Of a stretch of DNA of 36,636 nucleotides, positions 1-36,636 are shown piece after piece. Location: contig JAHDCC010000007.1 in the NCBI GenBank assembly GCA_020630065.1, forward strand, positions 134,739-171,374. The letters run 5' to 3'. Each line of letters opens with the position of its first letter. The stretch's first letter is position 1. The notes beneath the pieces are model-generated. The model had not been told where the DNA came from, searched no databases, and worked only from the letters and a program-made list of their open reading frames with translations. The position numbers and the translations under genes were made by a program. This DNA is from Acidimicrobiales bacterium (GTDB lineage: Bacteria; Actinomycetota; Acidimicrobiia; Acidimicrobiales; SZUA-35).

Positions 1-354
1 GACGTCGATGAGGGCTCCGCTTGGGTCGACAAGAACGAAATGTCGTTGGCCCCATTCCTCATCTTTGGGTTCTGCCGCTAATGAGTCAGCAGCGTTCTCG
101 TTAGCCTTCGCCCAAACCTCGTCGACGTCATCAACATCGATAGTTACTACTATTCCGGGGTTTGTTGGATACCCGTCAGGGATTCCGGGATTGTCGGGAG
201 ACATGAAGGCTATACGGATTGCCGGGTTGTCCGGTGATGTCAGCTGCACGTACCAATCGAGTTCGGCAACAACCTCAAATCCGAAAACCGACTGATAGAA
301 ATCCCGGCACTCGGCTCGATTTGTGGTGAGTAGCAGTGGGAACAAGCTGTTCAT
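1..354 (-). CDS. VOC (glyoxalase/bleomycin-resistance fold) protein, 3' end missing
   Basis: Reading the minus strand from the ATG at 354 gives 118 codons open to the window edge, so the C-terminus lies outside. The protein starts MNSLFPLLLTTNRAECRDFY, a typical first beta strand and helix of a VOC module, has a central NPGIVVTIDVDDVDEVW segment, and ends in FVLVDPSGALIDV, the usual VOC closing strand (compare 'F.DPDGN..E'). VOC proteins are small metal-dependent lyases, dioxygenases, isomerases or antibiotic-binding proteins, and the substrate cannot be told from sequence. An AGGAGA ribosome binding site sits about 7 nt upstream of the ATG. The gene is divergent from the next one with only 50 nt between the two start codons. 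Family call is good, function unknown. Confidence 0.8.
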   Translation of the reverse strand, partial: MNSLFPLLLTTNRAECRDFYQSVFGFEVVAELDWYVQLTSPDNPAIRIAFMSPDNPGIPDGYPTNPGIVVTIDVDDVDEVWAKANENAADSLAAEPKDEEWGQRHFVLVDPSGALIDV

Positions 355-407
355 TGTGTGTCTCCTAGTTAGTAGGCCAGCGTTTTTCGCTGTCTAGGAA
401 CACAATG
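352..407. repeat. Inverted repeat spanning two divergent starts
   Basis: The two divergent genes have mirrored leaders. The minus-strand leader reads CTAGGAGACACACAATG and the plus-strand leader reads CTAGGAACACAATG, so the arms (352-368 and 394-407) match apart from a 3-nt insertion. They include both Shine-Dalgarno-like AGGA boxes and both start codons. The 25-nt centre leaves little room for two ordinary promoters. Confidence 0.6.
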
Positions 408-1334
408 ACGCCTCCTGTAAGGGGAGAGTCAACAGGATTGTTCAAAAAACTATTTGCCGATCATTATCATGAGACAACCATGAGCCCTCAAGATGCTGCC
501 AACAGTCGCCCAGAACTGGTTCTTGACGAACTAGACGAGAAACTGGATGCGTTTAACGCGTTGCGTAAAAGCGATTCGAAGGCTGCTGATCGGATACTTG
601 AACAGGTAGGGGCCACCGACGAAGTCGACCGTCAGATCGTGCTTGAACTGGCTTCTAAACGCCCACTCGGTCATCCCGATAAGTTTCGAAGCGCCCATGC
701 GGGAGCGATGCGGGCCCTTGAAGTGTTGGATCGTAACGGTTCTCGTGGGGTCAAAGTGAGAAGTCTTGGACCATTCACTCCAATAGCGGCATATCTTGTT
801 CAACAAGTTGTGCACTTTATCGTCAAGTCGCATTTGCGGAATGTGTTGAACAACATCACGAACCTGTACAACCGCCGAGAAGCAGCGTGTCTGCCTGGCG
901 CTGCTGAACGCCGTGACCTTTCGGTTGCTCGGGTTCACGCCGAACGTGTCGGTCCCGGGTATAGAGGTAATCCGTTAGGTTTCCCGACGTTTCTTCTCGG
1001 CGGAGCATTTTTGTCTACTGTGGTCGGCGGGCTGCAGGGGCTTATCGTCGGGTTTATTGACTCTGTGTTTGGACAGGTCGTGCTAGTGGCCATCTTGTTT
1101 GGTGTGTTGGTGGGAATGTCATGGGCTGTCCTCAAAGGTGCAGCGATTGCTCGACGACGGATCAAACTAACTGTCGAGCAGCCACTTGAAGCCTTGTATC
1201 AGACAGTGGGTCGCTGTGGTTCCCCTCCAGGGGATCAGGCCAGAATATTTGCCCTGCTAGCAATGGTTCTTTTGGCGGTCACCTGGATCGTGGTGCCGAT
1301 AGCGCTAGGTGTCTCGCTGTTCTTTGGACAATAG
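405..1334 (+). CDS. Hypothetical membrane protein
   Basis: This is a 309-residue protein that I do not recognise. The N-terminal 130 residues are soluble, charged and helical (LDELDEKLDAFNALRKSDSKAADRIL). Hydrophobic segments follow at roughly 130-150 (weak), 195-220 and 225-250, with a final one at 285-306 that ends at the C-terminus, so it is probably an integral membrane protein with three or four passes. No enzyme motif or signal peptide is visible. The start chosen has AGGA at 396-399, five bases before the ATG; an in-frame ATG at 480 is possible and would remove 25 residues. The reading frame is intact and the gene stands alone, divergent from the VOC gene. Acidimicrobiia carry similar uncharacterised membrane proteins, but I cannot assign a role. 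Confidence 0.75.
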   Translation: MTPPVRGESTGLFKKLFADHYHETTMSPQDAANSRPELVLDELDEKLDAFNALRKSDSKAADRILEQVGATDEVDRQIVLELASKRPLGHPDKFRSAHAGAMRALEVLDRNGSRGVKVRSLGPFTPIAAYLVQQVVHFIVKSHLRNVLNNITNLYNRREAACLPGAAERRDLSVARVHAERVGPGYRGNPLGFPTFLLGGAFLSTVVGGLQGLIVGFIDSVFGQVVLVAILFGVLVGMSWAVLKGAAIARRRIKLTVEQPLEALYQTVGRCGSPPGDQARIFALLAMVLLAVTWIVVPIALGVSLFFGQ

Positions 1335-1340
1335 AACGCG

Positions 1341-2176
1341 CTAGTGCCAATGCTCGGTCGACAATAGATTTCGCTGATGTCTGGCAGGACTGGTCCCCGC
1401 CATCTGCTCGAAGTCTCGGACCAGGTGAGCCTGATCGCTGTAACCCAACCGCGAGGCGAGCTCCGACCAGTCAATGTTGTCGTCGACGATGGCAAGGTTG
1501 GCAGCTTCCTGAAGGCGGTAGCGTCGAATGACACGTTTAGGGCCGATGCCGACATAGTTGGTGAATAGCCGTTGGAGGGTTCGTCGGCTCAGATGGTGGA
1601 AAGAGGCTACGTCATCAACGGTTTGCAGCGATCGGTTCGATGCTATTGAGTCGACAATAGTGTTGACGTCGACCAGTCTTGGGTCTGGTTGATCTGGGCG
1701 GTGGCGGTTTGTATCTGTTCAACGACATCTATCGTGTCGTCTGGGTTCTGTGGATCGACTAGCGAGGCGAAATCGTCTGGGATCGAGTCGAACACCTTCG
1801 CGGCGACGCAATAGTTATCGACCAGGTTCGATACCGATTCGGCTCTAAATGCCGAGAGCCCGGCAGGCGAGAACAGTGCCCCAATCGTTGCCCCTTTGTT
1901 TGTTAAAACTCGGGTGAACGCTCGGGTGGTTGGTCCGAACAAGGTGGCTGCTCCGTGTTCGACCACGAGGTTTGCTGCCGGGTGCGGCAGGGTGGTGGTT
2001 TCGAACGGTCCGAATTCGGTTAGGTCCCATTCGGCCATCCAGAACCAACGGAGGAATGGTCGAAGCGGGCGATCGGGTTCCCAACGGCGTAAACGCCAAA
2101 GGTTTCGCGGAGGCGGGGTAACAACACCAAAGGGCATTTTGTCGCGGTCGGAATCGAAGGTTGGTTGTCTGGCCAT
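1341..2176 (-). pseudogene. AraC-family transcriptional regulator interrupted by a frameshift
   Basis: The first part, from ATG 2176 (or TTG 2188), encodes a DUF6597/AraC effector-binding domain (PLRPFLRWFWMAEWDL...LPHPAANLVVEHG...FSPAGLSAF). That frame ends at a TAG at 1643. A second frame, open from 1718 down to TAG 1341, encodes the missing linker and the AraC HTH domain: PDQPDPRLVDVNTIVDSIAS, then VDDVASFHHLSRRTLQRLF, then WSELASRLGYSDQAHLVRDF and the closing GTSP. The two frames overlap at 1643-1718, where DVVEQI should continue into the DP-linker, so a single indel separates them. The combined length (about 279 residues) is normal for the family. It is either a decayed gene or a sequence error; there is no long homopolymer at the junction. 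If intact it would be a one-component regulator, target unknown. Confidence 0.75.
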
Positions 2177-2306
2177 ATAGCTGATCAATCTCGAAAGTTC
2201 GTTTGGGCTTGATGCGGTGAGGATTGGCGCAAATGTTCAATCGACGGCTTCGACTATTGGAGTACGATAGCGAGGTTACTACAACGAACAGAGAGACGAT
2301 TTAGAG

Positions 2307-2708
2307 ATGCCAAGCGAAATAACCGGTCCGTTCGAAGTGAAGTTGACTACTCGTGAGTCTCAAACTGTGGGAGAGGGGCCGCCGCTGGTGAACATGTCGA
2401 TCGACAAGACGTTCTCTGGAGCGATCACGGGAACAAGTGTCGGGCAGATGGTTGCCTACCAGACCGGGGTCGAAGGTTCAGCGGGCTATGTCGCCTTAGA
2501 GGTCGTGGCTGGAACTGTTGAAGGCAAGTCGGGAACCTTTGCGTTGCAGCATTCCTCGACCATGGCTAATTCGGTAGGGCACCAAGATATTCAGGTGGTC
2601 CCAGATTCAGGTACAGGAGAACTCACCGGGTTGCGTGGGACGATGACAATCGAAATTGCCGACGATGGTGCACACAATTACGTGTTCGAGTATGACATTA
2701 TGGAATAG
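2307..2708 (+). CDS. DUF3224 domain protein
   Basis: This is a 133-residue, full-length member of the DUF3224 family, small beta-barrel proteins related in fold to allene oxide cyclase. The diagnostic pattern runs through the whole protein: GPFEVKLTTRES, then MSIDKTFSGAITGTSVGQMVAYQT, GSAGYVALEVVAGTVEGKSGTFALQHS, and the closing VVPDSGTGELTGLRGTMTIEI. There is no signal peptide, so it is cytoplasmic. No catalytic role is established for most members. It is monocistronic and is followed by a strong hairpin terminator at 2845-2875. An exact copy of one arm of the 23-kb palindrome lies upstream at 2229-2240. Confidence 0.9.
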   Translation: MPSEITGPFEVKLTTRESQTVGEGPPLVNMSIDKTFSGAITGTSVGQMVAYQTGVEGSAGYVALEVVAGTVEGKSGTFALQHSSTMANSVGHQDIQVVPDSGTGELTGLRGTMTIEIADDGAHNYVFEYDIME

Positions 2709-2844
2709 ACGCCGAATTTGGTGTGAGGGTTAAGCGAAGTGATTTCGCGACTTTTTCGTTGGTTTCGGCGTCATACACATGTCCGGTTAAACGGGCCACC
2801 AGCGCTAGTCTTTGAACAACTAACGCAGGTGAGACTTTCCTGGA

Positions 2845-2875
2845 CGTATCCCCCCGACCTGGTCGGGGGGATACG
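2845..2875 (+). terminator. Intrinsic terminator after the DUF3224 gene
   Basis: Two perfectly complementary 15-nt arms (2845-2859 and 2861-2875), each built around a run of six C or G, flank a single T. In practice this is a stem of about 13 bp with a small loop. On the plus strand it is followed by TTCTTTT. It lies between convergent genes, and the plus strand (DUF3224) is the better supported direction. Confidence 0.85.
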
Positions 2876-2901
2876 TTCTTTTGGCGCAAGGTTGAACTGG
2901 C

Positions 2902-3372
2902 CTACAGTTTGCTGAGAATCTCTGCGGTATGGTCTGCAGTTCTTGGACGCTTGAAAACGTGTTGAATAACGCCGTCTTCGTCTATCAGAAACGTTGTCCG
3001 TTGGAGACCCATATACGTTTTTCCGTAGTTTTTCTTCTCGCCCCACACACCGTATGCGTCAATTATTTGGCGGTCCGGGTCGGCGAGCAATGGAAACGTT
3101 AGCTCGTGTTTAGTTGAGAACTTTTCGTGGCTTGCATCGTCGTCGGGTGAAACCCCGATCACGGCGATGCCATTGTCGGTGAGTTCGGCCAAGTTATCTC
3201 GAAGGTTGCAGGCCTGTTTTGTGCATCCGGGCGTACTGTCCTTCGGGTAGAAATAGAGCACGACTTTCTGGCCTTTGAGGGCGGAGAGGCTGATGTCTTG
3301 ACCATCGAAAGTTGTCACCTCGAAGTCGGGTGCAGTAGTTCCAACCTCTAAAGGACTAGGTTTTGCGGCCAT
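2902..3372 (-). CDS. bcp: Thioredoxin-dependent thiol peroxidase (peroxiredoxin Q/BCP)
   Basis: The 156-residue protein reduces H2O2 and organic hydroperoxides in the cytoplasm using electrons from thioredoxin. The AhpC/TSA fold is complete, with KVVLYFYPKDSTPGCTKQACNLRD carrying the peroxidatic Cys50 in the PGCT motif and the resolving Cys55 five residues later, as in E. coli BCP. The 'GVSPDD' and 'F.L..D' segments and the C-terminal RTTFLID..G strand are in place. An AGGAA Shine-Dalgarno box precedes the ATG by about 8 nt. It is a single gene with no obvious partner nearby. The symbol is assigned by family. Confidence 0.93.
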   Translation of the reverse strand: MAAKPSPLEVGTTAPDFEVTTFDGQDISLSALKGQKVVLYFYPKDSTPGCTKQACNLRDNLAELTDNGIAVIGVSPDDDASHEKFSTKHELTFPLLADPDRQIIDAYGVWGEKKNYGKTYMGLQRTTFLIDEDGVIQHVFKRPRTADHTAEILSKL

Positions 3373-3424
3373 CTTGGGTTCCTAACGTTCTCGAAGAATT
3401 CAAAAATCGAAGTCTAACCGCCGA

Positions 3425-4330
3425 CTACGGGAACAACGGTGCCTGGACGGTAGGGTCCTTCGGCTCGGGGAGCGGGGCGAGCGAATCGACCGCCTCAGAG
3501 ACTTGGCGGTGGAACTGACGGGCCAGGTCGGGTGCTCTCACATTGTCGGGGGTATGGATAAAGACATAGGGTTCACGGCCTTCCGAAATCCACTCGGCAA
3601 CTTTCGGTACCCATGGGCGCCAAAATTCTTCGTTCGCATCGGGTGCTGTCTGTCCAATGAATCTCACGGTCGGTCGTTGGCTCAAAGCGACTGGCCGCAC
3701 TCGTAACCGTGGCTTCTTCTCCCAGGCGTCTTTCTCTTCATCGGTTTCGCATGGGCCCGAGAACACGCACCTGCTATCGAAAATTACACGGTCGACGTTC
3801 GCTGCGAACAGAAGGTCGTTGGCAGCCCGTTCAGATGGACCTTCTGCTTCGAACGCCATGTGTCTGAGTTCGACCGCCCAATCAAACTCTTGCGGTAGCT
3901 GGCTGAGGAAACGTTGAAGCACGCCAAGATCATCCGGTCCGAAACTGGCGGGCAGTTGGATCCAGATCGGGCCGAAATTCTCATGTAAGGGAACCATTCG
4001 GGTCAAGAACTCGGAAAGCTCCGACGCGGCGTTGCGAAGCCTTCGCTGGTGCGTAATGGATTTGGGTAACTTGAAGCAAAACCGGAACTCCGGCGGAGCC
4101 ATTTCAGCCCATTGAGCGACCGAAGACGCCGAAGGCACAGCATAGAACGTCGTATTGCCCTCAACGGCGTTGCACCACGTGCTGTACCACAGCAGCTCGT
4201 CCGATCGCTTACCCTTGCTCGGTGTGACGGTTCCGGCCCAACCGGGGAGACTCCAAACCGGTGCTCCGACTCGCAATACTGGTTGATCGTTCATGGACAA
4301 ATCCGCAGGTCGTGATGGTTGTTGGCGCAC
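3425..4330 (-). CDS. DUF72 (YecE-like) TIM-barrel protein
   Basis: This 301-residue protein belongs to DUF72, a TIM-barrel family of unproven function found across bacteria. Family hallmarks are visible: RVGAPVWSLPGWAGTVTP near the start, WYSTWCNAVEGNTTFYAVPS, then FCFKLPKSITHQRRL, the barrel strand GPIWIQLPASFGPD, WAVELRH, and VRFIGQTAP. The C-terminal part reads YVFIHTPDNVRAPDLARQF, the usual DUF72 closing segment. The start at 4330 is a GTG; an in-frame ATG at 4294 (MNDQPVLRVG) is equally plausible because most family members begin just before the RVG strand. A TATTGT -10-like box lies 13 nt before the GTG. Confidence 0.88.
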   Translation of the reverse strand: MRQQPSRPADLSMNDQPVLRVGAPVWSLPGWAGTVTPSKGKRSDELLWYSTWCNAVEGNTTFYAVPSASSVAQWAEMAPPEFRFCFKLPKSITHQRRLRNAASELSEFLTRMVPLHENFGPIWIQLPASFGPDDLGVLQRFLSQLPQEFDWAVELRHMAFEAEGPSERAANDLLFAANVDRVIFDSRCVFSGPCETDEEKDAWEKKPRLRVRPVALSQRPTVRFIGQTAPDANEEFWRPWVPKVAEWISEGREPYVFIHTPDNVRAPDLARQFHRQVSEAVDSLAPLPEPKDPTVQAPLFP

Positions 4331-4431
4331 AAGCTTGGCGTTAACAATAGTCCGGTGGAGTAGCTTTGCCCAGATCCTTTAGGTCCGTCAACTTGTTAGT
4401 TCATGGATCGACTAGAGTAACGTTGTCTTGT

Positions 4432-5391
4432 ATGGTTCAAGTACTTGTTGCAGGAGCTCCGCGTTCGGGAACGACGTGGGTAGAACGTATTCTGGCCTCT
4501 GGGCCAACTACCAAACAGGTCCACGAACCTGATAACGACCTGAAAGATGCTTTTGCGTTGCGGGCAAAAGCGGGCATAGGTCGATTCCCGGTCCTGTTCT
4601 CTGGGGAGCTGCCAGAGCCTTACACTCGTCTTTGGGACGCTGCTCTTGCCGGTGGGCAGCCGATGAATACGCCTGCGGCGAGAGCCGGGCAAGTTCTTTT
4701 GCGGACGGCGAGACGCTCGAACCTCGACGGTGTCCTAGACCAAAAAACCGACCCGCTCAACAAAGCCTACGGTTGGGCGTTTAAACAGGTAGCTCGCCCT
4801 CGAAGGGGTGGCTTGAACAAAAACGCCGACGCTGCCGTGATCGCAAAGACTGTGCACGCCTCGTTTGCGTTGGAAGCGATAACCGAACGCTGGCCTGACA
4901 CGAACGTTCTCATCGTCCGCCGTAACCCGCTTAACGCAGTCGGTAGTTGGCTCGAACTAGGTTGGGGGGCACTGAACCTAGCTGACGAACCGCTGATACG
5001 TGGGCATTGGATTGAGCCCTACGGTCTGCGAGCCCCAGGTAAAGACGCATCGGACCTTTATCGAATGGCTTGGGATTATTGCTTGCTTGATGACGCCTTG
5101 GTTCGAGCGGCCGAAAGAAACCCGGATTGGCTAGTCATAAGCCACGAAACGATTTGTCTCGATCCGGTCGAAGAATTTCGAGAGATGTTCGAACGTCTAG
5201 AAGTAGAGTTCACCGACGAGATTGAACAAAGTATTCGGGATGCCAATACTGCAGGCGATGGGTACCAAACCAACCGAGTGGCCGCAGACCAGATACATCG
5301 GTGGAAAAAGCGACTCAGCGAAAAGCAGATCGCCGAAATCAGGGCTGCTGCCTCATGTTTCGAGTCGCTGGACGGAGTCAGCGGTCCGTGA
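4432..5391 (+). CDS. PAPS-dependent sulfotransferase
   Basis: This 319-residue protein should transfer sulfate from PAPS to an unknown acceptor. The 5'-phosphosulfate loop is VLVAGAPRSGTTWVERIL right at the N-terminus, and the 3'-phosphate binding segment is NVLIVRRNPLNAVGSWLELG. The start is placed at ATG 4432, immediately before the first strand; a TAACGT box (4418-4423) 8 nt upstream with no Shine-Dalgarno sequence suggests a leaderless mRNA. The last codon overlaps the GTG of the next sulfotransferase (GTGA), so the two are translationally coupled. They belong to different subfamilies, which argues for two acceptors or sites on one glycan or lipid. No glycosyltransferase or PAPS synthesis gene is in the window. 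Confidence 0.85.
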   Translation: MVQVLVAGAPRSGTTWVERILASGPTTKQVHEPDNDLKDAFALRAKAGIGRFPVLFSGELPEPYTRLWDAALAGGQPMNTPAARAGQVLLRTARRSNLDGVLDQKTDPLNKAYGWAFKQVARPRRGGLNKNADAAVIAKTVHASFALEAITERWPDTNVLIVRRNPLNAVGSWLELGWGALNLADEPLIRGHWIEPYGLRAPGKDASDLYRMAWDYCLLDDALVRAAERNPDWLVISHETICLDPVEEFREMFERLEVEFTDEIEQSIRDANTAGDGYQTNRVAADQIHRWKKRLSEKQIAEIRAAASCFESLDGVSGP

Positions 5392-6309
5392 CCGAAACAG
5401 CTGTGGCGTTCCCGAAGCTCGGCCCGTATTGCGGGACGGCTTCGGTCGGTACGTCTGTCAGTGCTCGAGGTAAGGGACTAGTAAAGTCAGGAATAAGAAG
5501 CTGGGCCACATCGACGGCCCCGTGGCGGGCGTTGCCAAATTTTCTGATTGTTGGCGCTAAGCGTGGTGGCACCACGTCGCTTTACAACTATCTCTTAGGC
5601 CATCCGCAGGTGTGGCCAATGGTGCCTGAGAAGCAGCGAGTAAAAGGCACGTACTACTTTGACGTGAACTTTTCCCAACGATCGCAATCCTGGTATCGAT
5701 CGCATTTCGCCTTTGAGGCAACCTTGGCTCGAAACAAAGCCATCACAGGCGAGGCGACACCCTACTATCTGTATCATCCTCACGCCGCCCGCCGAGCGGC
5801 CGCCCTCGTCCCAGACGTTAAGATCATCATGATTTTGCGGGACCCGGTGGATCGGGCCTGGTCACATCACCGAGAACGGACCGGTCAAGGGTTCGAAAAA
5901 CTGTCGTTTGAGGAAGCGTTAGATGCCGAGCAGGTACGGACTGCTGGGCAAGTCCAACGGATGAAGGCCGACCAAAAATACCAAAGTCTGGCCCACCAAA
6001 TGTGGTCGTACGTTGACCAAGGTAGATATCTAGATGGGTTGTTGGAATGGGAACGGTGGTTTTCGAAACACCAGATTTTGGTTCTTCGAAGCGAGGATCT
6101 GTATCGAGACGCCGAAGAAGTTCGATCGTGTTCATCAATTTCTGGGGCTTGATCACTTCCGTCTGAACCACCACAAAGTCTGGAATTTGCAGCGCCGTTC
6201 GCCGCTGGAACCCGCTGTTCGTAAACGTCTTTCCGAAGAACTCGCTGCTGATGTTGATGCGTTGGAGCAGCATCTTGGACGCTCGATGGAGTGGAATAAC
6301 TTTAGCTAG
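5388..6309 (+). pseudogene. Second sulfotransferase, C-terminus shifted by one frameshift
   Basis: From the GTG at 5388 (overlapping the previous stop) the protein has the sulfotransferase 5'-PSB loop NFLIVGAKRGGTTSLYNYLLGHPQV, and the 3'-PB segment KIIMILRDPVDRAWSHH, closest to the N-sulfotransferase-like Sulfotransfer_1 group. The frame reads SEDLYRDAEEV and then runs into nonsense and a TGA at 6152. The family's normal ending, FDRVHQFLGLDHF...PAVRKRLSEELAADVDALEQHLGR, continues in the +1 frame from about 6121 to TAG 6309. One indel at about 6117-6121 restores a protein of about 306 residues. The catalytic core lies before the break, so the truncated product might keep some structure, but it lacks the closing helix. 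It is either a real mutation or an assembly error. Confidence 0.8.
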
Positions 6310-6469
6310 TGCTCAACAGCCCGAAGTCGTCCTCGAATCGCTCGGACCAGTTTTTTTGTTGTCAACTGCATTCACCTGTCGAAACGCGTTTTGTGAGCAG
6401 AACCCTAGCGAGTAAGTTGGTAGTAGACGAGAAGAGCTCGACGCGGTGGTATTGGCGATTGGAACAGCA

Positions 6470-7882
6470 ATGTATCTAGGGTTAGATCTGGGAACAAGTT
6501 CGCTAAAGGCAACAATTCTTGACCATTCGTCGAATGCTCTTTGGGTCGGAACCCAGAACTATGAGACCATCGTCGATGGTGAGCGGGTAGAGATGGACCC
6601 GCTCGTCTGGTGGGCGGCTGCTGCCGGTGTGCTCAGCTCGGCTCCGTGCGAACTGTTGAGCGCAGTTGAGTCCGTCGGCTTGAGTGGGCAGATGCACGGA
6701 ATCATTCCGATTGGCGAGTCGAACCAACCTATCCATAACGCAATTCTTTGGCTTGACCGGCGGGCTTTGGCCGAGGTAGACGTGTTTGCCGAAATAGATC
6801 ACCATTCGTCAGCTAACCATGTAAACCCGATCGTTCCTGGAATGGCTGGGCCGATCTTGCTGTGGTTGCAACGACATGATGAAGCGACGTGGAACCAGAT
6901 GCGTGGAGCGGTGGGTCCTAAAGACTGGCTTCGTTCAATGATTACTGACGAGTCGCCTATCTCCGCTGAGCCGAGTGATGCATCTGCGACGCTGTTGTAC
7001 GATATTGATGCCGATGACTGGTCAGATTCCGTTTTGAAACGATTAGGTTTGGACGCCGGCTTCTTGCCAAACCTAATCCCAGCAGATAGTACCGCTGGTT
7101 ATGTTAGTAGTGCCGCTAGTAGCCATTTGGGGATACCTGAAGGTATCCCTGTTGCTGCTGGTGCGGGTGATGTGGCGGCGGCCTTGTTGGGTTTGGGTAT
7201 TGAAAAGCCCGGTAATCTCGCTCTCAATGTCGGGACTGGTGCCCAGGTCGCCGCCGTTATCGACTTGCCTGACCGTCGGTTCTCTGAACTCCAATTGCAT
7301 CAGTATCGAACAGCGAGTTCTGCTTCGCCCTGGTATGTGATGGTCCCGGTACTAAACGCTGGTTTAGCTTTGGGCTGGGTTCGTTCGAATCTGGGTTTGA
7401 CCTGGGAGCAGCTTTTTGCCCTGGCCGAAGATGCGCTAGCGGTTGCCGATGATCCGGTCTTTTTGCCGTTTGTTGGTGGTGAACGAGACCCCGAAGTTGG
7501 GCTTCATGCTCGTGGCTCGTGGACCGGGTTGTCGACGTCGCACGATAGATCAGCGATGGCTCGTAGTGCTTTGTTAGGTGTGGCGACATATTTGGCCAGA
7601 AGGGTTCGCCTAACGCTGGACCTGACCGGAAGTCACGACGTTATCTTGTCGGGAGGTTCATCTAAGAACCGGGAGTGGGTACAGCTGTTAGCAACGATGA
7701 TTGGGCGTGATGTCGGATTAGTTTCTGATACGAATGCGTCTGCGAGGGGAGCGGCGATCCTGGCCGCTCGATCTATTGGTTCCGACGTGGGACCTGTTCC
7801 GGTAACCGGCACTGTAAGTCCCCAGATTGAGCTGGTTGCCCGAGCTAGTGAAATGTTAGCTCAGATGGACGCTGCGTTGTAG
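6470..7882 (+). CDS. FGGY-family carbohydrate kinase, xylulokinase-like
   Basis: This 470-residue protein phosphorylates a sugar with ATP. The N-terminal phosphate loop is YLGLDLGTSSLKATILD. The substrate-site segment GLSGQMHGIIPI and the catalytic-base motif AILWLDRRA follow the xylulokinase pattern. The second-domain motifs GIPVAAGAGDVAAALLGLG, LNVGTGAQV and ILSGGSSKNREWVQLLATMIGRDV are also present. The length fits XylB (about 480). The start at 6470 has GGAACAG just upstream; an in-frame GTG at 6446 would add eight residues. No xylose isomerase or pentose transporter lies next to it, so D-xylulose is the default guess and other FGGY substrates are possible. The gene ends directly against the convergent SDR gene with no spacer. 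Confidence 0.85.
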   Translation: MYLGLDLGTSSLKATILDHSSNALWVGTQNYETIVDGERVEMDPLVWWAAAAGVLSSAPCELLSAVESVGLSGQMHGIIPIGESNQPIHNAILWLDRRALAEVDVFAEIDHHSSANHVNPIVPGMAGPILLWLQRHDEATWNQMRGAVGPKDWLRSMITDESPISAEPSDASATLLYDIDADDWSDSVLKRLGLDAGFLPNLIPADSTAGYVSSAASSHLGIPEGIPVAAGAGDVAAALLGLGIEKPGNLALNVGTGAQVAAVIDLPDRRFSELQLHQYRTASSASPWYVMVPVLNAGLALGWVRSNLGLTWEQLFALAEDALAVADDPVFLPFVGGERDPEVGLHARGSWTGLSTSHDRSAMARSALLGVATYLARRVRLTLDLTGSHDVILSGGSSKNREWVQLLATMIGRDVGLVSDTNASARGAAILAARSIGSDVGPVPVTGTVSPQIELVARASEMLAQMDAAL

Positions 7883-8692
7883 CTACGAGGCGCCGCCGGC
7901 GAGTTCAAGATTACTTCCGGTCATGTAGGACGACGCATCTGAAAGCAGAAACAGTACAGCGGTCGCCACTTCATCTAGTGTCCCGCCTCGACGCATTGGG
8001 ATCTGTGTCAACATTTGCTGTTCTACTGTTTCGATGTCGTCTGCATAGTACTGGCTTGGGGTTTCGGCTTGGAGTTTTACTTGTCGGTCCCACATTGCCC
8101 CGGTGCCTATGAACCCTGGGCTTACTGCATTGACTCGGATTCCGGCTGGTGCGAGATCTTTGGCGGCGACTTTGGTCAGTCCAATAACTGCACTTTTTGA
8201 CGCGCTGTAAGCTGCCATGTTGGGTCCGCCGCCGACTCCCGCCATCGATGCGGTGTTGACGATCGATCCGCCTATTCCGGCTCTGATTAGCTCCCGTGAA
8301 CATTGTTGAACCAGATTGAATACGCCGACTACGTTGATGTCCATCACACGTTTGAAGTCTTGAGGGTCACAGTCGGATATGGGGGCGAACTGGCCCTGGT
8401 ATCCAGCGTTGTTGAAGATCGCGTCTGGTGTTCCGATTACGGAGCTTATGGTGTTGATCGATGAAATGACTCTTTGAGTGTCGGTCACATCGAACGGGAA
8501 TTGGTGAACTTGGGCGTCTGGGTTAGCTTGTTGGCATACTTCGGTTGTAAGGTCCAACCCATCTTTGGCTGATTCAAGGTCCGAGATTATGACTTGGGCT
8601 CCGGCGGCGGCTAGATGAACCGCCACGGTCCTGCCGATGTCTCCGCCGCCTCCGGTGATGAGTGCGATTCGTCCGATCATGGATGTAGCCAC
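7883..8692 (-). CDS. Short-chain dehydrogenase/reductase (SDR)
   Basis: This 269-residue classical SDR has the Rossmann motif ALITGGGGDIGRTVA, the NNAG motif (DAIFNNAGYQG), the catalytic Ser in IVNTASMAG and YSASKSAV carrying the Tyr-Lys pair. The C-terminal VSPGFIGTGAMW and TGSNLELAGGAS segments are as usual for the family. The substrate may be a sugar alcohol, steroid or hydroxy acid and cannot be read from sequence. The start is a GTG with a GGAG box 7 nt upstream (minus strand). Its convergent neighbour is the FGGY kinase, so a sugar or polyol role is possible but not shown. An imperfect 13-bp hairpin lies 42-70 nt upstream. Confidence 0.92.
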   Translation of the reverse strand: MATSMIGRIALITGGGGDIGRTVAVHLAAAGAQVIISDLESAKDGLDLTTEVCQQANPDAQVHQFPFDVTDTQRVISSINTISSVIGTPDAIFNNAGYQGQFAPISDCDPQDFKRVMDINVVGVFNLVQQCSRELIRAGIGGSIVNTASMAGVGGGPNMAAYSASKSAVIGLTKVAAKDLAPAGIRVNAVSPGFIGTGAMWDRQVKLQAETPSQYYADDIETVEQQMLTQIPMRRGGTLDEVATAVLFLLSDASSYMTGSNLELAGGAS

Positions 8693-8937
8693 GTTGTGCT
8701 CCGATGGTATTGCTAGCTAGTTGTAGAAACCGACAACAGCAGACCCAAAGGATCTGCCGTTGTTGGAGAGGGAAATGTAGATGCTTATCTTCCCATTTAT
8801 AGGTGGTGTTTTATTGTTTTGCAATCCATTCCCTCACAATAATAAAGAAAAATCCAAGTATAAGTTGGTTTTAATTGGGTTTACCTGATCGTGGGGATGC
8901 GGTCCAATCGAGGTCATTCCGTTCTAAACTCGGCACT
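8693..8937. other. AT-rich divergent intergenic region with a hairpin
   Basis: This 245-nt gap separates the SDR gene (minus) from the RDD gene (plus). It holds an imperfect inverted repeat, arms 8734-8746 and 8750-8762 with two mismatches and an AAA loop, close to the SDR start. Next comes a markedly AT-rich stretch (about 8781-8877) containing TTGCAA and AATAAT-like promoter elements. No small ORF or tRNA-like fold is convincing here. Confidence 0.5.
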
Positions 8938-9552
8938 ATGAACCAATTTGGAGCGCCTGAACATCCCCACGCCCAGCAGCCTCCGGTGCCAGGTCAATGG
9001 GGTGCGACCGGAACTAACCCTCCGATGAACTACGGTGCGCCAGTCACGCGGCCTATCGGTTTTGCTCGGGCCTCGTTCGGTCAGCGATTCGGTGGATTAC
9101 TGATCGATAGCATTGTTGTAGGGTTTGTGACGCTGATCTTTAGCGTGCCTCTCTTTATTGTGGGCATCAACGGATCCGAAACTGAACGTACGGCATGCAC
9201 AGATGTTGATGGCGCCTCCTCAACGTGTACAGTCCCGACCTCAGACACAATCGTTCTTTGGTTTGTTCTTTTTGGTCTCTACTTTTTGGTCGCGATGGTG
9301 GTCACTTTCTTTCTCCATATCAGGCCCATTTATCGAACTGGTCAAACCATCGGGCGAAGAATCGTCGGAACAAAAGTAGTGGATATCAACGACGGTTCGT
9401 TACTCAGCGGCGGACGAGCCCTCGGACGGTACCTATTTGCGAACTTTATTTCAGGCAACATCATGTATCTGGGCTATTTGTGGATGCTTTGGGATGAGGA
9501 GAAACAAACACTACACGACAAGGTCACCAGCTCGACCGTCATCCAAACCTGA
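8938..9552 (+). CDS. RDD family membrane protein
   Basis: This 204-residue protein has a proline/glycine-rich N-terminal tail (GAPEHPHAQQPPVPGQWG) and then an RDD domain: RASFGQRFGGLLIDSIVVGFV, with the Arg and Asp that name the family, a second helix in the region LWFVLFGLYFLVAMVVTFF, the conserved GQTIGRRIVGTKVVD loop, and a third segment ending LWDEEKQTLHDKVTSSTVI. Members are polytopic inner-membrane proteins; some act in ion transport, most are unassigned. ATG 8938 is preceded by TAAACT (8925-8930) at 7 nt and no Shine-Dalgarno box, suggesting leaderless expression. An unusual insert with Cys residues (TACTDVDGASSTCTVP) sits in the first extracytoplasmic loop. Confidence 0.88.
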   Translation: MNQFGAPEHPHAQQPPVPGQWGATGTNPPMNYGAPVTRPIGFARASFGQRFGGLLIDSIVVGFVTLIFSVPLFIVGINGSETERTACTDVDGASSTCTVPTSDTIVLWFVLFGLYFLVAMVVTFFLHIRPIYRTGQTIGRRIVGTKVVDINDGSLLSGGRALGRYLFANFISGNIMYLGYLWMLWDEEKQTLHDKVTSSTVIQT

Positions 9553-9557
9553 CACGT

Positions 9558-10130
9558 TTAGCCAGGTAGGATTACCCCAGCAGAAATAGCAGGTGCAGCA
9601 TATGCAGACGCCAAAGAATCCACCGTCTCATGAGCATTCAACCCACTAGGGTTTGGCACCACCCATAGTTCGGCTCCAGCGAGGACTCGCTCTTGTAAAC
9701 CTGCGGAAGCCTTCCGATCTTTGAACGCGGTTCGATATGCGGTAATGCCCGCGATCGCAACAACAGCGGGTTCGATTCGGGCGACCAGCGAAGTTAGCTT
9801 TTCTGCCCCGATACGTAGTTCTTCAGCCGAAAGCTCACTGGCTTTAACCGTCGCCCGTTCGACAATATTGGTTATTCCAATGTGGCGCTGTAACAAATGC
9901 TGCCGGTCTTCTGGTGTAAACCCCGCCCGGCGATCGATATCGCGTGTGATTATTCCCGCTTTGGTCAAAGCCGGGTAAAACCGGTTCCCCGGATGAGCGA
10001 AATGAGTTTGTGTAGCCACGGTCCACAGGCCCGGGTTGATTCCGACAAAAAGAAGGTTTACGTCGTCGTCCAACAGGTCGGGTACCGTTCCATCACGGTG
10101 CGCCTCTAACTCTTCCCGACTAAAACCCAT
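9558..10130 (-). CDS. mug: Mismatch-specific uracil/thymine-DNA glycosylase (Mug/TDG family)
   Basis: This 190-residue protein removes U or T mispaired with G in DNA, leaving an abasic site. The catalytic motif GINPG is present in NLLFVGINPGLWTV, followed by the HPGNRFYPAL segment. The second motif is NPSGLNAH, matching the Mug consensus 'NPSGLN' that contacts the mismatch. The start used is ATG 10130 (MGFSREELEAH); an ATG at 10184 would overlap the upstream gene by 28 nt. It follows the NadD-like gene on the same strand with a gap of about 26 nt, so the two may be cotranscribed. The symbol is assigned by family similarity. Confidence 0.88.
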   Translation of the reverse strand: MGFSREELEAHRDGTVPDLLDDDVNLLFVGINPGLWTVATQTHFAHPGNRFYPALTKAGIITRDIDRRAGFTPEDRQHLLQRHIGITNIVERATVKASELSAEELRIGAEKLTSLVARIEPAVVAIAGITAYRTAFKDRKASAGLQERVLAGAELWVVPNPSGLNAHETVDSLASAYAAPAISAGVILPG

Positions 10131-10156
10131 TCCCGCAATAGTAGCGTGTGGCGCTG

Positions 10157-10732
10157 TCAGTCGCCCCGGTCTTGCCGGCTCCATTGTTCGTATCGGCTAG
10201 TGTCAACCCACGCCCCTGTCTCCTTGGCGAAAGCTAGTGCCGCGTCGGTCATCATATGATGGCTGCCTGCTCGGGCGGCGGTTGAGGAAATATTCTGCAC
10301 GTACTCTTGGGCGACCTCGAGACGTAACTCTTCCGGGATGTTGATATTCGATCGCGCCGCAATTGTGATAGCTGGAAGCATCGACAGTGCTCTTTCTCGG
10401 TCTTGGCTGTCCTCATACCAGCGAAGCTCTTGGATCTGAGCCCACTTGTCACCGCCTAGAACCAACAGGTCATACCCTTGGCTCATGTCGCTCAGTAGCT
10501 GCTTCTCGGTAACTTTGACCTCTATATTGTCGAACCGTTCGAACGAAGAGCGCAGCACCCGAATCCGGTCGGAGAGGCGGGGATGGGAGACGTCGTCTTT
10601 GCCCAGCGCCGACTCACTGACAACAATATCGAGTCGGGACAGACCATGACTATCCAATGCTGCTTCAGCGATAGCGGCATGAGCGAACGTTGGCGGGTTG
10701 AACGAACCGGGGTAGATCCCAATCTTTGACAT
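10157..10732 (-). CDS. NadD-like nucleotidyltransferase
   Basis: This 191-residue protein has the nucleotidyltransferase signature KIGIYPGSFNPPTFAHAAIAEAAL, with the T/HxGH-type phosphate site as TFAH, and the C-terminal ISSTAAR motif that binds ATP phosphates in NadD and CoaD relatives. The middle YDLLVLGGDKWAQIQELRWY matches the NadD 'GxD....W' region. It might be a nicotinate-nucleotide adenylyltransferase, but the sequence diverges from classic NadD (GGTFDPIHxGH) and it is not beside rsfS or proA, so a paralog with another substrate is possible. ATG 10732 is preceded by TATGCT (10740-10745, minus strand) at 7 nt and lacks a Shine-Dalgarno box, which favours this start over 10744. Confidence 0.75.
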   Translation of the reverse strand: MSKIGIYPGSFNPPTFAHAAIAEAALDSHGLSRLDIVVSESALGKDDVSHPRLSDRIRVLRSSFERFDNIEVKVTEKQLLSDMSQGYDLLVLGGDKWAQIQELRWYEDSQDRERALSMLPAITIAARSNINIPEELRLEVAQEYVQNISSTAARAGSHHMMTDAALAFAKETGAWVDTSRYEQWSRQDRGD

Positions 10733-10798
10733 CTCAATAAGCATAGTTAGTCGATCAGCCTGGCTCGTCTATTTCTCGACCGGCTAGAATCTGTCCGC

Positions 10799-11197
10799 AT
10801 GGGAGAAGAGAAAATACCGCCAAGATTTCGCAAGACCAAAACCGGGAAATGGGCCGTGATGGCTCCTGTCGCCGATTTGGAAAAAGCTCTGGCCGAGGGT
10901 GGACAAATTGAGGTCCAGAAGAAATCGGGAGACTGGTCGTCGTTTACCGTAGGGTCTTTAGGGTCGGTCTTTGACGTTGACGGTGAGAAAATGTGCTACG
11001 GCTACGCTCCCGGAGATGAAGCCGAGAGCGGGGGATCCGCCCAGTCCCAGGGGACGAGTCAGTCGGCAGGTCAACGGTCGGCCAAGCCCGCACCGCCAGA
11101 ACCTCGGTTTGACGCAACGATGGCTCCACCCAGAGACCCTTCTGAACCGCTGCCGGAGTTCCAAGGTGGGGAAGAAGAACAATGGGAGGGGTTCTAA
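10799..11197 (+). CDS. Small conserved actinobacterial protein
   Basis: This 132-residue soluble protein has no recognised enzyme motif. The first 70 residues form a compact domain (PPRFRKTKTGKWAVMAPVADLEKAL, then IEVQKKSGDWSSFTVGSLGSVFDVDGEKMCYGYAP). This resembles a small domain seen in actinobacterial hypothetical proteins, where it precedes a disordered tail. The remainder is low complexity, rich in Ser, Gln, Gly and Pro, and ends in an acidic stretch. TAGAAT (10785-10790) lies 8 nt before the ATG with no Shine-Dalgarno sequence, so translation is probably leaderless. The stop codon overlaps the start of the following lipoprotein gene by 16 nt, so the two form a small operon. Confidence 0.75.
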   Translation: MGEEKIPPRFRKTKTGKWAVMAPVADLEKALAEGGQIEVQKKSGDWSSFTVGSLGSVFDVDGEKMCYGYAPGDEAESGGSAQSQGTSQSAGQRSAKPAPPEPRFDATMAPPRDPSEPLPEFQGGEEEQWEGF

Positions 11198-11958
11198 CGT
11201 CACCTGCATCGATCGGTCGTGAAGCTCTGCCGATCGTGGCTGCTGCGGTAATCGTTGCTAGTTGTTCCAACTCTGCACCGCCGTCGTCAACCTCGACAAC
11301 TGCTGAGAGCGCAGACACTACCCAGGTCGACATCGTCGACGCCGCCGACTCGTCGCTTCCGCCTGCTACCCGAGCCGAGCCTAACCAAGCGGGTCCGGTT
11401 CAAGACTGGCAAATTGGCTGGGTCAGAATGGATGAACGAGCAGTCGAGGTCGAATGGCAGCCAGCAGACCCGAACGTTAACTACGAACTATTTCGGGTGG
11501 GTAGTGTCGGCGTTGACCCCAGCACCGTTCGTCTCGAAGACGCTAACGTGATCTATTCCGGCTTGGCCACAAGCTTCGTTGACGAAACTGTCGATCCAGA
11601 CACCTTCTACACCTACATCGTGACCGCCGAATCGGATCGGTCAGATCGCCGATGGACCGACACATTAACGACGACCGACGTTACCGCCCCCAGCCCCATT
11701 CTTGGTCTAGACGCTGAGGAAACATCCGAAGGTTTGAAACTGAGTTGGCTACCGTCCTCAGATGACGTCGAGTTCGCATCCTACGCCGTGTCTATTGTTG
11801 GCAAAGACGACGAACTAACCTACATCGGGGGAGGCGCAGACGAACGGGTAACTACCTTTGTCGACAACGACTGGTCAGGAGCGACGACTACCTACGCCGT
11901 CCAAGCAGTCGACTTCCATAACAACCGAACCGTGCCAGCCGAAATTACGGTTGGCTAA
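11182..11958 (+). CDS. Lipoprotein with two fibronectin type III domains
   Basis: This 258-residue protein starts with a signal peptide (IVAAAVIVASC) whose lipobox VASC predicts lipid attachment at about Cys29, then a Ser/Thr/Ala-rich linker. Two FN3-like modules follow: the first around GWVRMDERAVEVEWQPADPNVNYELFRV, the second from PSPILGLDAEETSEGLKLSWLPSSDDVEFASYAVSIV to TYAVQAVDFHNNRTVPAEITV. It is probably held on the outer face of the membrane and binds a partner or a glycan. The start at 11182 overlaps the previous gene; a GTG at about 11236 would leave too short a signal. It ends before a bidirectional terminator at 11986-12016. Confidence 0.8.
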   Translation: MGGVLTSPASIGREALPIVAAAVIVASCSNSAPPSSTSTTAESADTTQVDIVDAADSSLPPATRAEPNQAGPVQDWQIGWVRMDERAVEVEWQPADPNVNYELFRVGSVGVDPSTVRLEDANVIYSGLATSFVDETVDPDTFYTYIVTAESDRSDRRWTDTLTTTDVTAPSPILGLDAEETSEGLKLSWLPSSDDVEFASYAVSIVGKDDELTYIGGGADERVTTFVDNDWSGATTTYAVQAVDFHNNRTVPAEITVG

Positions 11959-11985
11959 ACGGTAACCTCAAAACCCTAAAACGAA

Positions 11986-12016
11986 GACTCCCGACAGCTA
12001 GCGGCCGTCGGGAGTC
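11986..12016. terminator. Bidirectional hairpin terminator
   Basis: Perfect 10-nt arms GACTCCCGAC (11986-11995) and GTCGGGAGTC (12007-12016) flank an 11-nt loop. On the minus strand the hairpin is followed by TTCGTTTTAGGGTTTT, the better T-tract; on the plus strand CTTTGGTT follows further away. It separates the convergent FN3 lipoprotein and BON/OmpA genes. Confidence 0.8.
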
Positions 12017-12048
12017 ACTCAGTCTTTGGTTACAGCAACCAGAACGCT

Positions 12049-13593
12049 TTAGTTGACTGTGAACTCAATTCGTCGGTTGACCGCTTTGTTCTCAGGAGTG
12101 TCGTTCTCAACCTTAGGGACCGTTTCGCCATAGCCTTTGGTTGTCATTCGACCAGCGTCAATGCCTTTGCCCTCAAGGTACGTCTTAACCGCATCAGCAC
12201 GATTCTGGCTGAGAGTTAAGTTGCTGGCGTCTTCGCCGTCGCTGTCGGTGTGTCCACCAATCTCAAACGTAACGTCAGCGTTTGATTCGAAGTAGGCGGC
12301 TGCCTCGTCGAGAACGGCCTGACCTTCAGCAGTGATTACTGACTGATTAACCTCAAACGTAATCGGAGCCAAATCGAGCTGCTCATTCACCGTTTCGGTT
12401 GTGTCGCCAGCATCGTCGCCTATGGTCAGTTGGTTATCGACTGAGGTGACGCCTTCTACAGCTGCTGCTGCTTCTTCGGCTGCGGTTTTGGTTGCTTCGT
12501 CGGCTACTGCGCCGGTGAGTGTGACGACTCCGTCTGCGTCGACGCTGCCGGTTACTCCGTCGTAGTCTCCGAGTGCGGCGTCAACTGATGCTTGAAGATC
12601 TGCATCAGCGGCGTCGCCAGCATCGTCGCCTATGGTCAGTTGGTTATCGACTGAGGTGACGCCTTCTACAGCTGCTGCTGCTTCTTCGGCTGCGGTTTTG
12701 GTTGCTTCGTCGGCTACTGCGCCGGTGAGTGTGACGACTCCGTCTGCGTCGACGCTGCCGGTTACTCCGTCGTAGTCTCCGAGTGCGGCGTCAACTGATG
12801 CTTGAAGATCTGCATCAGCGGCGTCGCCAGCATCGTCGCTCTCGGCTGCAACGGTTGATTCCGCCGAGACACCAGCATCGTCATTGCTGCATTGTGTAAG
12901 TAGCCAAGCGAGGAAAATCAGGGCGGCAACAACCGCTATAGCAGGCCACAACCAGCTCAGGCCGCCTTTAGAGGTCTTGGCCGCAGTTGAACCTACCGAG
13001 CCAACAGCGTTCTTTGCGCCGACTGCACCAGCAGCTCCGACAGCGCCTGCGGTGCCAACGGCAGAGGCAGCGCCGGAGCGAGTCGTGCTAGCGGCATTTG
13101 AAACGCCAGCAAGCCGACCACTCCTCACCAAGTCGGCCTTCTCAGAAGACAGCAGGCTCGCTACTTGAGTGTTTGATAAGGCACCTTCGGTGCGTTTTTT
13201 AGCGATAATCCCAGTGATGATTGGGGCAAGTGCTGGAAGCGCCTTCGAAATGATAGACCCGCTCAAACCGGAAGAACTGGCAAGTTTCGCAACCATGCCA
13301 TCTAGACCGTTACCGAAGATCGAGCTAACAAGTGAGCTGCCTGAAGTGTTACCAGACAAGGAACCGCCGATATTGCTGAGTACAGAACCGTCGGCGTTGT
13401 CCAACAGGTTCCCAACTTGATCGGCTCCACCTGGAGTGTTTGCTTTGTCGGCCAATCCTCCGATGAGTGCAGGGCCAGCTGCGCCGAGCGCCCGTGATGT
13501 ATCGGTGCCGTCGGTGCCTAACGCTCCACCAAGTTTGGATAAGGAATCTCCTTGATTGAACAAGTCGATTGCTGTTTCGAATACGGAAGACAT
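12049..13593 (-). CDS. DUF937-BON-BON-OmpA envelope protein (ArfA-like)
   Basis: This 514-residue protein combines an N-terminal DUF937 region (about 1-160), an Ala/Gly-rich linker, one transmembrane helix (WLWPAIAVVAALIFLAWLLTQC, about 215-236), two BON domains and a C-terminal OmpA domain (ITFEVNQSVITAEGQAVLDEAAAYF...GGHTDSDGEDASNLTLSQNRADAVKTYL). The OmpA part keeps the Asp and Arg used to bind diaminopimelate in peptidoglycan. M. tuberculosis ArfA (Rv0899) has a comparable TM-BON-OmpA order. The likely topology is N-terminus in the cytoplasm and OmpA domain in the wall. The two BON units are identical at DNA level (see the repeat entry). Short AGVSAESTVAAESD-type Ala/Asp linkers join the modules. 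A GAGAGAGG box precedes the ATG. Confidence 0.88.
   Translation of the reverse strand: MSSVFETAIDLFNQGDSLSKLGGALGTDGTDTSRALGAAGPALIGGLADKANTPGGADQVGNLLDNADGSVLSNIGGSLSGNTSGSSLVSSIFGNGLDGMVAKLASSSGLSGSIISKALPALAPIITGIIAKKRTEGALSNTQVASLLSSEKADLVRSGRLAGVSNAASTTRSGAASAVGTAGAVGAAGAVGAKNAVGSVGSTAAKTSKGGLSWLWPAIAVVAALIFLAWLLTQCSNDDAGVSAESTVAAESDDAGDAADADLQASVDAALGDYDGVTGSVDADGVVTLTGAVADEATKTAAEEAAAAVEGVTSVDNQLTIGDDAGDAADADLQASVDAALGDYDGVTGSVDADGVVTLTGAVADEATKTAAEEAAAAVEGVTSVDNQLTIGDDAGDTTETVNEQLDLAPITFEVNQSVITAEGQAVLDEAAAYFESNADVTFEIGGHTDSDGEDASNLTLSQNRADAVKTYLEGKGIDAGRMTTKGYGETVPKVENDTPENKAVNRRIEFTVN
12403..12839 (-). repeat. Perfect 210-bp tandem duplication of the BON domain
   Basis: Copy one (12403-12612) and copy two (12613-12822) are identical base for base by eye, and a 17-nt partial third copy follows. 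Each unit encodes 70 residues: a BON domain (DLQASVDAALGDYDG...TLTGAVADEATKTAAEEAAAAVEGVTSVDNQLTI) plus the linker GDDAGDAADA. The lack of any silent difference implies a very recent duplication or continued homogenisation. Confidence 0.93.
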
Positions 13594-13828
13594 AGTCGCC
13601 CGACCTCTCTCGTATGTTTGCTACAGGCGGCGGAAGGTCCGCTACCTCCGACAAATTTCATCGGTTGCGTAGCACTAGCTTGACCACCAAATATTTCTCT
13701 GGTAGTTCAGCGTCCGTATAGTAGCTCCGGTGTGCACCTATATCCAGGTATTGAGCGAAAGCGTTATGTAGCTAAATCAAAGTTACAAACAAACGTCGGT
13801 TGGGTGCCGGAAGCGTCGAATGCGCGAC

Positions 13829-14179
13829 TTAATGGCCGCAGTCTCTTGGTTGTTCGAAAACGTCGCATTCAGAGCACGTAAAAGCGTGGTGCCATTCGAC
13901 ATCGGCGATATTGAGTTGTCCATACAGATGGGGAAACATGTCGTTGTTGCGGCTGGCTTCAAACCGTAGAATCTGGCCCAGCTTGTCGGGGTCGACGGCC
14001 ACGATCCAAAGATCGTTTTTGTCAGCGAAATGTTTAGCGACTGTTTCCGGTAGCTGTTTGCCGGTGGAAAAATGAATGTACCCATCGTCGATGTCGACCT
14101 TCGAGCCGTGAAAGGTGCCGGCATCGACCGCTTCCGCCCAATGATTTCGATCAACTATCTTATAGATCAGTTCGGCCAT
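13829..14179 (-). CDS. DUF952 domain protein
   Basis: This 116-residue protein is a full-length DUF952 member, a small ART-like fold family of unknown activity. Characteristic segments are IYKIVDRNHWAEAVDAGTFHGSKVDIDDGYIHFSTGKQLPETVAKHF, with the conserved IHFST motif, and then LWIVAVDPDKLGQILRFEASRNNDMFPHLYGQLNIADV, with the family's 'FPHLYG.L' pattern. The start at ATG 14179 follows the previous gene's stop (14188) by 8 nt, so it is the distal gene of a two-gene unit on the minus strand. The C-terminus (TCSECDVFEQPRDCGH) is Cys- and His-rich, unusual for the family. Confidence 0.88.
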   Translation of the reverse strand: MAELIYKIVDRNHWAEAVDAGTFHGSKVDIDDGYIHFSTGKQLPETVAKHFADKNDLWIVAVDPDKLGQILRFEASRNNDMFPHLYGQLNIADVEWHHAFTCSECDVFEQPRDCGH

Positions 14180-14187
14180 GTAAGTTC

Positions 14188-14607
14188 CTAACGGTTGACG
14201 TAGGCCTGGCCGATAAAGAACGCCATCGCAGCAGACATCAGGCCTATACCGATGAGTCCGGCCAGTATCCGGGTGCTTCGACCGGTATCTCCACGGGCCA
14301 CCCAGCCAGCTAACAGGAATGTCCCAAGAGGGATAAGTCCCCCGACATAGTGAATATAGAGTTGGCTGATTCCTTGCCCCTGATCGAGGAGCTTTATTCC
14401 CATCAACACTTGGAGTGTTAAAACTATTTGGGTGAGCAGAATCGATATCCTCGACCATCGCGACAACGCCCGATTTTGAAGAGCATCCCAGCCGACAAGA
14501 CCGACCGCCGCCGACAAAGTTATGAGTACAGCGACGCCGAGCGCAAGGTGAACCGAAGAATCGATGATGAAGTTGTCGATCCGGCCATCGCCAATGTTTC
14601 CCTGCAA
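14188..14607 (-). CDS. Four-helix integral membrane protein
   Basis: I do not recognise this protein of about 139 residues. It has four hydrophobic helices: VHLALGVAVLITLSAAVGLV, ISILLTQIVLTLQVLMGIKLL, LYIHYVGGLIPLGTFLLAGWVA and ILAGLIGIGLMSAAMAFFIGQAYV. Two His residues, one in helix 1 and one at the start of helix 3 (YIHYVGG), lie where heme or quinone ligands sit in small cytochrome-like proteins, but this is only suggestive. The frame stays open upstream to 14844, and that part overlaps the kinase gene on the other strand and has no family-like sequence. I therefore place the start near the TTG at 14607, with low certainty; a GTG at 14661 is also possible. Confidence 0.6.
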   Translation of the reverse strand: MQGNIGDGRIDNFIIDSSVHLALGVAVLITLSAAVGLVGWDALQNRALSRWSRISILLTQIVLTLQVLMGIKLLDQGQGISQLYIHYVGGLIPLGTFLLAGWVARGDTGRSTRILAGLIGIGLMSAAMAFFIGQAYVNR

Positions 14608-14777
14608 AACGGTTGATTGTGTGTGATTCGAAATATGGGAGATGTCGATACTGGTCAGCACATAGTAAGTCTGCCTCGATCTTGGGTGACCGAGTTCTTC
14701 CTCGTCGAAATATCGTCCTGATTGCAACGACTTTGCCAGGAAATCGGTTGCCGTCGATCCGCCCGTGTCCTCGCTGC

Positions 14778-14783
14778 TATAAT
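14778..14783 (+). promoter_or_regulatory. Extended -10 box for a leaderless kinase gene
   Basis: A perfect TATAAT preceded by TGC (extended -10) ends 8 nt before the GTG at 14792. Transcription would begin at or next to the start codon, so the mRNA should be leaderless. No -35 hexamer stands out, which fits an extended -10 promoter. Confidence 0.7.
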
Positions 14784-14791
14784 CCGAATTG

Positions 14792-16381
14792 GTGGAAGAA
14801 TCGTCAACTGTAGATCTCGGCATAGATGGCATTGGCCCGGCCACCCCACTTGCTGCTGGTGGGTTTGCCCAGGTCTATACAGCCGAGCAAACAAGTTTTC
14901 GGCGGATGGTTGCGGTCAAAGTCTTGTTCGCCGCGCAGCACAATGAAGTAGCGTTTGGGCGGTTCGAACGAGAATGTCATGCAATCGGTGCCGTCTCGGA
15001 CCATCCCAACATTGTTGTAGTCCACGACCGGGGAACCACCCAAGCGGGACATCCCTACATCACTATGGAGTTCCGGAACGCGGGATCTCTTAGCGATCGG
15101 TTGAAATCCCAAGGGACGATGACAAGTCACGAAATTATTGAGCTAGGAATCAAGATCGGCGAGGCGTTACGTGTCGCCCACAACGCCGGTGTCCTGCATC
15201 GAGACGTTAAACCAGCGAACATTTTGCTCTCATCGTACGGCGAGCCTGCTCTGGCCGACTTTGGCATCGCCAGAATTGAGGGCGGGGATAAAACGACCAG
15301 CGGGAAGTTCTCCGCCAGCGTTGCCCACGCCCCGAGGGAAGTTCTAGATGGGAAAGAACCAACCGAGCGATCGGATATCTACTCGTTGGGTTCGACGATG
15401 TTTGAGATGTTCGTCGGGCACCCTCCGTACACCGTTGAAGATAGCGATTCGGTGTGGCCTCTGATCAGCAAAATCATGACGGAGCCCGTGCCTGATCCTG
15501 CCATGTTTGGGATGCCCGATGCTTTGGCACAAATAGTCCAAAAAGCACTGAGCCACGATGCCGAAGCTCGGTATGGGTCGGCGGGTGAGATGATCGAGGC
15601 TCTGAACGGTCTCGTTCTTGATCACTCCAATGACGGGCAACAGACGGTTCAGCGTGGTCCCGCCGTCGGTGGATCTGCGACCGCACCTTCGTCGGCTCGT
15701 ATCAACGATGCCGCTGATGGCGATTCGGCGGTCACGGTTGCCCAACCTCTTCAAGGATCTTCGTCATTTGTCCAAAGCGACCATTCTCCTAAGAAGCGTC
15801 GCGTCAGCCCGATGTCAGCGGTGTTTGCTCTGCTGGCTCTCGGCGGTGTATGTGTTGTGGCTGCGCTGATCATCTTCCGGCCGATTAGTCTGCCGTCAGA
15901 GCTGAAGTTAGAGGCAGCGTCTGAAGGCCCGTTAGAAGCGGGAGAGTCGTATTCGATGACGCTGACCAATGCCGATGAGGAGTCAGTATTACAACTGCTC
16001 GTCGATGGTGTTCCCGTCGGTGACGCTGCTCCTGGGCTTCCCAACTATCCCGCAGAACCAGGTCGGCATAAGTTGTCGATTGAAATAGACGGCGACGAGG
16101 TAACCAACACCGTTGACGTGTACGTTTCTTCTGGTTCAGCGGAAGGACAATATCGAGCTAATTTGGCTTCGGTCAGTCAACAACGTCAGAACTGGGTCGA
16201 TGCCTTAACCGAATACGACAAACTCGTCGAAGCCGGGCATAGTTCAGTCGAGGTCCATGCGAGTTCTGATGGTGAATGGTGGCGGTTTTTTGTTGATGGT
16301 TTCGAGGAGCGAGATGAAGCGCAGAACTATTGCGACAGTTTCGACCTGCCGGTGAAGAAGTGTTTTGTGGGTGAGTTATAG
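14792..16381 (+). CDS. Serine/threonine protein kinase with transmembrane segment and SPOR-like tail
   Basis: This protein of about 529 residues carries a complete Hanks-type kinase domain (about 15-280): glycine loop PLAAGGFAQVYTAE, VAVK lysine near residue 43, HRDVKPANILL at about 136-146, DFGIAR at about 156, and SDIYSLG. A Ser/Ala-rich juxtamembrane linker leads to KKRRVSP and one TM helix (about 331-352). The extracytoplasmic part has an Ig-like stretch (LKLEAASEGPLEAGESYSMTLTN...) and ends in EGQYRANLASV...WWRFFVDGFEERDEAQNYCDSF, which resembles a SPOR peptidoglycan-binding domain rather than PASTA. It may sense cell-wall state and phosphorylate cytoplasmic targets. The GTG at 14792 is favoured over TTG 14789 by the upstream TATAAT. 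Confidence 0.9.
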   Translation: MEESSTVDLGIDGIGPATPLAAGGFAQVYTAEQTSFRRMVAVKVLFAAQHNEVAFGRFERECHAIGAVSDHPNIVVVHDRGTTQAGHPYITMEFRNAGSLSDRLKSQGTMTSHEIIELGIKIGEALRVAHNAGVLHRDVKPANILLSSYGEPALADFGIARIEGGDKTTSGKFSASVAHAPREVLDGKEPTERSDIYSLGSTMFEMFVGHPPYTVEDSDSVWPLISKIMTEPVPDPAMFGMPDALAQIVQKALSHDAEARYGSAGEMIEALNGLVLDHSNDGQQTVQRGPAVGGSATAPSSARINDAADGDSAVTVAQPLQGSSSFVQSDHSPKKRRVSPMSAVFALLALGGVCVVAALIIFRPISLPSELKLEAASEGPLEAGESYSMTLTNADEESVLQLLVDGVPVGDAAPGLPNYPAEPGRHKLSIEIDGDEVTNTVDVYVSSGSAEGQYRANLASVSQQRQNWVDALTEYDKLVEAGHSSVEVHASSDGEWWRFFVDGFEERDEAQNYCDSFDLPVKKCFVGEL

Positions 16382-16443
16382 CCCTGCTGGAGGATATGTC
16401 TCTCTTGCTTTTTGAGCGTGTCAAGAAAATCCCGATAATTGCC

Positions 16444-16469
16444 TAAAATATTGGGTCCAGACTCTGGAC
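16444..16469 (+). promoter_or_regulatory. -10 box with a small palindrome ahead of the first NYN gene
   Basis: TAAAAT (16444-16449) is a good -10 element. It is followed at the expected transcription start by a perfect 6-3-6 inverted repeat, GTCCAG and CTGGAC around ACT (16455-16469), which could be an operator or a 5'-UTR hairpin. No -35 is evident. Confidence 0.45.
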
Positions 16470-16478
16470 GGCAAGGTT

Positions 16479-17042
16479 GTGATCGAGTTAACATGGTTGT
16501 TCATGGGGCAATCTACTGCTAGGTCATTCAGTGGGGATACGGGATCCGGATATGAAGGATCTTTTGATACACCGAAAACATTAAGGTTACGTAATTCAGC
16601 TCCTGCTGTTTATTTGCCTCCAAGTATCGGGGATAGTCGAGGTCGTGCGGACTCGCTTGTTCGTCTTCCGAAAGTGATCCTTCTGATTGACGGAGATGAA
16701 GTGGCGGATGCTGGTTGGCCTGGCTACCCCATGCCGGTCCGACGAAAGTCTCTAGTCGATAATGTCGCTCAGCTTTGTTCTCGAACGGGTGCAGCCGCGC
16801 AGGTTGTTTTTGATGCGGGGGTAAGTCGCCGTTGCCCACATTCGAAACGGGACCAATCGGTTGAGGTGCGGCTGGCGGCGTCAATGGTTAGCCCGGCAGC
16901 AGCGTTGGGTGAACTGGTTGCTAGGCATTCCACGAACCGCCCTTTGGTTGTTGTTTCCTCCGACCCAAAGTTGGCACACGAAGGCAATCATCGGGCTGAA
17001 CCGATGTTGGTTACGGACCTGCTAGACCTGTTTCTCCTGTAA
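16479..17042 (+). CDS. NYN (YacP-like PIN-fold) domain protein, first paralog
   Basis: This 187-residue protein has a disordered N-terminus (about 1-60) and a NYN domain, the PIN-like nuclease fold of the YacP group. The three acidic sites expected for metal binding are visible: LLIDGDEVADAGWPG (in place of the usual VDGYNV), AAQVVFDAG, and LVVVSSDPKLA. The SLVDNVAQLCSRTGAAAQVVF segment matches the 'LL..L..L..RTGA.VTVVFDG' family pattern. It is probably an RNA-processing nuclease or RNA-binding protein. GTG 16479 is used; an in-frame ATG at 16503 is an option. A second, more diverged paralog follows at 17171. Both end in the same LDLFL tail. Confidence 0.75.
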   Translation: MIELTWLFMGQSTARSFSGDTGSGYEGSFDTPKTLRLRNSAPAVYLPPSIGDSRGRADSLVRLPKVILLIDGDEVADAGWPGYPMPVRRKSLVDNVAQLCSRTGAAAQVVFDAGVSRRCPHSKRDQSVEVRLAASMVSPAAALGELVARHSTNRPLVVVSSDPKLAHEGNHRAEPMLVTDLLDLFLL

Positions 17043-17170
17043 GGCGCAGGTTCTGCAACAACCAGGCTTCTTTATGTCGTAGATTATTGGCGATGACTGG
17101 TGTGGCTGGCTTCAAATAGCTCTTGACTGTAGTACTGGCGCGGCCCAGTTTTTGGGTATAAAGTCCCGAT

Positions 17171-17755
17171 ATGTCATTCCAAACCGCCGCAATAACATCG
17201 GAGTTGACGCTGTTACAACAGACTGTCGATTCACAAGCTGAACGTATTCGATGCCTTGAGAACCTGGTTGATCATCTTCCCTTGGATGAGACAACGATGC
17301 GTCTCCACAAATCGCCTCCAATCGATGTCCCCGCTGCTTGTTCCACCGAACTGGAAGAAGCCGAATATTTAGTTAACGTCCCCGGTGTCGTTCTGATTCT
17401 TAGTGGTGATCCAATCGCCAGCGTAGGGTGGCCATCCATCGAAGTTGCCGAGCGTAGAGGTGCCCTGGTCTATAATGTGGCTCGACTCTGCTCTCGGACC
17501 TCGGCATCGGCCCAAATCGTCTTCGACGGTAACACCAGCGGGATTTGCCCGCCATCACTGTACGAATACAACGTCGAGGTTCGGTTAAGTAACCAGCCGG
17601 TGTCTTCGGACCAAGCTGTCCACGAGTTGGTGCAGACCTACCCCAAAAAGAAACCTGTTGTGTTGGTGACCAACAACGAAGCGTTAAAGTCGGTTTCAGT
17701 CGGGCGAGCGAATTGCCTTGATACCGAATTCTTCCTCGACCTGTTCTTGAGCTAA
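17171..17755 (+). CDS. NYN domain protein, second paralog with coiled coil and degenerate active site
   Basis: This 194-residue paralog of the preceding gene shares GVVLILSGDPIASVGWPS, NVARLCSRTSASAQIVFDGN, VEVRLS and the ending FFLDLFLS. It begins with a coiled coil (SELTLLQQTVDSQAERIRCLENLVDHL). The first catalytic Asp of the family (IDG) is Ser here (LSG) and the SSD motif is replaced by TNN (VVLVTNNEAL); only VFDG keeps its acid. It is therefore probably catalytically dead and may act as a regulatory or structural partner of the first paralog. A TAAAGT box (17159-17164) 6 nt before the ATG suggests its own leaderless promoter. Confidence 0.75.
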   Translation: MSFQTAAITSELTLLQQTVDSQAERIRCLENLVDHLPLDETTMRLHKSPPIDVPAACSTELEEAEYLVNVPGVVLILSGDPIASVGWPSIEVAERRGALVYNVARLCSRTSASAQIVFDGNTSGICPPSLYEYNVEVRLSNQPVSSDQAVHELVQTYPKKKPVVLVTNNEALKSVSVGRANCLDTEFFLDLFLS

Positions 17756-17836
17756 GGGGCCTGCAGAGCGAAGATCTGCTCTGTGGCATCTGAGTTGAGG
17801 AACCAAACGCTGGGCGAGCGTCGGTATGGTTAGAAC

Positions 17837-18826
17837 GTGTCTGTAGTGCTTGCCATAGAAACGAGTTGTGACGAGACCGCCGTATCGGTGGTACGAAACG
17901 GGGTCGAGGTCCTGTCGAACGTCGTTTCTAGCCAAATCGATCTCCACGCCAAGTTTGGGGGAGTCGTGCCTGAAGTTGCGAGTAGAGCTCATCTCGAGTC
18001 ACTTGAACTTGTGGTGAACCAGGCAATAACCGACGCTGGAATCGCGGTGGAAGAAATCGGCGCTGTTGCTGCGACCCATGGGCCGGGCCTGATCGGAGCG
18101 CTACTGGTCGGAGTGAGCGCGGCGAAAGCTCTGGCTCTGGCCTGGGGAGTCCCCTATGTTGGGGTGAACCATATGGAAGGTCACCTCTTCGCTGCGCTTC
18201 TTCAGGAACCGAATTTGCCGTTGCCAGCCGTTGTTTTACTTGTATCGGGCGGGCATACCATGATTGTCCATATGAAACAGCTTGGTTCGTACGAGATCGT
18301 CGGCTCGACTATCGACGATGCGGCTGGGGAAGCGTTTGATAAGGTCGCCCGATATTTGGGTCTTGGGTACCCCGGTGGACCCATTATCGATCGCTTAGCA
18401 GTTGATGGTGATCCGGCTGCGATCAGTTTTCCTCGTGCGATGCCGGGAGAACTCGACTTTTCGTTTAGTGGGTTAAAGACTGCGGTCGTTAACTATGTCA
18501 GAAAAGAACCTTCGACGTCGAATGAAGATATTGCCGCTAGTTTTCAGCAGGCGGTTGTCGACGTTCTGGTCGACAAAACGTTATCTGCCGCCCGTCAGGT
18601 GGGGGCTGCGAGCGCGTGTTTAGGTGGGGGAGTGGCAGCAAATTCTGCGCTGCGATCTCGATTTGTCGAAGCATGCAACGAAGCCGAAATTAGTTACCTG
18701 GTTCCCGAGCGAGAATTCTGTACTGACAATGCGGCCATGATTGCCTCTGCCGCCCAGTGGCGGCTGGACAATGATGGGTCAACCCCGCTTGATGCAGGGG
18801 CCAACCCGTCATTGAAGTTGGTGTGA
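17837..18826 (+). CDS. tsaD: tRNA N6-adenosine threonylcarbamoyltransferase
   Basis: This 329-residue protein transfers the threonylcarbamoyl group from TC-AMP to A37 of tRNAs that read ANN codons, working with TsaB and TsaE. The ASKHA fold is complete: VLAIETSCDETAVSVV, FGGVVPEVASRAHLE, ATHGPGLIGALLVG, the metal-binding NHMEGHLFAA (His112 and His116), LLVSGGHTMIV, GEAFDKVARYLGLGYPGGPIID, and ACLGGGVAANSALR. The start is GTG 17837 with TATGGT (17825-17830) 6 nt upstream and no Shine-Dalgarno sequence. tsaB, tsaE and rimI, often linked in actinobacteria, are not adjacent here. It ends 11 nt from the convergent ABC ATPase gene. Confidence 0.96.
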   Translation: MSVVLAIETSCDETAVSVVRNGVEVLSNVVSSQIDLHAKFGGVVPEVASRAHLESLELVVNQAITDAGIAVEEIGAVAATHGPGLIGALLVGVSAAKALALAWGVPYVGVNHMEGHLFAALLQEPNLPLPAVVLLVSGGHTMIVHMKQLGSYEIVGSTIDDAAGEAFDKVARYLGLGYPGGPIIDRLAVDGDPAAISFPRAMPGELDFSFSGLKTAVVNYVRKEPSTSNEDIAASFQQAVVDVLVDKTLSAARQVGAASACLGGGVAANSALRSRFVEACNEAEISYLVPEREFCTDNAAMIASAAQWRLDNDGSTPLDAGANPSLKLV

Positions 18827-18837
18827 CAGGCTTCGGG

Positions 18838-19608
18838 CTAGCTCATAGCTTCACGGGCATGATCTCCGTGCCCGTGATGGTCGACGATAATGGCGGCCCC
18901 AGGCGAGGTGCTGTCGTCGAGAACGTTTTGTCCAAAGGTTTGGCGAAGAGCATCGGCAGTTAACGTCTGTTCGGTTGGGCCGGCAGCAATCACCCGGTTG
19001 GCCAGCAGCATCACGTCGGTGCAGTTTCTGGCTTCGTCTAGATGGTGGGTTGACAGTACGACGCAGGTTCCCTCAGCCGTTAGCTCATCGATAAGTTCAA
19101 TAATGCGTCTTTGGCTAGGCGGGTCTAGTCCCGTTATCGGCTCATCTAGGAGAAGGAGAGAGGGCTTTGCGGCTATTGCTGAAGCGACGAGGACGCGTTG
19201 GCGTTGCCCGCCCGATAGCGAACCGAACGAATCGGAAAGTAGATTGTCGACCTCGAGCCGTTCGGCCGACTCTTGCAGGAGTTGCCGGTCAGCTGCGGTT
19301 AGCCGCCGAAGAAATCCGAGTCGCTTGTACAGCGACATACTCAGAACTTCACGGGCCGATATCGGCATCCAGCTGTGGTGGTGTTGGTGCTGGCCGATAT
19401 AGGAAACAGCCGTGGTGCCTGGTTTGTTGACTTGACCTTTGGTTGGTTTTGTTAGCCCCGCCAGAAGGTTCAGTAGCGTTGTTTTGCCTGAGCCGTTACT
19501 GCCGACTAGGGCGGTTGACGTTCCCGGGGTGCATACGCAGTCGACGTCGATCAATGCTTGGGTGGAACCGTATGTGACGCTGGCATTCAGTACTTTGCAG
19601 ATCGACAT
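18838..19608 (-). CDS. Metal (zinc/manganese-type) ABC transporter ATPase, orphan
   Basis: This 256-residue ATPase has Walker A (ALVGSNGSGKTTLLNLLAGL), the signature LSGGQRQRVLVASAIA, Walker B (LLLLDEPITGLD) and the switch His (VVLSTHHLDEA). Its closest family type is the ZnuC/MntB group that drives Zn or Mn uptake. The C-terminal tail ends in a His-rich stretch (DHHGHGDHAREAMS) that could bind metal. No permease or metal-binding lipoprotein gene lies on either side, so its partners are encoded elsewhere or this is a stand-alone subunit. A Zur-like box sits at 19643-19657, 35 nt upstream, overlapping the predicted promoter. Zn is favoured over Mn for that reason. Confidence 0.85.
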   Translation of the reverse strand: MSICKVLNASVTYGSTQALIDVDCVCTPGTSTALVGSNGSGKTTLLNLLAGLTKPTKGQVNKPGTTAVSYIGQHQHHHSWMPISAREVLSMSLYKRLGFLRRLTAADRQLLQESAERLEVDNLLSDSFGSLSGGQRQRVLVASAIAAKPSLLLLDEPITGLDPPSQRRIIELIDELTAEGTCVVLSTHHLDEARNCTDVMLLANRVIAAGPTEQTLTADALRQTFGQNVLDDSTSPGAAIIVDHHGHGDHAREAMS

Positions 19609-19642
19609 TTCGCCCTAAGCTAGTTGCGGTACCCGTCGCGGG

Positions 19643-19663
19643 TGAGAACTATTCTCAGTATAA
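19643..19663 (-). promoter_or_regulatory. Zur-like operator and -10 box for the ABC ATPase gene
   Basis: TGAGAAC-T-ATTCTCA (19643-19657) is a 7-1-7 dyad with one mismatch, shaped like actinobacterial Zur boxes (TGAnAAT-n-ATTnTCA type). On the minus strand TATACT (19657-19662) abuts it, so a bound repressor would cover the promoter. Identification is by pattern only. Confidence 0.55.
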
Positions 19664-19690
19664 GGCTCTTTGGTGTAAGTCGCCGTCTGG

Positions 19691-21451
19691 TCAGGTTCCG
19701 AGCGGGTTGGACGGTTTGTCCTGATTGACCCATTCCATAAAACGATCGTGGCTCCACGTGTTGACCACAAGGTCTTTAGGCGCCCATCCTCGTTGAGCCG
19801 TTAGCACTCCATATTCGATACGACCTACCTCTGAAACGTGGTGACTGTCAGTATTGATAACTAGTTTGACGCCTCGTTGTACCGCTCTGCGTACCACCTC
19901 GGCCGCCGCGTCGAGCCGTTTCAATGCGCCGTTAATCTCTAACGCTACGTCGAAGGCAACGAGGGCTTCAAGCACGATATCAATGTCGATCTCGATGCCG
20001 GGACGCCGTCCGATATAGCGGCCGGTTAGATGCCCAATCGAGTTAACCGACGGGTCTGCTATCGCTTTTACGAGGCGTTCAGTTTGTTTCTCTACCGGTT
20101 GATCAAAGTGGGAGTGAACCGATGCCACCGTGTAATCGAACAGCTCTCGGAAGGCTGGGGTGTAGTCGAGGTTGCCGTCGCCGTCGATGTTTAGTTCACA
20201 TCCAAACAGCAGGGTCATGTCGGGGTGTTCTTTTTGTAGCGCAGCGATATTTTCTCGGTGTTCCAGCATCTGTTCTTGGTTGACACCATTGATGGATAGG
20301 TCTTCACCATGGTCGGTGATCGCTAGGTAGCTGTAGCCCTGGGCGGCGGCTGCGCCCACCATCTCAGCGAGGGTCGACTTGCCGTCACCTGAACGGTCGG
20401 TGTGGTAGTGAAGGTCGCCTTTGATATCGGCCACCTGGACCAGGTCGGGCATGGTATCGTCGGCGGAAGCTGCTACTTCGCCGGTGCCTTCCCTCATGGG
20501 TGGGGGAACATATGCGAGGCCGAGGTGTTGGTAAATTTCTTCTTCAGTGGCGCTGGCGATCGGTGTTTCTTTGTCGTCTTCGGCGAAAAGTCCGTATTCG
20601 TTAAGGAGTAATCCTTGGTCGATGGCTCGTTGTCGCAGAGCGATATTGTGAGCCTTGGATCCGGTGAAATATAGTGTGGCTGCCCCGAACTGGTCGGGAG
20701 TTACTGCACGTACATCGACTTGGAGGCCTGTGCTGGTCAGGAACGAAGTTTTTGTGTCGCCGCTGACAACGATTTCTACCGCTTGGTGATGGTTCACGAC
20801 GTGATCCATGACCGTCTTTGGGGTTGTGGAGGCGACGGTTATGTCGATGTCGCCAATGGTTTCAGACATTCGACGTAGGCTTCCGCAGTATGCGACATCG
20901 ACGACGCCGTCGAGTTGTCGTAGATCTTCCTCCAGGCGCTTTGCTAGTGGGAGCGCGTCGTCGATCGGGGTTCGACGGTCCTTGCCTGACAAACCTAACC
21001 GTTCGATCGCTTTAGCGATTTTGTTTTCGCTTGCCTCACCCATGCGGGGCAGTTTGCGCAGTTCTTTTGCGTCTATGGCGGCTCGTAGGTCTTCAACGTT
21101 TTCTACCCCAATTTTTGAACGGACCAGTTTTAGGGTTTTGGGGCCTAGACCGGGAATACGGCTTAGTTCAATAAATTCGGGTGGATACTTTTCGCGCAGC
21201 GTTTCTATTTTGTCTACGCTGCCGGTTTCGATGAACTCACGCATTTTGTTGGCAGTTGCTTTGCCGACGCCGTCGAGTTTGGTTAGCTGCGAGACAGATA
21301 GTTCGAGGAGGTCGTCTTCTTGGTACGCCTGAATACCTAGTTTGGCCTTCTCGTAGGCCCGTACCTTGAACGACTGTGGGCTCTCCTCTTCGAGCGTAGT
21401 GAGAGTTATGAGTTCGTCGAGCATTGCGAGCACGTCAGCTTTAGAGGCCAT
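19691..21451 (-). CDS. polX: DNA polymerase/3'-5' exonuclease PolX
   Basis: This 586-residue family X polymerase fills short gaps in base-excision repair. Order of domains: helix-hairpin-helix N-terminus (LDGVGKATANKMREFI, IPGLGPKTLKLV), nucleotidyltransferase with YCGSLRRMSETIGDIDITVAS and the third Asp in LQVDVRAV, thumb (YFTGSKAHNIALRQRA), and C-terminal PHP phosphoesterase (GDLHYHTDRSGDGKSTLAEM, ITDHGEDL, GCELNIDGDG, SVHSH, INTDSHH). Metal ligands of both active sites appear present. Length matches bacterial PolX (about 570-580). The minus-strand TACGAT box at 21459-21464 ends 7 nt before the ATG and no Shine-Dalgarno box is present, so the gene is probably leaderless and separate from the GMC gene upstream. 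Confidence 0.95.
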   Translation of the reverse strand: MASKADVLAMLDELITLTTLEEESPQSFKVRAYEKAKLGIQAYQEDDLLELSVSQLTKLDGVGKATANKMREFIETGSVDKIETLREKYPPEFIELSRIPGLGPKTLKLVRSKIGVENVEDLRAAIDAKELRKLPRMGEASENKIAKAIERLGLSGKDRRTPIDDALPLAKRLEEDLRQLDGVVDVAYCGSLRRMSETIGDIDITVASTTPKTVMDHVVNHHQAVEIVVSGDTKTSFLTSTGLQVDVRAVTPDQFGAATLYFTGSKAHNIALRQRAIDQGLLLNEYGLFAEDDKETPIASATEEEIYQHLGLAYVPPPMREGTGEVAASADDTMPDLVQVADIKGDLHYHTDRSGDGKSTLAEMVGAAAAQGYSYLAITDHGEDLSINGVNQEQMLEHRENIAALQKEHPDMTLLFGCELNIDGDGNLDYTPAFRELFDYTVASVHSHFDQPVEKQTERLVKAIADPSVNSIGHLTGRYIGRRPGIEIDIDIVLEALVAFDVALEINGALKRLDAAAEVVRRAVQRGVKLVINTDSHHVSEVGRIEYGVLTAQRGWAPKDLVVNTWSHDRFMEWVNQDKPSNPLGT

Positions 21452-21497
21452 AGACCATATCGTATTAGTGTTTCGTGCGTTCCGCTGTTTCGTTTAC

Positions 21498-23006
21498 TCA
21501 CCAAGATCGAGATAGGTGCTCCATTGAGCGAAGTGCAAGCGCAGCGATAGTCAACGCTGGGTTGCAGGCGGCTGAGGATGGGAAAACCGAGGAATCGACA
21601 ACATAGCCATTCGAAACGGAATGGATTTTTCCGTATTGATCGACAACCGAATTAGTTTCATTTGTCCCCATTCGAAGCGTTCCACATTGATGTGAGTTGG
21701 TGGCGATTCCGAGAGTTTCACTAAGAATAATTGGGTACCCGGCCTTTCGCATCATTCGTCGTGTCTCTTTTAGCAGCTGCTTGTGAGCCTTGAGATTGTT
21801 AGGCGTCCAATCGACTTGTATTGAGCCGTCCGAGGTTACCCGAATTCTGTTATCGGGGTCCGGTAGATCTTCCGACATTACCCACCATTCGACGGAATGG
21901 TCGGCAATCCATGACAACATTTGCTTTGGAGCACGAGGCCTGGCCGCACTAAGAGTCCCCTTGTTTAGCTTGCCTAGCAGTTGAAGATTCCCGAGAGGGT
22001 AGTTGTGTTCAGACGTGGCGTGGTAAAAGTCGTTCACCGCCAATGTCTTCTGAAAAGTTGTCGAGTTCTTCTGAAACGGGTTGACGGCGAGTAGTGCCGA
22101 ATTGTTGTGCACCATATAATGCCGCCCGACGAGATCATGGTTGTTGGCGAGGCCCTCAGGAAAGCGCTGACTGCTTGAACGCAGAAGCAGCGCTGCTGAG
22201 TTGACTGCTCCACAAGCGAGTACGACGTGACGGGCTTTAATGGAGAACATCTCCCCGTTCACTGAACCTTCAACTGATTCGATCTGTTTTCCTCTGCTAT
22301 CAAGCGTGAGGGTTCGGGCGTAGGCGTTGGTCCAAAGCTCCACGTTTGGGGACCTGAGTGCCGGGATGACGGCGCAAACTTCGGCGTCACTTTTGGCTTT
22401 CACTTTGCACGGGTATCCGTCGCAAGTTGCACAACGAATGCATCCGCCGTCTGTGGTGAGATCGACTCCGAGTGGAATATGAAACGGTGTTAGTCCTTGT
22501 TTTTGCAGAGAATCTGCGAGCTGTTCGATAACTGGCTCGTGTGATACGGGAGGGAACGGGAAATCGGATGTACGTGCTGGGTCTGTAGGGTCTTCGTGGC
22601 GGAGGCCATGGACACGGTAGATTTGTTCGGCCTTTGTGTAGTACGGCTCCAGGTCTTGATAGATAATGGGCCAAGCAGGTGAGACTCCATCAAAATGTTC
22701 AATTTGTTGGAAGTCTTCGGTTCTGAATCTAGGAAGTGCTGCTCCGAATACTTTGGTATTGCCTCCCACGTAGTAATGGACGCCCGGTTTAAAACTTTGA
22801 CCAGACGGTGTCTTCCAATTTTCGGCGTTTTTGTAGCGTTGTTCTGAGAAGTTTGCTTCTGGTGACCAGTTCTGATCTTCGGTGGGAAGGAAATCGCCTC
22901 GCTCGAGAACTAGTACCGACGCACCAGTTGATGCGAGGTGGTACATTGCGGTTCCACCGCCCATTCCCGAGCCGATTACCACTACGTCGACGGTCTTGTC
23001 TCGCAC
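21498..23006 (-). CDS. GMC-type FAD oxidoreductase (sugar/glycoside oxidase-like)
   Basis: This 502-residue flavoenzyme has the dinucleotide motif VDVVVIGSGMGGGTAMYHLASTGASVLVLERG and the GMC signatures YYVGGNTKVFGAALPRF and HVVLACGAVNSAALLL. Its C-terminus is NSHQCGTLRMG followed by NGYVVDSSVFPSSAACNPALTIAALALR, supplying the His and Asn pair of GMC oxidases. It belongs to the branch with gluconate and pyranose oxidases rather than the choline dehydrogenase branch. Four Cys in CIRCATCDGYPC (about residues 190-200) could hold a metal centre or disulfides. The start is GTG 23006, with the strong box AGGGGGA just upstream, not the longer frame to 23051. It diverges from the SorC-type regulator gene and probably oxidises a free sugar, glycoside or sugar acid. 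Confidence 0.85.
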   Translation of the reverse strand: MRDKTVDVVVIGSGMGGGTAMYHLASTGASVLVLERGDFLPTEDQNWSPEANFSEQRYKNAENWKTPSGQSFKPGVHYYVGGNTKVFGAALPRFRTEDFQQIEHFDGVSPAWPIIYQDLEPYYTKAEQIYRVHGLRHEDPTDPARTSDFPFPPVSHEPVIEQLADSLQKQGLTPFHIPLGVDLTTDGGCIRCATCDGYPCKVKAKSDAEVCAVIPALRSPNVELWTNAYARTLTLDSRGKQIESVEGSVNGEMFSIKARHVVLACGAVNSAALLLRSSSQRFPEGLANNHDLVGRHYMVHNNSALLAVNPFQKNSTTFQKTLAVNDFYHATSEHNYPLGNLQLLGKLNKGTLSAARPRAPKQMLSWIADHSVEWWVMSEDLPDPDNRIRVTSDGSIQVDWTPNNLKAHKQLLKETRRMMRKAGYPIILSETLGIATNSHQCGTLRMGTNETNSVVDQYGKIHSVSNGYVVDSSVFPSSAACNPALTIAALALRSMEHLSRSW

Positions 23007-23041
23007 ATATCCCCCTACTTGTCGAATAGTCGCACAAGTCA

Positions 23042-23070
23042 AAGGTAACAAGAGATATGCAAATGTTCAA
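23042..23070 (-). promoter_or_regulatory. Promoter of the first GMC gene
   Basis: On the minus strand, TTGAAC (23065-23070) and TACCTT (23042-23047) are separated by exactly 17 nt, a plausible -35/-10 pair about 36 nt before the GTG. The -35 lies inside the 23059-23085 palindrome, as expected for repression. Confidence 0.55.
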
Positions 23071-23085
23071 CTATTGAACATTTGC
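23059..23085. promoter_or_regulatory. Perfect 12-3-12 palindrome, probable operator of the SorC-type regulator
   Basis: The arms GCAAATGTTCAA (23059-23070) and TTGAACATTTGC (23074-23085) flank CTA without a mismatch. It lies in the divergent gap between the GMC gene and the regulator gene, so one bound protein could control both. Fragments CAAATGT and GCAAATG recur upstream of the second GMC gene (24341-24376). Confidence 0.7.
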
Positions 23086-23165
23086 ACGTCAAGTCTATGT
23101 GGAGTACTTTTGGGGTAGATTGTTCGCTCAATACTTCAATTCCGAGATTTTGAAAGTAGACACCA

Positions 23166-24128
23166 GTGGTTGATTTGGGGCACGATCGTCATGAGCTTCT
23201 CGCCCGGCTAGCGAGCTTGTATTACGGAAAACAGATGACCCAAAATGCCATCGCTGACGAATTGGGGTTGTCCCGGGTTAAGGTGCACCGACTTTTGAAA
23301 GAGGCACTGGAGGTTGGGGTGGTCGACATTGCTATCAACTGGCCGATCGAACGTCGCGAGGATTTAGAGGAGAAACTCAAGTCCCGTTTCGGTCTAACTG
23401 ACGCAGTTGTGGTCTCTCGGGGTTCGGCTTCCGGTATCTCTGGTTTGGGGCGACTTGGGATAGTTGGGGCCAGGCGGGTTGAAGAAGAACTGTCTCCTGG
23501 CTGTGTCATGGCGATATGTTTAGGTGCGACAACTCATGCCGTCGTCGATGCTATGTACTCCAACGCGCTGGCCGGAGTCAGGATCGTTCAGGGGATGGGA
23601 AGCGTTCCGCTGTTACATCATGAGCACGACAGTAGTGCGTTAGTGTTGAAATTGGCGGACAAACTAGGCGGCGCTGCCACCCTGCTGCGGTCGCCGCCCG
23701 TAGCGGACACGGTTGAAGATGCAAAAAGGTTCGCCTCTCAGCGCGATATTCATGCCAGCTTGGAATTGGCCCGATCGGCTGATGTGGCGCTAGTCGGCAT
23801 CGGTTCTGTTGATCCCGCTTCTTCTGCAATGTGTCAGTCGGGGGTTGTTACCGAAAAGGAACTTGCTGAGGCGCGAGTCGCCGGTGCCACCGGTGACATA
23901 GCTTGGCGGTTGATTGATGAAAACGGTGACCTCGTGGATTGTGAGTTGAATCATCGAGTCATTGGACTTTCGATGGACGACCTTCGCTCCGTCCCGACGA
24001 TGATCGCCGCCGTAATGGGTGACGAAAAGGTTCGGCCCACGATTTCTGCACTAAACGGTGGCGTGGTTGGCATTCTTTGCACTGATGCCGAGACGTCCGA
24101 ACTTATTCTCGCCCAGGCGGACGAGTAG
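23166..24128 (+). CDS. SorC/DeoR-type sugar-binding transcriptional regulator
   Basis: This 320-residue regulator has an N-terminal HTH (LARLASLYYGKQMTQNAIADELGLSRVKVHRLLKEALEVGVV, about residues 10-55) of the SorC family. A large C-terminal sugar-binding domain follows (VVVSRGSASGISGLGRLGIVGARRVEEELSPGCVMAICLGATTHAVVDAM... VALVGIGSVDPASSAM... VGILCTDAETSELIL), related to sugar-phosphate isomerase/deaminase folds. Such proteins sense phosphorylated sugars or polyols and bind extended palindromes. The 23059-23085 palindrome upstream is the natural site. It is divergent from the GMC oxidase gene and followed by a 283-nt gap and a second GMC gene. GTG 23166 is the start; GAAAG upstream is a weak ribosome site. 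Confidence 0.88.
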   Translation: MVDLGHDRHELLARLASLYYGKQMTQNAIADELGLSRVKVHRLLKEALEVGVVDIAINWPIERREDLEEKLKSRFGLTDAVVVSRGSASGISGLGRLGIVGARRVEEELSPGCVMAICLGATTHAVVDAMYSNALAGVRIVQGMGSVPLLHHEHDSSALVLKLADKLGGAATLLRSPPVADTVEDAKRFASQRDIHASLELARSADVALVGIGSVDPASSAMCQSGVVTEKELAEARVAGATGDIAWRLIDENGDLVDCELNHRVIGLSMDDLRSVPTMIAAVMGDEKVRPTISALNGGVVGILCTDAETSELILAQADE

Positions 24129-24411
24129 ATAACGGGTCGCATTCCGAGTTTCTCGGTTTCGACTCCTAGTTCACATGGCTCATAGTTTGTTGCGCTTTTG
24201 GGGTTTCTTTTGTCGCGTTCGGGGCTGGTCTCTATGGCCTCTGAACTGGGATTACTGTCGGGTAAGGGCATTGTTTTGGGGTTGTCGCATCGCCGTTTGA
24301 GCGGTGGGCTCTCTGGGAGCGTCCCGTTTCCAATCACCCACAAATGTGATAATGTGCAATATGTGTGCAAATGCACGCCAGGGGTATGATCGATGGCGAT
24401 GGAGATGTGAG
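24129..24411. other. Intergenic region before the second GMC gene
   Basis: This 283-nt gap has no credible gene; the 63-codon frame at 24198-24389 has no family-like sequence. Its last 70 nt hold the promoter and candidate operator of the GMC gene. The first 200 nt are T/G-rich with no clear terminator hairpin. Confidence 0.5.
24341..24376 (+). promoter_or_regulatory. Promoter and candidate operator of the second GMC gene
   Basis: GATAAT (24348-24353) with TG upstream forms an extended -10. Three ATGTG repeats start at 24344, 24352 and 24361, and the dyad GTGCA-AA-TGCAC (24365-24376) lies next to the expected start. CAAATGT at 24341-24347 and GCAAATG at 24367-24373 match the arms of the 23-kb palindrome, suggesting the same regulator. 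Confidence 0.5.
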
Positions 24412-26010
24412 ATGAAAAAGAGTTACTCGTATGTGGTCGTGGGGGCTGGTGCAGCAGGCTGTGTAGTCGCCAACCGGCTTAGTGAAGATCCGTCCAATAA
24501 AGTTCTTCTACTCGAAGCCGGTGGACGAGACTGGAACCCGCTGATCCACATACCAGTTGGATTTACGAAACTCACGACACCGGACGTCAACTGGGGATTT
24601 TCGACAGCACCACAAAAACAGATGAACGACCGAGAAATGTGGTACCCACAGGGCCGGACCTTAGGTGGGTCGACATCCATCAACGCCATGATCTACATAC
24701 GAGGTCACCGCGCCGACTATGAAGGATGGGAAGCACTAGGCAACGAGGGGTGGGGGTATGACGGTGTCTTGCCGTACTTCAGGAAATCTGAAGACAACAC
24801 AAGACTAAAAAACGAATTCCACGGGGTCGGTGGCGATATGGGGGTAACGCAGCAGATCCAACATAACAAACTCAGTAAAGCGTTTGTTATGGCTGGTCAG
24901 GAACTCGGGTTGCCGTTCAACTCAGACGTGAACGGGGCCGAACAAGATGGTATTACGTTCTACGATGTGACACAACGCAACGCCCGTCGGGAAAGTGCCT
25001 CAACGGCTTTTCTTCGACCGGCAATGGAACGCCCCAACTTGTCCGTAATCACTGGGGCACGTACTACACGAGTCTTGGTTGAAGATGGTCGTGCAGTCGG
25101 CGTCGAATATCGACATAAGAAAAAGGCCAAAACGGTCTACGTTGACGGTGAAGTGATATTAAGCAGTGGGGCAGTCAACTCGCCAAGACTTCTGCTTCTC
25201 TCCGGTATCGGACCGGCCCAACATCTCACCGATGTTGGCGTGGATGTAACTCATGAGCTACCTGGGGTTGGTCAGAATTTCCAGGACCATATGGACGTGT
25301 ATCTGACGGCCGAAACTGCACCGGTATCCTACAACCGGGAGGACCGTCCAGATCGGGCGATTCGTCATATGATCCAGTACCTGTTGTATAAGACAGGTCC
25401 GATGACGGCATGTGTGGCCGAAGCAGGTGCCTTTATTCGAAGTACTGCCAATGTCGTTTCCCCAGATATCCAGATCCACTGCCTTCCGGCATATGTGATA
25501 GATCACGGCAGGCAGCGTAGAAAGGGTCATGGCGTCACGATCAACACCTGTAATCTCCGCCCAAAGAGCGTTGGCTCTGTGACGTTGCGGTCGGCGGACC
25601 CCGAAGATCCTCCTGTAATAGACCCAAACTTTTGTGGTGACGAGGAAGGCTATGACTGGGGCGTTTCGATGGAAGGTTTCCGCTGGGGGCGTGAGCTTCT
25701 TCAGTCCGAAGCATTCAGGCCGTACATTAAGCACGAATTTATGCCGGGTCGCGACATAAGGACCGACGACGAAATCAAAGACTACATCCGTAAGTGGTCT
25801 AAGACGGACTACCACCCAGTTGGATCGTGCTCGATGGGGGTCAACGACGATGCTGTGGTTGATACACAGCTCCGAGTTCGGGGATTAGATGGTTTGCGCG
25901 TGATTGACGCATCGGTTATGCCGAAACTAATCAGCGGAAATACGCAGGCCCCATCCATCATGATTGGTGAAAAAGGGGCTGCGATCATTAAAGAAGGCAA
26001 GCTCGTATGA
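24412..26010 (+). CDS. GMC oxidoreductase, choline/alcohol dehydrogenase branch
   Basis: This 532-residue FAD enzyme is of the BetA/AlkJ type. Signatures are YVVVGAGAAGCVVANRLSEDPSNKVLLLEAGG, WYPQGRTLGGSTSINAMIYIRGHRADYEGWEALGNEGWGYDGVLPYFRKSED (PROSITE-type GMC pattern 1), SSGAVNSPRLLLLSGIGPAQHL (pattern 2), with the catalytic His in DYHPVGSCSMG and the second active-site region SGNTQAPSIMIGEKGA. It oxidises an alcohol to an aldehyde or ketone; the substrate is unknown. GGAG at 24401-24404 sets the start at ATG 24412. It is followed by the Gfo/Idh gene after 43 nt, in one unit with the Dabb gene, so a sugar or polyol substrate is likely. Confidence 0.92.
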   Translation: MKKSYSYVVVGAGAAGCVVANRLSEDPSNKVLLLEAGGRDWNPLIHIPVGFTKLTTPDVNWGFSTAPQKQMNDREMWYPQGRTLGGSTSINAMIYIRGHRADYEGWEALGNEGWGYDGVLPYFRKSEDNTRLKNEFHGVGGDMGVTQQIQHNKLSKAFVMAGQELGLPFNSDVNGAEQDGITFYDVTQRNARRESASTAFLRPAMERPNLSVITGARTTRVLVEDGRAVGVEYRHKKKAKTVYVDGEVILSSGAVNSPRLLLLSGIGPAQHLTDVGVDVTHELPGVGQNFQDHMDVYLTAETAPVSYNREDRPDRAIRHMIQYLLYKTGPMTACVAEAGAFIRSTANVVSPDIQIHCLPAYVIDHGRQRRKGHGVTINTCNLRPKSVGSVTLRSADPEDPPVIDPNFCGDEEGYDWGVSMEGFRWGRELLQSEAFRPYIKHEFMPGRDIRTDDEIKDYIRKWSKTDYHPVGSCSMGVNDDAVVDTQLRVRGLDGLRVIDASVMPKLISGNTQAPSIMIGEKGAAIIKEGKLV

Positions 26011-26053
26011 TCCGGGTCTTGGCCATGAAATCTGACGATCACGGAGGCATGAA

Positions 26054-27085
26054 ATGACAAAGAAACCGTTGTGTTGGGGTTTGATAGGGGCCAGCGATAT
26101 CGCAGCAACCCGTATAATCCCGGCCATCAAACGGCGTGGAGATGCTGTCGCTGCTGTGCAAAGCACAACGGCTGAGTGGGCAACCGAGTTTGCTGCAACA
26201 CATGCGATCGGCCGTGGAGTAACAGATGTTGACGTTATCTGTGAAGATGCATCGGTCGACGCTGTTTACATCAGTAGCGCAAACCAGCGTCACGCAAGTC
26301 AGGCTTTAGCAGCAATAGCGGCAGGAAAACATGTTCTTTGCGAAAAACCGCTCGCCACATCAATGGCGGACGGAGTTGAAATGGTCGAAGCGGCCAAAAA
26401 GAAGAATGTGGTATTTGCCGTCAACCATCATTTACCCGGTGCGGCCGCACACCGGACCCTGCAAAAGTCAGTTGCTAACGGAAACCTAGGTCGTCCCTTA
26501 GCGATTAGGGTCGGGCATGCGGTCATGCTGCCTCCAAGACTTCAGAAATGGAGGCTTGATGACCCAACTGGAGGGGGCATCGTGCTCGATGTGACCATTC
26601 ATGATATTTCCGCTGTGCAGGCCATTCTCGGCACCGTTGCTACTGAGGTGACAGCAATCGGTACTCGGCAAGGAGAGTGGGGTAGCGATAGTAACTCGCA
26701 GTTGCCCGATGCGGTGATGGCCAATCTTTTTTTCGGAGCAACTCCGGTGCAGCTGCATGATGCATTTACGGTTGAGCATTTCCCGACCAGTCTTACGATT
26801 ATCGGGTCTGAGGCATCGATTCACGCCGAAAACGTGATGACTCAGGATCCGATTGGTCAACTTTGGAGAACGGCCGGTACTGACGTCAGCGAAGTTGACG
26901 TAGGTGAGCGTCGAGACCTCTATGACGTCGCTCTAGAGCAGTTCCAAGCGGCCATTCTAGGTGAAGGTGAACCCGTCGTTACCGGGACAGCAGGGCTGTC
27001 GGCGCTCGCTACTTCACTTGCAATCCAAGAGTCTATCGACAGTCGCAAACTAGTTTCGGTTCAAAGTAAAGGAATTCAGGGATGA
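26054..27085 (+). CDS. Gfo/Idh/MocA-family oxidoreductase
   Basis: This 343-residue NAD(P)-dependent sugar oxidoreductase has the Rossmann start WGLIGASDIAATRIIPAI, the strand DAVYISSANQRHASQALAAIAAGKHVLCEKPLAT with the EKP lysine, and the C-terminal segment GGGIVLDVTIHDISAVQAILG with the active-site Asp and His pattern (DVTIHD). Relatives oxidise or reduce inositols, 1,5-anhydrofructose, 3-keto-sugars and sugar acids. GGAGG (26043-26047) precedes the ATG. It overlaps the next gene by ATGA. Together with the two GMC enzymes it suggests a pathway in which a sugar is oxidised by flavin and then processed by a nicotinamide enzyme. No deglycosidase of known C-glycoside or 3-keto-sugar pathways is nearby. 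Confidence 0.88.
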   Translation: MTKKPLCWGLIGASDIAATRIIPAIKRRGDAVAAVQSTTAEWATEFAATHAIGRGVTDVDVICEDASVDAVYISSANQRHASQALAAIAAGKHVLCEKPLATSMADGVEMVEAAKKKNVVFAVNHHLPGAAAHRTLQKSVANGNLGRPLAIRVGHAVMLPPRLQKWRLDDPTGGGIVLDVTIHDISAVQAILGTVATEVTAIGTRQGEWGSDSNSQLPDAVMANLFFGATPVQLHDAFTVEHFPTSLTIIGSEASIHAENVMTQDPIGQLWRTAGTDVSEVDVGERRDLYDVALEQFQAAILGEGEPVVTGTAGLSALATSLAIQESIDSRKLVSVQSKGIQG

Positions 27086-27408
27086 TTCGCCACTGTGTAT
27101 TCGTACGGTTTAGATCTGAAATTTCGAGGGATCATCGAGGGCAGATCTACCGGGAGCTAGCTGAGTGCGTTGATTACCTCGATGGAGTTCAAGCTATTCA
27201 TGTTGGAGTGAACGTAAGCCCGGAAGTTGGGATGGACAAAGGTTTCAGTGAGGGATTTATTGTCGACTTCGACAGCTATGCAGACTTGGAGGCCTATCTG
27301 GCGGACTCCCGGCACCAAGCTGTAGGAGCAAAACTCGTCGAGGCCGCCGTAGGTGGTTTGGAAGGGATTCTCGTTTTTGATCTCGAGCTTGAACAGCCAG
27401 TGGGGTAA
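27082..27408 (+). CDS. Dabb (stress-responsive A/B barrel) domain protein
   Basis: This 108-residue protein matches the Dabb dimeric ferredoxin-like barrel: MIRHCVFVRFRSEISRDHRGQIYREL at the start, then GVQAIHVGVNVSPEVGMDKGFSEGFIVDFDSYADLEAYLADSRHQAVGAKLVE. Dabb proteins are dimeric and range from cyclases such as olivetolic acid cyclase to proteins of unknown role. Translation is coupled to the Gfo/Idh gene (ATGA overlap), so it probably acts in the same pathway, perhaps as an isomerase or cyclase on a keto-sugar. It ends 11 nt from the convergent HAD gene. Confidence 0.85.
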   Translation: MIRHCVFVRFRSEISRDHRGQIYRELAECVDYLDGVQAIHVGVNVSPEVGMDKGFSEGFIVDFDSYADLEAYLADSRHQAVGAKLVEAAVGGLEGILVFDLELEQPVG

Positions 27409-27419
27409 GAGGGGAATTC

Positions 27420-28223
27420 TTATTTGTGTCGAAGCTCTTTTGTAATGAAACGAAGGGCTTCGACAACTCCCCCACAGTCGTGGTGTGCCACTATGTGATC
27501 GGCCAGTTTCTGAATTCGCTCGGAAGCGTTCATGGGGGCAAACGACGTCCCTACTTCCTGAAACATTGAACTGTCATTGTCTCCGTCACCAACCGCGAAC
27601 GCTGCGTGATGCGGGATGTTATGTTCCGCCAGGAACCACGCAACGGCTGCACCTTTCGAAACGCCTGTAGGCATGATTTCGAAAAGATTTGCGTACGTAA
27701 AGAAGCAGTCGAATGCTGACAGCTCGGGTAGGTCCCTGAGTTGTTGAAGGATCTCAGGTTGTCCGCTGCTGACCAGAATCTTAATGATGGGTTCCTCGAT
27801 ATCGTTGTGGCTGGTTACGGTTTTGGCGGGACCGTCATAGCGTTCTAGCTGGGTGCTGAGGTCGGTGTGTTGGGCGGTTACATACCAACGTGTTGGGGTG
27901 TAGAACCCAATCTGAATGTTTGGGTATTTCCCCACTAGTTTGACGAGGGCAGACACTTCGCTTGGCCGAAATTGTCCACCTACGTGAGTGACCTCGCCGG
28001 TTTGATTCATGATTACTCCGCCGTTGCACGCGATGATATCACCTCGGCTCGGGTCGAGTTCAACGGCCATCTTCCGTGCTGATGCAGAGGACCTACCGGT
28101 GCAGATAACCACCCGTGAACCATGTGGTAGAGCTCTGGTCTGAAGTTTTGATTCAGTGGGAATCGTCAGTTTGCTGGTCAACAGCGTTCCATCGAGGTCT
28201 AGAAAGATCGCGGAATTTGGCAT
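27420..28223 (-). CDS. HAD-superfamily sugar phosphatase, Cof type (C2B cap)
   Basis: This 267-residue phosphatase has motif I FLDLDGTLL with both catalytic Asp, motif II VVICTGRSSASA, the Lys region GVSKGAAVAWFL, and motif IV AVGDGDNDSSMF. The C2B cap lies between them. Such enzymes dephosphorylate sugar phosphates and often have a broad range. It diverges from the aldolase operon and shares its palindromic promoter region, so it may be co-regulated. A possible role is removing toxic phosphorylated intermediates (for example KDPG or a dead-end phosphosugar), which is inference. On the minus strand CTGAAA (28272-28277) and TACAAT (28250-28255) form a likely promoter. Confidence 0.88.
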   Translation of the reverse strand: MPNSAIFLDLDGTLLTSKLTIPTESKLQTRALPHGSRVVICTGRSSASARKMAVELDPSRGDIIACNGGVIMNQTGEVTHVGGQFRPSEVSALVKLVGKYPNIQIGFYTPTRWYVTAQHTDLSTQLERYDGPAKTVTSHNDIEEPIIKILVSSGQPEILQQLRDLPELSAFDCFFTYANLFEIMPTGVSKGAAVAWFLAEHNIPHHAAFAVGDGDNDSSMFQEVGTSFAPMNASERIQKLADHIVAHHDCGGVVEALRFITKELRHK

Positions 28224-28243
28224 TGGGTCTCCGTCCTATTTGT

Positions 28244-28280
28244 TGTACTATTGTACAGGTGCTGAAATTTATTTCAGCAC
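28244..28280. promoter_or_regulatory. Divergent promoter with 10-2-10 palindrome (probable operator)
   Basis: The arms GTGCTGAAAT (28259-28268) and ATTTCAGCAC (28271-28280) are a perfect dyad around TT. A smaller dyad, TGTAC-N4-GTACA (28244-28257), abuts it. The pair lies between the HAD gene and the aldolase operon and overlaps the HAD promoter. The obvious ligand is the LacI protein encoded in the operon, although the lack of a central CG is atypical for LacI sites and the TGAAAT/ATTTCA core also resembles KdgR-type sites. Confidence 0.65.
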
Positions 28281-28373
28281 GAAGCGGTCGTTGCCGACGT
28301 CACGACATTGCCTGCGGGTGGTTGTCTGATGGTTGGTCTCGTCGAACTTTAAGTCGTTTGGTAAAGGGGGAAA

Positions 28374-29048
28374 ATGTTAACTCGTTCTCGGGTCGCAGTA
28401 ACACTGGCTAACACGGGGGTGGTGCCGGTTTTTTCTGTCGGCGACCTTGAAGTGGCTAAGAGAGTTTTGGAAGCGTTGGTAGTGGCGGGTATTCCGGTAT
28501 TGGAATTCACGTTGCGTTTCCCTGGGAGTTCCGACGTAGCCCTTAAGCTCATCGAATGGGCGAGAGGGGAGTACCCGGGCGTTGTTGTGGGTGTGGGCTC
28601 GGTCGTGGATACAACAACAGCTTCGATATTCGTCGAAGAGGGAGCGGCGTTTGTGTTTGCTCCGACTTTTTCCTCGGACGTGGCAAAAGTGTGTCACCGT
28701 CGGGGCGTCTTATATGTTCCTGGATGTGCGACGGTCAGTGAAATCCAGACTGCATACGAGAGTGGGTGTGGAATGGTTAAGTTATTCCCAGCAGGAGCCG
28801 TGGGTGGTCCTGCCTACTTATCCGCCATACGGCAGGCCTGTCCATGGCTTCAAGTGATCCCAACAGGGGGCGTTGAGCCGACTGTTGCATCGCTAACCGA
28901 ATGGTATGGTGCTGGCGCTCCTGCAGTTGGGATCGGGTCCAAATTGTTTGACCAGGACGTTATTCGTTCAGATGAATGGGAAACCTTGCAAGCATCGTTA
29001 GTGGCAGTCGCTCAGATGGTTCAACAGGTTAGGTCCTCGGTGGACTGA
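28374..29048 (+). CDS. KDPG-type aldolase (2-dehydro-3-deoxy-6-phosphogluconate aldolase)
   Basis: This 224-residue class I aldolase splits KDPG (or KDPGal) into pyruvate and glyceraldehyde 3-phosphate. The Eda signatures are present: VVPVFSVGDLEVAKRVLEALVVAGIPVLEFTLRFPGS with Glu44, VVGVGSVVDTTTA, FAPTFS, YVPGCATVSEIQTAYESGCGMVKLFPAG with the Schiff-base Lys136, and IPTGGV. GGGGG (28366-28370) just before the ATG is a strong ribosome site. The stop overlaps the kinase ATG (TGATG). It is the first gene of the operon behind the 28.26-kb palindrome. The next gene, a PfkB kinase, supplies its likely substrate. Confidence 0.93.
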   Translation: MLTRSRVAVTLANTGVVPVFSVGDLEVAKRVLEALVVAGIPVLEFTLRFPGSSDVALKLIEWARGEYPGVVVGVGSVVDTTTASIFVEEGAAFVFAPTFSSDVAKVCHRRGVLYVPGCATVSEIQTAYESGCGMVKLFPAGAVGGPAYLSAIRQACPWLQVIPTGGVEPTVASLTEWYGAGAPAVGIGSKLFDQDVIRSDEWETLQASLVAVAQMVQQVRSSVD

Positions 29049-30148
29049 TGGAAGCACTGGAAATCAGGGGTAAAGAAGACACTCGTTGGGATTGTTTAGC
29101 GTTGGGTGAAGTGATGCTGCGGCTTGACCCTGGACCGAGTCGAGTACGTACAGCGAGAGCGTTCTCTGTCTGTGAGGGGGGCGGTGAATACAACGTTGCT
29201 CGGGCTTTACAGAAAGTGTTCGAGCTCAGGACAGCTGTCGTGACCAGTTTGGTGGACAGCGAAGTCGGACACCTACTTGAAGACCTTATGATGGCTGGCG
29301 GCGTCGACATGCGGCACTGCGTATGGTTGCCTCATGACGGCCTTGGTGCGTCGGCGCGGGTCGGGCTCAATTTTACGGAACGAGGATACGGTCAGCGACC
29401 TCCACTAGGGGTTAGCGATCGAGCGCGCTCGGCTGCATCACAGTTAAAGCCAGGGGATATCGACTGGCATCGGATTTTCTTCGACGAAGGTGTCCGGTGG
29501 TTTCACACGGGAGGCATTTTCGCTAGTCTCTCCGATACCACGGCAGAACTTGTCGCCGAGGCGATGTCAGTCGCCAGGTCCGCTGGGACTGTTGTTTCCT
29601 ACGATCTGAACTATCGCCCTTCTCTTTGGGTGGGGCGAGGAGGGCAGCAAGCCGCGATCGCAACGAATAAGCGGTTGGCACCCCTGGTTGATGTAATGAT
29701 TGGGAATGAAGGCGACTTTAACAAAGCGCTTGGATTCGAAATTCCTGGAAGGGAAGAGGAAGTCGTTTCCTTGGACCCGTCGGCGTTCGCCGCAATAGTC
29801 GGCGAGGTTTTTGATCGGTATCCAAATTTTTCTATAGTCGCAACGACGTTGCGTAACGCTAGAACCGCCAATGCTCATGACTGGAGTGCTGTGGCCTATT
29901 CGCCTAACGATTCTTGTCAGGCACGGGTCCGGGAGCGGCTTGGTGTTTTTGACCGTGTCGGCGGCGGTGACGGGTTCGCTTCCGGTCTGATCTGGGCCCT
30001 TTTGGATAGTTGTAATCTTCAGTACGCAGTCGAAGCAGGCGCAGCGCATGGCGCCCTAGCGATGTCTACCCCGGGTGATAACTCGATGGCTACGGCACAA
30101 GAGGTGCAACATGCTATTGAAGCTAAGAGCGTCCGAGCGGTCCGATGA
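29048..30148 (+). CDS. kdgK: PfkB-family sugar kinase, probable 2-keto-3-deoxygluconate kinase
   Basis: This 366-residue kinase has the PfkB fold: GEVMLRLDPGPSRVRTARAFSVCEGGGEYNVARAL, with the Gly-rich substrate loop, VVSYDLNYRPSLW, and the C-terminal anion hole RVGGGDGFASGLIWALLD with the catalytic base Asp308. The GGG-E-NVA loop, the 'DLNYRPSLW' segment and the 'RVGGGD' variant are typical of bacterial KdgK rather than ribokinase. KDG phosphorylation at C6 would feed the adjacent aldolase. The last codon overlaps an ATG (ATGA), but the next protein probably starts at 30247. The symbol is by family and context; a close substrate such as KDGal is possible. Confidence 0.85.
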   Translation: MEALEIRGKEDTRWDCLALGEVMLRLDPGPSRVRTARAFSVCEGGGEYNVARALQKVFELRTAVVTSLVDSEVGHLLEDLMMAGGVDMRHCVWLPHDGLGASARVGLNFTERGYGQRPPLGVSDRARSAASQLKPGDIDWHRIFFDEGVRWFHTGGIFASLSDTTAELVAEAMSVARSAGTVVSYDLNYRPSLWVGRGGQQAAIATNKRLAPLVDVMIGNEGDFNKALGFEIPGREEEVVSLDPSAFAAIVGEVFDRYPNFSIVATTLRNARTANAHDWSAVAYSPNDSCQARVRERLGVFDRVGGGDGFASGLIWALLDSCNLQYAVEAGAAHGALAMSTPGDNSMATAQEVQHAIEAKSVRAVR

Positions 30149-30246
30149 ATGGTCTTGGGCTTTGTGACGAACGGAACACAATGCTAACAACGACCTTTGC
30201 TTTCGATTTGGATCGATCTAATATTGTTGAAGGGAGGCGGTTAGAA

Positions 30247-31323
30247 GTGGCTAAAGAGGATAAATCAGCTCCGGGTCGTCCGTCCCGTGTGCGTCTAGCA
30301 GACGTTGCTGCTGCAGTTGGTGTGTCTCGTTCGACTGCCAGTCTTGTGCAGCGAGATAGTCCTCTGGTCTCTGACGCCACCCGCGAGAAAGTGCTAGCGG
30401 CATTTGACGAAATGGGCTACGTCTATAATCGCGCTGCCTCCAGTTTGCGTTCCGATAAGACCGGACTAGTTGGCGTCGTCGTGACAACTATCGGCAACCC
30501 GTTCTTTGCGGAAGTCGTGGACGGGATTGAATCAACACTTGCCGGTACCGGACACACAGCTATTTTGGGTCAACATTCTGAGAGCGTTGATTCCCAAACC
30601 GACCTTTTGAATCGGTTTATGGAAGCCGGGGTAGACGGGGTGATCATTACTGCGGCAAGTGGGTCCACCGCCTCATCGTTTAAGCGTCTATTGAACGCCG
30701 GTGTAGCTACGGTTTTTTGTGTCCGTCGGGTTGAAAGCCTCGCCGTCAACTATGTAGGCGCCGACGCTGAGACAGCGGCCGTCGATCTGACCAGGCATGT
30801 GCTGTCAAAAAACACACCCTCTACGATTGCGTTTATTGGGGGAAGCTCAAAAAGTTCGCCATATAAAGCTCGTATCTCAGGATTGCGTGCAGTTGCTGCC
30901 GAAAATGATTTTGCTGTCGATGATATTGTTGAGCTGCCAGGTATGGTCTCAAGGGCCGCTGCCTACGAGGTTTCAAAAGAATTCTTCGAACGTTCGCCAG
31001 CGTACCCGGTCGCGGTATTTTCATACAACGATGTCGTTGCCCTTGGGGTGTACGCCGCAGCCCGTGAATTAGGGCTTCGCATAGGTCGCGATGTTCTCGT
31101 AACCGGTTTTGACGACATAGAGGCAGCGCGATACGAACAGCCTCCGCTTACAACTGTAAACCTCGGGGCGAAGCAGATCGGTGAAACAGCAGCTCGGGTA
31201 CTGAATGAAATAGCTGGTGGTAACGAGCAGCCAGTTGAACACATCATCCCTACCTCGCTTCAAATCAGACGGAGTTGTGGTAGTGGTGAGCGGTTTGAAG
31301 ACAAAGGAGTCAATCATGGCTAG
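30247..31323 (+). CDS. LacI-family transcriptional regulator
   Basis: This 358-residue repressor has the LacI HTH and hinge region VRLADVAAAVGVSRSTASLVQRDSPLVSDATREKVLAAFDEMGYVYNRAASSLRS, then the periplasmic-binding-protein-like effector domain GLVGVVVTTIGNPFFAEVVDGIE...GVDGVIITAASG...FSYNDVVALGVYAAARELGLRIGRDVLVTGFDDIEAARYEQPPLTTV. The start is set at GTG 30247 by the GGGAGG box nine bases upstream; the alternative ATG 30145 would add a 34-residue tail with no HTH-like sequence. It is encoded inside the operon, so autoregulation through the 28.26-kb palindrome is likely. The effector is probably a uronate breakdown product such as KDG or a related acid. Confidence 0.92.
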   Translation: MAKEDKSAPGRPSRVRLADVAAAVGVSRSTASLVQRDSPLVSDATREKVLAAFDEMGYVYNRAASSLRSDKTGLVGVVVTTIGNPFFAEVVDGIESTLAGTGHTAILGQHSESVDSQTDLLNRFMEAGVDGVIITAASGSTASSFKRLLNAGVATVFCVRRVESLAVNYVGADAETAAVDLTRHVLSKNTPSTIAFIGGSSKSSPYKARISGLRAVAAENDFAVDDIVELPGMVSRAAAYEVSKEFFERSPAYPVAVFSYNDVVALGVYAAARELGLRIGRDVLVTGFDDIEAARYEQPPLTTVNLGAKQIGETAARVLNEIAGGNEQPVEHIIPTSLQIRRSCGSGERFEDKGVNHG

Positions 31324-32929
31324 GAGATTAAACCGTTCGACCAAGGCCGTTCCGGTGCTTGAGTTGGAAGAGATCGCTGCGCTATTCGCAGATAACGACG
31401 TGGTTTCAGTAAGCTCGTCGTCTGGTCTAGCGTGTCCAGATGCCGTCCTTGAAGCGATCGGTAACTCGTTTAAGAACACAGGGTCTCCTCGTAATTTGAC
31501 TACCCTCCATCCAATTGCCGCCGGTGACATGTTTGGTATTAAGGGCATTGATCACCTAGCACAAGACGGACTCTTGGAGAAGATCATCGCCGGGTCGTAC
31601 CCCAGTGGCCCGTCGTCGGTCCGCCCACCAGAGATACGGAAGATGATCGATGAAGACCGAATTCAAGCATGGAATTTGCCGAGCGGGGTTTTGTTCCAAA
31701 TGCACGTAGCCGGTGCCACCCATCAACCAGGTGTGTTTTCCAAGGTGGGATTGAACACATTCATCGATCCTCGTCGTCAAGGGGGTGCATTGAACTCGGT
31801 AACCGAGAACTCACTGGTCAAGCTTCATGAAATCGACGGTGAGGACTGGCTGAGATACCCATCGCTACGCCCGGATGTTGCGATCATACGAGGGACGACC
31901 GCCGACTCTCACGGCAACATTACAACCGAACACGAAGGTGCTCCTCTCGGCATTCTGGATCAGGCGTACGCTGCTCACAACAACGGTGGTATTGTCATTG
32001 CGCAAGTGAAGCGCATGGCCAAGGCTGGAACCCTGCGCCCACAGCAAGTCAGAGTGCCAGGTGCGATCGTTGATGCTGTTGTCGTTGTACCCGATCAGAT
32101 GCAGGCTACCCAAACTGACTACGACCCTGTGCTTTCAGGTGAGATCTCGGCGGTGGATGGCGAGATAGCTACCCTCGAATGGGGATTGCCGAAGGTAATG
32201 GCTCGTCGGGCAGCCATCGAGCTCCAGCCCGGTTGGATAGTAAATCTTGGGTTCGGCGTATGTGCTGGTATCCCGCGACTCTTCCTCGAAGAAGGCTGGG
32301 GTGATGAAATAACGTGGGTTACCGAACAAGGGGCCGTCGGAGGTTTCCCTCTAACGGGTCTGGCCTTTGGTTGTGCAAGAAACCCAGGAGCAGTTATTGC
32401 CTCACCCGATCAGTTTAAACTCTTGCAGGGTGCTGGTTTCGATATGGCCTGCCTGTCTTTTATGCAGGTTGATTCCGACGGAAACGTCAACGTCTCCTAT
32501 CTTCCCGGTCGGTCGCATGTATCTGCCGGTGTGGGGGGATTCGTGGACATCACATCGGCGGCGAAACGTCTGGCATTTGTTGGCACATTCACCGCCGGAC
32601 GAAGTGACATTGTTGCTGGCAACGGCGAGTTGACGATCAACTCGAACGGGAAAGCATCTAAGTTTGTCAACGAAGTCGCTCAGGTTTCGTTTAGTGGACA
32701 ACGCGCCCTTGAGCGAGGTCAGAAGGTCACCTTTATTACCGAGCGATGTGTGCTGGAGCTGCGGGAAGCCGGTCTGTGTATCACCGAGGTGGCTCCTGGT
32801 GTTGATCTTAAGGCTGACATCCTGGAGGTTGCCGAATTCGACTTGTCCGTTGCCTCGGAAGTGCGGACGATGGATTCCCGCTTGTTTAACGAGCAGTCTT
32901 TGGGCTCAGAATTTGGATCGATCCAATGA
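31316..32929 (+). CDS. Family I CoA-transferase, YdiF/propionate CoA-transferase type
   Basis: This 537-residue fused alpha-beta CoA-transferase moves CoA between short-chain acyl-CoA and a free acid. The N-terminal half resembles subunit A (DVVSVSSSSGLACPDAVLEAIGN... KGIDHLAQDGLLEKIIAG), the second half subunit B, with the active-site Glu at about 337 in WVTEQGAVGGFPLTG, and 'NLGFGVCAGIP' upstream. Substrates may be acetate, propionate, acrylate or hydroxy acids. AAGGAGT (31303-31309) precedes ATG 31316, which overlaps the LacI stop by 8 nt. The stop overlaps the hydratase ATG. A CoA-transferase in a uronate operon is not expected. Confidence 0.88.
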   Translation: MARRLNRSTKAVPVLELEEIAALFADNDVVSVSSSSGLACPDAVLEAIGNSFKNTGSPRNLTTLHPIAAGDMFGIKGIDHLAQDGLLEKIIAGSYPSGPSSVRPPEIRKMIDEDRIQAWNLPSGVLFQMHVAGATHQPGVFSKVGLNTFIDPRRQGGALNSVTENSLVKLHEIDGEDWLRYPSLRPDVAIIRGTTADSHGNITTEHEGAPLGILDQAYAAHNNGGIVIAQVKRMAKAGTLRPQQVRVPGAIVDAVVVVPDQMQATQTDYDPVLSGEISAVDGEIATLEWGLPKVMARRAAIELQPGWIVNLGFGVCAGIPRLFLEEGWGDEITWVTEQGAVGGFPLTGLAFGCARNPGAVIASPDQFKLLQGAGFDMACLSFMQVDSDGNVNVSYLPGRSHVSAGVGGFVDITSAAKRLAFVGTFTAGRSDIVAGNGELTINSNGKASKFVNEVAQVSFSGQRALERGQKVTFITERCVLELREAGLCITEVAPGVDLKADILEVAEFDLSVASEVRTMDSRLFNEQSLGSEFGSIQ

Positions 32930-33705
32930 CGATAAAGACGGATATTTCTGACGACGGAAGGGTAGCAACGCTAGCCCTCAGCCGCCCCGAGAAACTTAAT
33001 GCCCTGACCCTAGAAATGCTGCGAGACCTGGAGTCTGAACTAGAACGACTAGCAATGGATGAAAATATCCGATGCCTAGTGCTGACAGGCATAGGTAAGG
33101 CCTTCTCAGTTGGAGCAGACATATCACAATTCTCGAACCAAAGTCGAGAACAAGTGCGCACCCGCTGGGTTCGCACCGGGCATCGAGTTTTCAATCAAGT
33201 CGCCAACTTTCCGAGGCCGACACTAGCGGCACTTAACGGCAGCGCATTCGGGGGAGGACTCGAGCTGGCGCTGAGCTGTGACCTACGAATCGGTTACGAG
33301 AACATCAAACTAGGGCAGCCGGAAGTTCTGCTCGGAACCCTCCCAGGATGGGGAGGAACCCGTCGACTCATATCGGCAGTCGGCCTCACAAAGGCTCGAG
33401 AGCTGATCCTCACCGGAACTGCCATCGACGGTGTTCGCTCCCACGAATGGGGCCTACTCAACGAGATTGTCAGTTCAACAGATGATCTAGCTATCACGAC
33501 AGGTCGCATTTGTGCCCAACTATGCGAACCGGCCCCCATCGCACAAGAGTTAGCAAAACGTGTCCTCAACACACTCGCAGGAGAAATGAGTGAGACAGAA
33601 GCACTCGAAGCATTAGCAGGTTCGCTAAGCGCAACGACTGAAGATTTGCGCTGCGGAATTGAAGCGTTCTATTCGAAAGAAAAACCGGAGTTTAAAGGTA
33701 CATGA
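32926..33705 (+). CDS. Enoyl-CoA hydratase/isomerase family protein
   Basis: This 259-residue crotonase has the oxyanion-hole segments FSVGADI and NGSAFGGGLELALSCDLRI, and both hydratase acids: Glu113 in GGGLELA and Glu133 in QPEVLLGTLPGWGGTRRL, spaced 20 apart as in rat mitochondrial hydratase. It should therefore hydrate an enoyl-CoA rather than be a Glu-lacking isomerase. The ATG overlaps the CoA-transferase stop (ATGA) and its stop overlaps the ALDH start (ATGA). No acyl-CoA dehydrogenase, 3-hydroxyacyl-CoA dehydrogenase or thiolase is near, so this is not a complete beta-oxidation set. Hydroxycinnamoyl-CoA hydratase-lyase is an alternative, since such enzymes make an aldehyde for an adjacent ALDH. 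Confidence 0.88.
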   Translation: MTIKTDISDDGRVATLALSRPEKLNALTLEMLRDLESELERLAMDENIRCLVLTGIGKAFSVGADISQFSNQSREQVRTRWVRTGHRVFNQVANFPRPTLAALNGSAFGGGLELALSCDLRIGYENIKLGQPEVLLGTLPGWGGTRRLISAVGLTKARELILTGTAIDGVRSHEWGLLNEIVSSTDDLAITTGRICAQLCEPAPIAQELAKRVLNTLAGEMSETEALEALAGSLSATTEDLRCGIEAFYSKEKPEFKGT

Positions 33706-35192
33706 CTAAACAAGCACTTCCTTCCCTCGTTAAGGAATACAAAATCCTGCTCAACGGCCGTCTCGAAGATTCTTCGGATGGCGAACGTTTTGATCGGAAA
33801 AGTCCTGCCCATGATGTGCAGGTTGGAACATATCCAGCAGCAACACCGGAAGACATGGACAGCGCCGTCGAAGCAGCGAAGGCAGCATTCGACAGCGGCG
33901 TGTGGTCCGAAGCTCCAGGTACAGATCGAGCCCGTGCGCTTCGAAAAGTAGCTGAACTAATCGAGCGAGATCTTGAACAGCTTGCACTGATTGAGACACT
34001 CGAAAGTGGCAAACCGATCACCCAGTCTAGATCAGAGATGGAGGCCGTAGCTGAGCTGTGGTGGTATGCAGCCACCCTGTCACAACACGCAGAAGGTTCA
34101 GTCAACACAGACCTCGGCTCCGAGTACCTCGGCCTATCGGTGCGAGAGCCGGTTGGGGTCGTCGGCATGATTACGCCCTGGAACTTCCCACTCCTCATCG
34201 CATCTCAAAAACTTCCGTTTGCATTGGCAGTCGGCTGTACGGCTGTGCTTAAACCAAGCCAGTTAACTCCAGGAACCAGTCTTCACCTCGGTGAACTTAT
34301 CAACGAAGCAGGTTTGCCGGACGGTGTAGTAAACGTCATCTCCGGCCAAGGCAAAATCGGAGCCCGCCTGACAGCACACAAAAAAGTCGACATGGTGAGC
34401 TTTACTGGTTCAACCCAAGTTGGTCACGCCGTTGCTTCCTCCGCACTAGCCGACTTTAAACGTGTATCGCTCGAACTCGGCGGGAAAAACCCAATGGTGG
34501 TGATGGCCGACGCCGATTTCGAAGCGGCAGCGGATGCTGCGGTGTTTGGATTCACGTTTAACCAAGGAGAGTGCTGCAACAGTGCTAGTCGTCTCCTCAT
34601 CCACGAAGACATCGCCGATGCATTTGAACAGCGCGTCGTCGAACTTGTCGGCCAAGTCCCAGTCGGTGACCCCCTTGATCCAGAGACCAAGATCGGAGCG
34701 ATCGCTAGTGAGGAACAGCTTGCCCGAATTGAGGAAATGGTTCAATCCGGAATCGATAGTGGCGCAGCCTTACGATGCGGTGGGGAACGTCTCAGCACAG
34801 ACGTGGGGCGCTTCTACAACACCACTGTATTTACTGGCGTAGAGCGAGACGCAGAAATCGCACACGAAGAAATATTCGGGCCGGTACTGTCGACCATCAG
34901 ATTCAAAGATCTCGATGACGCTCTGAAACTTACCAACAATAGCCAATATGGCCTATCAGCCGGAATATGGACTAGCGATCTAGACGCAGGATGGGCCTTT
35001 GCTAGAAAAGCGAAAGTAGGAACCGTCTGGTTGAACTGCTGGATGGATGGCTTCCCCGAACTCAGCTTTGGAGGACGTAAACACAGCGGCATCGGACGCG
35101 AACTTGGCAAACACGCAATTGAAGAATTCACCGAACTCAAGACTGTGACTGCCCGCTTTGGGCAACGAGAAATGTGGGTGCCAAACTCATGA
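33702..35192 (+). CDS. NAD(P)-dependent aldehyde dehydrogenase
   Basis: This 496-residue ALDH has GMITPWNFPLLIASQKLPFALAVGCTAVLKPSQLTPGTS, the cofactor-domain FTGSTQVG, the general-base motif LELGGKNP with Glu258, and FNQGECCNSASRL with the nucleophile Cys292. The C-terminal motif EEIFGPVLSTIRF and the closing FGGRKHSGIGRELGKHAIEEFTELKTV are complete. It is most like the betaine aldehyde, aminoaldehyde or ketoglutarate-semialdehyde classes. It overlaps the hydratase gene by ATGA and the GH88 gene by ATGA. A role on an aldehyde released from the GH88 product or by a hydratase-lyase is inference. Coding-strand composition here is A/C-rich compared with the G/T-rich aldolase end of the operon. 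Confidence 0.92.
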   Translation: MTKQALPSLVKEYKILLNGRLEDSSDGERFDRKSPAHDVQVGTYPAATPEDMDSAVEAAKAAFDSGVWSEAPGTDRARALRKVAELIERDLEQLALIETLESGKPITQSRSEMEAVAELWWYAATLSQHAEGSVNTDLGSEYLGLSVREPVGVVGMITPWNFPLLIASQKLPFALAVGCTAVLKPSQLTPGTSLHLGELINEAGLPDGVVNVISGQGKIGARLTAHKKVDMVSFTGSTQVGHAVASSALADFKRVSLELGGKNPMVVMADADFEAAADAAVFGFTFNQGECCNSASRLLIHEDIADAFEQRVVELVGQVPVGDPLDPETKIGAIASEEQLARIEEMVQSGIDSGAALRCGGERLSTDVGRFYNTTVFTGVERDAEIAHEEIFGPVLSTIRFKDLDDALKLTNNSQYGLSAGIWTSDLDAGWAFARKAKVGTVWLNCWMDGFPELSFGGRKHSGIGRELGKHAIEEFTELKTVTARFGQREMWVPNS

Positions 35193-36328
35193 ACGCCATA
35201 CAACAACTAGTTACGGACGAAACAAAGGCCATCGCCGCCGATGCGCTAAAAGTAGCTGAACAAAAGCTGAATTCGCTGATCACGAACCATCCTGACCTTT
35301 TGCCTCTCTATACAAAGAACGGCAAATGGTCACACGGCGACCCGGCTTGGACGAACTGGTGCGAAGGATTCCTAGGCGGTCAACTTTGGATCTTGGCCGA
35401 ACGAACCGGAGAAACGTCTTGGCGGGAAGCCGCCGAAAGCTACACACGTAAACTTCGAGGTCGGGAATTCGACACCGAGGTGCATGACCTAGGGTTCACG
35501 TTCTGGCCAACTTGGCGACGGTGGTACCGTCTTAACGGACAGGTCGAAGCAAAAGACATAGTCGTGCAGGCGGGTCGTACTATGGGACTTCGCTTCAACG
35601 AACGAGCCGGATTCCTGCGATCGTTCTTAGCGGAAGACTCGACCTTTATCGACATCATGATGAACGTCGGCATTATCCAGTACGCCGCTGAACAAGACAA
35701 CGATGACAATTTGCGAAGAGTCGTTGAGCGACACTGTATGAATACCCGGAAGTACATGGTTCGTGGAGATGGAAGCACCTCACACGAAGGCATCTTTGAC
35801 CTTGAAACCGGCGAATTTCTACGGCAAACGACCCAGCAAGGTTGGCGCGCCGATTCAAGCTGGGCACGGGGACAAGCATGGGCATTGTACGGATTCGGAA
35901 CAATGTACGCGTTTACTAAAAATCCGGCCTATTTGGAGACCACCAAACTATGTGCCGATTTCTATATCCGCAGTACAGGCGATCGGCTTGTCCCGCCCAA
36001 CGACTGGGATGAACCATCACCAGATTTACCGTTCGAATCGTCGGCAGCAGCTATAGCCGCTTCAGGTTTGATGCAGCTCGCAGCGATTATGGATGATGCT
36101 GGTCAGGCCGAACAATACGCCGCATATGCGCTCGACACAGTGAAGCGCCTTTGCCAGCCAGACTTCCTAGCGTCGGAGAACGCTCACTGGGAAGGGCTCC
36201 TCCAGCAGGGTTCGTATCACGAAACAAAATCTCTTGGGGTCAACGAGAGCGTCATGTGGGGAGACTACTTTTTCATGGAAAGTCTCGACAAATGCCTTGG
36301 CGCTAGCTGGGTGACTACCGATATCTGA
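35189..36328 (+). CDS. GH88-family unsaturated uronyl hydrolase
   Basis: This 379-residue protein is an (alpha/alpha)6-barrel glycoside hydrolase that removes unsaturated uronic acid from the non-reducing end of oligosaccharides made by polysaccharide lyases, by hydrating the double bond. The catalytic pair typical of UGL is visible: Asp100 in EVHDLGFTFWPTW and Asp155 in STFIDIMMNVGII. Further family segments are WTNWCEGFLGGQLWILAERTG, GWRADSSWARGQAWALYGFG and NESVMWGDYFFMESL. There is no signal peptide, so it is cytoplasmic, which needs import of unsaturated disaccharides. The ATG at 35189 overlaps the ALDH stop. It fits directly with the kinase and aldolase at the start of the operon. Confidence 0.93.
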   Translation: MNAIQQLVTDETKAIAADALKVAEQKLNSLITNHPDLLPLYTKNGKWSHGDPAWTNWCEGFLGGQLWILAERTGETSWREAAESYTRKLRGREFDTEVHDLGFTFWPTWRRWYRLNGQVEAKDIVVQAGRTMGLRFNERAGFLRSFLAEDSTFIDIMMNVGIIQYAAEQDNDDNLRRVVERHCMNTRKYMVRGDGSTSHEGIFDLETGEFLRQTTQQGWRADSSWARGQAWALYGFGTMYAFTKNPAYLETTKLCADFYIRSTGDRLVPPNDWDEPSPDLPFESSAAAIAASGLMQLAAIMDDAGQAEQYAAYALDTVKRLCQPDFLASENAHWEGLLQQGSYHETKSLGVNESVMWGDYFFMESLDKCLGASWVTTDI

Positions 36329-36395
36329 AATACAGAGCGAGGATCGTCACGGCTACGTTGCCTGGCGACCTCAACAACACTAAGGGGGAAACTAC

Positions 36396-36636
36396 GTGAG
36401 TAGTTCTAGGAAATATCTATCGAAACATCGCAGAATGAATCTGCGTTATTGGATGGCGTTGTTTGCGGCGTTGAGTTTGGTGGCGTCTGCGTGTGGTTCA
36501 AGCAGTTCGGATGAGGCCAGTGGTACTACCGGCTCTGACGCTGACAGTGGCAGCGAAAGCTCCGACGGCAACGGCAGCTCTGAGGTGGAAGTGTTTAGTT
36601 GGTGGACGTCTGGTGGTGAGGCGAAGGCGTTGTCGG
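36396..36636 (+). CDS. Sugar ABC transporter substrate-binding lipoprotein, partial
   Basis: The GTG at 36396 is preceded by AAGGGGG, a strong ribosome site. The first 80 codons give a signal peptide (MNLRYWMALFAALSLVASAC) with a lipobox VASAC, a long Ser/Gly/Asp linker, and then VEVFSWWTSGGEAKALS, the usual beginning of family 1 sugar-binding proteins (glucose/mannose and oligosaccharide ABC systems). The rest is past the window edge, where the permease genes are expected. It starts 67 nt after the GH88 stop with no terminator, so it likely belongs to the same operon and imports the GH88 substrate. Confidence 0.9.
   Translation, partial: MSSSRKYLSKHRRMNLRYWMALFAALSLVASACGSSSSDEASGTTGSDADSGSESSDGNGSSEVEVFSWWTSGGEAKALS

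Follow-up and report, generated by a model that had tools for sequence, protein, structure and literature searches.

A tandem pair of predicted NYN domains with incomplete catalytic sites, and degeneration of the same site across an Acidimicrobiales family

Among described proteins, Rae1/YacP of Bacillus subtilis (PDB 5mq8, 5mq9; Pfam PF05991) comes close to N1 and N2, the two proteins analysed here, through a predicted fold in common, while the likeness in sequence is weak (E 0.002 with the family profile). In our alignment Rae1 has the motifs VDGYN, ADE and TSD, which N1 and N2 do not. Replacement of the tandem D426/427 of the MARF1 NYN domain by alanine is reported to have strongly reduced its activity (PMC6294520), and in a study of a B. 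fragilis NYN protein cleavage reportedly failed in the D13A variant (PMC11346440). The equivalents of MARF1 D426/D427 fall at the Asp-Asp pair position of the NYN alignment. The MARF1 paper also describes the SMG5 PIN domain as without catalytic residues and without RNase activity (PMC6294520); by that description it would be an analogue of N1 and N2, a nuclease fold without the catalytic acids, although it is eukaryotic and belongs to another PIN branch. Two further kinds of protein are close to N1 and N2. An intact, trpD-linked coiled-coil NYN protein has a C-terminal domain homologous to N1 and N2, but it has four catalytic acids, an N-terminal domain and a trpD neighbour, all three of which they lack. 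A giant coiled-coil protein with a degenerate NYN domain shares with them the degenerate site with GD, L157 and D176, whereas its N-terminal domain, LP, W146 and N171 are missing from N1 and N2, which are solo domains.

The window, that is, the whole 36,636-nucleotide stretch of Acidimicrobiales DNA analysed, holds N1 and N2 as adjoining plus-strand open reading frames, with a protein kinase gene on one side and tsaD on the other:

14789 to 16381, plus strand: protein kinase, neighbour (Pfam Pkinase, E 5.9e-39; TTG start)
16479 to 17042, plus strand: N1, solo degenerate NYN protein (187 aa, GTG start)
17171 to 17755, plus strand: N2, solo degenerate NYN protein (194 aa)
17183 to 17269, plus strand: N-terminal helix of N2 (residues 5-33) with a heptad pattern, likely a short coiled coil (AlphaFold2 helix, heptad score)
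17837 to 18826, plus strand: tsaD, neighbour (Pfam TsaD, E 5.3e-98)

The first in-frame start of N1 is the GTG at 16479, not 16444, with the ATG at 16503 as a possible alternative. Over 153 columns N1 and N2 share 41% identity (single comparison, E 8e-35). A promoter or terminator common to the two was considered and dropped, as matches numbered 1 and 3 where shuffled sequences gave 1.0 and 1.9. The neighbouring kinase, read by eye, has a membrane segment and an outer part. At 14 of 29 tsaD loci of relatives, the gene directly upstream has weak similarity to TsaD and is presumably TsaB-like; the best match to that gene in the source genome lies on contig C54, and N1 and N2 stand upstream of tsaD instead. 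Farther away, the minus-strand gene at 12049-13593 encodes a DUF937-BON-BON-OmpA protein (Pfam) whose two BON units both lie inside a perfect 210-nt tandem duplication (12403-12822 of the window), either a very recent event or an effect of assembly.

Searches against NCBIfam returned no match for N1 or N2, and a scan of the genome contigs queried with N1, which reaches close relatives only, confirmed no relative. Pfam NYN_YacP (PF05991) was seen in both, at 16.7 bits in N1 and 19.6 bits in N2, below the gathering cut-off of 24.6; all 17 intact members scanned have a hit to it at E 0.1 or better, and one giant (G038) exceeds the cut-off, at 33.2 bits. The AlphaFold2 model of N1 (26 alignment rows) has a mean pLDDT of 77.7, with residues 1-39 below 50, and that of N2 (25 rows) a mean of 88.2; the domain is confident in each. 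Both models find Rae1/YacP as their best match (Foldseek E 5.9e-06, Z 16.0 for N1; E 3.8e-07, Z 15.4 for N2; in each case rmsd 1.5 Å over 114 residues), so the fold that the models predict for N1 and N2 is NYN/YacP. The preliminary description, made from the DNA alone, had called the genes tandem same-strand NYN paralogs, which agrees with these matches and with the pairwise identity. The coiled coil that it described in N2 is also borne out, as a coiled-coil-like N-terminal helix that N1 lacks: besides the modelled helix, the heptad score of the N2 N-terminus (a score of our own) was equalled in 32 of 5000 shuffles, and the score of N1 is zero.

In the family alignment, the residues in the place of the catalytic site are as follows:

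16689 to 16697, plus strand: N1 D71-G72-D73, first Asp kept, GYN of the intact relatives changed to GDE
16812 to 16814, plus strand: N1 D112 of VFD, kept
16896 to 16901, plus strand: N1 A140-A141, in the place of the catalytic Asp-Asp pair
16962 to 16964, plus strand: N1 D162 of SSD, kept
17402 to 17410, plus strand: N2 S78-G79-D80, first catalytic Asp lost
17525 to 17527, plus strand: N2 D119 of VFD, kept
17609 to 17614, plus strand: N2 D147-Q148, in the place of the Asp-Asp pair, first Asp present and second absent
17675 to 17677, plus strand: N2 N169 (TNN), in the place of the last catalytic Asp

The motifs had been read correctly beforehand, as IDG, VFD and SSD in N1 and LSG, VFDG and TNN in N2. 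Taking three acids for the site was right in that N1 keeps them, and fell short in that the whole NYN site also needs an Asp-Asp pair that had been overlooked. Against the full set of four acids (Asp, Asp-Asp or Asp-Glu, Asp), N1 reads D/A-A/D and N2 reads S/D-Q/N, and both are incomplete. That N2 has no usable site is borne out, as it lacks the first Asp, the second acid of the pair and the last Asp. The companion claim, an active N1, is not supported: at the pair, N1 has Ala-Ala.

The source genome (G000) has a third copy (C7:84061-84531), which closes an open frame of 1174 residues that, read by eye, is rich in coiled coil. With a profile of the intact members, searched at E up to 10, N1, N2 and this giant are the only matches in the source genome, which is about 95% complete, and no intact homolog of the trpD-linked type was found there. 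An NYN domain match occurs in 38 of 39 genomes of this Acidimicrobiales family, and the counts that follow take one main copy for each of the 38. Matches occur in 68 of 198 genomes of the order, and 61 of these 68 genomes do not belong to the family; in the phylum, the intact-member profile finds a match at E up to 1e-4 in 157 of 296. Catalytic residues were read for 49 of the 61 matching non-family genomes, with 12 left out, and additionally at locus L097. Of these 50 relatives, 49 keep the first Asp, the Asp-Asp or Asp-Glu pair, the last Asp and GYN, and the pair is present in all 50; the single exception (L174) has a frame cut by a stop codon, counts as a gap among the residues, and was left out of the tree, the conservation ranks and the counts of column marks. 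Thirty loci from the phylum, partly from the same genomes, show AD[DE] in 29, DGxN in 29 and the SD pattern in 28. One of the 12 genomes left out above (G101) was read in this set, where its intact-type protein (L196) has DAYN in place of DGYN.

Within the family, none of the 38 main copies keeps all four acids. GYN has become GD plus a variable residue in every one of them. At the catalytic pair, 18 copies have Ala-Ala, 19 have other residues and a single one has Asp-Glu (L153, genome G018), with Asn for the last Asp. No other end branch of the tree is as long as that of L153, and its genome is 55% complete. The two outer acids called catalytic in the preliminary description are only partly conserved here: the Asp of IDG is Asp in 33 copies, Glu in 2, His in 2 and Gln in 1, and the Asp of SSD is Asp in 24, Asn in 13 and Ser in 1. 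An Asp precedes the last one in 36 of 38, and the Asp of FD is kept in 33 of 38. Ranked by conservation among 156 columns, those of the old catalytic site (four acids, the Asp of FD and the Asn of GYN) hold places 1-16 in the intact relatives and 45-106 in the giants. Seven other family genomes each have one additional paralog in an open frame of 307-390 residues, and the four acids are complete in none of these. Six family genomes contain a second group of degenerate NYN-like paralogs (L155-L160), whose branches are very long. Small YacP-like NYN proteins are encoded at L064, L065, L069 and L073; DGxN, AADD and TAD are kept at three of these loci, and VTADK- or VSADK-like variants replace TSD. 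A small intact NYN protein as replacement enzyme was discarded, being present in 6 of 39 family genomes and absent from the source genome.

The open frames of the giants run from 728 to 1547 aa (34 of 38, those away from contig edges). The median open frame is 1014.5 in the family (34 of 38 copies, 4 at contig edges dropped) and 481 outside it (55 of 65 rows, short edge rows kept). A model of the N-terminal domain, built from five intact members, recognises that domain in all 11 giants compared with it (E between 6e-28 and 7e-12), and finds no match in N1 or N2 at E up to 10. Gene order was compared for 22 of the 38 main copies and 13 intact loci, picked by flank length. Upstream on the same strand, all 22 giants and 11 of the 13 intact loci have a gene with Glycos_transf_3 Pfam domains, which we take to be trpD; the giant of the source genome has it too (L098), whereas N1 and N2 adjoin the kinase and tsaD instead. 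An RNase_T/GIY-YIG gene on the opposite strand stands between trpD and the NYN gene in 7 of 22 giants and 9 of 13 intact loci; a same-strand exonuclease match at L101 (48.9 bits) is probably spurious and is uncounted. The series trpD, often an opposite-strand RNase_T/GIY-YIG gene, then the NYN gene (L098-L117, L075-L096) is a conserved Acidimicrobiales neighbourhood. Profile comparison (hhalign) of the family alignment, N1 and N2 included, with the intact relatives gives 99.9% and E 2.8e-35. Given the common N-terminal domain, the upstream trpD and this profile homology, the giant gene most simply lost its catalytic acids in place, with an open frame about twice as long.

The N1/N2 tandem pair occurs in 1 of 39 family genomes. 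Taken by themselves, N1 and N2 match the intact-member profile at E 2.5e-24 and E 1.7e-22. In alignment columns, the pair shares with the giants D47 (GYN to GD), L157 and D176 (LDLF), present in 38, 36 and 38 of 38 giants and in 0, 1 and 2 of 49 intact relatives. It also shares with them the loss of Phe at column 123, where N1 and N2 have Leu; Phe stands there in 40 of 49 intact relatives and in none of the giants. N1 and N2 retain, however, the L34 and R78 seen in the intact relatives, and are without the giant marks LP (columns 110-111), W146, N171 and TDD. A tree computed without the motif columns unites N1 and N2 in one clade (SH-aLRT 89) that is not nested in the giants (98) and is separate from the intact relatives (94). 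Support for the placement of the pair is weak and its end branches are long (1.17 and 0.80); joining it to its own giant or to that giant's group was rejected in neither case by the AU test (p 0.42 and 0.35). In alignment A3, N2 was entered twice. Simple descent from within the giants is weakened by the ancestral columns 34 and 78 and by the missing giant marks. Since the pair shares marks with the giants yet keeps some ancestral residues, the most likely course is an early departure from the giant line, after GYN had been lost and the breakdown of the site had begun. Some of the catalytic site may have survived in the ancestor of N1 and N2, and loss of the Asp-Asp pair may have happened independently in N1, in N2 and in the giants, with N2 still holding the first Asp.

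At four-fold sites, N1 and N2 agree in 9 of 39 shared positions, against 24% expected at random; because these sites are saturated, the duplication is, on sequence evidence, old, or the copies diverged fast. An old duplication had been proposed from the difference in wobble-base preference. The difference itself is real (p 0.002 for all codons, 0.017 for four-fold codons), but it says nothing about age: N2 is near balance (C+A 0.52), and eight other plus-strand genes measured in the window range from 0.38 to 0.64 in G+T. The bias lies within the range of neighbouring genes, so it was set aside as a clock.

The preliminary description saw in the two genes an active/inactive pair, N1 cleaving RNA and N2 serving as its dead, regulatory heterodimer partner. 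N1 does keep D71, D112 and D162 where N2 has lost the first and last, its SSD is closer to the intact state than the TDD of the giants, and its L34 and R78 have an ancestral look; inactive paralogs that control a working partner are also reported, the prozyme for example (PMC5201418). Nevertheless, N1 has Ala-Ala where 50 of 50 outside relatives have Asp-Asp or Asp-Glu, has lost the GYN Asn that all 49 relatives with that stretch keep, and carries the GD, L157 and D176 of the degenerate branch. With no complete active site in either protein and no intact homolog of this type found in the genome, we judge such a pair improbable; both genes have the look of copies out of service, and not of a working enzyme next to a dead one. 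A remodelled site, in which the giant domain and perhaps N1 would cut through the first Asp, the GD Asp, the FD Asp and the TDD Asp, is conceivable because the giants mostly keep the first Asp and an Asp beside the last one (GD in 38 of 38, the Asp before the last in 36, the first Asp and FD in 33 each). We regard it as rather unlikely, as the first Asp is Glu, His or Gln in 5 of 38 and the last is Asn or Ser in 14 of 38, the Asp columns concerned fall in conservation rank, and N1 (SSD) and N2 (TNN) are without the new TDD Asp. The long end branches and the occurrence of the pair in a single genome of 39 would suit two decaying, functionless duplicates, yet both frames are intact, 62 aligned residues are identical though the shared four-fold sites are saturated, and the domain folds are confident in the AlphaFold2 models; decay thus seems quite unlikely to us.

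On balance we favour, as the probable reading, that N1 and N2 are freestanding degenerate NYN domains that came early off the giant line and act as non-catalytic binding modules. Their homology is to the C-terminal domain of the actinobacterial trpD-linked protein, which is built of an N-terminal domain, a coiled coil and an NYN domain. Both proteins would be non-catalytic by the usual metal-dependent mechanism, and each may retain the ancestral surface facing RNA, the ribosome or a partner. The short coiled coil of N2 could serve dimerisation, or docking on the coiled coil of the giant, and N1, by itself, might bind that partner too or be a rival for it. In that case N1 and N2 would tune the giant, or compete with it for its ligand, and would not form a nuclease switch. 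A wider reading is more tentative, and we hold it possible but doubtful: a trpD-linked NYN RNase turned in place into a pseudonuclease with a doubled coiled coil, its dead domain becoming the binding tip of the giant scaffold and early solo copies becoming its partners or competitors.

The family-wide degeneration in place, together with solo copies beside giants, is new; among the matches listed in our literature search, titles and abstract openings named no work on a degenerate actinobacterial NYN protein. The case cautions that fold alone is insufficient for calling 'NYN domain' genes RNases, and that three residues without a family alignment are insufficient for proposing an active/inactive pair. 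For the family itself, a nuclease site lost throughout while the gene is kept in place amounts to a natural experiment on the roles of an NYN domain other than cutting.
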